DNA from: Tubulanus polymorphus
Lineage: Eukaryota > Nemertea > Palaeonemertea > Tubulaniformes > Tubulanidae
Assembly: GCF_964204645.1 (NCBI RefSeq)
Contig: NC_134025.1
Coordinates: forward strand, 13,397,001-13,461,000
Length of the DNA stretch: 64,000 nt
Direction: 5' to 3'
Shown in pieces: positions 1-64,000 of this stretch. Position 1 is the first letter of the stretch, and each line of letters opens with the position of its first letter. A program made the position numbers and the translations under genes. The notes below the pieces were generated by a model, which saw nothing but the letters and a program-made list of their open reading frames with translations, did no database searches and had not been told where the DNA came from.

Positions 1-420
1 CCCCCCCCCCCCCCATTTTCATGAAACAACCACAAACAAATCATCAATTACCAATTCATAACTGCTAATTATATTAAAGTACATAAAACACACAATCCTG
101 AAATCATATGCATCAGATTAAATAAGCAATCAAACCTACGATACATTAGCACACACTCACTCTCACTCACAGTACACACTCACTCTCACAGTACATACTC
201 ACTCTCATTCTCACTCTCACTCACAGTACATACTCTAACTCACACTTACATTACACGCTCACGCTCACTCACACTCACAGTACACTCTCGCTCACTCACA
301 CTCACAGTACACACTCTCACTCACACACTCATAGTACACTCTCACTCGAACACCCTCACTCACTCACACTCACAGTACACACTCACACTCACTCATCGTT
401 ACAGGCCTGTAGCAATGAGC
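1..420. repeat. CACTC/ACAGTACA minisatellite
   Basis: The window opens with a C homopolymer. From about 150 to 395 it runs as imperfect tandem units built from CACTCACTCTCACTCACA and CAGTACACACTC, with variable unit length. A shorter block of the same type recurs at 598-650. No coding potential is visible. It is a simple-sequence minisatellite, probably polymorphic in length. Confidence 0.8.
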
Positions 421-597
421 AAAATGGTGTAGCGGCCATCGGACCATATAGACAGACGCCTTTTAGTAAGAAAAAAGCTAATTATTATACAATTAATAAA
501 TCTAACTTTTTATTTGCATATTACATATAATATTCGTCTGATATACATGTATCATTAACTGTACAAGCACGCGCCGTAGAATTACAGCTACTACATG

Positions 598-650
598 TAC
601 ACACTCACTCTCTCACGCAGTACACACACACACTCACACTCAGACACTCA
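598..650. repeat. second CACTC minisatellite block
   Basis: Short tandem stretch of CACTC, CACAC and CAGTACAC words, the same composition as the block at the start of the window, separated from it by about 200 bases of unique sequence. Confidence 0.65.
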
Positions 651-2454
651 ACCATCTTTGTTTTAATCTGTTCCACATTTATATAATCCACAAATTTCAT
701 CCAAAAATGACATGATCAAATTGTCGTTGTCTGCCATTGTCTAATCACCAAGGCCGGTAGTTGAGCTGTTGAGGTGTAGAGCTGTAGAGTTGTCTGTCCC
801 AAAGCCACGTTCTCTCTTTACATTTGCCAGTTGTGGGGTGTAGAGCTGTAGCGACCGTGAGACAAAAACGTGATCAGGTATTTTTCGGGATGTATGTGGG
901 AGTGTTTAAGTTTCCATGAATCCCCGGGGGTGCGCCATTTATTTGTACGTATTTTCTACTGACGACCTTTTTTGACGTGCGCGGAAAATGAAACAGATGA
1001 GAAACAATCTATTATTGTTTGACAAAAAGAGTATACTTTGAGTAAATTCTGAAATTGACCATTGTGACGTTTGGTTTTATTTCATATTGTCCTTATTCGA
1101 GGCATTCTGAGTCTGTGAGTTTATAGCCCCACGAGGTAACTTGAGTTTGATTTTGATAATGCCAATAATCAGTCAAGGTGTTTAAATCAAATTTGGTTTC
1201 GAGTTATAGCAAATTAGAGGTCTACATATTTTAAATGTGAAACACTCATGAGTAAAGTTGAGTATCACCGGGATATTTCCCAGGGGGACTTTTGGGGATA
1301 CCGGGGAGATTTTTATCTGTTGCTGTTGGCTCCGATAACTGACTACACGCATCACGTAAACGTCAAATAACTTTCGAATACCTAGAATAACGACTGTGCG
1401 CAACGACTGTGCAACGACTGAGAAACACATGCCGTAATCATGTCTGAAAAAAGTGACAAACTAATGCAGCCAATGTCGAACGATGAAAAGCTGCCTAATC
1501 ATGTGGAATGAGGCCTATGTACATCGACAAATCAAAATTAAAAACAAAAAAGACTCAAGAGTCGATTTATAAAAGTGATTTTCAGTGGCGGATCCAGGGA
1601 GGGGGTAACGTGATTCGTGAATTTTGAGAACCCTTCTGAAAATTCCATCTCCAAAAATTCCGAACTGAATATTTTCTAAAGAAAAATTCAAATTAAGCTT
1701 GGAATCAATGAAAATAATAGACATTTTGTAGCGTCAATTAGCTGTTTAATGTTTATAGATCTAAAAATCACCGTGAAACGAAATCGTGGCGATGCTTGAA
1801 ATGGAAATAGGCCCTTCAAAAGTGGACAATCCCTTCCTTTATCCCTGGACCTGCCCTGGATAAAAAGTAAAAGTTTATTCAGTGCACTATATTCAGAAAG
1901 CAACACGTGAAAATAATGAAATATCCAAACAACATACTTGATTTGTGAGAAGCATACATTCTGCCATTGATTTATATCACACTTAATTCTAGATTAAAAT
2001 AATTTTTCCAAAGATGATACATGATCATCAAACAAAATACATGTCCAAGAGTTTATGGCGACAAAAGGATACGTGGTGAACACGTTGAAATCGGTAGAAT
2101 AACAAAATGCATGTACATTGTAAAGAGACGTACAAATTACTGTTGATGTAAGGAATATTTGTACAAAGGGCTAATTGACTATCCTGAGGCATAATAACAT
2201 TCACTACATTATATATAGTAGTCTAATGTTAATGAGATTTGTGTAGAACAAAACACCAGCCTCATAAGCTGGTTTCGCAGAGTGCAAATATACCATTCGA
2301 ATGAAATTGTTGGTGTTAGTTTTTTCTTTAGTACACCGGACAAAAAAGGAACGATATATTGTAATCAAACGTTGTGAGATTTTTTATAAGCAAGGTGGAA
2401 TGACACTGGTAGAAGCAACACAGGCCCCTGAATAATCCGTTAGCGCTCAGCGTA
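651..2454. other. no gene seen
   Basis: A+T-rich sequence 3' of the glycosyltransferase gene. Open frames here are short and show no protein-like features. No strong repeat was recognised. It could hold the 3'UTR of the minus-strand gene, which would start just below 2455. Confidence 0.5.
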
Positions 2455-2583
2455 TCAGCTGCATTGACAGGGATTGTCACAGGTAACTTTATTTTTCCAT
2501 AGTGTCCTGAGATCATCTGGTCCAATATTAGCCAAGCTAAGAGTACCTTTCTTGCATAGGTCATCGCAGCTCCAGCTTTTGTC
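2455..2583 (-). CDS. B3GALNT2: B3GALNT2-like terminal exon
   Basis: Begins after an acceptor ending TTGTAG and reads DKSWSCDDLCKK, then LRTLWKNKVTCDNPCQCS and TGA (rc 2455-2457). The two Cys clusters match the C-terminal pattern known for B3GALNT2 proteins. Longer frames overlapping here on the same strand lack this pattern and are shadows. Phase 0 joins the preceding exon, which ends AVID. Confidence 0.85.
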   Translation of the reverse strand, partial: DKSWSCDDLCKKGTLSLANIGPDDLRTLWKNKVTCDNPCQCS

Positions 2584-5500
2584 CTACAATTTTAACATAT
2601 CACGCAATGATAATTAACGAGATACCTCTGAAGCTGTTTGCACTAGAATTGTCAAGTGCTAAGCATGTTTAACAACTATTCTCAATTCGTCATTGAATAA
2701 ATCACAAATACTTCAATTTGGTAAAAATCTTACAAGTATACACTAAAAAAGGATTGAATATACTTACGTCGATAACAGCGGGGTTAACTGCTGCCAACCA
2801 AATTCCAAGTGACGTATCTTCACCCTTAGTGAGAAATGCGAAATGGAAACATGTTAAAGGTTCAACAATGCTTTGTCTACGAAACATGATGTATACAAAA
2901 AGTGTTGTATTCAACCTAGGAGTAATTAGCTTGCCAATGTGATTACTCCAAGATTTAACATGGTCTGTGAAGGTTTTTTTTATATCTTAAGTTTATTTGC
3001 CACAAAAGCTGAGCGACCAGTTGTAGAGAGCTCCGTAACAAACTAAATCACACCCACTGCGGAGTCAGGTGGGGGACTGATCAGTTTAGAAAACAGAATA
3101 TTTTAAATTACAGGATAAAGAAACATAATATAGAAATCTCCAAGCTCCGCTTTAATAGATGTTAAGAAATCTTGCGGCCGAGGAGTATTCAAAACATTAA
3201 ATTTTCCTGTACAACATTTGAAGTTTGACGTTGGCCGAAGCTTGTTAGTATAAACTGTGAGGTAAGCTGGACGAATTGACGATCGATTGGTGAGTCCGAA
3301 ATCATAAGGTTAAACTCACAGGCAATATCTATTTAAAACTAATGACCTCTGCAGTGTGATTATCGAGTCCTATATCAAATTTCATGCATCGATCATAGCG
3401 AGGCTTGACCCGGCCTGACCTCGATGAGATATGACCTGAAATCGCCCATAAGCAGGAAGAAAATCTGAAATTGATTATTATCAAAATATCATATCTGATA
3501 TTGAAATATCATCTACTGCAGTCCAAAATGAATTTCCTAGATAAGCAGTTCCTAAGGTGATATGACCTGGTGAAAGTTAACTTTTTCACCCAAAAGGCGC
3601 TTGTATGAAGGTTTCTGTATCCTGCCGTATTGACACACCGGGCTAGATCTGTCATCGTCAATCCGTTACTTTTTAAACGATTCGATTCGATTATTTAACG
3701 TAGATTTCACGAGACATAAAAACTATTTTGAGGATGCAATTTATATGTCATGATTCGGCTACAAAAATAATACACGGTGTTCCTAATCAGCCACTATAGG
3801 TAAATTCACGATTCAACAATTAGTGATTCTCTGATTAAATACTCTTGGACAGAAATCCGATAGTCTCATACCTGATAATCCATCATCAGATCATCGCTGT
3901 TATAATCCAACCATCGAACAATATCCTGACTTAATACGTGCCCGGAACCGCAAGCAAACGGGGGATAGGTAATTGACTTGTAATGGCGTTCAGCCCATTT
4001 ACCATACTGTTCAACAGCCCAGTCATAACGAAACCTGAAATAATCAATACATGTAGCAAGTGAGTAAATACCATCTTCCACGGATAAAATATGTGGCTAT
4101 GCGGTTATGTACGGGCTAAATATTTTCAGGACAGGTCAAGTATATCTTTGACGCACTCCCTTCGTCGGGAATGTGATCGACTCAAACCAAACACAAGATT
4201 TTTTCGTAATGTAATATCTATCGATTTTTATAATTTGATAGGAATCAGAAACACTTAAATGTGTCACGAGCGACAGGTGTCAGACGCGAACTATGATCCT
4301 GATGAAAATTAGACGAGAGTTATGATAAATGTAGCACGCTGGTTGACAAATATTGAACACGCTTGAAATAGCATTTCAATTCACATTAACTGCTACCAAG
4401 TGTAATCAGCAAGTTAACTTAAAAACATGCTCGATAAATGTTGGCTTTACACTTCACGGAGTGGTCTAGGGATATACTGGGAATTATTCATGATTGTGAA
4501 AACACGTAAATTGCAAACACGGCGTTTTTATCTGGCGTCAATGAATTTTTGTTTAAGCGCAAACATATCGTAATCAATTTAGTTAAACGATTATCGCTGA
4601 TAAATTGAAGCAACTCTTGATACACGAAAACGATGCTTCAAAAGTTTTATAGGTGTCTGAAAGCAAAGTGATTGTACAAAGAATTGTCAATTGGAAAACC
4701 GCTGAAACCATCACAGAAGACCTTTAATTTCCCTGATTTCAAGCAAGTTATGCTACGCATGTGAGTCTATTATCATACACTACCTATACACAAAGATTTA
4801 CCTGCTCCACCATACTTTTCTGAGATTTTTCTTCGCGAGCATTTTTAGATTTTTCAAAATACGGTCGACGTCTAAGTAACAGTCATCATCTGTTTTCAAA
4901 ATGTAAGGCACTTCACCCCTCAGTGTCCTGTGTAAACATTTCAAGAAAAAAATAAAAGTATATAGCCCGCTACTTGGCCTGCACAATATATCAATATGTA
5001 GATAAACAAAGAAAATTGGATATATACTAATGGGCTTCCATTAAAACCATAAGAAATTCTCTTGTTTTTACCATTTGTAAAACTCAAGCAATTTCCTCGG
5101 CAGCGATCTGTATGTGTCTACGACATCGACAAACAGAAGATCTTTATTGGCATTAGCTTCGTTGCGCAAATACACAGTTTCGTTGAGTAGTTCGACTTCA
5201 CGTTCCATAAACCGACTGGCTCTGTCACCAAGATGTGCCTTCAATTCATCAACAGCTGAAAAAAAAAAATGATGCACAAATCAAAGGTTCACTAACTCGT
5301 GTGTCTAGTGAACTAGGAACTATTGCCATAATGCGATAAAATACTGAAAAATTATTCCCCTTCAACATGAACATGAAGAGGACAAATCTTAGACGTTGGT
5401 AGAGAAGATAATGACACAATGGATTGAAATATCCAATCTGCTTCATTGCCATTTCAATCTCTGTATGTTTTCGAGGCTCGTATTTATATTTTTTTCGACA

Positions 5501-7022
5501 GAAGTAACTCTAGAAGAAATAATCTCCGAGATGGAAATGTAAAAAGACCACACTCGGAGAGATTATTGCGCACCCAGCAGTGATGAATGTTCAAATGTAA
5601 TCGGAGGAAACCACACCTTGCCAGAAAAAGTCCCTGAATCAATTTGAGATGCCTAGACAACGTTTTCCATGCTGCCGAAATATGGTCTAGTTACCACTGT
5701 CACGATCTCAGCTTGACTTATGTGTATTAAGACGGAACAGTTCCCATTTTTAGTAACTAAAGGCAACTTGATATTTTTGTTAATTCACAGCCTCCCATTT
5801 TGTATCTCATTGGATGATAAACATGATATATGTTATCATTTTCTGTCCATGATTTTCTTAGTCGCACAGCAGTTCATCACGAAAGTAACATGAACCTGAG
5901 TCTTTAATGCTTCACCCTGCGTTATATACATCATGATATACTACGAGGTACTGTGTGTAAATAAATTAGAAATGGTGTATGAGACACCATAAAAGGAAAC
6001 AAGAGACACGTTTGAAGTGAGAATATTTCAATTATTTCTACACATTTTAATCCCAAATCGTGCACGTTTTCATCACCCAAAGAAAAGCGCTCTTAGAAAT
6101 TGAGATAAACAGTTTTATATATCACCGACCGTGGAGAAAACCAAGGAGCAGAAAAAAATACCGGCTAGATAACTAGAAGCAAGAAAAACTTCGCTTGTTG
6201 AAACATGAGATATAGCTCAGTGTTCGGAACCTATCATTCACACAATGAATGCAGGGCATCACCAGGTAAATACATTCTACAAATACCTATTTTCGTGTTC
6301 TACCTGGCAATCAGGTAGAGTACTTGATTTATGGCAACCTTCGTGCAAAATGAATCCTTGTTTTCCCACACGCACACGATTACATATCGAAATGAATAAG
6401 GATTTGATTTTTAATTGGATCAGCAATTAAGAAAAGACGAATACGTATTGAAGGCATCTTCAAATGATCTTCAAAGTCAGGTCTACATTTCCATCACAAT
6501 CTGGGTTGCAGATACTGTCAGAATATACTGCACCCTTTATTATGAGTAATGGCTGACGTTTCTACGGAAGGTGACATACGAGACTTAATAAGTCAAATTC
6601 CAAAATAATAAGTCGAACTTAAACCAAAGTAAGTCAGAAATCATGAACAAATTATCTCATATGTCGCTAAAGGGCTTCCGTACGCATGCGATGTTTTCAT
6701 ACCATGAACTTTAAATGCAAATGATACCACAGGTTGGACGGCTGCTTCCCTTCGATTCAGTAATACATCCGATGGCTGGAAATATAAATCACCATTATCA
6801 ACGCCGATAATTGAGACTGAAAATCTCCCAAGGTACTCAAGATATCTATTTGAATCCGGGATTTCGACATTCTGTTTGAAATTGCTCACGTGAACTCGTT
6901 CGTACCTTCAAAAAGGAAATTATATCGTTTGCAGAATTGAATTCGGAAGTTAAGCCGATGATAGAATATGATGTATTTATCTGGTTTTGATCATTCTTTA
7001 CCAGTATTGTGCCCTCGTAGTC
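2455..7022 (-). CDS. B3GALNT2: B3GALNT2-like beta-1,3-N-acetylgalactosaminyltransferase, 5'-partial, seven exons
   Basis: Seen: seven minus-strand exons, in transcript order 6906-7022, 6703-6775, 5072-5255, 4802-4927, 3872-4034, 2768-2824 and 2455-2583. All have GT/AG borders and compatible phases, giving 849 nt, that is 282 residues plus TGA. Key motifs are DYEGTIL (residues 1-7), FVDVVDTY (around 105-112), the DxD-type metal site KTDDDCY (136-142), RYDWAVEQYGKW, YPPFACGSGHVLS, GEDTSLGIW and a Cys-rich C-terminus with WSCDDLC and TCDNPCQC. Known: GT31 enzymes use the DxD motif to bind metal and the UDP-sugar. B3GALNT2 adds beta-1,3-GalNAc to GlcNAc, notably on alpha-dystroglycan, as a type II ER/Golgi membrane protein. 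Inference: orthology rests on the block order and the paired C-terminal cysteines. The family is about 500 residues, so roughly 200 N-terminal residues (anchor and first glycosyltransferase segment) are not accounted for here. GT31 membership is very likely; B3GALNT2 rather than a close paralogue is likely. Confidence 0.88.
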
Positions 7023-7633
7023 CTGAAAAATAGAGTGAAATATAATGAAAAAATTTTGCCAATATAACTGTTGTTTCTAATTGTCAGTTTTGGATTGAAT
7101 AAGCACAATTGTCAATAGAATATTTTTCACAAGAGAATACATCATCAGAAAAAAATATTCATAAATGATATTTTTACAACGGACTGTTAGGTTTCAGAGA
7201 TATCAGGTGTAAGGACTGGGGCTCACTCAATCATACGGTATGGCACAATAATAGTACAACTGATCGGTGAAAACGAATGAAAATAAAACCTATGACCCAC
7301 AGTCGAAGTTGATTGATCAATACAGAAACTAGTCAAGCAGTATTATTGATTGATGGATGGCAACACATGCGAACAGCGGAATAACGAAAACGATGTTTTG
7401 ACAAAACACATGAAAAAATAACTTTTCCACAAATTGACATTTGTAGTCATCATCCCCTGCTGCGTAAGAAAAAAAATCACAGATGAGCGAACAAAACGAA
7501 GTAATCTTACGACTCGGAAAGATTTTGATTGATTCATGGCGAATTATATCATGCAAATACGTGTTTCAGGCCGCGTATACAAAAAATTACAAAACTTAAT
7601 TTTCAGCAAAACCATTATTGTCCGTATGGCTGA
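7023..7633. other. upstream of the first recognised glycosyltransferase exon; no exon assigned
   Basis: Should contain intron sequence or the next 5' exon of the minus-strand gene. A minus-strand ATG followed by eight codons and a GTAAGA donor ends near 7510. It is not supported by any protein pattern, so I did not call it an exon. Confidence 0.4.
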
Positions 7634-7957
7634 TACGTATGGTGGCTGATTCGGGACATATAAAACTTGTTTTTGTCCTCCACGAAAACGCGCAAAAACA
7701 AATCTGACCGCGCAAATGCAAATATTACCGCGCAAAAACAAACTTTTAACGCGCAAAAACGAAATAATCCGAAAGTTTGTTTTTGCGTGCGCGCAAAAAC
7801 AAATATTACCGCGCAAAGACAAACTTTTAACGCGCAAAAACGAAATAATCCGTTTTTGCGCTCGAAGTTAGTTTTTGCGCGGTCAGATTTGTTTTTGCGC
7901 GTTTTCGTGGAGGACAAAAAAAGTTTTTCATGTCCGGAATCAGCCACCATAGATACG
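7634..7957. mobile_element. foldback element with GCGCAAAAAC subrepeats
   Basis: Two arms of about 90 nt are inverted copies. The left arm starts near 7636 with CGTATGGTGGCTGATTC and the right arm ends near 7957 with its complement. The interior is packed with copies of GCGCAAAAAC and its complement GTTTTTGCGC, so most of the element can fold into one long imperfect hairpin. A less similar stretch with GTTTTTGCGCGGTGCAAAAA and another AATCAGCCAC word continues at 7960-8110. Open frames over the element on both strands are products of the repeat. Likely a MITE or foldback transposon; superfamily unknown. Confidence 0.75.
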
Positions 7958-8110
7958 AGCTAAGTGAAAAAGTCGGTGCAATACGCCACGCAAAAAATAT
8001 ATCGTCTCGTTTCTGTGTCCGTTTTTGCGCGGTGCAAAAATGAAAATTACCGCACAGAAACGGAATCGTTTTATTTCAATCAGTCCGAATCAGCCACTTT
8101 ATGTTCGTTT

Positions 8111-11100
8111 AACGTTCATTAAAACGAAAAAAGAAATATTCCGAGACTAACTATTTTGTTTTTATGTCGCATTGAAACAAATGTTTGTGCTTAAAGAAGG
8201 AAGCGATATGCATGGAAGCGCATAAAAATATGGAAGCCCATATTGATCAGCTTTTAGGTAATTAACGCGATGAGATTAACCATGAATTATTGCGTTAATC
8301 GTTAATTCATCTTGGAATACTGACGTATTATCACCTATCATATCAAAACGTGTCGTCGTTTTATCTTTGATAATTGATAATCTATCTGGTTTACAATTTT
8401 TCAATTTATCACGCGTAATCTTTATCTTGACTTATCGTATTTCGTTATAATTATACGTATCTCGACTTATCTATCTCTTGATTTATTTATTTATCACGAA
8501 TTGTTTTTAATTTTCACAAGTAAAGCAATAGTTGTAACGTTTGATCGACACAGTTGGACAGAATTACCGATATCTATGCGAAGAGACCAAACTGCCAAAA
8601 TTTCCAAATCTTCGTAATTTTAATGATGGCGCACAGAAGATCTAGTAGCGAGAAAACTAACTTGTACGTTTATTGACGCCTAAAAGATAACACTAATTAA
8701 TACTGTCCACAATGAATACTACCCACAATGAATACTACAATGTCTAATATAAATTATATAATATTAAGGATCAATAGAATGATTTTGGATTCGAAAAATG
8801 ACGACGTAGTGCACATCCCCCATAATAATTATTGAAATTATTCACACATAACATAAGAGTTATGAAATATATTTAATTAGGCTTACAAAATTAATGCCAA
8901 AATTCTCAATTGTAATTGTTATTTTGAAATGCCTCTAACATAACGCATACTAAACATCATTGAAACAGTTTTTACGGAGTCAAATAACTACTCAATATAT
9001 AACTGGACTAAAGTTATCAAAGTCCCCATCTAACCTAGTCGTAACTACAGCTTAGCTCAGTGATGTAAGAATAAAGCTTAGCGCTCATAGACAGAAATAA
9101 ACACCAAACACAATTATTTTCATGTGTTTCCATGATTCGCTTTATCCGCTATCGCACAAAGCGAAAATGTTTCTTTTGGTAACTGTGTCAGAGCACACAG
9201 TCATGGAACAAGCACGAGAAGCGTTTAATTTTCGTGTTAACAGGCTTGAAAGAGTTGGGTTTGGGTTATGGTTATCAGCTATATGACCGTGGGGATATTT
9301 CAAATACAATTTACGGTCTAGACTGTAAGATGCATTTCTCGTTAAGAAATTATCTTTTTAGAATGAGGAACTGCCGGCTCTACGCGACGGATACCGATGA
9401 AACTTGAACGCTGGTGACTGATTGTAGGTGCAATTAAAATGGCCAAGTGACAATGAACAAAGGAGACCGCTCGTGTCATAAGCATTTGAAGTATCAATCT
9501 TGAATACAAAATACAAAAAACTGAGGTAACGTGCATTTGAATTAACATTTGCAATTTTTCAATAAAAAACTCATTGGTGCGGACGACCTCCGTAAATTCC
9601 ATTAGCATTTTGCATGAAAACGCCCCAAGCTTCGCATTTCCAAAACTAAGACTTTTTAAGGATAACCAAATAATTTGAAGGATTCGGAAATACTCGTTTG
9701 CTTTCGGTGCTCGGTGGATACGGCGCAAAGTAATAGTTGATAATTCAAATCCACGTCATAGTGGTCTCGTCATTAATATATCAGTCCATCGAGTATCAAG
9801 ATCAAGAGGCATAATAAAAGTGATACTTGCACGGGCTTTGTAATAATTCGTCGAGTACGGCCCCTACTGCGACTCAAGAAATTCCTCTAAACGAGTTACT
9901 CGGCTCTAACAGCTATTACGTTATTATTTCATTCCATTAAATGCCCTGTCAGACACGTGATCGATTACCTATGGTTCGTAGAAGTCTGCGCACCGTCTCT
10001 GAACTTCAATTCAAGCTGAGACGCATAAGCCATCACCACCCCGATAGTAACATTTTGCTCACCGTTCTAAGCTAAGCCTTCTAATATATAATCATCTGTC
10101 ACCATACGGAACAATAACGACAAGATCAAAATCAAATATCGTCTCAAGTTTAAATCCTAAAGTATGGACTGAAGTTGACAAGCTTAACTATAGTTTTACA
10201 AAGTATTCCTAATCTCTTAGGGTAGTTACACAATCTCACAAGGGTTACAAGGTGACGCAAATAAAAGGGCCATTCCAAACTAGTTGTCTATACTAGGAGA
10301 TTAGGAATATTTTGCTGCAGATAGATGATGTACTGTTGTCTACTGTTATGTACTAACTCATACTATGGTCAAGTTTCAGGTTCGCGCTTCATGCACAACG
10401 TATTCCTGGCTTCTTTTATTCCAGATTTCCGGTTTGTAACTGTTTCTGTGTATGGGTATTGTCCCTATTGTAGTTACCTCTCTATATAATCGCATAACAT
10501 TTAGTTTTCTGGGCATTTGCCATTTGAGTTTAGACCATGTGAATTTAGCCGGATAAAGAGCTGTAAGTTGTATGCAATGTATTACTTCAAATTTTGCCTG
10601 AAATTCTGAAATTCTTATTTATTGAATATGTATTTAGCTGTTATTCTATTTTTTGTAGTTATCTCGTTATCGTTTTTCGCTACCGCTCTGCCGGTCATTA
10701 AACAGTTTGACGTTAAAGCGTTGTCCGTTGTTAGTCCTTTTGTCGCTCAGTCTCCGACATGTACTTCAATATCATACTCCCTGGTGGGGATGACATAAAC
10801 CTGGTATTAAACCCCGATTCCTTGTTAGGAGATAATTGTCAACATGACACAAGTTAAAACCGACGAAGATCACCACCGATTGCGTGAAAATTGACCGATC
10901 AAAAAACCCACTTCATATGTTCAAGACCCCTTTCAAATGTATACCTATCACGAATCTTCATGAAAAATGGCAAACCATTAGTAAGCTACGGGTATTCAGA
11001 TCATACAGGACCTTTTTGGCACAAAAATGAAACAGGACGGCTATCTTGTGTCCGATCGATCCAATTTTCTATGGGCCAATTGGGAATACATAAATATGAA

Positions 11101-14100
11101 ACATCAGGAAAATTAATTAAAGCGTCTTCAAAATTTCCCTTGAAAACTTCAAAAAGGTGCTGAATTAGAAGAAAAACAATCGTCGCCAGTCAGCCATCTT
11201 GAATGTGATTGAGCCAGTCCTAGGGCTGACCAAGGGAAGGAATATAATATAAGGGACATAAGCATTTTTCAAAACGTATGGGTAAGGAAATCTTTTTTTC
11301 CACTGAAATATATCGATCGTAGCTTTTTTTTATGGAGAAGATTTGAAAAACTGGAAATATTGCCTAAGAACTAAAATCAACCAAATTGATAAATGTCCGT
11401 AAATTTCCCTTATTCCTCCCGAAATAGCCTTACGTCAAATATACATTAGAGCCGATATGAAATCGTCAAATCAATGCTTTCTTGAACGGCAAATAAATTG
11501 TTTTCGGAATTTAGATTGATGGAACGAAAGAAACCGATTCAATCAGACGTGTGATATTTATCGATTTGACAGTTAACGGAAGGGCAGCAGGGTCAAAATC
11601 GACGGCACGGCATGGCTCTTTGCTATCACGAGTGCACGCAAACAGCCATCTATGCGGATGGCGTCAGATACAGCTGTAAGGAAAGTGTGATGCGGTAACT
11701 ATCCATGTTCCAATATTCCCATAATTTTATGATGTGCAAAATTCGTGCTTTCTCTAGGCAAGAAAATAGTGTACCAAACAAGAAATTATCGCACGGAAGA
11801 GGCCTAGTTTTTTCAACGGCCTGAAAGGCAATTACATAGACGGAAAAATTAAGGTCTTTGCATTCCAAAATATATTAAGAGATAACAAACCACCAGGTAA
11901 AACAATCAACGAGACAATTTTTGTGTTCGCTTGTTCTTGTAGTTGATATTTTCCAGATAACAAAAAAAGCAAATTACATGAAAAAAAGCAAACTAGCAGA
12001 CCCTTCACTTACTGTTCGACGAAAACACTTCCAAATACAAAATCTTAAGCCGCGGTCACACAATTTAATTAAGTAAAAACTAGGTTTTGCTGCTCATTAG
12101 TCATGCTTAAACACTGATACAGTGTGGAACTTTTGCGCACCAGAGTGACATCAGCGACTTCTGAAAAAGCAGAATAACTTTCAGAAGAGTTTTATGACTT
12201 CCATGGCTTTGTGTGGAAGGCCTTTATTATAAAGCCGAATGATCATTTAGTGCATAAGCACGCAATGCCTTCAACGCCATTTATTCGAAAGCACCCGTTC
12301 TCGGAATGTGAATGGATGTATTACAATAAAGATGGTATTCAGAATATATCAAACTGCTTATCCCTTTTGACAGAAATTAGAAAATCCAATAAAAAGAGCC
12401 AATAATTCTTACAATATAGGGTATTTAGCTGTAGATTTATATTACAATGTTTATGAGACAATAAAGAAAGCTGAGCCCGTGTTAGTTTGAGATTAGAGAT
12501 TTAAGTATATCTTTTATCCGATATCTGACGGTAAAACCCTCAGCGGCATCCCCTGTAAAAATGAAGGAAACGAGTTAACGACCAACCATATCATGGATGA
12601 AATACTCTTCGAAAAGCGATCAACGATAAACTGTGACTAAACTGATAACATCGACCTGATGTTATATATACTATTGGACAAAAAAAGAAAAGGTTTTGAC
12701 TATCTAACCATGGAAGATCAAATGTTAGGTTCACGCGAGTGTCATACTTCGCATTGCTATGTAATCAATTTACGTATGAAGAAATCATTAATCTCGATTT
12801 GGTTTCAATAACCTCTTAATTACCTAATTCTAACAGATAACAATTCATATCTCCCATCCATTCCTAATCTAGATCTTGACAACCTCTCTTGTCATCCTAG
12901 AATTGCTTGAGATGACATCGCGTCTCTTTTTTATCTTATAATAGGGATCGTCCCTTATTTATTTGATTGGTGGATTTATTTGATTTATTTTGATTTGGTG
13001 TCCCTTACATATGCACACCTGCCGAGAGATGAACAGGGGGTTTGATTTTGAAATCGAAAATCAAAGTACAGATATAGTTTTGTGATTGGTAGTCGAGTTT
13101 ACAGAATGTACATTATTGGAAACTTCGGTTCCAGTTCACGAAAAACACAGCCTGAACCGCGACAGGACTAATCCAGCGCCATCAGTGATATAATGGATTT
13201 TTCTCGATGGCGTGGGTAGGTGCTCCTTGTTACGATGAGACTATTTTCAACATAACGACTTCCAACATCACGATTTTATATCAGACGTTATAAAACCATT
13301 TTTGACATTTTAAAACTATTCTTAACAAAATGCGATCATCCTTCACGTTATAAGATCCTCCACATTGTCACTACACATCCTACACGTAGAGCTTCCAGCG
13401 TATTTATTGTGGCAATGGTCGCCCATAGTAATGCTTGAAAATCTGAGTCAATTACAGGATTCAACACCCCCGGTGAATTAATACAGATACCAATGACCTT
13501 TAAACTCACCAGAACATGTCATAAATTAGAAATATGTAATCTATTGTGGTTACAAAATATGTGGGTACCAAAACAAATAAACAATCAATTCAATATCAAT
13601 ATGTTATCAATTCAATATTTAACTACCCCTGGTGAAAACCAAAAAAAGGAAAATCCTTATTCATACGTGAGTATAGATGGTGTACTATGACGACGATAAC
13701 AATTATCGAACATTAAGTTAAAACTGGTTGATATTTTCCTAAAAAAAGATATTTTCCCAGGACAAAAATGACTTTTTTGGTTCGAAAAAAGACAAAGGTC
13801 ACCGGAAGGGCATCTGAAGTCCCATCGACCCATGTTTTTATGATGATGTGCCCAGCAGAATACATATACATGTACATATGAAACATCAATAATTGTTATA
13901 GGAGCTGCAGTGATTTATTTCAGAGGGTATCAATATGTGAATTCCAAGTGAGTTTATCAACTTGAAGGCCTAAAAATGTGCTGTCCAAACTTTTGATATA
14001 AGTTGTTGATCATATTACAGATTGGATGCTTATGTTTAAGCACGACTGAAAAACATGATTACCCGGGAATTTTCCGGGTCGTTGTTGTTGCCTTTGTTTT

Positions 14101-15604
14101 GGCGTCATCATGCCTGTTCCCCATGAGTCTGGAATCATTTCTGTTCCATACTATAACATCGGGGAATTTAGTAATTGCTCAAACATCTTATCTGCAGTGT
14201 AGTAAAACATGTATTGCCAAAGGGAGGTTTGAGAAATTACATTTATTGCTCTGTTAGTCATAACAAGCTCAAAGGCAAAAAGATATGTCATAGGTGAGGC
14301 ATAATATATCCGTCAGGAAATTATCTTCTGAGAAAAAGGAAATACGAAAATACATTTTGTTCTAACGTCAGCCACATACTCTATTTCAAACGTTTACGAA
14401 AGGCCACATATTAGGGGACTTTCAACGTAATGAATCAGTATTTCACACAGACGTGAATGTAAACTGACAAATGTGACAACTGGAGACATCGCAAAAAGAG
14501 GAGACAGTCATTCCTTCAATCTGCGTATTCTCTTCGGTTTCTGTGTTCATTACTTCTTCATAGATCAGAGGGCAGACGATCTCTAGTAACAAGCTGACCG
14601 CTGGGAACATGTCAGATCTAAGGTTCAGTCGACTTTCTGTACATCTCTATTTAGCCACCGGTAACAACGCAAAAGCTGTCTGATGATGAATGTTTTCGCA
14701 TCAAAGGACACAATCTACCGGTAATAAGTTATTTCGACCACTGCAATCGCTCGCCGCCACCTACTTCGCAGTAAATATATATGTAACGTCCATAATTTTC
14801 TGATGAAAAGCATAGTGAAAAATTGATGTTATTTATCCAGGGACTCCCTGGTTTATCTGTGATCTAGATTCAGGTGAATGCGCTGCAAGTTCATGTCATA
14901 TTGCAGGACACCTGCCAGAGATGGTGTCAAGTGGGTTTAAAACGTCGCGTCATTTATAATCTATTTCTATTATCGATGTTGGTAAGACCTGTGTTTTCAA
15001 TTCTCTCTTTGTTAACATTGGGTATTAATTTCATTAAATCAAGTCCACTGCTGCTGTGGTTCCTTCTACGAAAGCGTCCGTATTCTGCACATTTAATGCA
15101 CTGCAACAACAATTTATGCAACCCTTTTCAACCTCATTACAAGATAAGAAGAAAAATCCCTAACGACTTAAAGTTGAAAGTTTTAAAATTTGAAAATTGA
15201 AAAATACAAAACAGCTCCTGGTGGCCTTGACCTCTGACCTACAAGACCAGTAATCTAAGTTACATACGGTCTCTAGGATAACCCATCCATAAGATTTCAG
15301 TAAGTTATCTTAATTAAACCGTTTATGAGTTAGAGCCCGACAAGGAGTAATACAAAATGGCTTCCTGTGACCTTAACCTTTTACCCACAGGACCCGAAAT
15401 CTTATCAGTTGCTAACCCATCTGGTACAAAACAATAAGCCTTTTTACAGTTTCACGGCGCTATTTTTTGGGTACCCGCTGGGTCCGCATTGTTGAATTTT
15501 TTGTCCCTATTTTAGTTTAGTTTTTTTAAAATTTCGTTCATATCTCTGAATTGGTTTAAGATAGAAACAAAGTAAAAATATCGATGAATTCAGCTGATAA
15601 TTAC
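8111..15604. other. long stretch without an assignable gene
   Basis: Mostly A+T-rich. A 128-codon minus-strand frame at 9342-9728 has no recognisable domain. A possible terminal exon in another frame near 9590-9650 (reading FWKCEAWGVFMQ) is too weak to call. At 13430-13650 there is a degenerate member of a dispersed repeat also found at 27.4 and 48.7 kb. Some or all of this interval may be intron of the minus-strand gene that owns the exon at 15605. Confidence 0.4.
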
Positions 15605-15695
15605 CTTTTTTATGATACCACTCATTCATAAATTTGATGCAGCAATGCGCGCTGGTGAAGTCATAGACATTGATATCGTCTTCCCGATAATTCAA
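15605..15695 (-). CDS. putative internal exon, unknown gene
   Basis: Seen: a 91-nt minus-strand segment open in one frame, starting NYREDDINVYDFTS and ending FMNEWYHKK plus one base, followed by a GTAATT donor. The acceptor ends TTCAAG and has a weak pyrimidine tract. The residue mix (aromatic, Cys pair, acidic cluster) is protein-like rather than a random A+T-rich translation. It would start in phase 0 and leave one base for the next exon. The exon at 20275-20383 ends in phase 0 on the same strand, so both could belong to one gene. Function not recognised. Confidence 0.4.
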
Positions 15696-20274
<4,579 letters not shown>

Positions 20275-20383
20275 CAGATAATGTAGCACACAAAGCTTAT
20301 TGTGAGTAAATGCATCATTGGAATAATGGATGTCATGAAACTGAATCAGCCCCCTAAGTCTCTCGTAGAATCCATAATTTTTG
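20275..20383 (-). CDS. putative internal exon, unknown gene
   Basis: Seen: a 109-nt minus-strand segment with an acceptor ending CTTGTCAG and a GTATGT donor. One frame reads KNYGFYERLRGLIQFHDIHY then SNDAFTHNKLCVLHYL. It contributes one base plus 36 codons and ends in phase 0. The residue composition and splice sites make it one of the more convincing isolated exons in the window, but I do not recognise the family. No flanking exon was identified with certainty; 15605-15695 is phase-compatible. Confidence 0.5.
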
Positions 20384-21670
20384 CTGACAAGATTTTCGTT
20401 AGAAAAATACAGATTGGAAGAGTACATATAGAATAAAAGAAGATATTGATAGACCTGCGATGGATAAAGCGCTAGTATCCAAGGAGCCGGTTGCACAGTC
20501 ATCACTCAGATTTAAGACTAGTCTTAGACCATTTTAGTTCTACATCCAAACCAAAAGTCTCAAGTCGCGGCATTGCAACTGGTCTCAGATCATCATATGA
20601 CCTAGTGAGTTGGAGTACTTCATGTTTTCACTCGTGCTCATTAAGTCATGGAGGTACAAATGAGGTTTGAAGATATGAAGTAAACATTCCATATTCGAAC
20701 CCCACACTCCCTTGAGGGGTACAGATCTTTGGCGCTCAATCATTACAAATAACAAAATAGTTCTGCTATAGAATAAGGCATCTCTGTCGCCCCTGTGCGG
20801 TCAACTGAAAGTGATGAAATGTGCAAACAATAATCTACATGGCAGCATCTTTTTTTTTGTAGCTTGCAGAAACATAATAATTCTAGTTCACTTACTGCAT
20901 GAAAAATCTCACAGAAAATAATTTTTATTTAAATCTATCATTTTCTCTTTCTATTTCTATTTAAATCTATAATTTTCGCTTTCTGTCAAACATTTTTCTG
21001 CATGAAAAAAAATCAATCAGATGAATAATTCTATACATGCAATTTGATCTTTTCACGCAGAATGATAACAAAGCTTACCGGGTATATCGTTTTGATGGCA
21101 TAAAAATGTGCCCATAAATATTGTATTGGTTAAAAGCAATGATTTACATGTGAACGTGCTTTCTAATTAGGAATAAATTAGGCCAAATTGTCTTGTGTGA
21201 TAGACATCAAATTATTGAACTAGCTCAAACGCAATTGTAAGTTATTTTTGATACCCTGAAAGTTTATTCGATAAAAATCAGTCCATAATTATTGAAACAA
21301 AACAAAAAGGTGTCATCAATCAATGCTTTAATGAAAGCGAACAACATTTGACAAACTGATATGGAATATAACACATACTATGATTTAATCTGATGACTGC
21401 TCATTATGCATGACAGTGAATTAGATAAATGAACGATCTATAATGGTTTTGTTTAGTCTGGAATTAGTGAAATTCTTAGTAATACATCAACAAACAACTA
21501 CTTTGATGCCAACAGAAAATCGTAGATAAATTTGACAATGGGGATAAAATAAAGGCATTAGTCAAAATACAGCTTTTGAATAATTCTTCATTTGAGTTGC
21601 ATATAGCAATTCAATACAAAATTTTCTACCTAACATTCGACTGATTTGGCAAACAAAATTAAGATACTAA

Positions 21671-22429
21671 CGGCTTTCTTATGTCGACAAGCAACGCGAT
21701 GCCAACCGACGCAACTGGGTTTATTGCCGATTAGCGGCAACTAGCGACCTAGTAGCCTAGAGGCTGCCAGTTGCTGCTCTATCGGTTCGACATAAGCCGG
21801 CTTGCAACGGCAACCCGACTCGTGGCAAGCCGTATCCGGCTAGTTGCCCATGTTCTACTCCAGCCTACAGTAGGTGCACAGTTGCTTTCGATCGCAACCG
21901 ACATAAGCTCACCTGCAACGCAACGGAACTGAGCGCAGGGGTTCCAGCCAATAAGAGACCATATATACATAGTACAAATTATCACCGCTAGTTAGTGTCA
22001 TTCGTAATAAGTCAAAAACAAAATAATAAGTGGTTCAAAACGTAAACCAAACCTTCGGCAGATGACTGGACTGAAGATCTAGAAACGAAATTGGTAGAAT
22101 TATGGTGTGAGCAGCCATCTTTATATGATGTTGCTAGCTCATCATATTCAAAACAGAATCCGAAAGATAAAGATCTTAAAGAAATTTCTTATAGAAATAT
22201 ATTTCCCAACAATTCAAAATAATTCAAATTTATTCTCAAAATGCTTATCACGTGATCATCTGAGCCATTGCAGTTGTCAGTAATCATAACCGACATAAGC
22301 AGGGAAGCAACTGGGAGGATCTCATATCCCGCTAGTCGGCCTCAGTTGCTGCGAATTGGAGTGCAGTCGACATAAGCTGGGCTGCGATCGCGGTTGCTTT
22401 CAGTTCCGTCGGTAGGCATAAGCCAGCCT
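21671..22429. mobile_element. Harbinger-type MITE, family A, copy 1 (759 bp)
   Basis: Terminal inverted repeats begin CGGCTTTCTTATGTCG and end with the complement-like CATAAGCCAGCCT. The element is flanked by TAA on both sides (21668-21670 and 22430-22432), matching the TWA target duplication of PIF/Harbinger elements. The subterminal region is rich in GCAACxxCATAAG words. The interior around 22060-22200 is homologous to the MADF-like fragment in copy 2 but is more decayed. Length and lack of a transposase indicate a non-autonomous derivative. Confidence 0.82.
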
Positions 22430-24030
22430 TAAGAGGCATAATCAGCATCGGTATGACGGCAGCAGGTCCCTTGAAACCTACGACAAATATTCAGACATCC
22501 ATCAATCATCCACACTCAGTCACATCTGATTCAAATTCTCAATGGACAAATAACAGTTTACGCAAGCATGGAGACAGGGCAGTGTAAGCAAATCAGAAAT
22601 TAGTAATATAAAGCAACTCCGCGCCTAATCAAATCAGAAATCGTATAAAGATCATATGCTTGCATCTCCATATAAAGTGTCAAGTTTGTTTATTTAGAAG
22701 ATGGCTCAGAGACCTGCATGATTCCATTAGTGCCACTAAGCTTTACTGATCTTTGTAGATTTGTGAGTATTGTCAGAATGATTACTCCAACACACACCGC
22801 AATTGCAACACTAGCTTAGAAACCCCCATGATTTTCAAAGCACTACTAGCGTTTCGATTGCTATGACACATTCAGGCAGTATAGGTACATCTCACATGTT
22901 CTCTAAATACCAAACACATCCCGAAACAGAAAAGAGGATTAATCATTGAGCAAAAATCTTCTTATCAGCAAATGCCTTTAGCAGCTCGTAAATGATATTT
23001 TGTCATTGAATGAGAAAGTATGGCCCACGTGCTCAATGACAATGATCATGTCTATTCACCTTATGTACTGAAGTCATTTTTCCATTTTTACTTACTTTTG
23101 AAAATAAAAAAAAATGCAAAAATCACTTGGGAATAAAGTTGTCATGCGTCAAACAAATACAAGATATCAATTGAATCTTGAGCTGAGCAAAAACCAAATG
23201 TTAATAGATACATCCAGGGGAGAGGGTAAGAGAGGAAATAGTATCTTCATGAATTTGGATGTTGTATGCGTGTCAATCGTAAAGTGGATCCAGGCAGCAG
23301 ACCTCTAGCCAGCCATGTCTTAGGGGAGTTCGATTTTCATGAAAGTGAAACTTTGTTCATGGAAACGTTGGGCCCGCCTGCGTAGAAATACTCGTGTAGA
23401 AATTTTCACAACTTCTAGCATATCAAGGGTGAAAATTATGATTTTTTTCTGACAATTTGGCCTTAAATCAAATAAATTTGCAAGCATGTGCATATTTTGA
23501 ACGAAAACAAATGAAAAAGTGTAACAATTAGTGAATCTTTTGAAATGGATGCTCAAATTTTTTTAAGGCCAGTATCTGAGCAGAACTTTGTCAATGAAGG
23601 GAGTTCAAACTCCTGAACCACCCTAAATATGGAGCTGGGCGGGTGCAATGGGTTATAATTTGATACCTCAGTGGCAATTTTTATTCATAAAACAGGATGT
23701 TACATGTATTCATGAAGTTAAAAAAAAAGACTTTAAGGACGTTCATGTACCAAAATTGAGGGCATTCATTATAAAACTTCAATCCATCAAAGTCATACTT
23801 AAATTGAGGCCTAAATAAACACATTCAATCAATCATAATCCATCAAGCATGCTTTCACTAAATAAAAATTTCATTTGGCAAGTAGATCATCATTCTATTA
23901 GATATGCACGAAGATTTGATTTTAAGATATATAATACATCATCATCTGGAAACTTCATATGTCTTATCAATCTAATAGGGCTCAGTACCAAGTATCAAGA
24001 ATTTGTTACCATTCCAAAAGCAATCATTTC
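22430..24030. other. no gene seen
   Basis: Unique A+T-rich sequence. Frames at 23114-23308 (plus) and 23320-23556 (minus) lack protein-like features or splice support. Confidence 0.4.
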
Positions 24031-24065
24031 CAATCTTTGCTAAAAACTGATCTAAATACATCTTC

Positions 24066-24390
24066 ACCCGTCAAGGGATTCGAACCCACTCTGCTAAAGC
24101 CATTCTCCGGACCCCTTGACCTCACGAGTCGTTGGAGTCGTTACTAGCTGACCAGAGTCAGGTCGGGCCAATCAGAGCGCTTGTTACAAACGACATTAGG
24201 CATCTATGGAATTTCCCGGTAAATGGACCAATCAGCGAACACGTAGCGAACGCGGAAGTATTGTCGCTTGTTGATATATGACGTCATGCGCAACAGCGCC
24301 AGTAATGAAATCACGCTTCGTGAGGCCAGGGGGCTGGTGGAAGCGAGTTCGGGAGCGATAACGGACCCCTGGCAAGCAAGGATGATCTAA
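24066..24390. repeat. dispersed repeat with tRNA-like B-box, copy 1
   Basis: The segment CACGAGTCGTTGGAGTCG (24124-24141) through GGCAAGCAAGGATG (about 24385) recurs with about 80 percent identity by eye at 41487-41756. On the minus strand the left flank carries GTGGGTTCGAATCCC (24072-24086), a good pol III B-box, with short complementary GTCAAGG/CCTTGAC words on either side. This suggests a tRNA-derived SINE or a pseudo-tRNA joined to the repeat. Not a functional tRNA: no clear anticodon arm. Confidence 0.6.
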
Positions 24391-24866
24391 ATAACGGTTA
24401 AGTTTAATTTCGCAGAAAAGACTATGATAAAAGGCAGTGCTTGCTGGAGTTGGGGAAAAGATTATTGGGTGAACCCTCCTCCCATCTGAGATATACACTT
24501 CAAGCCATTATTATCGACTACAATCACTGCAGCGCATACTATATGCATGGCCAATCTTTATTTCAGTGCTCGTCTTTTTATGATTTGATCCTTCGTTTAT
24601 TTACATATGGTAATTCCTGTTGTTGCGTCACCGCCAAATGTGACGGTGCATCATTTCCACGTATAATGAATCGTATCAATAATCCAGAGGCCATATGCCG
24701 GTGACCGTCCTAGTGTGATGTACTGGCCAAAACTATTTGCATGGAATAATCATGGGAGTAATTGTTTGAAAGATTTTCCGCTTTATCTAATCATCATTCA
24801 GGCTAAACCTAAAGCAAATGATGAACATTTATGTTGAGAGAAATGTTTTTGGTTTTCATTTCTCAG

Positions 24867-24974
24867 ATGGAGAACATTGTCGTTTACGTGTACACCTATC
24901 TAGAGAAGACTGCAGCGCAAAATGAAAATTTGCCATTCATTCCTACTCCTGTTGTTTTTCAGTATAATGCTTAG
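24867..24974 (+). CDS. putative terminal exon, unknown gene
   Basis: Seen: after a pyrimidine-rich acceptor (TTTTCATTTCTCAG) a plus-strand frame reads MENIVVYVYTYLEKTAAQNE then NLPFIPTPVVFQYNA and TAG, 35 codons. It begins in phase 0. The ATG at its first position could instead make it a very short free-standing ORF, but the strong acceptor favours a last exon. No upstream partner exon was found. Function not recognised. Confidence 0.42.
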   Translation: MENIVVYVYTYLEKTAAQNENLPFIPTPVVFQYNA

Positions 24975-27102
24975 TTAAAATTCCCATTTTTCCTAATTAT
25001 CTCATAAAAAAACATTTTTCATACAGCTATCAGTATAGCATCTAACATGGAAGGGAGCTGCCATTTTGCGAACTCCAAAGCCAGGCATGTAAACAATGAT
25101 GACTTAGTTTTGACCCACCACACACTCAGCGTTGTACACAAATAAATACACACATCTAAAATCCTGGCAACAATATTGCTGCCAACATTGTCTCCAATTC
25201 TACTTTTCATTCATCCACCCACTTGTTGAAACATTGTCAGTGCAACTTTATTGAACTGTTGTTCGACTTGAAATGATAAAAACACATGAAGAATAACAAG
25301 ATACACCTAGCGAATACTACGTCACACTGTCGCGGAGAAAATAGCAGCTGCTATATGGAGGTAATGGTGGCAACTGCAGGCTCAATGAAACAATCTTTTT
25401 GGATCATATAACAGATGAAACGTTCCTCTGCTTTCGAACACATAAAGATATTCAAAAAATTTCACTGCGGACCCCCTTTAAACTGAACAATATGCTTACA
25501 CTACAATTTCAACTGGTAGTCAACAAGTAATCGAGAACAATTTGGTTGATATGTTTGAATATGGCAAATTTTATACAATAAGTGTTTCCCGCAAATTATG
25601 CAAATTATGGCTCTCCTATTTTCAGTGAGCTGGTAAAATTATTTTAAGCCTTAAAATGGAGTTTTTCCTAATCATTGAAATATTTGATTATGCTCTGGTT
25701 ATTATATAAAAATACTACAATCATCATTTATTGCTGCTCTAGGATCAAAAGATTTTTAATGAGCAAAAGCATAAAAATCCTGAAGCACTCACCAGCATTC
25801 ATTGCAATCACACAAAAAATCAAATGAATTAAATCACAGATAAGAAGCAAACGCTATCAGATTTCTTTCCACAATTATACTGTAGGCTATTTACATTTTC
25901 ATTTCATTTCACCATAATTAAAACTGGAATTGGCCATCATTTTGCTAAACTGCCATATTCAATGCCACAAGCGACATTTGCTAATGATGATGGAGAAACT
26001 TCACACTGATTTTGCCAACCTAATCTCTACTGGAAATCTGTCACACGTGAAACTCCGACGTTATCATATCTGCAAAACGTTCGCTGAGTGTTACAATGGG
26101 AGAGAGGAAGAGAAACCAGTAAAGTTGTAGTGAAAATCTGAGAGAATTTCACTTTCTTGACAAAGACTAATCAGACGATGCATTTGATGCTTTAGATCTC
26201 TATTCTGGGAGGCATTGCAGGAAATCGATATGAGTGGCACACTGTAAATTTTTCGATAAAAGAAAGCAGATGGTCTTTCATACAACTGGCATCAGTGACG
26301 ACAAGGCACATTGATTCAGGGTGGGGCTTAACCAGTAGGACAGGGACATCCTACCTATAAACTATTTTGCATTTGCTAGCCACAATTTTGTGAGGGTACT
26401 TTTACCCTGCATTGTTTGGGTATTTTTTCTCTTTTCTAAACACTATTTGGAATGCGTGTTTATTATATTTCACTGGTCCTTTGATGGATTTTGACAACTT
26501 TGGCAACATTCAAAGCATATCAATCTCTAGTTTTCAGTTATTGAAATTAATTTCTTAAATTTGCAACAATGCAGCATGAGTGATAAAACGTATAAAACTT
26601 CATGGTACTTAACTTAAGAATTTTTCAAAATAACTTTTGAAAAATTGCATGAACTGCGCATAGACGCCAACATTGGTAGTGCTATAGTCATGTACTTCAA
26701 ACTTTCATAAATTACCAAACTTTAAGGTTGGCAGATAGCAGATATATATTAATGGTGTGAATACCCTTTTTACTAGATGGATATGGCTCACCCCTTGTAT
26801 TCTAGTTGAACAGGAAAGATTAAGAACCCAAAGACACAGTCTTTGAGTTGGAACAAGCTTGAAATTGTTAAAATGGACTTTGAGATGTTTTAATGGTGCT
26901 AATTTGAGAACTCATTAGACATATTACTGTAGTAGAAAGAAGTTCTAAATCATCGTTGTCGACAGCATGGTCTTGTCGGAGGAGTTTTCATTAATAATTC
27001 GACGATAAAATCAATCAGAAGCTGGTACAGTTTTCAATTTTTAGGACAGACTAAACTAGCCTTGTTTACTGACCAAGATATGAACTATGTAAGTTGTTAC
27101 AG
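24975..27102. other. no gene seen
   Basis: A+T-rich, no repeat or exon assigned. It could be intron of the plus-strand gene ending at 27411. Confidence 0.4.
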
Positions 27103-27411
27103 GACTGCGTCAGTGGTTTTAATAGTTTGATGATAGGGCATTTTTATGTAAGCCTGAGGCCACAGGCTTCTCAATCTGATTATAGAAGCCTACCACCAAC
27201 GATTAAGTGGCTAACTACGTCTTCACTTGACAAACTTCCTCAGCATCAAAGCTTGTTTGATATAAGGTCTGTGATAATTGATGATTTGCCAAGTGAAATA
27301 CTTTGCTTGCTACTTCGCTTGCCACGGATCTTGCAGAATGATAAATCCTCTGAGGCAGGTGACCTCCTGGGCAGTGCTCTGATGGGTCGACTTAAACTAA
27401 ATCAAAACTAG
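27103..27411 (+). CDS. putative terminal exon, 102 codons, unknown gene
   Basis: Seen: an acceptor (GTTGTTACAG) is followed by an open frame of 102 codons to TAG. It starts DCVSGFNSLMIGHFYVSLRP, contains IKWLTTSSLDKLPQHQ, then DDLPSEILCLLLRLPRILQ, and ends GSALMGRLKLNQN. The C-terminal half looks like an amphipathic Leu-rich helix pair. The frame is long for this base composition and its codon use is less A+T-biased than the flanks. It is probably the 3' end of a multi-exon plus-strand gene whose other exons I could not place. I do not recognise the family. A dispersed repeat begins right at the stop codon. Confidence 0.5.
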   Translation, partial: DCVSGFNSLMIGHFYVSLRPQASQSDYRSLPPTIKWLTTSSLDKLPQHQSLFDIRSVIIDDLPSEILCLLLRLPRILQNDKSSEAGDLLGSALMGRLKLNQN

Positions 27412-27690
27412 GGGTCCAGGGACACCATGTCCATTTGGTGAAATGCTTGACTATTAGAATATTCACGCCTTTTTTGTGAACTGACCAAAATCATAGAACC
27501 CATCATGACCTACGATTTTTCAATATATTGCGGTTACAAAATATGCATTGGTATCTATGGAAATACCATGTTATTTTACTATTCAATATCCCTGGTGAAC
27601 ATATACAGAAGCCAGGTTTGAAACTCACCATTATCATAGCGCATGTCATGAACTACAATTCTGCAAATGACTGTGGTTACAAAATATGCC
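27409..27690. repeat. dispersed repeat, GGTCCAGGGACAC family, copy 2
   Basis: Shares the words GGGGTCCAGGGACAC, TTTGGTGAAAT, GGTTACAAAATATGC and CCTGGTGAACA with sequences at 48667-48840 and, more weakly, 13430-13650. Within it, GGTTACAAAATATGC recurs at 27532 and 27681. Ends not determined; class unknown. Confidence 0.6.
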
Positions 27691-30259
27691 TAGGTAACAT
27701 TACACATTTGAATGTCGTTAATACGATACTGTTAACCCATTAGCACTAAGGAATTTCACTATGTTGTATCAATTACTCCTCAGAAAATTCGAGGGAAAAT
27801 CCAAGTTTATCACTATAGTGAATAGCTCATTTGCCGTTTATTTTCATGCATTACAATTTCTTGTTATTTTGTAGTAAATAGTCAAGGCTTTCATATGATA
27901 TATTTGATGAGGTGGGACACCAAAATCGTGTCCTTTTGGCCCCGGAAATTGATCCCAACATACTTGGATTTGAAGTGAGCATTCAGATCTGTGATGTTCT
28001 TACTCCAAATACCAGAGAATTTCAAATAGGAAGATGTTGATTTCTGTACAGTATTTCGAGGACTCAGGTGTCTAGTTTATCATAAGCTATTGGGTTTGAA
28101 TCCCACTCTAACCGTTTAGGTGCAATTTACGAAAAAGGTATCAGGGCCGATTCGGGTGGCTTGAGGAGTAATAGGCAGGGCGGATACTGGTAACTTGGGT
28201 TAAAGACATTATTAAAATTTCTCCTGAAAACCTAAAAGATGTGCACAAGTGCTGATTTTGGAGTATACCTAAGACTGACAGTGAGCCATTTTGGGCTGCA
28301 GGTGTGTGTAGTGTATATACATGCATAAACCAGATATCAAGAGACAACATTGATTAGAAGTGTCTTTAGAGTACCACCAAAAATAATTGGATTCTTTCTA
28401 TGGACAGACCACAGATGAAAAGTTAAGACAATAGCCTACTTGAAATAGTCCCAAGCAGGCTAAAAAGTCCTGGCATGCAGTGAAAAGTGGTGATCCTCAA
28501 TGTGACCCAGTCTTACACCAAATTAATCGGCAATAAGGTGCATTTACATTCTCTATCTGACAGTATGGACATTGCAAATGTTTAAATAACATCAAAATGT
28601 TAACTTTGTATGTTTTGTAATTTTGACTAAAACTCTTATTTTCGACAAACGTTAATTTCGAGGCCTGCAACCAGTCTAATACACATACAGATTGAGATAT
28701 GATGTCATCATTCATCCGATTGAATAATAGCAATGGAATTTGGGTTCATTGAGAGTCCGACATTTATTCGACGTTTGTTCAATTTCATTAATATTCCGTC
28801 AGTACAGGATAGAACATTGATACGGAAGTTCAAAAATCTGTTTCATTAGGCTGTCTATTAAAAAGCGATAATGAATTGATTCATGTACGGCAGGCAAATA
28901 GCATCGTATGGACATCATATTGATCGTATGCCTGTCGAATGCCTCACCATGGGGGGATTCAGGTCATTCATTGACACCTGCATTAATGTTTCTACGTTAT
29001 TTTGATTGGTGACCATCTACAGTAAGCTTTCACTGACAAAAACTAGCAGACTTTATTGCACTCAGTTGCTGGAAATGGAATCAAACGAGTTGCAGCCAAG
29101 ATAAGGTGGGCCAGGATCAGTTTCTCATCAGTTTCTCATCAGTTACATCAGTATGCACCACATTGCGGCTTGAATCAAGCGAGCCTTAAGAGAGAAGTTA
29201 GAAAAGAGAATGTAAAAAGAACTGGTCAGATGTGATTAATAACATCCCTATTTGCTGTAGAAATTGTGCCCAATAAATATTTACAGCTGTCCAATAAAAG
29301 ATATTCTGTCAGAAGCAAGTGAATAGTGATATATAGTTCATGGATGTTCGTACAAGCAGGGAGGCACCTCCATGGTCCAAGTAATCTTGCAAGAATTAAC
29401 AGACAAAATCAATATATACTACACGTACAATAACACTTTGATTACTTCATAATCATTACTCCAAGAACAAGAACAACACTCGCCATCCATACCACCACCT
29501 CAATGAGGACTTCATAATTATCCATCACCAAGGGACCATTTCGCACACGCAGAATCCACATTAGTTTTGCAGCCATTGATAGATTTCTTCCATAATTAGA
29601 TGAACACAGTCAGTGAATTCCAGAAAATATGGAGGAACACTTTAAGGTCAAGAGGTAGGCAGCTTAACGGTCGAATTATAGTGAATAATGAATATGTTAA
29701 ACCATCAAGGCAAAAAATGAACACTTGCACTTGGCTATTGCAGCCCCCAAATAGCATTGACTTCACACGATAATTAAGTAAAGATTACAGTGTAGAGAAG
29801 GGTATTACCAAATATTTTTGATAAAGGAGCTTTATCTAAAAGTAGAATAAACATACTCTTCAGATGTGGAAAATATAAAATGAAATTCAAACCCACTCTA
29901 TAGAAATTTAGAAGATTAAAAAAAAACAAAATCCCGCTATTTAATCAAAAATTGAGACACAATGCTTCAGACTCTCCTAGGGACAATCACCAGGTATGGA
30001 GCTTAAGGTGTAGGGCAGACCTGACAACTGTTTGTAGGAATTAAGTGCCTGAAACATAGTATCTTTTCATATTATCACAGAAGGTCCATGTAACCTAAAC
30101 TGCCCCAGTGATAGAGCATTTTCACTTGGAAAAGTGAAATTGAAGTCAAGACACTAAGCATGGTTACATGAACTGTATCAATGTAGTTCATAATCCATGT
30201 TTTATCTTAGGCCTATTTTTTCAAGAAGACTTGAAAAAGGAAACAGCAAGTTTGTCAGA
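27691..30259. other. no gene seen
   Basis: Unique A+T-rich sequence with no supported exon. Minus-strand frames at 28141-28350 and 28497-28733 lack protein-like character. Confidence 0.4.
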
Positions 30260-31231
30260 TTGTAGGAAAAAAGTCCCCTAAGTAAAAATCCCCCCTGCAG
30301 TTGAATTTCATAACAAAATTAACCGATACTCTAATGTTGATTATGAAAAGAACAAGATCCATTTCACAATCTTAATTGCACTACTTTATCAACTCTAGAT
30401 CCAGTCCTTCAATACTGTAAAATGTGATCACTTAAAGCATAATAAGGAATATTTTCTTTAGGGACAATATTTTGATTCTAGGGCAGGCTGTCAAGCGGCG
30501 ACTTTGAAAAAAGTAGGGAGAAAGGCAGGACTAAATCATTTTAAGTAGGAATTCTACATGGATGGACATGGCATACAGTAGGAGTTATTCACTCGCAAAT
30601 GTTCCGTTTCACCATGAACTCTATCAATGGTTTCACTTATGTTACAGGGATGACTCATCATCCTCAGGTATCATTTTCTGGTAATGCTGTCATCAAAACA
30701 TGCTGCACCTTCACAGGTATTGGCATTATCTTCTTAGGTGACAGTATCAGAGATCTGAAACACACTGACATTCAGAATAGATGGATGTGGATAGACATTT
30801 TTTAGAAAATGTAGGGAAAATTTGAAAAAATACCAATTTCACTAAAAATTAAGAATACGTAGGGAACGCACTTTTGGCAGGGAAAATTAGGGAATGTAAG
30901 GCCACTTGACAGCCTGCTAGGTATGAGTTAGTTGATTGAATTCAATCATTCAAAACAAACAATTTCTACTTAAGAAAAATTAACTTCCTTGACTTTATGG
31001 GTACTTACTGATGTGTAAATTGACTTCTTTGAATTGATAGCCCTTAAACTTGATGAAGGCACTTAAAATTATCGAGCGATAAAAATGAATGTTTTAATGT
31101 AAGTTTGGGTTTTTGTCACAAAGACATAAATCAAGCAATCCCCGGACAGATTACCTATGTCTAATAAAAAACTGAATTTTAACCAGGGGGATTTTTACCT
31201 AGGGAGGATACTTACTGGGGGGATTTTTACT
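30260..31231. mobile_element. foldback/MITE, AAATCCCC family, copy 1
   Basis: Left end carries GTCCCCTAAGTAAAAATCCC (30273-30292). The right end carries GGGGGATTTTTACCTAGGG and GGGGGGATTTTTAC (31184-31230), the inverted counterparts. The same repeated GGTAAAAATCCCC unit forms the arms of the element at 47519-48213. The exact ends and a target duplication are not clear here. A second inverted-repeat element is nested inside. Confidence 0.6.
30478..30920. mobile_element. nested inverted-repeat element, CAGGCTGTCAAG
   Basis: Terminal inverted repeats of about 20 bases: CTAGGGCAGGCTGTCAAGCG at the left and the complement of CTAGCAGGCTGTCAAGTGGC at the right. Length 443 bp. Wholly contained in the preceding foldback element, so it inserted later or is part of a composite. 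No coding capacity seen. Confidence 0.6.
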
Positions 31232-31481
31232 AGAAATCTATCTAACCATAGGGAGGGGTGGTAGATTTGCAGTTACCAGTTTTTCGTGTACTTTGGAAAT
31301 TATATTCCTACCCAGTATGTAAGAACATGCCTTAACACGGTCATGGGCAACTTACTGCATGTGAAAGACAGACTAAATACTCTTTATACAATATTTCAAA
31401 ATAAACAATTCAACTATTTTTTCTACAGCCCAATTAATGGACTGAGGAGCGAATGGGTATTTTGGTAGCATATTGTGGTTA

Positions 31482-32555
31482 CTAGGTTGGCGATGTTACC
31501 AAAAGTGAGTCACTAGTTTTCGGTTCTTCATTACAATTGTTCGTATTTGTTAAATACAATCGAATATTTCCATTGTTTTGTTGGTCGTTGACATCGTAGT
31601 TGGGATGCTTCAGGTATTTCAGACATTTACTTAAATCCAGACAAGCATCTCGAATCGAACGATTCATACCACCGTAGATTATTGGGTTCAGTGAGGACGC
31701 TATTGCATACAAAGCAGTAACAATTACATATGCGTCGGGACTCAGTTGCCCGTCGCGGTCTGCCACACGGATCATTCCGTATGGGATGTATCCGATAAAG
31801 AACACTAAAAATACAACTGCAAACATTTTTGTAATTTGTATCTCATGCTGGACAGTTCGGTCGCGCATGCGAGATGTGCGGCCAGCTCGATGTATGAAGC
31901 AAAATATCACTGAGAAGCATATTGACACTACCATAAAAGGTATGAATATGATTACGGTTAAAACAGCAATCGTACGTTGCCCATACACGGGTGAAAACAC
32001 GCATCGCAGAAGTTTCGGCACATAAATTGTCATATCGATAATAAATGCAGGAATAACGAAGCAGAGAGGAATTATTCGGGTGACAACCATCACTACTGCT
32101 ACGTAGACCTGTTTTGATAGGCGTCTGTACATATTGTTTTGGCAGACGACAATATAGCGATGTATCGCAATGAATGCGTGATGCCACAGTGACGATCCAG
32201 CGATGAACATGCTGAATTCTGGCACAACAGCGCACAGCAACTTGCCCATTCGCCAGTCCATTTCGATGTATGACAATATGACAAACACCTGGTTGAAAAG
32301 GTTCAGCAAATCGTTGATACACAAACTGACAATGAATATGTTGACAACTTGTCCTCGCATGTCTGTGCGCCGAAGCAGACCCGTCAAAATCCATATTGTT
32401 CCGAGAATTCCAACGAGTAAGAATACAGACATAATTATGACCGCAATAACTGCCACAAGCCTTGTAGGTATCATTTCAGGCACAGTAGCATTTTCAGTAG
32501 TTTTTACTGGAAGCCTAATATAAGTCATGTTTTCTGTTGATCCGTTTTCATCCAT
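31482..32555 (-). CDS. class A (rhodopsin-like) GPCR, intronless, 357 aa
   Basis: Seen: a single uninterrupted frame. The ATG at 32555 was chosen over an in-frame GTG three codons upstream. The N-terminus has three N-glycosylation sequons (N4, N9, N22). Seven hydrophobic segments start near residue 33. Landmarks: D82 in SLCINDLL (2.50), C108 and C185 (likely disulfide), HRY at 132-134 in place of DRY, GYIP near 255-258 in place of CWxP, and NPIIY at 290-294. TM1 has GT where most family members have GN. Known: plasma-membrane receptor coupling to G proteins. The HRY/NPIIY combination and short loops resemble invertebrate orphan receptors of the moody/Tre1 or melatonin-like group, but this is only a loose likeness and the ligand is unknown. 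The tail is hydrophilic and Asn-rich. The coding frame is intact, so the gene is probably functional. A 39-nt piece of it recurs in the adjacent retroelement. Confidence 0.93.
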   Translation of the reverse strand: MDENGSTENMTYIRLPVKTTENATVPEMIPTRLVAVIAVIIMSVFLLVGILGTIWILTGLLRRTDMRGQVVNIFIVSLCINDLLNLFNQVFVILSYIEMDWRMGKLLCAVVPEFSMFIAGSSLWHHAFIAIHRYIVVCQNNMYRRLSKQVYVAVVMVVTRIIPLCFVIPAFIIDMTIYVPKLLRCVFSPVYGQRTIAVLTVIIFIPFMVVSICFSVIFCFIHRAGRTSRMRDRTVQHEIQITKMFAVVFLVFFIGYIPYGMIRVADRDGQLSPDAYVIVTALYAIASSLNPIIYGGMNRSIRDACLDLSKCLKYLKHPNYDVNDQQNNGNIRLYLTNTNNCNEEPKTSDSLLVTSPT

Positions 32556-33172
32556 GATGATCACTTGTCCTACCCTATTCCAGTTCCTGCTGTTTTAGTT
32601 GTTTTTCTTGGTTCGTGCATTTATTTACAACATTTTGTATGCCTTTTTGTTTTTGCAAACATCATTGATGGATGAAGGAAATTCTTGAATCTGCAAATAT
32701 ATGAAAATGAAATTTATCTGATTAATATATCGAAATAAGAGCTGAACCCATAAGTAATACGTTATTATCAAGATATTCCTATACAGGTTTATTTCATGAA
32801 CATCTGCTTTGTGGGACATGCTCAGAATAAATGATTTAAAACTCAAAATTGTATATGAAATACCTCCCTGGTAATGTTATGATTGATGGAGCATCAATTG
32901 TCCGGGGAATGAAAATATAGGTTTGCCAAGCAAAGAGCATCCCATTATAAACGTGATTTCAATGCAGAATTTCATGTGATTTCAACCTGTGGTGTTCTGA
33001 GTTTTTTAAGCAAATTTCATTTATATCTCACTTTATTGAGTTTCTGCAATTGCAGTACACACTGCAGTACACACAATTGCAGTACAAATTTTAGTTATAT
33101 TGAATCTTTCAATCCTGTGTTCCATTTTGTGTCATGATTTTATGATCTGGAACATTCTGTAATGAGTTAACC
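32556..33172. other. upstream region of the GPCR; nothing assigned
   Basis: A+T-rich sequence that should hold the promoter and 5'UTR of the minus-strand receptor gene. I see no confident TATA box or initiator. A short local duplication of CAATTGCAGTACACA-like words is present around 33050-33085. Confidence 0.45.
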
Positions 33173-33183
33173 CTTCCGGCACA

Positions 33184-33323
33184 TAAATGAATTTGAAATT
33201 ATACGATCAAATTAATTATTACGAAACCACAACGTTTCGGCTGTTGACTAACAGCCATCATCAGGTGGAATGACCAGAAAAACAAGTAACAAAGCATATA
33301 AACTCACAGGATCAAAATTCTAG
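33184..33323 (-). repeat. Penelope inverted left arm with hammerhead-like core
   Basis: Complementary to 36063-36190. On the minus strand it contains CTGATGA (33258-33264), a 7-bp stem-loop (GGCTGTT/AACAGCC) and GAAA (33235-33238), the conserved order of a hammerhead ribozyme core. Unlike the direct left arm, the core here is intact. Confidence 0.8.
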
Positions 33324-33362
33324 GACGACAATATAGCGATGTATCGCAATGAATTCGTGATG
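33324..33362 (-). other. 39-nt copy of GPCR coding sequence
   Basis: Matches 32145-32183 of the neighbouring receptor gene at 38 of 39 positions. On the minus strand the source encodes HHAFIAIHRYIVV; the copy changes Ala to Glu. It sits exactly at the junction between the inverted and direct left arms. The right junction overlaps the element at TGATG, a five-base microhomology. Confidence 0.88.
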
Positions 33363-33437
33363 ATGGCTGCTAGTCAACAGCCAAAACGTTGTGGTTTCGT
33401 AATAATTAATTTGATCGTATAATTTCAAATTTGAAGT

Positions 33438-35855
33438 GTGGGATTTCTTCATTTATCTACAGTTTACACGGATTATAGTGTTTATTCGACAACTAACATG
33501 ACTCCCACGGATTTATATTTCGCCTTGAACTTTTTCCTCGTGACGTATTTGATAACTTGTTACTGGAATTATGAAAAAGCTAACATCCGAGCTCATTGCA
33601 GTAAGGCTAGGATCCAGTTTCTACGTGACTGTTTGGATGAAAAAGTACTACCCAAGACTCTGGATTGGGTTAGGGAAATTCGATCGTGACTCGCCATTTC
33701 CAAACGAAGGTAGAACTGCTCTAAAAACGCCATCGCGGAAGCCCAAGAGGAGTGTGAGAGAAACTTTTATAAACTTCGACAAGCACAAAAAATTCTTCAA
33801 TCTCAAATACCGGACTTATTTCTTTGGAATCAACTTCGATCTCTAGTGAGACATTTGTCTAATGACAATAAACTTAAAAGATCCACCAACTATTTGCAAC
33901 AATTGGATACTCTAATCGACAAAAGCCCTTGGTCAAGTTTCAATAATATAGACAATGTCGTGAACCTTTCATCTACCGTTCTGTCTAAATCGCAAACACA
34001 AGTTCTTGGATACGGACTCAATTTTGCTTTACTGCACCAGAAACAACAACTTTTGGATTTTGTACGCCAACTCGAATACCAGAATCGCAACAGCATCAAT
34101 TACGGTTTCATATACATGAACCTAGAATCTATTTCAGACCAACTGAAAATTCAGTACAATGAATTTTTCCCGCACCGGTTTAGATCTGCCCTTAGTGAAC
34201 TTCGGAGAATTAAAACAATCCGCATCTCTAAATCAGACAAAGGAGGAAAAATTGTACTCATGGACATTGAATCGTATAAATCTAAAATGCAAGATCTACT
34301 TAACAATCCGAATGTTTACAAAAAACTCAAATCGAACCCGTTAAAAACAATGCAAAATAAAGTTAACAAAGGACTGTCGGACATTATTGCGAATTTTAAA
34401 GATGACAATGTTTCGAAAACGCTGGACAAATTTAAACCTCGGTTACCGTCGCTCCCTTATCTCTATGGACTACCGAAAATTCATAAGAAGGATATTCCAC
34501 TTCGACCGATCATCTCCAATTGTGATTCACCATCCTATAGACTATCTAAATATTTGGCTAAAACTCTTTCACCGGTTCTTGGCTCATTTTCGAATGCCCA
34601 TTTACGCCATAACCAGGACTTATTGGAATGTTTAAAAAATGTTATTCCTGGGCATGATAAATTTATATCTTTTGATGTTGCTAGCTTATTCACTAATGTT
34701 CCTTTAGAACCTACTTTGGACTTTCTTAGGAGAAAGTTACCTACTTTAGATTTTCATTTTGATATACCAGTTGATTGTCTTTTGGACTTAATTGAACTTT
34801 GTACAAAAAACTTATATTTTCAATTTGGTTCTAACTTTTTTGAACAGAGTTTTGGTATGGCTATGGGGAATCCACTTTCCCCTGTTCTTGCTGGTTTATT
34901 TTTGGAACATGTCGAAAGTGAAATTCTTCCTCTTTACACTGAAAGTAGACCCAAAATTTGGCGACGTTACGTTGATGATATTCTTTGTTTAGTTTCCCCC
35001 GATTTTAATGTGAATGGATTCTTACATTATTTGAACTCTTTATATCCTACTTTGAATTTCACTTTTGAGTGCGAAGAAAATAATTGCATCCCGTTTCTCG
35101 ATGAACTCATTCATAATTTCAAAATAAATTTGAAATTCTCTTTTTATAGAAAACCGACTAACGCTGAAGCTTATCTTCATTTTTTCTCATTTACTCCTTT
35201 GAACATCAAAATTGGAATAGCCCAAGGATTATTTCTTCGAGCTCTACGTATTTGTGATCAAATGTTTTTAGATAAAGAAATCAAACATATAAGAACTGCT
35301 CTCAAGAAACTAGCCTACCCAGACAAAATTTTGAACAAAGCTTATTTCAAAGCCCGAATTTTTCACTTTGGACATAACGACCTGACCACAAAACGCAGAG
35401 CTCAAAAGAATATTATAATCCCGTATTTACCTACTTTGGAACACTTTAAATCCACATTAAGCACCATTGACACTAGATTAGTCTTTCAGTATAATAACAA
35501 ACTCACTAATGTTTTAACCAAAAATAAACCCAACAGTGAGCTAATTGAGTCCGGGGTCTATAAGATACCATGTAAAGACTGTAATATGATGTACATCGGC
35601 GAAACGGGACGTAATCTCAGTCAGCGTATTAAAGAACACAAAATAGATATCCGCAACCAAAAGCCCGAGAGTGGAATAGCGAATCATGTCTTTACAACCA
35701 ATCACCAATTTGACTTTCAGAATTCGAAACTTATTTATCCTTGTAAAGATATTCATAAGAGACACATAGTGGAATCAGCCCTTATATGTAAACTTTCGAA
35801 ATCCAATTTATCAACTAATTTAAATACTGGTTTTTCTCCACATAACCAATTATAA
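33438..35855 (+). pseudogene. Penelope-like reverse transcriptase with GIY-YIG endonuclease; two in-frame stops near the start
   Basis: Seen: one frame runs from the left arm to TAA at 35855, interrupted only by TGA (33687-33689) and TAG (33711-33713). Upstream of the stops is the N-terminal block KARIQFLRDCLDEKVLPKTL. Downstream it reads AIAEAQEECERNFYKLRQAQ and into the RT. RT motifs: KSDKGGKIVLMD, LPYLYGLPKIHK, FDVASLFTNVPL, GMAMGNPLSPVLAG and the catalytic YVDD (34968-34979). The C-terminal GIY-YIG nuclease shows GVYKIPCKDC then MMYIGETGR (35553-35618), with the CxxC and His residues typical of Penelope endonucleases. Between the stops the +1 frame reads DSPFPNEGRTALKT, which looks like the original protein. 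The two stops are therefore better explained by a pair of compensating indels than by two nonsense mutations. The rest of the ORF is intact. The true start codon is not obvious. Confidence 0.93.
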
Positions 35856-36062
35856 TCCAGACACATCAACTCTTTATTGGATTTGGGTTGATGTCACTAT
35901 GTGTCACTCTGTTATCGGCACCCTCTTCGGTCCACTTCACATAGTTGCATATTAATTTGTTTTTACTCTGAACTGTTTAGAATTGCTGTGGTTTCCACGG
36001 TACCCCTTGATGTTTTATTGCTTGGTCTGTTTATCTTTAGTTTTGACACACTGCTTCTATTT

Positions 36063-36249
36063 TAGATCCTGTGAGTTTATATGCTTTGTTACTTGTTTTT
36101 CTGGTCATTCCACCTGATGATGGCTGTTAGTCAACAGCCGAAACGTTGTGGTTTCGTAATAATTAATTTGATTGTATAATTTCAAATTCGAAGTGTGGGA
36201 TTTCTTCATTTATCTACAGTTTACACGGATTATAGTGTTTATTCGACAA
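36063..36249 (+). repeat. Penelope right arm with hammerhead-like core
   Basis: Contains CTGATGA (36114-36120), the stem-loop GGCTGTT-AGTC-AACAGCC, then GAAA (36140-36143) and ACGTTGTGGT, where AC and GT could form the very short stem III described for Penelope hammerheads. Known: hammerhead motifs have been reported in Penelope-like elements. Stem I pairing is not evident, so self-cleavage is unproven. Confidence 0.75.
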
Positions 36250-36260
36250 CTTCCGGCACA

Positions 36261-36924
36261 ATTTCAATTTCAATTTCAATATCAATTTCAATTTCAATTT
36301 CAATTTATTCATCATAAATCCAAAGTATAAGATTGTGAATGAAGAAAACAACAATAATAACAAACAGACAAAAAACAAAAATGTGTGACACAAAGATGTC
36401 CACTAACAGAAAAATAATAAAAGGAGAGAGAACTAATACAATGTCTAACATATATATATATACAATATTATTTAAGTGATATTTACAAGCCCATGATATA
36501 TGAATTTCGCAATATTTAAGAAGATTGGTTTATTGGGATTAGTAAAGGCCGAAAGAAAAGTGTCTAGGTTTAGATTTACAATATCATATTTAGTTCTTAA
36601 ATTATCCTGCAGTTTACAATAAAAAAGAAAATGGGATTCATCGCTGACAGCGTTACAGTGAGGGCAAATACGATTTGGTTGAGCGATGCCGAGTCTCCTT
36701 CCTTTTTCAATTATAAGGTTATGACATGACATTCGAAGTTTTGATATTGCTGATTTTAGAGAGTGGTCTTTTAAGAATAATAAATATGGTTCTAGCTGAA
36801 ATTTAGATTTCATAGTTCTATAAAAGTTATACCGGCTGTGAGTTGGATCATTGATCTCTGAATTCCAAAAAATAAGAAAACCCTGCTGCATATATTTACA
36901 TACAATTCTAGTTGATCTGGTTAT
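36261..36924 (-). mobile_element. 5'-truncated non-LTR retrotransposon (LINE) 3' end
   Basis: On the minus strand the element ends in a tail of repeated TTGAAA units (36261-36305), typical of CR1/L2-type LINEs. It is truncated at 36924. It is bounded by ACTTCCGGCACA on both sides (36249-36260 and 36925-36936), a 12-bp target duplication. Only the last part of ORF2 remains. Confidence 0.82.
36472..36924 (-). pseudogene. C-terminal fragment of LINE ORF2
   Basis: Open from the truncation point through MQQGFLIFWNSE (ATG at 36891) to a stop at 36472, about 150 codons. It has the LKSAISKLRMSCHNLIIEKG and RICPHCNAVSDESHFLFYC blocks seen after the RT domain in CR1/L2-like ORF2 proteins. CPHC with the later His and Cys forms the CCHC-type knuckle. 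It has no endonuclease or RT and is not functional. Confidence 0.82.
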
Positions 36925-37659
36925 ACTTCCGGCACATGTATTGCACCAAATGAATGATGTGTACTTAAATGCACTTAGACGTACTAACTAATGAGACCTA
37001 CAAGAGGTATCCAAACACAATAAATAGATATAAAATCCATTTCAATGTGATGACAATCAGTACTAATATATCTGTTGTGTTTACACCACCCTATCTAGGC
37101 AGGGGAAATTTCAAGGACTGAGCATTCACACTGGCAAAATGCTAAACTGTTCCATTCCATTTTAGAACACACTAATTGAGAATAACGAAAAATACAAATG
37201 TAGGGTTTTTCTGGATTAGAGTTTTTTGTTTGAATAGAAACTTTGATCTAAATTACGAATGTAGGTAAGGTACAGGCCATTATAACAGAAAGCTAAAGCC
37301 TACCGCATACTTTTAATTATTAGTCGCAAACAGAAAGATTTTAAAATTTTCAGCAACTTTTGTTTAAATTGCCAACAGTTGCCATCTGGTCACCTGGGAC
37401 CGCAATGATTTGCACCACTTTTTGTAGCATTTGTGCCATTTTCTGATTTTTATCTGATCTGGCCCTGATATGCTGTATGTCATGTAATTCAAAGCAAAAT
37501 GTCAATGGTCACACCACACTAGGTGCCTGATGACATTTGAGCCAAAAATAGAGCCAGCAACCATTTGTCAGCCAAAAACTAGGCAATATTACAGCATATT
37601 TGTAGCTTGTGACGAAAATTGGCAACAAATCATCAAGAAATTGCATTGTGTGCAGTAGG

Positions 37660-37865
37660 CTTAACATTAAGACTAGCTTATATTCAGCTGCAGCAAGACG
37701 GATACCAATACAACTGAGAAGAAACATGATGATATCCCAGCTGTCAGCTGTACTTGATTTCCTGCAACTTATGGGATATGATATCTCGCCAGTTGCTTCC
37801 CAGCAAATGTTGGCTACGATCACTGGCAACTGCAGATGGTCATGTGACCAATTTTATTGGCCCAG
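37660..37865. mobile_element. degenerate, inverted fragment of MITE family A
   Basis: CTAGCTTATATTCAGCTGCA, GGGATATGATATCTCGCCAG, TTGCTTCCCAGC and GCAACTGCAGATGGTCATGTG follow, in the opposite orientation, the right half of the MITE at 21671-22429. Only one end is recognisable. Open frames across it are incidental. Confidence 0.6.
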
Positions 37866-38594
37866 TGACATCAAACTAAGGGGACAACTCATATGAAAAG
37901 TAATTCAATGAGAGTTAAGTTTCAACTCGAGAATGTTTACATACAGACCTGCCAACATTGAGTTTGCCTATGTCTGAACAATTCTGAATTTTGCCAGTAA
38001 CATAGGAGTTTCTCAGTAACATCACCAGTTTGACAGATTACGCAATGGTACCAAAATGTCTGAATGTACTTTCCAAATTAGCCCGAAACGTATTGGAGTT
38101 TCCCAGTAACAGCACTGGTATCCCGCAATAACACGGATTTGGTAACGCATGGGTATTCAACTTGATAGGCGGGTTTAAATATCTGGAGCCTGCATCTCTT
38201 CTGGGAAGAGGTAACGGCTTCATCATCAGTGGATAGAACAGCGATTTCCGATTCACTATAGTTACTATCGTCCATTTTCCTTACTACAGATTCTACAGAA
38301 ACATAACCAAACACGGCCTACTTCCATTTTCTGAAGAAACTTGCCACAGTAAGCACACCGATAAATGATAAGCAGGGGCTGGGGATTGTGCAATTAAATA
38401 TTTCTATCGCCGCAGACGAACTCAAACACGTAATGTATGAGACATAGTAACATGTCTACAGTTCAATCGTGTTTTATACAACCAAAACAGAACCACGTAA
38501 CATTTTACTTTTTCCACCGTATCTTTTTCATTCTGATCGCAACGCCGTATTATCAGACGTAACGTATTATGGCGAAACTATAAGGGTAGGCAGG

Positions 38595-38598
<4 letters not shown>

Positions 38599-38644
<46 letters not shown>

Positions 38645-38656
38645 TATACATATACA
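38599..38656. repeat. (TA)n/(TACA)n microsatellite
   Basis: About 36 bases of TA dinucleotides followed by TACACATA and ACATATACATAT units. No coding meaning. Confidence 0.95.
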
Positions 38657-39924
38657 TGACTGGAAGCCGCGAGCGTTTGTCAGAGATGACGTCAGGAACA
38701 CGCACCTGCTAAGATAAACAATAACAGTGAGCAAGCGCTGAAATTGCCGATTTAATAGTCATATTTCTCAGTAATGGCTGAACTAAAATTCAAACCAATT
38801 CCATATTTGATATTTGTGAATACATCACATTTGAAAATGAATTTTACACAATATTCCATTTTGATGGCATATGCTCTTTAATTCTTATTCGTAATCTTAA
38901 TACCTATAGGTTGCCACTGAAGTCAACCTTTGCTCAAAATTGGCCGATGAGCCGATAAGGAGAGTTTGTTCACAATGCCAGTCACAAGAACTGTGTCATT
39001 CCTATGTGCCCAGGTGCCGATATCTTAGTGAGTATGCAAGAATCAACGAGTAAGTTGTAACAGCAATGGCAACAGAACTAGAGCTGGCAATGAATACATT
39101 TGCATGAAGACTCTAGTATATTCATTCATATGCACTACTGAAGCAGGCATTGCACAATGGGTCTGCGCATCTCTGATTGGCTAGAATCCTTGTGTTCATA
39201 AGCAGCATCAAGTCTATATGCATCAGGTTCCATCATAAGCTGGCTTATGTCAGGGGATATGAAGGTATAGTTCTTGTCAATTGTTGCTAACCCCAGTTGG
39301 TATCATGTCACACCCTAGCCTGACATAAGCTAACCTTTAGAATGAAACAAATGTCAGTGAGTGAAATGCAGTTGGCTTTCGACTGATTTCTATTCAAAAC
39401 ATAGATGTCAATAACAAAAAGACAAAAAATATTTTCATGTCACAGGTGCTGTTCTATTCATGTAAAAGGAGGCTTGAAACTTGCATATCTTTTGTAGTAT
39501 TCTGATTTTTAACTGGCGATTAATTGCGGATTGTGAAATTTGAAGAATCAAATCCAGAAAAAAGATTTTTCTCTGATAATTGTGGTAGGACAGGTTTCAT
39601 TTAATACTTTAAGACAGGTTTCATTCAATGTTTCAAGGGAACCTATGTATCAATAACAGATATATGCAAATGTTTTCCGCATTGCAGAGAAAACTGCAGA
39701 GAATTTCTTCAGCTGAAACAATACTATGGATGTGCATTATTTAACAAGCTGATGCAAGTTGTTTTTTTTGCATTTTTAGTAATCAGAATAATTTCTCCAA
39801 GCTCTAACACAGAGTCACAAAAATGACTAACATAATGTTAAAATCTTGTCTGTATCAACTACGTGTGAATTTTAACATCGTGATACACTGTTACCAATCA
39901 GGTTCACCAAATGGGGTAAAGGAA
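38657..39924. other. no gene; one small inverted repeat
   Basis: Mostly unique. At 39236-39338 the words AAGCTGGCTTATGTCAGG and CCTGACATAAGCTAACC form a short inverted pair about 100 bases apart, similar in sequence to the termini of MITE family A. It may be a tiny internally deleted copy. Confidence 0.45.
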
Positions 39925-40098
39925 TCATTTCAAAATAAATGCTTCAAAATGCTTGTCGATTAAACTATTGAAACAATTCATACGCATTTCTTTGCATATA
40001 TAATCGAAATCCAATAAAACAATCTGTCCCTGCTGTTTACAGTTTAATGACACAGGATGAGATACACTAAGTAAGTCAACTGCCTCATCTATTTCACG
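39925..40098 (-). CDS. putative terminal exon, 57 codons, unknown gene
   Basis: Seen: an acceptor (CAAGTAAAACAG) precedes REIDEAVDLLSVSHPVSLNC, then QIVLLDFDYICKEM and FNSLIDKHFEAFILK, TGA. The frame is phase 0 at its start. A 42-nt segment upstream at 40355-40396 (YGSEDLSSTSSVFH, followed by a GTAAGA donor) is also phase 0 to phase 0 and is a candidate preceding exon. Together they would form the C-terminus of an unrecognised protein on the minus strand. The exon at 46126-46196 could belong to the same gene but is in phase 1, so at least one further exon would be needed. Confidence 0.45.
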   Translation of the reverse strand, partial: REIDEAVDLLSVSHPVSLNCKQQGQIVLLDFDYICKEMRMNCFNSLIDKHFEAFILK

Positions 40099-40354
40099 CT
40101 GTTTTACTTGACAGAGAGGTATCAAAACAAGTGTAATCATAGATCAACTGCAGATCACACCAAAGCCATTGGACTCATTCAATTATATGGATTTCATGAC
40201 CAAGATGAATCACATGGCAAGATCTACTAATTTGCAATTTGACAGTAGATAAATCAAATGAAATTCTACTCATTTCATGGAATTTACAGCTAAAACATAG
40301 CAGCGTTGTCCTAAATGGAATAACCAATAGTTTATTTATGGTGTTGAATCTTAC

Positions 40355-40396
40355 ATGAAAAACAGATGATGTGGATGACAAATCTTCGGAACCATA
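40355..40396 (-). CDS. candidate small exon upstream of 39925-40098
   Basis: Fourteen codons reading YGSEDLSSTSSVFH, with a good donor (GTAAGA) and a weak acceptor (TATCGAAG). The phase agrees with the next exon. The Ser-rich residues are low in information, so the call rests mainly on splice sites. Confidence 0.28.
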
Positions 40397-40689
40397 CTTC
40401 GATATCAAAGTGGAAAATCATATATTCTGTCCATTCATTGGTCTATGCTTCAAATCTCATTAGTGGCGAAGTTTTTTTATTGATATTTCTCTAGCAATTA
40501 CAACATTTGGTAAAGGACACTTTGAGCATGCTCTGAATGGTCTCATCGCAACTCTGTACGATTCTTATCAACTGATCTTTCAAATGGCCCATGAAAACTA
40601 ATCTAAAAGATTCAAATCTGGTAAGCAGGCTTGAAAGCTGTCCTTGGACCTCAGGCTGATGATTTGATTACTGAAGTGGCATCTTATGG

Positions 40690-41165
40690 TAACAAGCCCA
40701 ACGAACACGGCACCGAAAAAACGTTTTTTCGGTGCCGTGTGCGTTGGAGGCAAAACACAAAACACCGAACTGAAAAACGTTTTTCACGAGCAAAAAACAT
40801 TTTTCACAAGCAAAAACGTTTTTCGCGAAACAAGCACTGCTTGATTTGCGAAAAACGTTTTTGGAGTTGAAAACGTTTTTCGTCCCGTGTGCCACACACG
40901 TCGATTGACACTTCTACGCCGTCGATTTCGCAAAATTAACAATATTGCTAATAAAATCGCATGGACGCCGCCATTTTGAGATTGATGTGAGTAACTGAGT
41001 TTATTGTTGTCTCCATGGATTCCATGGTGCAAGAAATGTTTTCTGCAAGTTTTCGTTATGCCGTGTGCGTTGGACGTTTTATCGTTTGCGGGCAAAACGT
41101 TTTGCGAAAAACGTGTTTTCTGCTTCGGCGAAACAAATATTTTGCCGTGTGCGTTGGGCTTCAAC
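40690..41165. mobile_element. foldback element with AAAACGTTTTT hairpins
   Basis: Outer inverted repeats AAGCCCAACGAACACGGCA (40694-40712) and its near complement TTGCCGTGTGCGTTGGGCTT (41143-41162). Just inside the left end lies a perfect palindrome of 36 bases (40705-40740) centred on AAAAAACGTTTTTT, extended to about 50 bases with one mismatch. The interior repeats GAAAAACGTTTTTC-like words up to 40890. Overlapping frames on both strands are products of the repeat. No transposase. Confidence 0.78.
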
Positions 41166-41486
41166 CTAGTAGTATTTGAAGTTGTGCCAGCTAAGTCTGG
41201 ATTTCATTTTTGGCACGGAGCGTGATAAAATCATCTTGTGATCTCTTGGACCATTCATCGCATTTTACAATTTATTCTCCCTATTTGTTTTCAATTTGAT
41301 GTCATTTTTATCTCTGGATTGGATGAAAGTAGCAAGTAAAAATATCAATTAATCTGACTGATAATAACCTTTTTCATGATGTATTTATTGTCACCCATTT
41401 GAATATTCACTCAATTATTCATTCGAATATTCACTCAACGCAGATTCAACAATGTGGATTGGTGAGGATACAAAAGCCGTTTCCCG

Positions 41487-41756
41487 AACCCGTTGATCTG
41501 GCGAGTCGTTGGAGTCGTTACTAGCCGACCAGAATCCGATCGTACCAATCACAGCGCTTGTAACAAAGGCATTAGGCTTCTGTTGTATTTCCTGTTAAAT
41601 CAGTGAATGTTTTACCGAACAAGGAGGTATTTCGCAAGTCCATATATAACGTCATGCATAAAAGCACCAGTAATGAAATCGCACATCACGAGGCCAGCGG
41701 GCTGGTGGAAGCGAGTTCAGGGAGCGATACCGGACCGCTGGCAAGCGAGGATGTGG
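41487..41756. repeat. dispersed repeat, copy 2 of the 24.1 kb family
   Basis: Shares GCGAGTCGTTGGAGTCGTTA, TAGGC and GACGTCATG-like words, CCAGTAATGAAATC, GGCTGGTGGAAGCGAGTTC and CTGGCAAGCGAGGATG with 24124-24386 in the same order. The tRNA-like B-box flank seen in copy 1 is absent. Confidence 0.7.
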
Positions 41757-42144
41757 ATAAGTAGACATATACGTAGTTATCTATGCTTTTTACAATTTTC
41801 TATCATCCCCACCAGGATCCGATCTAAGCACTTGTCCGACTGCCTGGGACAATCATATTTTATTTAGGGCAAGTAGGTTATCATTATCACTTGTCCATCA
41901 GGCTAGTGCAATTTCTCAAAGTTTTCTCAGATGATTGTACCACCTATTGGACTACCTGTGTTAGGGCAAGCAAAATTTCAGATACTTGCCCAATGAGCAA
42001 GTGGCTTTTATTCCTTAGATCGAACCCTGCTCACTAATTCTTGTGTAATCCCGTGAGTCAAACTTCTATATGACATTTTCTCAAGTCTCATGCGTGTATC
42101 TATTTATCAGAAAATTTCAAACTTTTTACTAATCCCTACTTTAT

Positions 42145-42990
42145 TATTTATTGCGCCAGTATAGATCAGCTCTCAGTGAACTCTGGAAAATTTTAACAAG
42201 GAAAAATCAGGAGAAAAAATTGTGTTACTAAATATTGAATGTTATCATTCCAAAATACAGGATCTCCTTTAAACATGGATGTTTAGAAAATGCTTGATTA
42301 ATTGAAATCCGTCTGGGTTACTGTCGTTTCCTTATATTCATTGACTCTGTAGAATTCATTAGAAGGATACTAGAAGGATACCTGTCTAATTGTGACTCAC
42401 CATCTTACAGACATTCTAAATGATTGGCAAAGATCTCTCAGCAGTCCTTGGTTCATTTTCTAATACCCACTTGCTTCATAATCAGAATTATAAGACAGTG
42501 TCTAAAAAATGTAATTCCAAGACAAGATAAATTTTTATCTTTTGATGTTTCTAGTTTATTCACCAATGTTCCTTTAGAACCAACAAGGATTTTTTATGAA
42601 AATGTTCTAGTTAATTGTCTCTTGGATCTCATCAAAGCATGACCAAAAAACTTTCAATTTAGTCCATACTTTTATGAACACTTTTTTTTAGTCTGCCTAT
42701 GGGGAAACCACTGTCCCGTTTTAGCCGGTTTATTTGTAGAGCACATTGAAAGTAAAATTCTTCCCCTTTATACTGATCGCAGACCAAAACTTAGACATCA
42801 TTATGTTGATGATATTCATTGTCTAGTCTTCCCTGATGTTACTTTAGTTTCATATTTTACTCGAACTCTTTATATCCCATTTTGAATTTCAATTTTAAGT
42901 GGGAGGAAAAATAATCAGAACCCCTTTTTTGGTATTCATTAACAATTCTAAAACCAATTAGAAATTCTCTGTTTATCGAAAACATTATCA
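42145..42990 (+). pseudogene. decayed Penelope-like RT fragment
   Basis: Same orientation as the 33-36 kb element and alignable to its RT over about 850 bases with many stops and indels. Recognisable blocks: RSALSEL near 42170, a frame reading QDKFLSFDVSSLFTNVPLEP (around 42523-42582), a GNPLSPVLAGLF-like stretch (about 42700-42735) and YVDDI (about 42801-42815). The N-terminus, GIY-YIG domain and arms were not found. An old, dead copy. Confidence 0.85.
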
Positions 42991-43847
42991 CTCCTTAGAA
43001 CAAAAAATAAGGTAAACTATCAAAGAAACACTGAAATAGAAATCTTTATCCACATGAGTATGACACAAGTTGCTTTGACTAGTTCATATCCAGTCATACC
43101 TTGAGATAATGATCAGTATACTACTCAGTGAGCAATCAAACAAGTGATAATCAAATTAGTTGGGTACACGTAAATCTAATTACACTGACAGAACGTGAAA
43201 GACCCACATTGTTGTACTAAGGTAGATGAAAGAGCAAGAATGAACATGTAGAGAGTCTTGCAATTACAAGCTGAGATATTGAACCAAAGTAATCAAAACC
43301 AACGCACCGACAATGACGTAATCTATTTGTATCTTGTGGTTTTTTTCTAACATGGTTTATCATGGGTTTGAGAAAACTGCACTCTTTTAGACTGGAACTA
43401 ACTGGTAGGGAAAAACATATAGCCAGTTTTCATCATTAAAAACTGTAAGATCTACCCATAATCATTTCATTTCGTAATGAAAGTTTCTGCAATAGTTAGT
43501 CATTTAGAAAACCTCAGATTAGGGAAAAAAAGCATACTAAAAATGCACACGTGCATTTACTGTTGAATGGCTTCTTTGATGTTAAATTGAAAATCTGATT
43601 GCTAAAAGTTTCGTGCAGACAGGAATAATCCTGAGGGATAAATGCAACGACTTTGAACTCAGTACAAAAATCTTCTGCCGTTCGGACCGGTCTTTTCTTT
43701 TTTCTTTCTATTCTCAGAGCTATCATGGTAGAAACAAAGTAAATATCATCAGTCACAAAACTCATTCGTACGAAAATACAACGAGTTATACGCGGTCAAT
43801 TTGCTGGATCACATTTCGTCGCTTTCAAAGAACAAAATACACAAACG

Positions 43848-43933
43848 ATGCTGCCAGTAGCGGAGGAGTTCATCGACGTAAATGGAAACATGGTTGCCGC
43901 AGCGGAGAAGGAAGAAATCAATCAATGCGTTAC
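43848..43933 (+). CDS. putative first coding exon, unknown gene
   Basis: Seen: ATG in fair context (AACGATGC) opens a frame reading MLPVAEEFIDVNGNMVAAAE then KEEINQCV plus two bases, followed by a consensus GTAAGG donor. The local base composition is more G+C-rich than the flanks, as expected near a start. It would need a next exon beginning with one base. A phase-incompatible terminal exon candidate lies downstream on the same strand at 48408. Function not recognised. Confidence 0.42.
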
Positions 43934-44880
43934 GTAAGGTAGACTACTCGCAGGCCTCAAGCGACGACGGAAATTATCGACGTTTCGATTTCGTTCACTT
44001 AAACGGACACGAACTCAGATCCGATGTAAAATCAACAAAACCATTACAGGACTGAAACTTCAAAGCTTTTCTGCTGTAAAATGCTTTGCAACAATGCACT
44101 CTGCGTAACAATCGTATCTATTTCAATCACGAATCTAATAAATCTGACAAATCCCTGATGAACAAGTGAAAAGAGCATCAGCCTGTGAAAGCAATGCTTA
44201 AAATATATGCATCAGAAAGTTTTTGTTGGCCTGATCGGTGGCTGCTAGGTTACAAGTTGATGGAACTATCTAAGATTGCCAATGACAAATTGGCACTTCC
44301 ATAATTGCTGACTGATCCACACCTTACATTACAGCAGCCCAGGTTTGACAATTGATATCCGTGAAGCACTTTCTGTTTCTATTCTGAAATTAATTTTGGA
44401 CTTCGGTAGTAAGAGAATTCTTTTGCTATCATGCACATCACTATCATTAATTCTTTTTAAAAACCCTGAACCGCCCAGCCATTTTGAATCAGGGATAGTT
44501 AAGTAATCTCCCGATATGCGATCTAGCTATATCTAACTATATAAATCTCTAAAATATGGGCTATGAGGAAATATAACATAATCCAATATAAATATTGGAA
44601 ACTAGAAAAGTCAATGGGACACTAAGGGTCAAAACTTATTTCCAGAATTTTTCACTCATCTTTGCTGGTTATCAAAGTAAAGTTGCAAATTTATTTCACC
44701 AAGAACCATTGTGTTCTATTTCATATACAAACTACTAAGGGACCCGGCTGATCGCCTGAGGGGGAGTCAATTACCAGTTTTAGACTGTTCATTCAGTCAA
44801 AATTGGAAATCACACTATTCAATTCATAATGCTATATATGCAGTAGACATGAACAACCTATAATCCTGAATTCACTCTAA

Positions 44881-45685
44881 AGGCTGGCTTATGTCGACAA
44901 GCAACGCGACGCCTACCGATGCAACTGGGTTTATCGCCGATTAGCAACTAGCGGCCTACAAGAGGCCGCCAGTTGCTGCTCTATCGGTTCGACATAAGCC
45001 GGCTTGCGACGGCAACCCGACACCTACCGACTCGTCGCAAGCCGTATCCGGCTAGTTGCCCATGTTCTACTCCGGCCTACGGTAGGCGGACAGTTGCTTT
45101 CGATCGCAACCGACATAAGCTCATCTGCCACGCAATGGAACTGAGCGCAAGGGTTCCAGCCAATGAGAGACCGCATATACATAGTACAAATTATGACCAC
45201 TAGTTAGCGTCATTCGTAATTAGTCATAAACTTTCAAATTCAAGTATTTCGAAACGTAAACCAAACCTTCAGCAAGTCAGATGACTGAACCGAAGATCTA
45301 GAAGCAAAATTGGTAGAATTATGGTGTGAGCGGCCATCTTTATATGATGTCGCTAGCATGTTGCATTCAAAACAGAATCAGAAAGATAAAGATCTTAAAG
45401 AAATAGCTTTTCTAATAGAAATATATTTCCCAATAATTCAAAATATATCAAATTTATTCTCAAAATGCTTATCACGTGACCATCTGAGCCAGCCGTTGCA
45501 GTTGCCAGTAATCGTAACCGACATAAGCAGGGAAGCAACTGGGAGGATCTCGTATCCTGATAGTCGGCCTCAGTTGCTGTGAATCGGAGCGCAGTCGACA
45601 TAAGCTGGGCTGCGATCGCGGTTGCTCTCAGTTGCATCGGTAGGAGTCGGTAGGCGTCGCGTTGCTTGTCGACATAAGCCAGTCT
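44881..45685. mobile_element. Harbinger-type MITE, family A, copy 2 (805 bp)
   Basis: Termini AGGCTGGCTTATGTCGACAA and the complement ending CGACATAAGCCAGTCT, continuing into an almost perfect inverted repeat of about 45 bases. Flanked by TAA (44878-44880 and 45686-45688), a TWA-type target duplication. It is more intact than copy 1. The interior encodes a MADF-like fragment (see separate entry) but no transposase. Non-autonomous derivative of a PIF/Harbinger element. Confidence 0.87.
45289..45420 (+). pseudogene. MADF-like DNA-binding fragment inside MITE family A
   Basis: One frame reads KLVELWCERPSLYDVASMLH then QNQKDKDLKEIAF. The pattern (LVELW...PxLYD...K.DKxLKEIA) matches the start of the MADF domain, a Myb-related DNA-binding fold. 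Known: PIF/Harbinger transposons encode a separate Myb/SANT- or MADF-type protein besides the transposase. Inference: the MITE arose by deletion from an autonomous element and kept part of this gene. The homologous region in copy 1 (22075-22190) is present but frame-disrupted. Confidence 0.68.
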
Positions 45686-45689
45686 TAAA

Positions 45690-45912
45690 AAAAGCTTATG
45701 TCGGCTGCGCTTGAGTTACATTGACTAGGTGAACATGATCTCCTGCCCATTGCCTCCCTGTTTATTTGCGACAGCGGCAACTGACCCAACTGTAGATGGT
45801 CATGTGATAATAATTTGAGAATTTATTTCAATTCTTATTCGAAACTGTTGTATTCGCTGAAATATTTCTTACAGAGTATCTCACTTGCACCAGTGTTCGT
45901 CATAAGCTAACC
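45690..45912. mobile_element. degenerate inverted fragment of MITE family A beside copy 2
   Basis: AGCTTATGTCGGCTGCGC, ATCTCCTGCCCATTGCCTCC, CGGCAACTGACCCAACTG, AGATGGTCATGTGATAAT and AGAATTTATTTCAATTCTTA follow the right half of copy 2 read in reverse. It therefore abuts the full copy as an inverted, older relative. Confidence 0.6.
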
Positions 45913-46125
45913 ATAACAATATGTTTACATGAGTGGAAAATTTACATTTTTCAAATATGAAATATAATTCAACAGATATTCATCCTCATTATATCACTCA
46001 AAACATTCCAAAGCACACCAGTTTTTGTTTCTTTGCTAAAAACCTGTTGAAATGTGTCAACTAGTGCAAGATTAACCTTGTCTCTCATCCTCCCTGGAGA
46101 TCCAGTTACTTGAATTTCAATTTAC

Positions 46126-46196
46126 CTTCGTAATCCTCCAAAATCCCTGAAAGCATCGGATAATGTTCCGCATTTCTAATCCACACTTCAATTCCC
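46126..46196 (-). CDS. orphan exon resembling the B3GALNT2 segment upstream of 7022
   Basis: Seen: a 71-nt minus-strand exon (acceptor CTTTTACAG, donor GTAAATT) reading IEVWIRNAEHYP then MLSGILEDYEG, phase 2 in and phase 1 out. Known: in B3GALNT2 proteins the block before EGTIV has the form W-[YI]-[KR]-x-x-E-[QH]-[FY] followed by an I-L/acidic/F-or-Y-E-G ending, which this fits. Odd: the exon at 7022 also begins with DYEG and in phase 0, so the two cannot be spliced directly. It could be a remnant of a duplicated gene, part of a different gene (for example the one ending at 39925), or a real exon with an unrecognised partner. Confidence 0.42.
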
Positions 46197-47518
46197 CTGT
46201 AAAAGTCTCTGCGCAACAAAAATATACACACAGGATTCATTTGAATTTCTATTCAGTTCTGGAAGCTTTCACCAACAGTTAGCACGAATGAGACTGAGTA
46301 TCAGATTTAAATTCTCGCGAAAAGTATGAGCCATGGGGTGAAACCTGGGCTGTAGCACTCATTTTACATAAAGGTTGCATAAGCTAGTCATGATTTCATG
46401 GCACTTTCTACTATTGGCCTTATAAAACAATTTCAAATTTTCAAAAAATTACATCAGTTTAAAGCCAACTTACAACACAGAGTTTGATCAATTCTTCAAA
46501 AAATGTTCAATTTCACCATTCGATTTCAAAATACCTATCATTCAGCTCGGAACAATATTGACCCGAAATTATTTATCAAGAGTTAAATATGAAAAACTGA
46601 ACAAAAAAAAATAATTAAAATCATCTTTAATGACCTCGATGATTGATCACACTCATAAGGATTTATCCATTATGCATTTGTCTTTCATTCCAAGGTTCTG
46701 AGAATTAACAATGTGCTACGATTGCTAGTACGTAGGTTTTTCACTTCATTACATATCTTATTTTTGAGTAGTAATGGAAATTATAACTCTTCAAACAGAT
46801 GAAAGGGCAAAGCCAATAAACATTTGCCATTTCTTTGAAGTTCGATTCCATTGCTAACGCATCAAATTTTCATCAACATTATTGATGAGTTCAAAAATAG
46901 ACCAACAGAAATCTATAGCACAAACCAAATTTAACTTTTCAAATTTGAATCAGAATCAATGATGGCGTCAAGAGGAGAAATATATCTATGTATATCTAAT
47001 GTAAGTGTACGAGGCATAGATATTCATCAAGTGTCTATCATTGCGAATCCCAGCGTAATCATCGCAAAGGAAGTTAGTAAATCAGATCAGTCAGCTTCCA
47101 TCCATCAAGAGACGTAAGATTGGTTGAAAGTATTTACATGATATTGGGTTACTAGTCTCCTGAGAGTCTTATACACACTCTCACAAAGACTCTTTCATTG
47201 CATTAATACCTAACGAGTTATCAGTATCAAATAGCCAGGCCGGGTGAAGATGATTAATTAGTAATCCAATTCATCAACTTCTACATCAAGAGTTGAGAAT
47301 GATCGAAAAATTGTGAACATCTATCAGCAACCAAAATCAGCAACATAAAATCCGGATTGGTTCAGTTCTTCATCAACACCACAGGATCGAGTGCAGTGTC
47401 TACCAGGTTGATAATGGTCGGTTTATTTCAAACACCCACCAATCTCCTAAAGCATGACCTGAAGTGGATTCAGATCGAAGAACTCTATTGTTAGAGATAT
47501 AGGACAAGCTGTATAACA
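46197..47518. other. no gene seen
   Basis: A+T-rich unique sequence. No repeat or exon recognised. Confidence 0.4.
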
Positions 47519-48213
47519 GGTTGTAGGTAAAAATCCCCTGGGTAAAAATCCCCTAGGTAAAAATCCCCAAATACTAAAAGTAGGTAACAATCCCCACTTG
47601 TTGATTTTCAAGAATATTTCAAAGCAAAATGTTTCTCCAATTTTGTTCATTTGCAATGAGACTGAAATTTGTTTGAACTGCGCAATGGAATCTTTCGTTG
47701 GGATAAATTCTTTAAGTAAACTCTTAGAATAAAATAAATTGTTAGAATTGATAAGAATAATGAACTTTTTATTTGTAATATCTTAAAAAATTTGAACTTG
47801 AATATTTTTGTACTGTGAACTCTGGTTGACTTGTGGTATATTTGAGCAGTGCAATGCCATGAATTATAAGCAATAATGGACTTATAATTCTAGATATTTT
47901 AGATTCAAGCTAGTGTGATATATTAGTGCGATGAACCCTTTCATTAAGCTGTGTGATTTTAGTAACTTTAAGTACTAATTTAGTATTAATGGGCTGGTAA
48001 TTTGTAGTATGTTTTAATTCAAGTATATACTATAGTTTGTATACTCATATCCTTATGATGTTCCACAATAATAAATTGGAAATATGTATCAATTATACGA
48101 ATTAATTGACCTTAAGATTGTATCTGCTTACACTACATTCAGGAAGGGAATTTTTACCTAATTGGGGATATTTACCTAGGGGATTTTTACCCAGGGGATT
48201 TTTACCGCTAACC
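47519..48213. mobile_element. foldback/MITE, AAATCCCC family, copy 2 (about 695 bp)
   Basis: Inverted arms of about 50 bases. The left arm is three tandem copies of GGTAAAAATCCCC-type units (47526-47569); the right arm is their inverted complement (48164-48206). The interior is A+T-rich with no coding frame. The same unit flanks the composite at 30260-31231. The repeating GFLPRGFLP peptide in one minus-strand frame is only the translated arm. A possible TATA flank on each side is too weak to call a target duplication. Confidence 0.75.
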
Positions 48214-48242
48214 CTATAATGACTGGCAAAGTGGACTAGTTC

Positions 48243-48306
48243 TATTGGTCTACTGGTTAGTACGCTTGCTTTCTATGTATGAGACCAGGGTTCGATCCCC
48301 GCTGAG
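48243..48306 (+). repeat. tRNA-derived SINE head or pseudo-tRNA
   Basis: A-box-like TGGTTAGTACG (48254-48264) and B-box-like GGGTTCGATCCCC (48288-48300) are correctly spaced for a tRNA gene, and the T arm can fold. Acceptor and anticodon stems do not pair well, so a functional tRNA is unlikely. Confidence 0.55.
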
Positions 48307-48407
48307 TGTATGTAATTGCACTGTCTAATAAGCTGATAACAAATGCCTTTTTGTCCAGTTGCTTTTTGCCATTTATACATTTATGTATTATATTACATAT
48401 TTGACAG

Positions 48408-48622
48408 AATACGAGGTCACGCGCGCGAGACCTACCATCTCAAGATTTTCACAAGATCTTCTAAGCGTCCACATCGAGCTCGAGCCTATGTGGAATCTGT
48501 ATCGAAAAAATGTGCCTCAAGATCAAACGCACAATCAAGCAAATGCCTCAAGTGCTTGCTTGTGTGTGCATCATCACACTTCTAGCTCACCAAGTCATAC
48601 TGTAGAAGACATATTGAAATAG
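48408..48622 (+). CDS. putative terminal exon, about 71 codons, unknown gene
   Basis: Seen: after a T-rich acceptor (ACATATTTGACAG) a frame reads YEVTRARPTISRFSQDLLSV, then HIELEPMWNLYRKNVPQ, and ends SPSHTVEDILK, TAG. The middle is polar with several His and Ser residues (CLCVHHHTSSS). It starts with two bases of a split codon. Plausible as a last exon of a plus-strand gene, perhaps the one starting at 43848 with at least one exon missing between. Not recognised. Confidence 0.38.
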
Positions 48623-48666
48623 TGTCTTCTCAATTTCTAATTCCTTGAGTAATCTAATGAAGAGAA

Positions 48667-48840
48667 GTAGAGGTCCAGGGACACGCAATCCACTTGGTGA
48701 AATTGCTGACAATCTAAAATTTCAATATTCAATGGCCTTGGTGAACAAATACATAAATAATGACCTTGAAATTCACAACAATCATGGAAGATGTCATGAG
48801 CTAGAATTTTGCAATTGATTGTGATTAAGATATATGCGCA
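48667..48840. repeat. dispersed repeat, GGTCCAGGGACAC family, copy 3
   Basis: AGGTCCAGGGACACGC, ACTTGGTGAAATTGCTGAC, AATATTCAATGGCC-TTGGTGAACAAATAC and CATGAGCTAGAATTTTGCAA match 27412-27665 in order. Class unknown. Confidence 0.6.
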
Positions 48841-49364
48841 CATAGCAATACATATGAACATACCATTCACATAAGGACATACCATAGCTTGAAAAGTATC
48901 CATGCATTTGCTCAATAATTATTCTTTCATTTTTCCAGTTTTTCTTTCCAAATTTTCCAGTAATCCCCAATTTTCAAACCAGAATACATTTTAAAAATCA
49001 GTATTGAGGCCTTAAAAATCTGTATTAGGGTAAATTACTAGAAACAAAATTTTTGTTCTGTTTTCTGACACCGTACTAACTGTATTAGTGCGCCATCTTC
49101 ATCTTAGTACAGATGGCAAACTAGTACAGTGTCATATTGAGGGTCTAATTTGAATTGACAAGAGTGATTCTGAGAGATTCAAGAAAGAACGATGCATCTT
49201 GCCAGAAAAACGATGAAGTTTTCCGTAAGTTATCAAATTTTTTCCGTATTCTCAGGTGAATAAAAATCTGTAGTGTAACAATTCTTCAAAAAACCGAACG
49301 ACATATTTTCACACGATATTCTGGAACAGATACGGAAAAATCAGAACGGTTGGCAGCTCTGTAT

Positions 49365-50080
49365 GGCTTCCGTAGCCATCTTGGAATGGTTTTGTAGGCA
49401 AAAATAGGGCTCATCCTCCCATCCTCTATAATCTACATACCAAGTCATGAGAAAATTGGTTGAACTTTCGACTTATTTCCCACGCATATATGGCTCTGGC
49501 GGCCATCTGGGATGACTATATAAATCAAAACAAAAGGGAACATTGTCCTTTCACTCCTAACCTAAATTCAAAGCTATGAGAAAAAATTGGTGACAAAATG
49601 TAGACTGTAGAGCAGGAACAAGATCTAAATTGTCAATTTCATGTACAAATATGGCTGTGGTGACCATCTTGGATGACCTATGATAGTCGAAAACAATAGG
49701 GCTCATCCTCCTCTTATCCACGATCTTCATACCAAATTAAGAGAAAATTACCGGTAGTAAAAACTCTTCACTGTAGAGTGGCACAAGGTACAAAGTGCCT
49801 ATTTCACACATAAATATGACTGTGCGGCCATCATGAATTACCTAAATAAGTCACAAAACAATATTGCACATCCCCTTTCACCCCTAGCCATAATACCAAG
49901 CTGAGAGAAGATCCGTTGAGAACTGTATAGGCCTATAGAATGTAGAGTGGGAACAAGGTCAAAAATGCCTATTTGAATATGACTATGGTAGCCATGTTGA
50001 CCTATACATGTCATATGTACAGTACATCCTCCTTTCCATGATCCACCTACCAAACTATGAGAAAATGGGCTGTAGCCTTT
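49365..50080. repeat. degenerate tandem repeat, about 160-bp unit, five copies
   Basis: The landmark ATATGGCTGTGGTGACCATC recurs in variant form at about 49365, 49491, 49652, 49815 and 49978, followed each time by CTCATCCTCC-like and ATACCAA..ATGAGAAAAT words. The last three intervals are about 163 bases; the first two are shorter. Identity between units is moderate, so it is an old satellite-like array. Embedded frames (for example 49838-50125 minus) are not genes. Confidence 0.78.
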
Positions 50081-50130
50081 TCCATCTATGAATGGAGACT
50101 GATAAAGACTAAGATGGCTGATCAAAAACT

Positions 50131-51562
50131 GAGATATACTAAAGATCCCTTTCCATTATATCCATCACAAATCTTAATAAAGGTGCAACGGTCCTGTGGT
50201 TCATCATCAAATCATTGAGTGTACATTGTCAAAAATATTATACTAACTATAAATTAATTTGGATTGCAATCGAATGTAGAATAGATTACCGAATTAAAAC
50301 CATGAACTGACGATATGCTGAACCAACTCTTCGAACAACAATCTTTTATTCTAAATCTAATCACTTCATTAGCCCCTTATTACACGATTAATACATGCAA
50401 GATATTATTATACTCGTAATTTCCAGATTTTATCATCCTTGAATTAAATTAAAATACGCGTGCAGCGATCGTCTCCTTGTCCTCTGTGTTTGTTTTTTTA
50501 ACAGCACGCGTGTGATACCTATGATGTACGTTCTCTATTGATCGCTTCGCACGGATTTCCGTAGTATGATAGCGACATATTTATAAGGGTCTATGTGAGT
50601 AGACTAGCTCCTACCTCTAAATCAGTGTTGAAAAAACTGACTGTTGATTAGATGAAAAGCTGAGAGCATTCCACTGCCCGCTATTGTCTACAGACTACTT
50701 AGTCCATTATCAATTTATCACCGCTCACAATTCTACCTAAGAACGTACTAAAATTGAATAGAGAAGTCTTAGAGCCGTAACACAGTTCACAAGAAAGCCG
50801 ACGGCCGCGGTTAAACTCTACTGGTTAGCAGGTCTTTAAGGCATTGACAAGAAAAATCTAAGCCAAAACTCCATTGGTATCGCCATACTAGCTAGTTTGG
50901 ATACTGAATTGAATAGCCTGAATGAACCCGAATGAAATGCTCGCCATTTTGTTTCGGGTTCCACACTGGGTTTTCCCAAAGGGCTTTCCCAATTACATCA
51001 GAAGCGCCGAAATTCCCGGAATTTCCCGTATATCCCACAAACAGCCAATCAAATTCATTGTAGCTCAGGTAACAAGGTCAACTCAAATAAATAGAAACGA
51101 GACAATTAAGGGGGTTTATAAAGTGAGGGCCTGTAGGTCGAAAGTACATCGATATGAGTCGCACTAAAACCGGCAACACTTCCAGGAAGGATTGAACTTT
51201 TATATATTTCAATTCCAAGTATGCGAATTGACATATGTAAAAACGTGCCATTACTTAGTGCTAAAAAGTAGGGTTTTTACCTGTTTTTCAAGAATAAGTC
51301 CCCTAAAAATAACTCGATCACTATGGAATTTTTGTGGGCTCGAGAACTCATTAAACCATGACACCAAAAATCAACACTATTGGTTCAACAGCCATGTTTG
51401 TGCCTTGTTGACACACAGGTATTCTATTCATTTTCAATGAAAACTGCTTCACCAGACCATTTGCATAGGCAAACCTACGGTTTACCAAAAATGGAAAAAG
51501 CTAAAATTCTCAGAATTTAGGCCAATAATATCCTTTTTGAGCATATTTAAGGTTACAGGATT
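50131..51562. other. no gene seen
   Basis: A+T-rich; short frames at 50922-51167 and 51192-51440 look random. At 51260-51310 GGGTTTTTACCTG and AAGTCCCCTAAAA words echo the AAATCCCC foldback family but do not form clear arms. Confidence 0.4.
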
Positions 51563-52021
51563 TCATCTTACATCCAACATTAAGTATCCAAGCATTTGCT
51601 CAATAATCAAACTCACACTCATGTTGAACTGTTCGAATAAACTGAGGTGGTACTGATGGAATAATGGTCTCCTTTGGTAAGATAAGAGGTTGGTAACAGC
51701 AGTGTCCACATTACATGATTCTAGAATGGGAAAGCACGGACAAATAGGACAATGATAAAAAAACTGATTAGAAAATGGCACTCGATTGTACTGATGATGG
51801 CCCTGTGGGTCATCAAGCCGACAAGGCATCCCAACAAGATATGATACCAGGCTTACTGGTGCGGCAGCCAAAGACAAAAGTTTAGTAACAAGTCTATGAA
51901 AAATAGCAAAAACCCTAGCGCAGGGTGCATATGTGTATAAAATTTCAGCAGTCAGAGTGTTAAGATTAGGAATAATGGAGGATGCAATGTTTATATCATG
52001 TGACATAAGCTGCGTACACAC
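51563..52021 (-). CDS. 152-codon open frame, unidentified
   Basis: The longest unexplained frame in this part of the window. It reads LLSLAAAPVSLVSYLVG, CPICPCFPILESCNVD (a CPxC-like Cys cluster) and QRRPLFHQYHLSLFEQFNMS. No start context, splice sites or known domain were identified, and another frame over its end is also protein-like. It abuts an inverted-repeat stretch at 52015-52240, so it may be decayed transposon coding sequence rather than a host exon. Confidence 0.25.
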   Translation of the reverse strand: MCTQLMSHDINIASSIIPNLNTLTAEILYTYAPCARVFAIFHRLVTKLLSLAAAPVSLVSYLVGMPCRLDDPQGHHQYNRVPFSNQFFYHCPICPCFPILESCNVDTAVTNLLSYQRRPLFHQYHLSLFEQFNMSVSLIIEQMLGYLMLDVR

Positions 52022-52245
52022 TAGGATTTCAGTACAGTACTAAGCGTTCACACTAGGAAATTATTCGAGGCCTATTCGCAGCTTATTCAGTTCCGTACTG
52101 AAATACGCAGCTTATTAAGCGTGGAATGCGATTCCATGCCGAAAACCGGATCTCAGTATGGAACTGAGCTGGCCGCGTATTTTCCGTAGTGTGAACGCAG
52201 ATTCGGCGCTTAGCTAGCCACGTATTCACATCCTCGTAGTACAAA
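52015..52245. mobile_element. small inverted-repeat element with GCGTTCACACTA ends
   Basis: AAGCGTTCACACTAGGAAA (about 52047-52065) and its near complement TTTTCCGTAGTGTGAACGC (about 52180-52198) form inverted subterminal repeats. Between them CAGCTTATTCAGTTCCGTAC and GTATGGAACTGAG are also inverted. The GCGTTCACAC theme is shared with MITE family B, suggesting a related but distinct family. Borders not determined. Confidence 0.5.
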
Positions 52246-53777
52246 ACACTTAGCACTAATTACACTCCCCTCTATTGGCACACTGGATGACTACTATACT
52301 GGGCTTACTAAGTGCCAAATCGCGACTTGTAGTGTGTTGCCTTTACAATGTAAGAGAAAACATCAACTGATTCTTGAAATGATTTTCCACAGCTGTGTGC
52401 ATCCACTTTCACTACTGACACTATGAAAATCATTGCTTTCCCCCAGCAACATACATAACAAGATAACCTTTAGCAAACTCATATTGTATAGCTGTGACTG
52501 CCGGTTTATGACATGGATATCTTTAGATGATCTATTTAAAGTATAATATACAAAATACACACACCACACAGACTTTAGAATCCAAAAAATGTCCGTTTTC
52601 TATATAAAACCTAAAATAATGAATATCCATATATCAATTAAAATTTAAAGGTAGTGATAAGGAAATAGTTTGAAATGGATATGAATTCTTTGAAATTTCA
52701 GGAATTTTTATTAAAATTCTGTTTATGCCACTGTCGTGCTGTGGTGTGTCTGTGAACATCTAATTTTGGTGAATGCCCCGAAGATAAAACGATTCCGGAA
52801 ATGAATGACAATCAGTCCTCTAATACTTTCAAGGCAACGAAGTGGCAGAAATCAAATATGACATGTCATTATTCAGACAGGATATTGCAAACCTCGGTAT
52901 TTACGTCTATCGATGTAGCCATTACACAGCTGGTATCCTGTATGCTGAATCTGTATTTTATGGCTTCAGAAAACATAGTTAGCAACTAAGTTGCAGAAGA
53001 TAATCCCAACAACAACAACAACAATGTAAAGAATGATTGAAAGTTTTGTACAATGAAACCAAAACAAGGTAATTGTGACACAGAAGAGAAGCAATTATGT
53101 GACATGGCGCAGCTGAAATATCCTAGGCCTACCTCATATCATGCTTTTGTACAATTTGTTTTAAGGTTGGCGCTATGAATTTTGATTAATGATAAGTAAA
53201 ACAGACTTTTAGGGTGTATATTTAGCTTCAATGATGCATTTGCCCAACCTATTTGCAAGGTTAAATATATCACAAAATCTGGCTAAATTTCAAAGCGAAG
53301 TAAAAGATAAAACCTAAATACCACACAGGAAAATGTGGAATGCCTGAATTTAAGTAAACATTATGCACAAACACAAAAAACGCAATAACTGGCAATTTTC
53401 TATATCAAACAAAATGGAAAATGCAATGTTCCTCCAGAATAACAAACTACGAATCAATATACCATAAATATATCGCTTTAAGGCTTGCAACATGTAAGTC
53501 TATTGAAAATGACATTTCAGATCATGCAAAACAGACTCCCCATACAATCAGACAGACAACAGATAATCAGACAATTGGTCGCAAGATGCCATATACCGAT
53601 TAGCCTCATCAAACTCAACAAAAAATTAGTTGAGATAACTAATTCACTTTTTTGTTATGGTATGATTATCTCAAATTTGAATCCTAGCTGACAATCAGAT
53701 CAGTGTTGATAAGTCCACCCAAAACCCAAATTGCTTCACAACTGGATCATTCGCTACACAGTTTCAAACATCTTTTT
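52246..53777. other. no gene seen
   Basis: A+T-rich sequence. Frames of about 60-70 codons at 52363-52569, 52801-52989 and 53421-53691 lack splice or domain support. Confidence 0.4.
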
Positions 53778-54130
53778 ATAAGGCGCGTTCAAACGACGAA
53801 ATTTAGACCGGTCTAAATTTGGTCCGGTCCAATTTAGACCGGACCAAGCGTTCACACGGGCAAAAATACCGTTCCAAATTAGACTGGTCTAGTTTAGACC
53901 GGTCTAATTTGGCATGGTCTAAAAGAGCGAACCAGGTCCGGACCAAATTTTGGACCGGTCTAAATATGTGTGTGTGGACAGAAACTGGTACCAGGTCCGG
54001 TCTAAATCGTAATTCTGAATCTCTGCGGTAGATGTCGCAACCTCTGCGGTAGAGTGTGAGTCCAGTTTATTAAGTTTTAAATGCTTTTATTATCGTTTAT
54101 GTAATTATTTTTAAGTACTGTTTTTCCTCC

Positions 54131-54268
54131 TGACACACACCTGACGATGATCTCTAGGATGAGATCGAAACGTCGTGTCTTTTATATATTTTTGATTGAA
54201 TAAATAAATTCTGGTTTTTAAATTCTTTTTATCTGTAAATAGTGGGATTTTATCTCAATGGAAATGTT
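54131..54268 (+). mobile_element. truncated Penelope-like 3' end nested in MITE
   Basis: Contains CTGACGA (54141-54147), the stem-loop GATCTC-TAGGAT-GAGATC, GAAA (54167-54170) and CGTCGTG, the same hammerhead-like order as the 36.1 kb Penelope arm, and ends AGTGGGATTTTATCTCAATG, resembling that arm's GTGTGGGATTTCTTCAT. Copy 2 of the MITE lacks the whole segment, so it is a later insertion. Confidence 0.68.
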
Positions 54269-54378
54269 TGGAGTGTAGCGTATATCGCGATCATCATCCA
54301 TTTTATTGCCGTGCTTTGAACCGTGTTTAAACGACACTTAGAGTTTCAGCATGATAGAATAAAATCGAAATCGCAAAA

Positions 54379-54480
54379 ATGTGTAAACCTGACCGAGGAT
54401 CGAATTGGTCAAATGAAGAATGTCTTGCTCTACTTGGAATCTGGAAGCAAGACTTCATCCAGGCGCAATTAATTATTTAG
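54379..54480 (+). pseudogene. Myb/SANT (trihelix)-like fragment inside MITE family B
   Basis: ATG opens a frame reading MCKPDRGSNWSNEECLALLG then IWKQDFIQAQL, stopping at TAG after 33 residues. RGxNWSxEE..xLLxIW.xxxIQxQL is the first-helix signature of the Myb/SANT-like domain found in Harbinger accessory proteins and in host genes derived from them. Truncated by the stop. In copy 2 (about 61664-61766) the same stretch has a 6-bp insertion and a stop after IWK. Confidence 0.75.
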
Positions 54481-54642
54481 CAGATGGTGACATCTTGTGG
54501 GCCCGGTGACAAGCGATTTTATCACCGCGTGTCAAAACGCCGTGTGAACGCTCACCAAATTTGGTCCGGTCTAAATTTGGACCGGACCAGGTACGAACCC
54601 ATTTAGACCGGTCTAACTAGTTGTCGTGTGAACGCGGCTATA

Positions 54643-55375
54643 AACTATATTCAAACTATTGGCCCATTGGTCACGGAGCTGGGTGCAGCGGGTACAAGAT
54701 CAATACATGTACATGTAAAATACAAACGGCTTATTGTGGGGAGGTTCTGAAATTCTAAAAAACCTACGGTTTGTAGCTGTGGAAATGGCATTATTATATT
54801 TAAAAAGATAATTACCTTTATCTATTGAACTTTTATTCACACACCAAAATTCTACTAGCCATGATGATTAAACAAAATTTCCAGAAAAACAGGAAATACG
54901 ATATAACGGTTCTCTTGAAAAATTTTGTCTACGTATGAAATTTGTAGTTTATTCTTTTATCACACTTTTTATGAATTTTAGATAGGAATGAATAACGAAA
55001 TATCGTTGATAAAAGGTTTACCTTAAGTAGTATCAGTTGCAGGCAAAAGAACTCCCATCTATTTCATAAGCACCATATCATCTATCGAAAAGAACAATAT
55101 GAGAAAAACTGATTACAAAAAAACCACACAGAAAACCTGAAGGGATAAAACTGAAGATGCCAAGGTCCATTATCAAAACATCACCATTAAAGGCTCTTTC
55201 GGCTTCTATAAAATCGCTCTATGCGGCTTAAGACTTCCCCTGGCATTTCAGCTACACTGAAAAATTCAGCAAGTACATCTTTTAAGCCGTCATTGCTGTA
55301 GGTGGATAAAATGTTGAGAAGCTAGTTTTGATCGACTTGGATCGACAAAGATTAAGGTATGAGGCTCTCACAAAG
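54643..55375. other. no gene seen
   Basis: Unique A+T-rich sequence downstream of the minus-strand exon candidate at 55376; may include its 3'UTR. Confidence 0.4.
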
Positions 55376-56237
55376 TTAGATAATATTAATATGCAGAATC
55401 TTGAGAGCTGTTTTTAAGTACTGTGCCCAGAATATCATTGCACTTCTTTCTCTTGAGATAATAAACCATGTTGCCAAGAGGACTGAACTGAATACTACCA
55501 CGATAAATTGACACCAGTAGGCAATAACATGCAATCTAATAATGATTTTAGGCATTTTATCAGTTACAGACATTCCAACCTGAAAAATAAAAATTGTCCT
55601 ATATCCTTCAACAATGTCGAGGAAAGCATATGACGCATGACGCATGAATTCATTCAGCAAAATCAATCATACAAAACAATGTCTCACTGCTGGGAAGTTT
55701 GAGCACATTCGGAATTGTTTTCTATTTGCTGAAAATGAGGAAAAAAGGTCATCAGCAAATAGAAGAATAAAAAAACATGGGTAAAAGAAAATTCTCTTTT
55801 TTAAAACTTCAATTTTGGAATTTTAAGGCACAAATTCATAATCGACACGATAAAAAACTGCCTCATGCATGTGCCTCTCACAAAGCTATATTTCATAGTT
55901 CCATCAGTGGTATTTCAATTATCTTCCCCGATATACCCAGTAATGACTTTCTCATTACTGCATAGACATTAAGACCACAACATACCATATACAAGTATTG
56001 TGAAAATTTCTTTTAAGAGAACGTTGACAACCCCATATATAGCTGTGACCTGTCAATTCACTGAGAAGATTTATGACGATTTACAGTAATTGACCAATTT
56101 ATTATAATGATTAATGGTAGTTGATGTATTTCAGACATTCAAATTGATGGATTTCCGAAAAAATTTTTTGTTAAGTATTACTCCTTAATTGAAGATACAT
56201 GAATAAAACTCACCAACATTTTTGCATGCGCCTCCAT
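55376..56237 (-). CDS. putative two-exon gene for a 75-aa membrane protein
   Basis: Seen: exon 1 (56214-56237) starts ATG in fair context (GTTTATGG), encodes MEAHAKML and ends at a GTGAGT donor in phase 0. Exon 2 (55376-55579) follows a strong acceptor (TTTTTATTTTTCAG) in phase 0 and encodes VGMSVTDKMPKIII, a hydrophobic segment (about residues 28-50 of the joined protein, with FIVVVFSSVLLATWFII), a basic patch (SRERS) and a short tail ending ILHINII, TAA. Predicted single-pass or signal-anchored protein. I do not recognise a family. Alternatively exon 2 is the last exon of a longer gene, or the match is chance. Confidence 0.38.
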
Positions 56238-59200
56238 AAACAATATTCCTTATCTATAAACCTAATCCTAAACGACGGCCAATCCTGGGATACCTGTCAT
56301 GGTTGTGATTTACATTAAATTGTATCAGATGTATGAACTGAATATTGCTACAGCTTCAAATCATAAGCAGGCATTAAAAATCCAATTTCACCATCAGCAT
56401 CTCTAAACGACGATTTCTATCACCTGTCGATGTCGTGTAAATCCGAGAGCTTCATATCCACTGAAAACGGATCATGGGAAGCCGATATTATGCGTGAACG
56501 AGCTATAATTTCCGACTATGAATAAGTCATTTTCACAGCGGTATCACGCCACGTAAACTTGTCAGGACAGTCACAGCCAGCAGGCACGGCATCGTGATTG
56601 GAGCAATTACGAGCGATTGAACGTGCAATTTAACCAATTCAGTTCGTGGAGGAAGCTTCACCGACATCAACATGAGTCCTAGCTCAATTACGCACGTTAC
56701 TTATCAATAGCTGCTTAATTGAGTAAAATATAAAATGTGTTCAATTCCACGGGCAAATGGGCAACAAATACAACCTCACTTGCTCTGATAACACATTTTG
56801 TCTTTACTACCTCACTCATATCTGTCTTAGATTGCTTGTGACTCTTCAGTATATGCAAAGGTTCAATTCAATTCTTTTAGAAAAGTCAAGATGTTTTTCG
56901 GAAATCTTGACAATCAGTGCGCACATTGTGGCAATATCCGATGAAAAAAAACTGTGGCAATATCTGCCAATACAATATGAGTTCTGTTATTTTTAAGGAA
57001 CAGCTTTCACAATATTCGAAATATTCCGGGGAAGGATACCCTAGAACCCGGCACTTGGCTTTGAAGCGTTGATCATTTCTCACTTTTTTGCAGATACTAA
57101 TGTCCCCTCATTTTTTAAAACTGCCCTTTTCTCCAATGAAATACTCCCCCACATACTCCCTCTGCTCCTGCTATCTCAAATAAACTGTTTGTGTATATCT
57201 TATCTAGTTTTTGATAAACTGCTCAAGTTTTAACACTTACTAATATTCTATTCCGTGGTAGGCCTATATAGAATGAAACATAGTGAATTTCAATGAACTA
57301 TTGCTTTTATGAAATACGGTGATACAATTTTAGGACTTGTCAGAATTAAACGGGTAAGATTCGCAAAGAGGAGAAAACACCGAGGATAGTAGATAAGCAG
57401 TAGTATCAACCCCCCTTCAAAAAGAGCACTGCTGTATTTCTATTCGTGTGAAAGATAGTTTGAGCTTCATGGCCACAGTAGTGGTTAATAATGAAATTAA
57501 TGGCATGTAGAACGATGTTTATCAAATAATTTCCTTTTCGAGGTAGAAATTCCCCTGTGGTGATCGAACTGGTGATTCTTTAAGTGTGAGGATGTATCTA
57601 GCTCACCGAGGTCTCTATCAATTGGATTATACAGGCGACTAACTAATAAATAAATTGCATCTCGCGAACACGAATCTGCGATCATTGAATAACGTCCGCA
57701 ATACAGGAAAATTCAAGTTATTTTCCTTCAGCGGCCAGTTGTAAGACCAGATTAAGACCATTTTGGCTCTTCATGTATATCGATAATTATTAATCATCTG
57801 AATGATACGAAAAGCTAATTAGCATCATTACATTGAACTAGTGGTACAATGTATACTGCCCAATGTCATGCTTTAAGGGGATTTCTAAGGTTTATCAGTA
57901 CATCAGATGAAATCCGTACTTTCCCAGACAACAGCAACAGAATTGAGAAAATCAAAAACAGATAGCAGTCATCCAAAACTGGATGAGTACAGAATGAAGG
58001 GCGGGTTTTAACTAACCTGTTGGTGAACTTAATTCATATCAAGATATGGATTTAAGTGAGAAGGTTCTCTATAACTGCCCCTGGTCATCTATTTTAGCTT
58101 AACCCTATCTCAAAACAAAACTAACAACATAGTATATCAAAACCTACCGTACAATTTGAAATGTATCCTTGATTCAGTTTTGTAAATGAATCTGAAATTC
58201 AGCCAAACAGTACTGAAGTTTAACCTTCCACCACTTCCCCACTCCCATGACACAAGATGAAAAGTATCCGATGGAGCTTATTAAATGAATGATTTGTGTA
58301 CAGTCATTGTTTGTATTCCTCCTTGAATTGCAGTAAATTATTATGAATCTATCAAACCTTCATTACATATTGCAATGATTCACCCAGAGACAGACACATA
58401 CACAAGGAATGGAATTTCACTGTTTCTGACGCCCACTTGTAAACGTCAATCAATGAATATTGTTTTTGCAGGTAAGATTAACTTACAACCGCCACAGTGG
58501 TATATGCAGATTCATTAGAACAAATTGGGTTCATCAGATTACCAATGCCTCAAGAACGTCAAACAAACTAAACCTGTATTAACTAAAGATTACTAAATTA
58601 GGCAGTTTTTGGGCTGAACTGGACAATCGTCTGCAATATTGAAGATAACATGAGTTCACTGATAATAGACGTGTGGATATTTCATATTCATTTGAGAAGA
58701 TTACCAATCAAATAAAAATCAACTCATAAAAGAACGTTACTACAATTGAAAGAAATAAACCAGGATTTGAATTACAGTTCCGATTCAAAAAAATTATAAA
58801 TCGACTATAGTAGTCTCAGTTATCAGTAGCTCTAATGCTCATCATAAAATCAATAGAAACAAAACCCATTTACCAAGTGAGCGACATCAGAAGTTAATAA
58901 ACAGCCACACTTTATTCGATAATCAAGGCAAGAATACAAGAGAAAAGGCAATTCAAAAGCGATTGCAGTAGGCAAGTACAAGTCAAAAAGAGTTCAGTTC
59001 TTGTTAAACAATTGATACCATACAATTCCAAGTGCAAAATGATGAAACATTAGATTGATAAAATTCACTTAACATCCCTGCTAGCTCCTGCTAGGTAAGA
59101 TGAATAAAATGAAGTAGCAATTCATGTTTATCATGAATTCAATAAAACACGCAATTTAGGCTGATAATTCAACTCGCTGAGTATAACTCGCAAACCAGTT

Positions 59201-61187
59201 TCACAATCTTAAGCTTTCTATCCTATAACCAACATAACAAACTATTGGTAACGAGGCTACGCAAACAATGTTCGGACTTGACTCTTTTTAAAGTTCTTAC
59301 AAATTTTTTCTAATTTCGATTTAGAATCATAAACTTGAAATCCAGTTAACAATCTATGGCCGATAACAGCTACTTATAAAGCAAGAATACTACCAAGAAG
59401 CAGTTACCCCTTTATATCTAACATTGTACACATCAAAAATTGTAGACTTCCGAGTTTGATTTTGTACTACAATTGTACTCCATTTTTCTCAATGGGAGAA
59501 AGAGCAAGAAAAAATGGTAGTGACCAATATTGGTCACATAGAATTATAGCAATTGAACTGTGAAAAGTGGCAGAATTCCAACCGAGCAGATGATCGGAAG
59601 GAAGTTTGGCATCACTCAAATAGACCACTAACTGAACATCAAATCTCCATGGTGATTGTGACACACGAACTGAATTGCATCTTCCCCTCCATTATCAACT
59701 AAATTAAATTAAGATTTTTACTCTGCGCAATCGCACTACGTGCTGATAACTGCATGATGCGTTACTATCGCTGTTACACGACATAAGAAGCGCAAACAAA
59801 AATCGTCGGAAACATCTGAACGTGACTAGAACACTTGAATAAAGAATACATCACTTCCTACTTAATCCTTTCTTGGAGGATGATATCAGACCCGGTTTTA
59901 TCTGTCATGACGAAAGACTTGTTTAAATGTCTAATATGATGCCCAATTTCCAGTAGTAGCACCTGATTTCTCAAGGGTCAATCAAGGCAAGCACCCCATA
60001 AAATACCTAGATATTGGAAAGGTGTCCGAGTGCTTGTCAGAAGCAATCGGAGGACAGATATCTCATTCCAGTACATCTATAAAAATCTTTGCTTCAAGAA
60101 CTGTACCAGAGATAATAATTTTTTATTCTCGCGGCATAAGATGCATTGACTCTTCACTCTATTGCTTGCTGGTTATAATAATAGTACATTCTTATTTGGT
60201 CTGTACCTGGAACGTACCACTATACATATGGAACGGACCAAATCAATGCTGTGCACCCCACCCACACATGTTTTTTAATTGGCTGCTATCACTGGTCCAG
60301 CTAGACTCAATACTGTGATTGACAGAAAATTACAGCAAGGTTTCTAATCACACAGAGAAATGGCCCATACCAAAATATAGAACATACCTGGATTGGTCTT
60401 TTTGGTCGGTCAAAATTTGTTCGCTCTATGGAACCTACCAATTTAGAACAGACTTTTCACTAGTTTGAATTCTTGCTCCATTCTAAATTGGAATGGTCTA
60501 AATTCAGAACCTTCTTAATAACTATAGATCGGTATAAGAGTACACTAGTTTTCAACTTAAAAGTTGTCACTTATAGTTCTGCAGATAATAGAACAGTTGT
60601 GGCAATAAGCATTAATCAAACAACGCAACAAGATTTTATCAAACAAATCGGTTTGAATTTATTAGTAATTCTGAGGAACAATGTAGCAACATTCGAATTA
60701 TTTCTTTATGGTAATTCTACCATTCAGTCTCATTCCAATGGTGGACATTAACTTTTACTCAGAACCACCGCAAATACCAATGCACTGCATCGCATCCATT
60801 ACCGTTTATCGTTCGTCTGTTGAGTAGACTGGGAAATGAAACAAACCAATTAAATCATTGCTAATATTGGCTCTACATGAATACTTCATGCAAAAACTTG
60901 CAACTGCGTTAAACTCAGTTATGGTTAAATTAACTAATAAACCATTAGCTACCAATCCCTGAAAGCATCCCTAAAATCATTTTTCAAATAGACTTTTTCT
61001 ACATGAAAGTCTATTGTCATGAATCAGTTTATGGCTGTGTATTCTGAACATACAAATCTTCCATCAGTCATTCACCAATAAACTGATACATCGGCAATGA
61101 AAACAATTCTTGCTTGAAAATCACTTATGAAAAGTATTCTAGTTATTTACTTACGAAATGTTTGAGCAGACCTCCAAATCAGAAATA
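56238..61187. other. long stretch without an assignable gene
   Basis: A+T-rich. A minus-strand frame at 59467-59664 reads VVYLSDAKLPSDHLLGWNSA and could be part of an exon, but splice sites are ambiguous. Around 60380-60500 scattered AACCTACCAATTTAGAACAG and AATTGGAATGGTCTAAATTC words loosely echo MITE family B. No other repeat recognised. Confidence 0.35.
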
Positions 61188-61906
61188 AGGCGCATTCACA
61201 CGACAAAATTTAGACTGGTCTAAATTTGGTCCGGTCCAATTTAGACTGGACCAAGCGTTCACATGGGCGAAAATACCGTTCCAAATTAGACCGGTCTAAT
61301 TTGGCACGGTCTAAATGAGCAAACCAGGTCCGGTCCAAATTTTGGACCGGTCTAAATATGAGTGTGGACAGAAACTGGTACCAGGTCCGGTCTAAATCAT
61401 AATTCTGAATCTCTGCGGTAGATGTCCTGACTTCCGCGGTAGAGTGTGAGTCCAGTTTATTAAGTTTTAAATGCTTTTATTACCGTTTATGTTATTGATC
61501 TCAAGTACTGTTTTTTCCTCCCTATACTGGAGTGTAACAAATATTCGTATGTCACAATCATCATCCGTTTTACTTCCGTGTTTTGAATTGTGTTTAAACG
61601 ACACTTTGAGTTTCATAGAATAAAATCGTGAGCGTGATAGAATAAAATCGAATTTGCAAAAATATCGAAACCTGACAGAGGATTGAATTGGTCAAATGAA
61701 GAATGTCTTGCTCTAGGCCTACTTGGAATCTGGAAGTAAGACTTCATCCAGGCCCAGTGAATTATTTAGCAGATGGCGACGTCTTGTGGCCCGGTGACAA
61801 GCGATTTTTCAAAACACCGTGTGAACGCTCACCAGGCTAAAGTTTGGACCGGACCAGGTACGGACCCATTTAGACCGGTCTAATTAGTTGTCGTGTGAAT
61901 GCAGCT
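61188..61906. mobile_element. Harbinger-type MITE, family B, copy 2 (719 bp)
   Basis: Termini AGGCGCATTCACACGACAAA and GTTGTCGTGTGAATGCAGCT are inverted repeats. Flanks are ATA (61185-61187) and TTA (61907-61909), consistent with a TWA duplication with one change. It shares the AGACCGGTCT-rich arms and the decayed SANT-like interior with copy 1 but lacks the nested Penelope fragment. It represents the uninserted state. Confidence 0.85.
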
Positions 61907-62072
61907 TTAAGGAATATTTGCTGTTGGTAAAGACGTTTTTCCAGTTTCCACATTTGCCAATATCAATGGAGTAAATGCAATAAAAGATGTCCCCAAAGAT
62001 GAACAACTCAGCACAATGAAAGATAAACTAGTATAGAAATAGTATTATCAATTTCTTCAGTAGAAAGGCTTG

Positions 62073-62206
62073 TCACATCACAATGAAACAAAAGTAGAAA
62101 TTCTTGGGGAAGGTATTGAAAAAGTTTCTGGTAACAAGAACACAGATAACTTTTCCAGTCTCAGTTGGTTCAATGAAAATCTTCCACTCTTCAAAAGTAT
62201 GATTCC
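62073..62206 (-). CDS. putative terminal exon, unknown gene
   Basis: A pyrimidine-rich acceptor (TATTTTGTCCTTCAG) is followed by two overlapping open frames: one reads NHTFEEWKIFIEPTETGKVI and stops at 62073; the other reads GIILLKSGRFSLNQLRLEKL and stops at 62078. The first frame also continues upstream to an ATG (62285, MATHDDRRKYSP), so an unspliced 70-codon ORF is an alternative. I cannot decide between them and recognise neither. Confidence 0.25.
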
Positions 62207-64000
62207 CTGAAGGACAAAATAATGGGATAAAATGTAATCTTTCATCATTTGGTGAATATTTTCTTCTATCATCGTGTGTAGCCATTGTTCTATATAGTCA
62301 AGAATGAAACAAATGTATGTCTGCTCAATCTTGTTACATCTGAAGTCCCCTGCGGATTTCTATGCAGAAAAGACACACACACGCTTTCACTAGCCTGTAG
62401 GAATACTAAACAATTACTGAGAAAGAAATCCACCTCAAACTATGCGAGAAGTAACCGTTTTATCTGCATCAAATTCTTTCAGCGAGTTACTAAGAAGCAG
62501 AGATTTTTGAATGAAAAAAGAATTTGATTACAATCGCAACATTCTGGTGTATGGAATAATAAAATGCCTAACGAAAATAAAATCCAAGAAAAATTCACTC
62601 AATTATCTCAACTAACTCTGTTAGTCAGAATTGAAAATGAAATTCTTGTATTCTTTCAAAACACAAAATAACTCAATTAAAAAAAAAATCCATCCATTCA
62701 TTCATTCATTCATTCATTCAGAATCAGAGATCAGTTAATTTTGCCTAAGTGATGAATCATTCTAACATCTCAGGTTGTCTCGGCGGATTCCCCAATAGGA
62801 TTTAATCTTGCGATAGGTTAAGTCCTTCCCATCCGCCCATACTTCAATGCATTTAAATTAATGCAATTCACCATGGCTGGAATTAAGATTATATATTTTT
62901 CCGGCGTACCGATGCCACACGAGAATTGATATCAGCCAGATGACAGTGTTGCAGCAAATAATACAATTAGACGCGAGAAAAGAGAAACAGGAGAAATGCG
63001 ACGGCATCAATCAAAGATGCATCAAACTCAAATTAATTGAGCATTTAGAGGAAATTCGGCAGACATGAAGTTTTTCGCGTTGAGCTGACTAATGATGTTG
63101 AAAATCGCGAGGGTGAGAAAGTCAGCGATGCTCAACGAAAGAGCTCAACTTACACATGATAACGTTTTATTGATAAATCATTAATGAGAATACGTATTAT
63201 ACCATTGAGAGAGGATTTCCAAAAGTGTTTTCATGAAATTGTGACTCGTTGACAAGTTAATTCATTCAGCAGTACTGCAAGTAGTAATCAAACAGCAAGC
63301 TTGTGAAATTAGGAATTCTATCCTTCAATTTGGTCAAAAAGAAATAAATTCAAGTCCAGTACAGACGGGCAACTGTCAATCACTGGTTGCAGTAACCAGC
63401 AATTGATTTATAGACCAGGACAAACTTGTGATTGTGTGTGCGCATCTATGCAACTAACAAGCGATTTCTCCATTGATCATGAAGGGCATTGAAATGAAGA
63501 TGCATCTACTCTAGAATTTTACAAATCGATAAATTTCTTTAAATGAGAAAATTATGAACAGAAAATCCAAATAAAATTTCAAAACATGATTTTTTTCTCT
63601 CAAGGAAGACCAACATATCATATGGCACTTACTTGGTGGTTTATTCACTTAAGGTAAGAAGGGTAGTTATGCACTAATGAGGTCAGCTTCAAGGTCGTTT
63701 CGATAAAAAAAGCATCTTCACGCATAACACATAACATTGCCCTAATCTTAACACCTAACTCAAACCTAACCCTAAACACTAGGGCAGCCCAGCCTGGTTA
63801 CTGTAGTGTCTGACATATGCTTGAACCATGCTCAAAGAACATGTGATTAATCAACACATGCCTATTGGGCATGAAAATTATTGTTTCAATGGTAGTTGCT
63901 GCAAGTAGGGTGATTTTAATTACAAAATGCAATTTCAAAACACGAGTTGTGTAACTCTTCGATTGTAACGAGAACAGAGATCAGTTGCATGAAACTGCAG
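62207..64000. other. no gene seen
   Basis: A+T-rich sequence to the end of the window, with one (CATT)n tract (62694-62720). Near 63760 CCTAACCCTAAACAC resembles a telomere word but is a single short occurrence. Confidence 0.4.
62694..62720. repeat. (CATT)n microsatellite
   Basis: About seven CATT units following an A-rich run. Simple sequence only. Confidence 0.9.

Follow-up and report, generated by a model that had tools for sequence, protein, structure and literature searches.

The window, by which we mean the whole 64,000-nucleotide stretch of Tubulanus polymorphus DNA that was analysed, contains a rhodopsin-type GPCR gene and an endonuclease-bearing (GIY-YIG) Penelope-like element, within which lies a short filler that matches the receptor gene. 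The features concerned are as follows, in window coordinates.

31482..32555, reverse strand: GPCR gene, the filler donor, 357 amino acids in one open frame (7tm_1, E 4e-28)
32145..32183, reverse strand: source of the filler, codons HHAFIAIHRYIVV (38/39 match, 31-mer scan)
33173..33183, forward strand: left target-site duplication CTTCCGGCACA, 11 bp
33184..33318, reverse strand: inverted arm, starting at the no-tail site, its main part identical to the 3' copy at 127/129 positions
33319..33323, forward strand: TCTAG, five bases between the inverted arm and the filler
33324..33362, forward strand: filler from the receptor gene, its last five bases (TGATG) common to the direct arm
33358..33494, forward strand: direct left arm (pseudo-LTR), 133/137 identical to the 3' copy and beginning at family position 260
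33714..35855, forward strand: open frame with reverse transcriptase (RT) and GIY-YIG, 713 amino acids from stop to stop (RVT_1, E 2e-9; GIY-YIG, E 5.1e-5)
35856..36251, forward strand: 3' region, closed by the second, tail-bearing direct arm
36250..36260, forward strand: right target-site duplication

The first-pass annotation had named a Penelope-like element as the host, and this identification is borne out by the RVT_1 and GIY-YIG domains, which both exceed the Pfam cut-off in a single frame, and by the combination of direct pseudo-LTRs with an inverted one that characterises such elements. The 3' copy that served as reference for the arms extends to 36252. Because family copies usually end in CT, the duplication around the window copy may be only 9 bp long, not 11. 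The 11-mer CTTCCGGCACA was found three times, at 33173, 36250 and 36926, the last being the point at which a LINE-like element on the reverse strand (36262-36925, with a (CAATTT)n tail and at least 50 genomic matches) breaks off and where its other copies continue differently (4/4); therefore the Penelope insertion coincides precisely with the target-site duplication of the LINE itself. An 18-nt stretch of the 3' copy, between two GAA repeats, is missing from the inverted arm near its outer end (33184-33200). Inspected by eye, the arm at 36112-36160 is composed of CTGATGA, a strong hairpin and GAAA (fold z-score -1.87), an arrangement that we take to resemble a hammerhead core; Rfam gave no match at gathering level, and no hammerhead match up to E 10. 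Hammerhead ribozymes occur in the pLTRs of many, though not all, endonuclease-containing Penelope-like elements. Many joins and truncations of family copies fall close to the start of this CTGATGA hairpin stretch. Elsewhere in the window, a perfect (AT)97 repeat occupies 17668-17862.

When positions 33324-33362 are aligned with 32145-32183 within the window, 38/39 bases are identical in the same orientation, at an offset of 1,179 bp from start to start, which confirms what had been noticed at first pass: a receptor match with one difference, in the same orientation and about 1.2 kb from its source. The end of the source lies 1,001 bp from the left end of the element. Read on the receptor strand, the lone mismatch converts HHAFIAIHRYIVV to HHEFIAIHRYIVV and turns a receptor Ala codon into Glu, and hence the derived base most likely sits in the element copy of the 39 nt. 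The first 31 of the filler's 39 bases, sought with up to three mismatches in the 267.8-Mb assembly, gave two matches, namely the source and the element copy, and the reversed 31-mer, used as a control, gave none. A capture that was local and confined to this copy, as had been proposed, is thereby upheld, and the contrary outcome named at the same time, the segment recurring in many Penelope copies, was looked for and not observed, 31/39 bases giving those two matches alone. On the same evidence, the 39 nt were rejected as a feature of the Penelope family, while a chance match to the receptor was rejected on the 38/39 identity together with the uniqueness of the 31-mer in 267.8 Mb. The best solved relative of the receptor is melatonin receptor 1B (E 1.8e-23), and among 38 matches to the receptor in the assembly there was no close paralogue, the next match having 28% protein identity, on which ground a paralogue was rejected as the source. 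The neighbouring receptor gene is the sole candidate source found for the filler.

The suggestion that such a capture offers a route to exon shuffling fared less well. The filler comprises 13 internal codons of one frame, with neither a whole exon nor an exon border; it runs antisense to the element, upstream of the direct arm, and is in no other copy, its 31-mer having no further genomic counterpart. We therefore retain from the earlier interpretation the Penelope host, the unique local capture and the TGATG join, but reject exon capture and shuffling; a source of new exons is unsupported here, and the filler makes no new gene. It is, rather, a real, local and one-off templated insert, and as such a useful footprint of Penelope integration.

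For a wider view of the family, 58 stretches were sorted from a match table and by eye, comprising the window copy and 57 loci (L011-L067) drawn from the best 40 of 431 and the best 40 of 310 candidates. Twenty-four of the 58, the window copy included, have two arms, are independent and could be resolved at both ends; L014 is two-armed with its left end at neither canonical site; nine have the flanks of L017 and were counted with it as one insertion; and the other 24 have a single arm, are truncated or in tandem, or run off the edge of the retrieved stretch. Every independent resolved two-armed copy (24/24) has one outer end with a 36-nt tail and one without, and this exact pairing suggests that each target strand makes use of one of the two start sites. 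Among all the independent two-armed insertions examined, the rule holds in 24/27, the exceptions being L014 and two insertions with fillers (L072 and L073/L074, described below), which lack the two canonical ends. Exact flank repeats of 6-15 bp were detected by script in 23/24 two-armed copies, although in five the repeat measures only 6-7 bp and is therefore weak; the copy missed by the script, L011, has AATTCAT on both sides when inspected by eye.

The filler of the window copy occupies the inner seam between the inverted and direct arms, inside the duplication. Across the family the inner joins are spread over many positions. Six copies (L012, L016, L023, L028, L032 and L058) are joined symmetrically with a 7-nt loop, which, with the tail placed at the right, is GGTGGAA in three copies and TTCCACC in the other three; symmetric copies may be related by descent, and the 24 copies are not all independent joins. 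Other copies are joined asymmetrically, at arm positions of about 204/260 in the window, 205/110 in L014, 302/158 in L046, 322/240 in L047, 306/252 in L015 and 250/300 in L055, and asymmetric inner joins require two separate cDNAs. As an account of every copy, fold-back self-priming fails, for it does not explain asymmetric joins such as that of the window copy; the symmetric copies fit self-priming and a two-cDNA join alike. Judged from its sequence, the window copy, together with the five other asymmetric copies, appears to carry the hallmarks of twin priming, with putative cDNAs of opposite orientation between the duplications and a non-symmetric inner join.

The right join of the window copy falls at the CCATCATCA/TGATGATGG place (position 260), which is used by seven other copies, and the microhomology join through TGATG, common to filler and direct arm, is present at this junction as the first-pass annotation had described. 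The left junction has no clear microhomology, and the five bases TCTAG between arm and filler gave only short, scattered matches when their origin was sought. As measured by match spacing, the seam insert is 40 nt in the window copy and at most 19 nt in 22/23 other copies, L027 being complex and left out. The next largest inserts, in L022 (19 nt) and L029 (13 nt), resemble scrambled element sequence, and that of L017 (9 nt) is a CAT repeat; a local origin outside the element was found neither for L022 and L029 in 9.9 kb nor for L034 and L046 in about 0.5 kb. L017, L020, L021, L033, L036, L037, L039, L040, L041 and L052 together represent one palindromic insertion that has spread with its flanks; their seam CAT arrays vary in length, that of L037 being very long, and arms have suffered losses in L020 and L021. 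What has arisen at this Penelope seam is a new microsatellite.

Seam fillers were then sought across the genome using exact arm ends, AACAGCCATCATCA and TGATGATGGCTG, separated by gaps of 38-97 nt, a scan that diverged copies escape. Gaps of 68-97 nt returned 13 rows from eight places and gaps of 38-67 nt returned 22 rows from 11 places; three places are common to both ranges, giving 16 in all. By eye, 13/16 are element-like, the least sure being C3:22576841 and C9:12890763; long matches were judged on up to 80 letters. Non-element seam sequence is present at 3/16 places: the window, C1:31435062 (31 nt, L072) and C2:15935353 (41 nt, L073). The filler of L072 has no match elsewhere in the assembly at up to three mismatches, and no long match within about 3 kb. 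For that of L073, 40 nt of which were scanned at the same tolerance, there is one other match in the assembly, at C8:7349389 (L074), which was rejected as a source because L073 and L074 go back to one old insertion that was duplicated along with the DNA around it (about 93% over a length exceeding 1.2 kb); no source for this filler was found in the assembly at up to three mismatches. Non-element seam fillers recur, in three separate insertions, and a local origin is shown once, in the window.

What is established is how the insertion is built, that it is flanked by a duplication, that the filler has a unique source nearby, that microhomology is present, and that family copies are joined at the seam. 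Because the filler is placed at the inner seam where family copies join, its capture most likely belongs to the joining of two cDNA ends. We give odds slightly better than even, about 55%, to the reading that the 39 nt are templated filler, made during insertion of the Penelope element roughly 1 kb from the receptor, at a seam of two cDNAs closed by microhomology end joining. Both strands of the target would be nicked, and each would prime reverse transcription of the element RNA; priming at two start sites 36 nt apart, one per strand, would produce the inverted arm and the direct arm. While still being extended, the cDNA of the inverted arm would quit its RNA template and copy about 39 nt of the receptor locus on the same chromosome, whereupon its TGATG could anneal to CATCA in the opposite cDNA; microhomology end joining would then seal the annealed ends. 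Two-strand priming, a DNA template, the timing and the joining pathway are the parts of this scheme that we infer.

Copying in cis is favoured because the source lies about 1 kb away in a 268-Mb genome, in which simple arithmetic gives a random source a chance near 9e-6 of falling within 1.2 kb on either side. The pattern of ends across the family is what would be expected if each target strand primed once, from different sites, and so suggests such priming, and the filler is, like a theta-type templated insertion, a copy of DNA near the joint (38/39 from 1 kb away). Against the proposed mechanism stand the left join, with five unexplained bases and no clear microhomology, the local origin of only 1/3 non-element fillers, the symmetric copies, which suit fold-back self-priming equally well and may be related by descent, and the 3/27 two-armed copies without the canonical pair of ends. 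Such templated insertions are, moreover, described as usually shorter than 25 bp, against 39 nt here (PMC12426944), and the account of the Penelope-like element PAc reports no difference between strands in start site, and so does not demonstrate that each site is tied to one strand (PMC11167929). As a general model, we advance only tentatively, and with more doubt than confidence, that Penelope-like elements integrate by way of two cDNAs, begun at two RNA sites on opposite strands, whose free ends can copy sequence about 1 kb along the target chromosome before sealing; if true, seam fillers would preserve a trace of the contacts made locally along the chromosome as the element retrotransposed.

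An unlikely alternative, though the strongest of those considered, is that RNA served as the template, and that the reverse transcriptase of the element switched to a receptor transcript, perhaps nascent in cis, and copied 39 nt of it. The receptor is transcribed from the reverse strand, so that its cDNA would read as the forward strand, like the inverted arm, and because the receptor frame is open and without introns, mRNA and DNA are indistinguishable as templates; yet a random transcript would seldom be that of the next gene, and only a nascent transcript in cis accounts for the distance of 1 kb. Less likely still is a later origin, in which a break at the inverted-repeat seam of a resident element was mended by a templated insertion copied from DNA close by. 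Inverted repeats are fragile, and seams of this family do alter after insertion, as the CAT array lengths and arm losses of the L017 group attest, but the join at position 260 is at a usual joining place in the family, and the inverted arm extends to about position 204, past the symmetric joins, making an extra loss unnecessary.

That the filler is an artefact of assembly or library is very improbable: it is known from one assembly, but the window is without any N, the assembly has large contigs (77 for 267.8 Mb), the filler has a base that its source does not, and non-element fillers are found at two other seams as well. Least credible is import of the filler within element RNA from an older copy elsewhere, with the nearby receptor a coincidence, for although rotifer Penelope elements contain captured host sequence (PMC3846280), this reading is nearly refuted by the 31-mer scan, which within three mismatches shows no third site in the assembly, and by the receptor search, in which the next match has 28% identity and the source is the neighbouring gene.

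The reading of the filler as part of a two-cDNA join bears on the origin of the inverted pseudo-LTRs of Penelope-like elements, a question not yet settled: a proposal of 2013 invoked self-priming (PMC3846280), and in vitro work of 2024 showed that both strands are cut and extended and that there are two start sites (PMC11167929). The window copy, and the pattern of one end of each kind in 24/27 insertions, point to a seam between two cDNAs sealed by end joining; the host filler suggests that a free end reached neighbouring DNA, and thus hints at how Penelope insertions are stitched together. Events of this kind are already known; among the titles listed by a literature search that covered few subscription journals, none was found that appeared to trace a filler to a local source at the inverted-arm seam of a Penelope element.

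Among known systems, the closest is PAc, the Poseidon element of Anolis carolinensis, which cuts and extends both target strands in vitro and begins reverse transcription at two adjacent internal sites bounding its tail (PMC11167929). The present family resembles it in a frame with RT and GIY-YIG, in its pseudo-LTRs and in a tail of 30-40 nt bounded by two start sites; a search of the PAc text by term found no mention of an inverted-arm seam, filler or microhomology (PMC11167929), whereas the present analysis sets out the genomic ends and the seam. Penelope of the rotifer Adineta vaga shares inverted and direct pLTRs, a tail at one inverted pLTR and captured host DNA, and has duplications of 8-10 bp; its captures, however, are spacers of 0.9-1.5 kb or whole genes (NRPS) between direct pLTRs, as against 39 nt at an inverted seam with a traced local source, and for inverted junctions self-priming was favoured by its authors (PMC3846280). 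LINE-1 copies with 5' inversions, attributed to twin priming, likewise combine an inverted 5' part, a duplication, microhomology at the inversion junction (PMC2912911) and occasional filler DNA (PMC2837659), although LINE-1 is another class of retrotransposon, and the inverted arm here begins at one recurrent site. Finally, polymerase-theta end joining yields flank-templated insertions with microhomology, and the filler resembles these in being copied from DNA near the break, with microhomology at one joint and interspersed bases of unknown origin (PMC12426944); it departs from them in its length of 39 nt instead of the usual <25 bp, in its source about 1 kb away, and in that the joined ends are read as cDNA.
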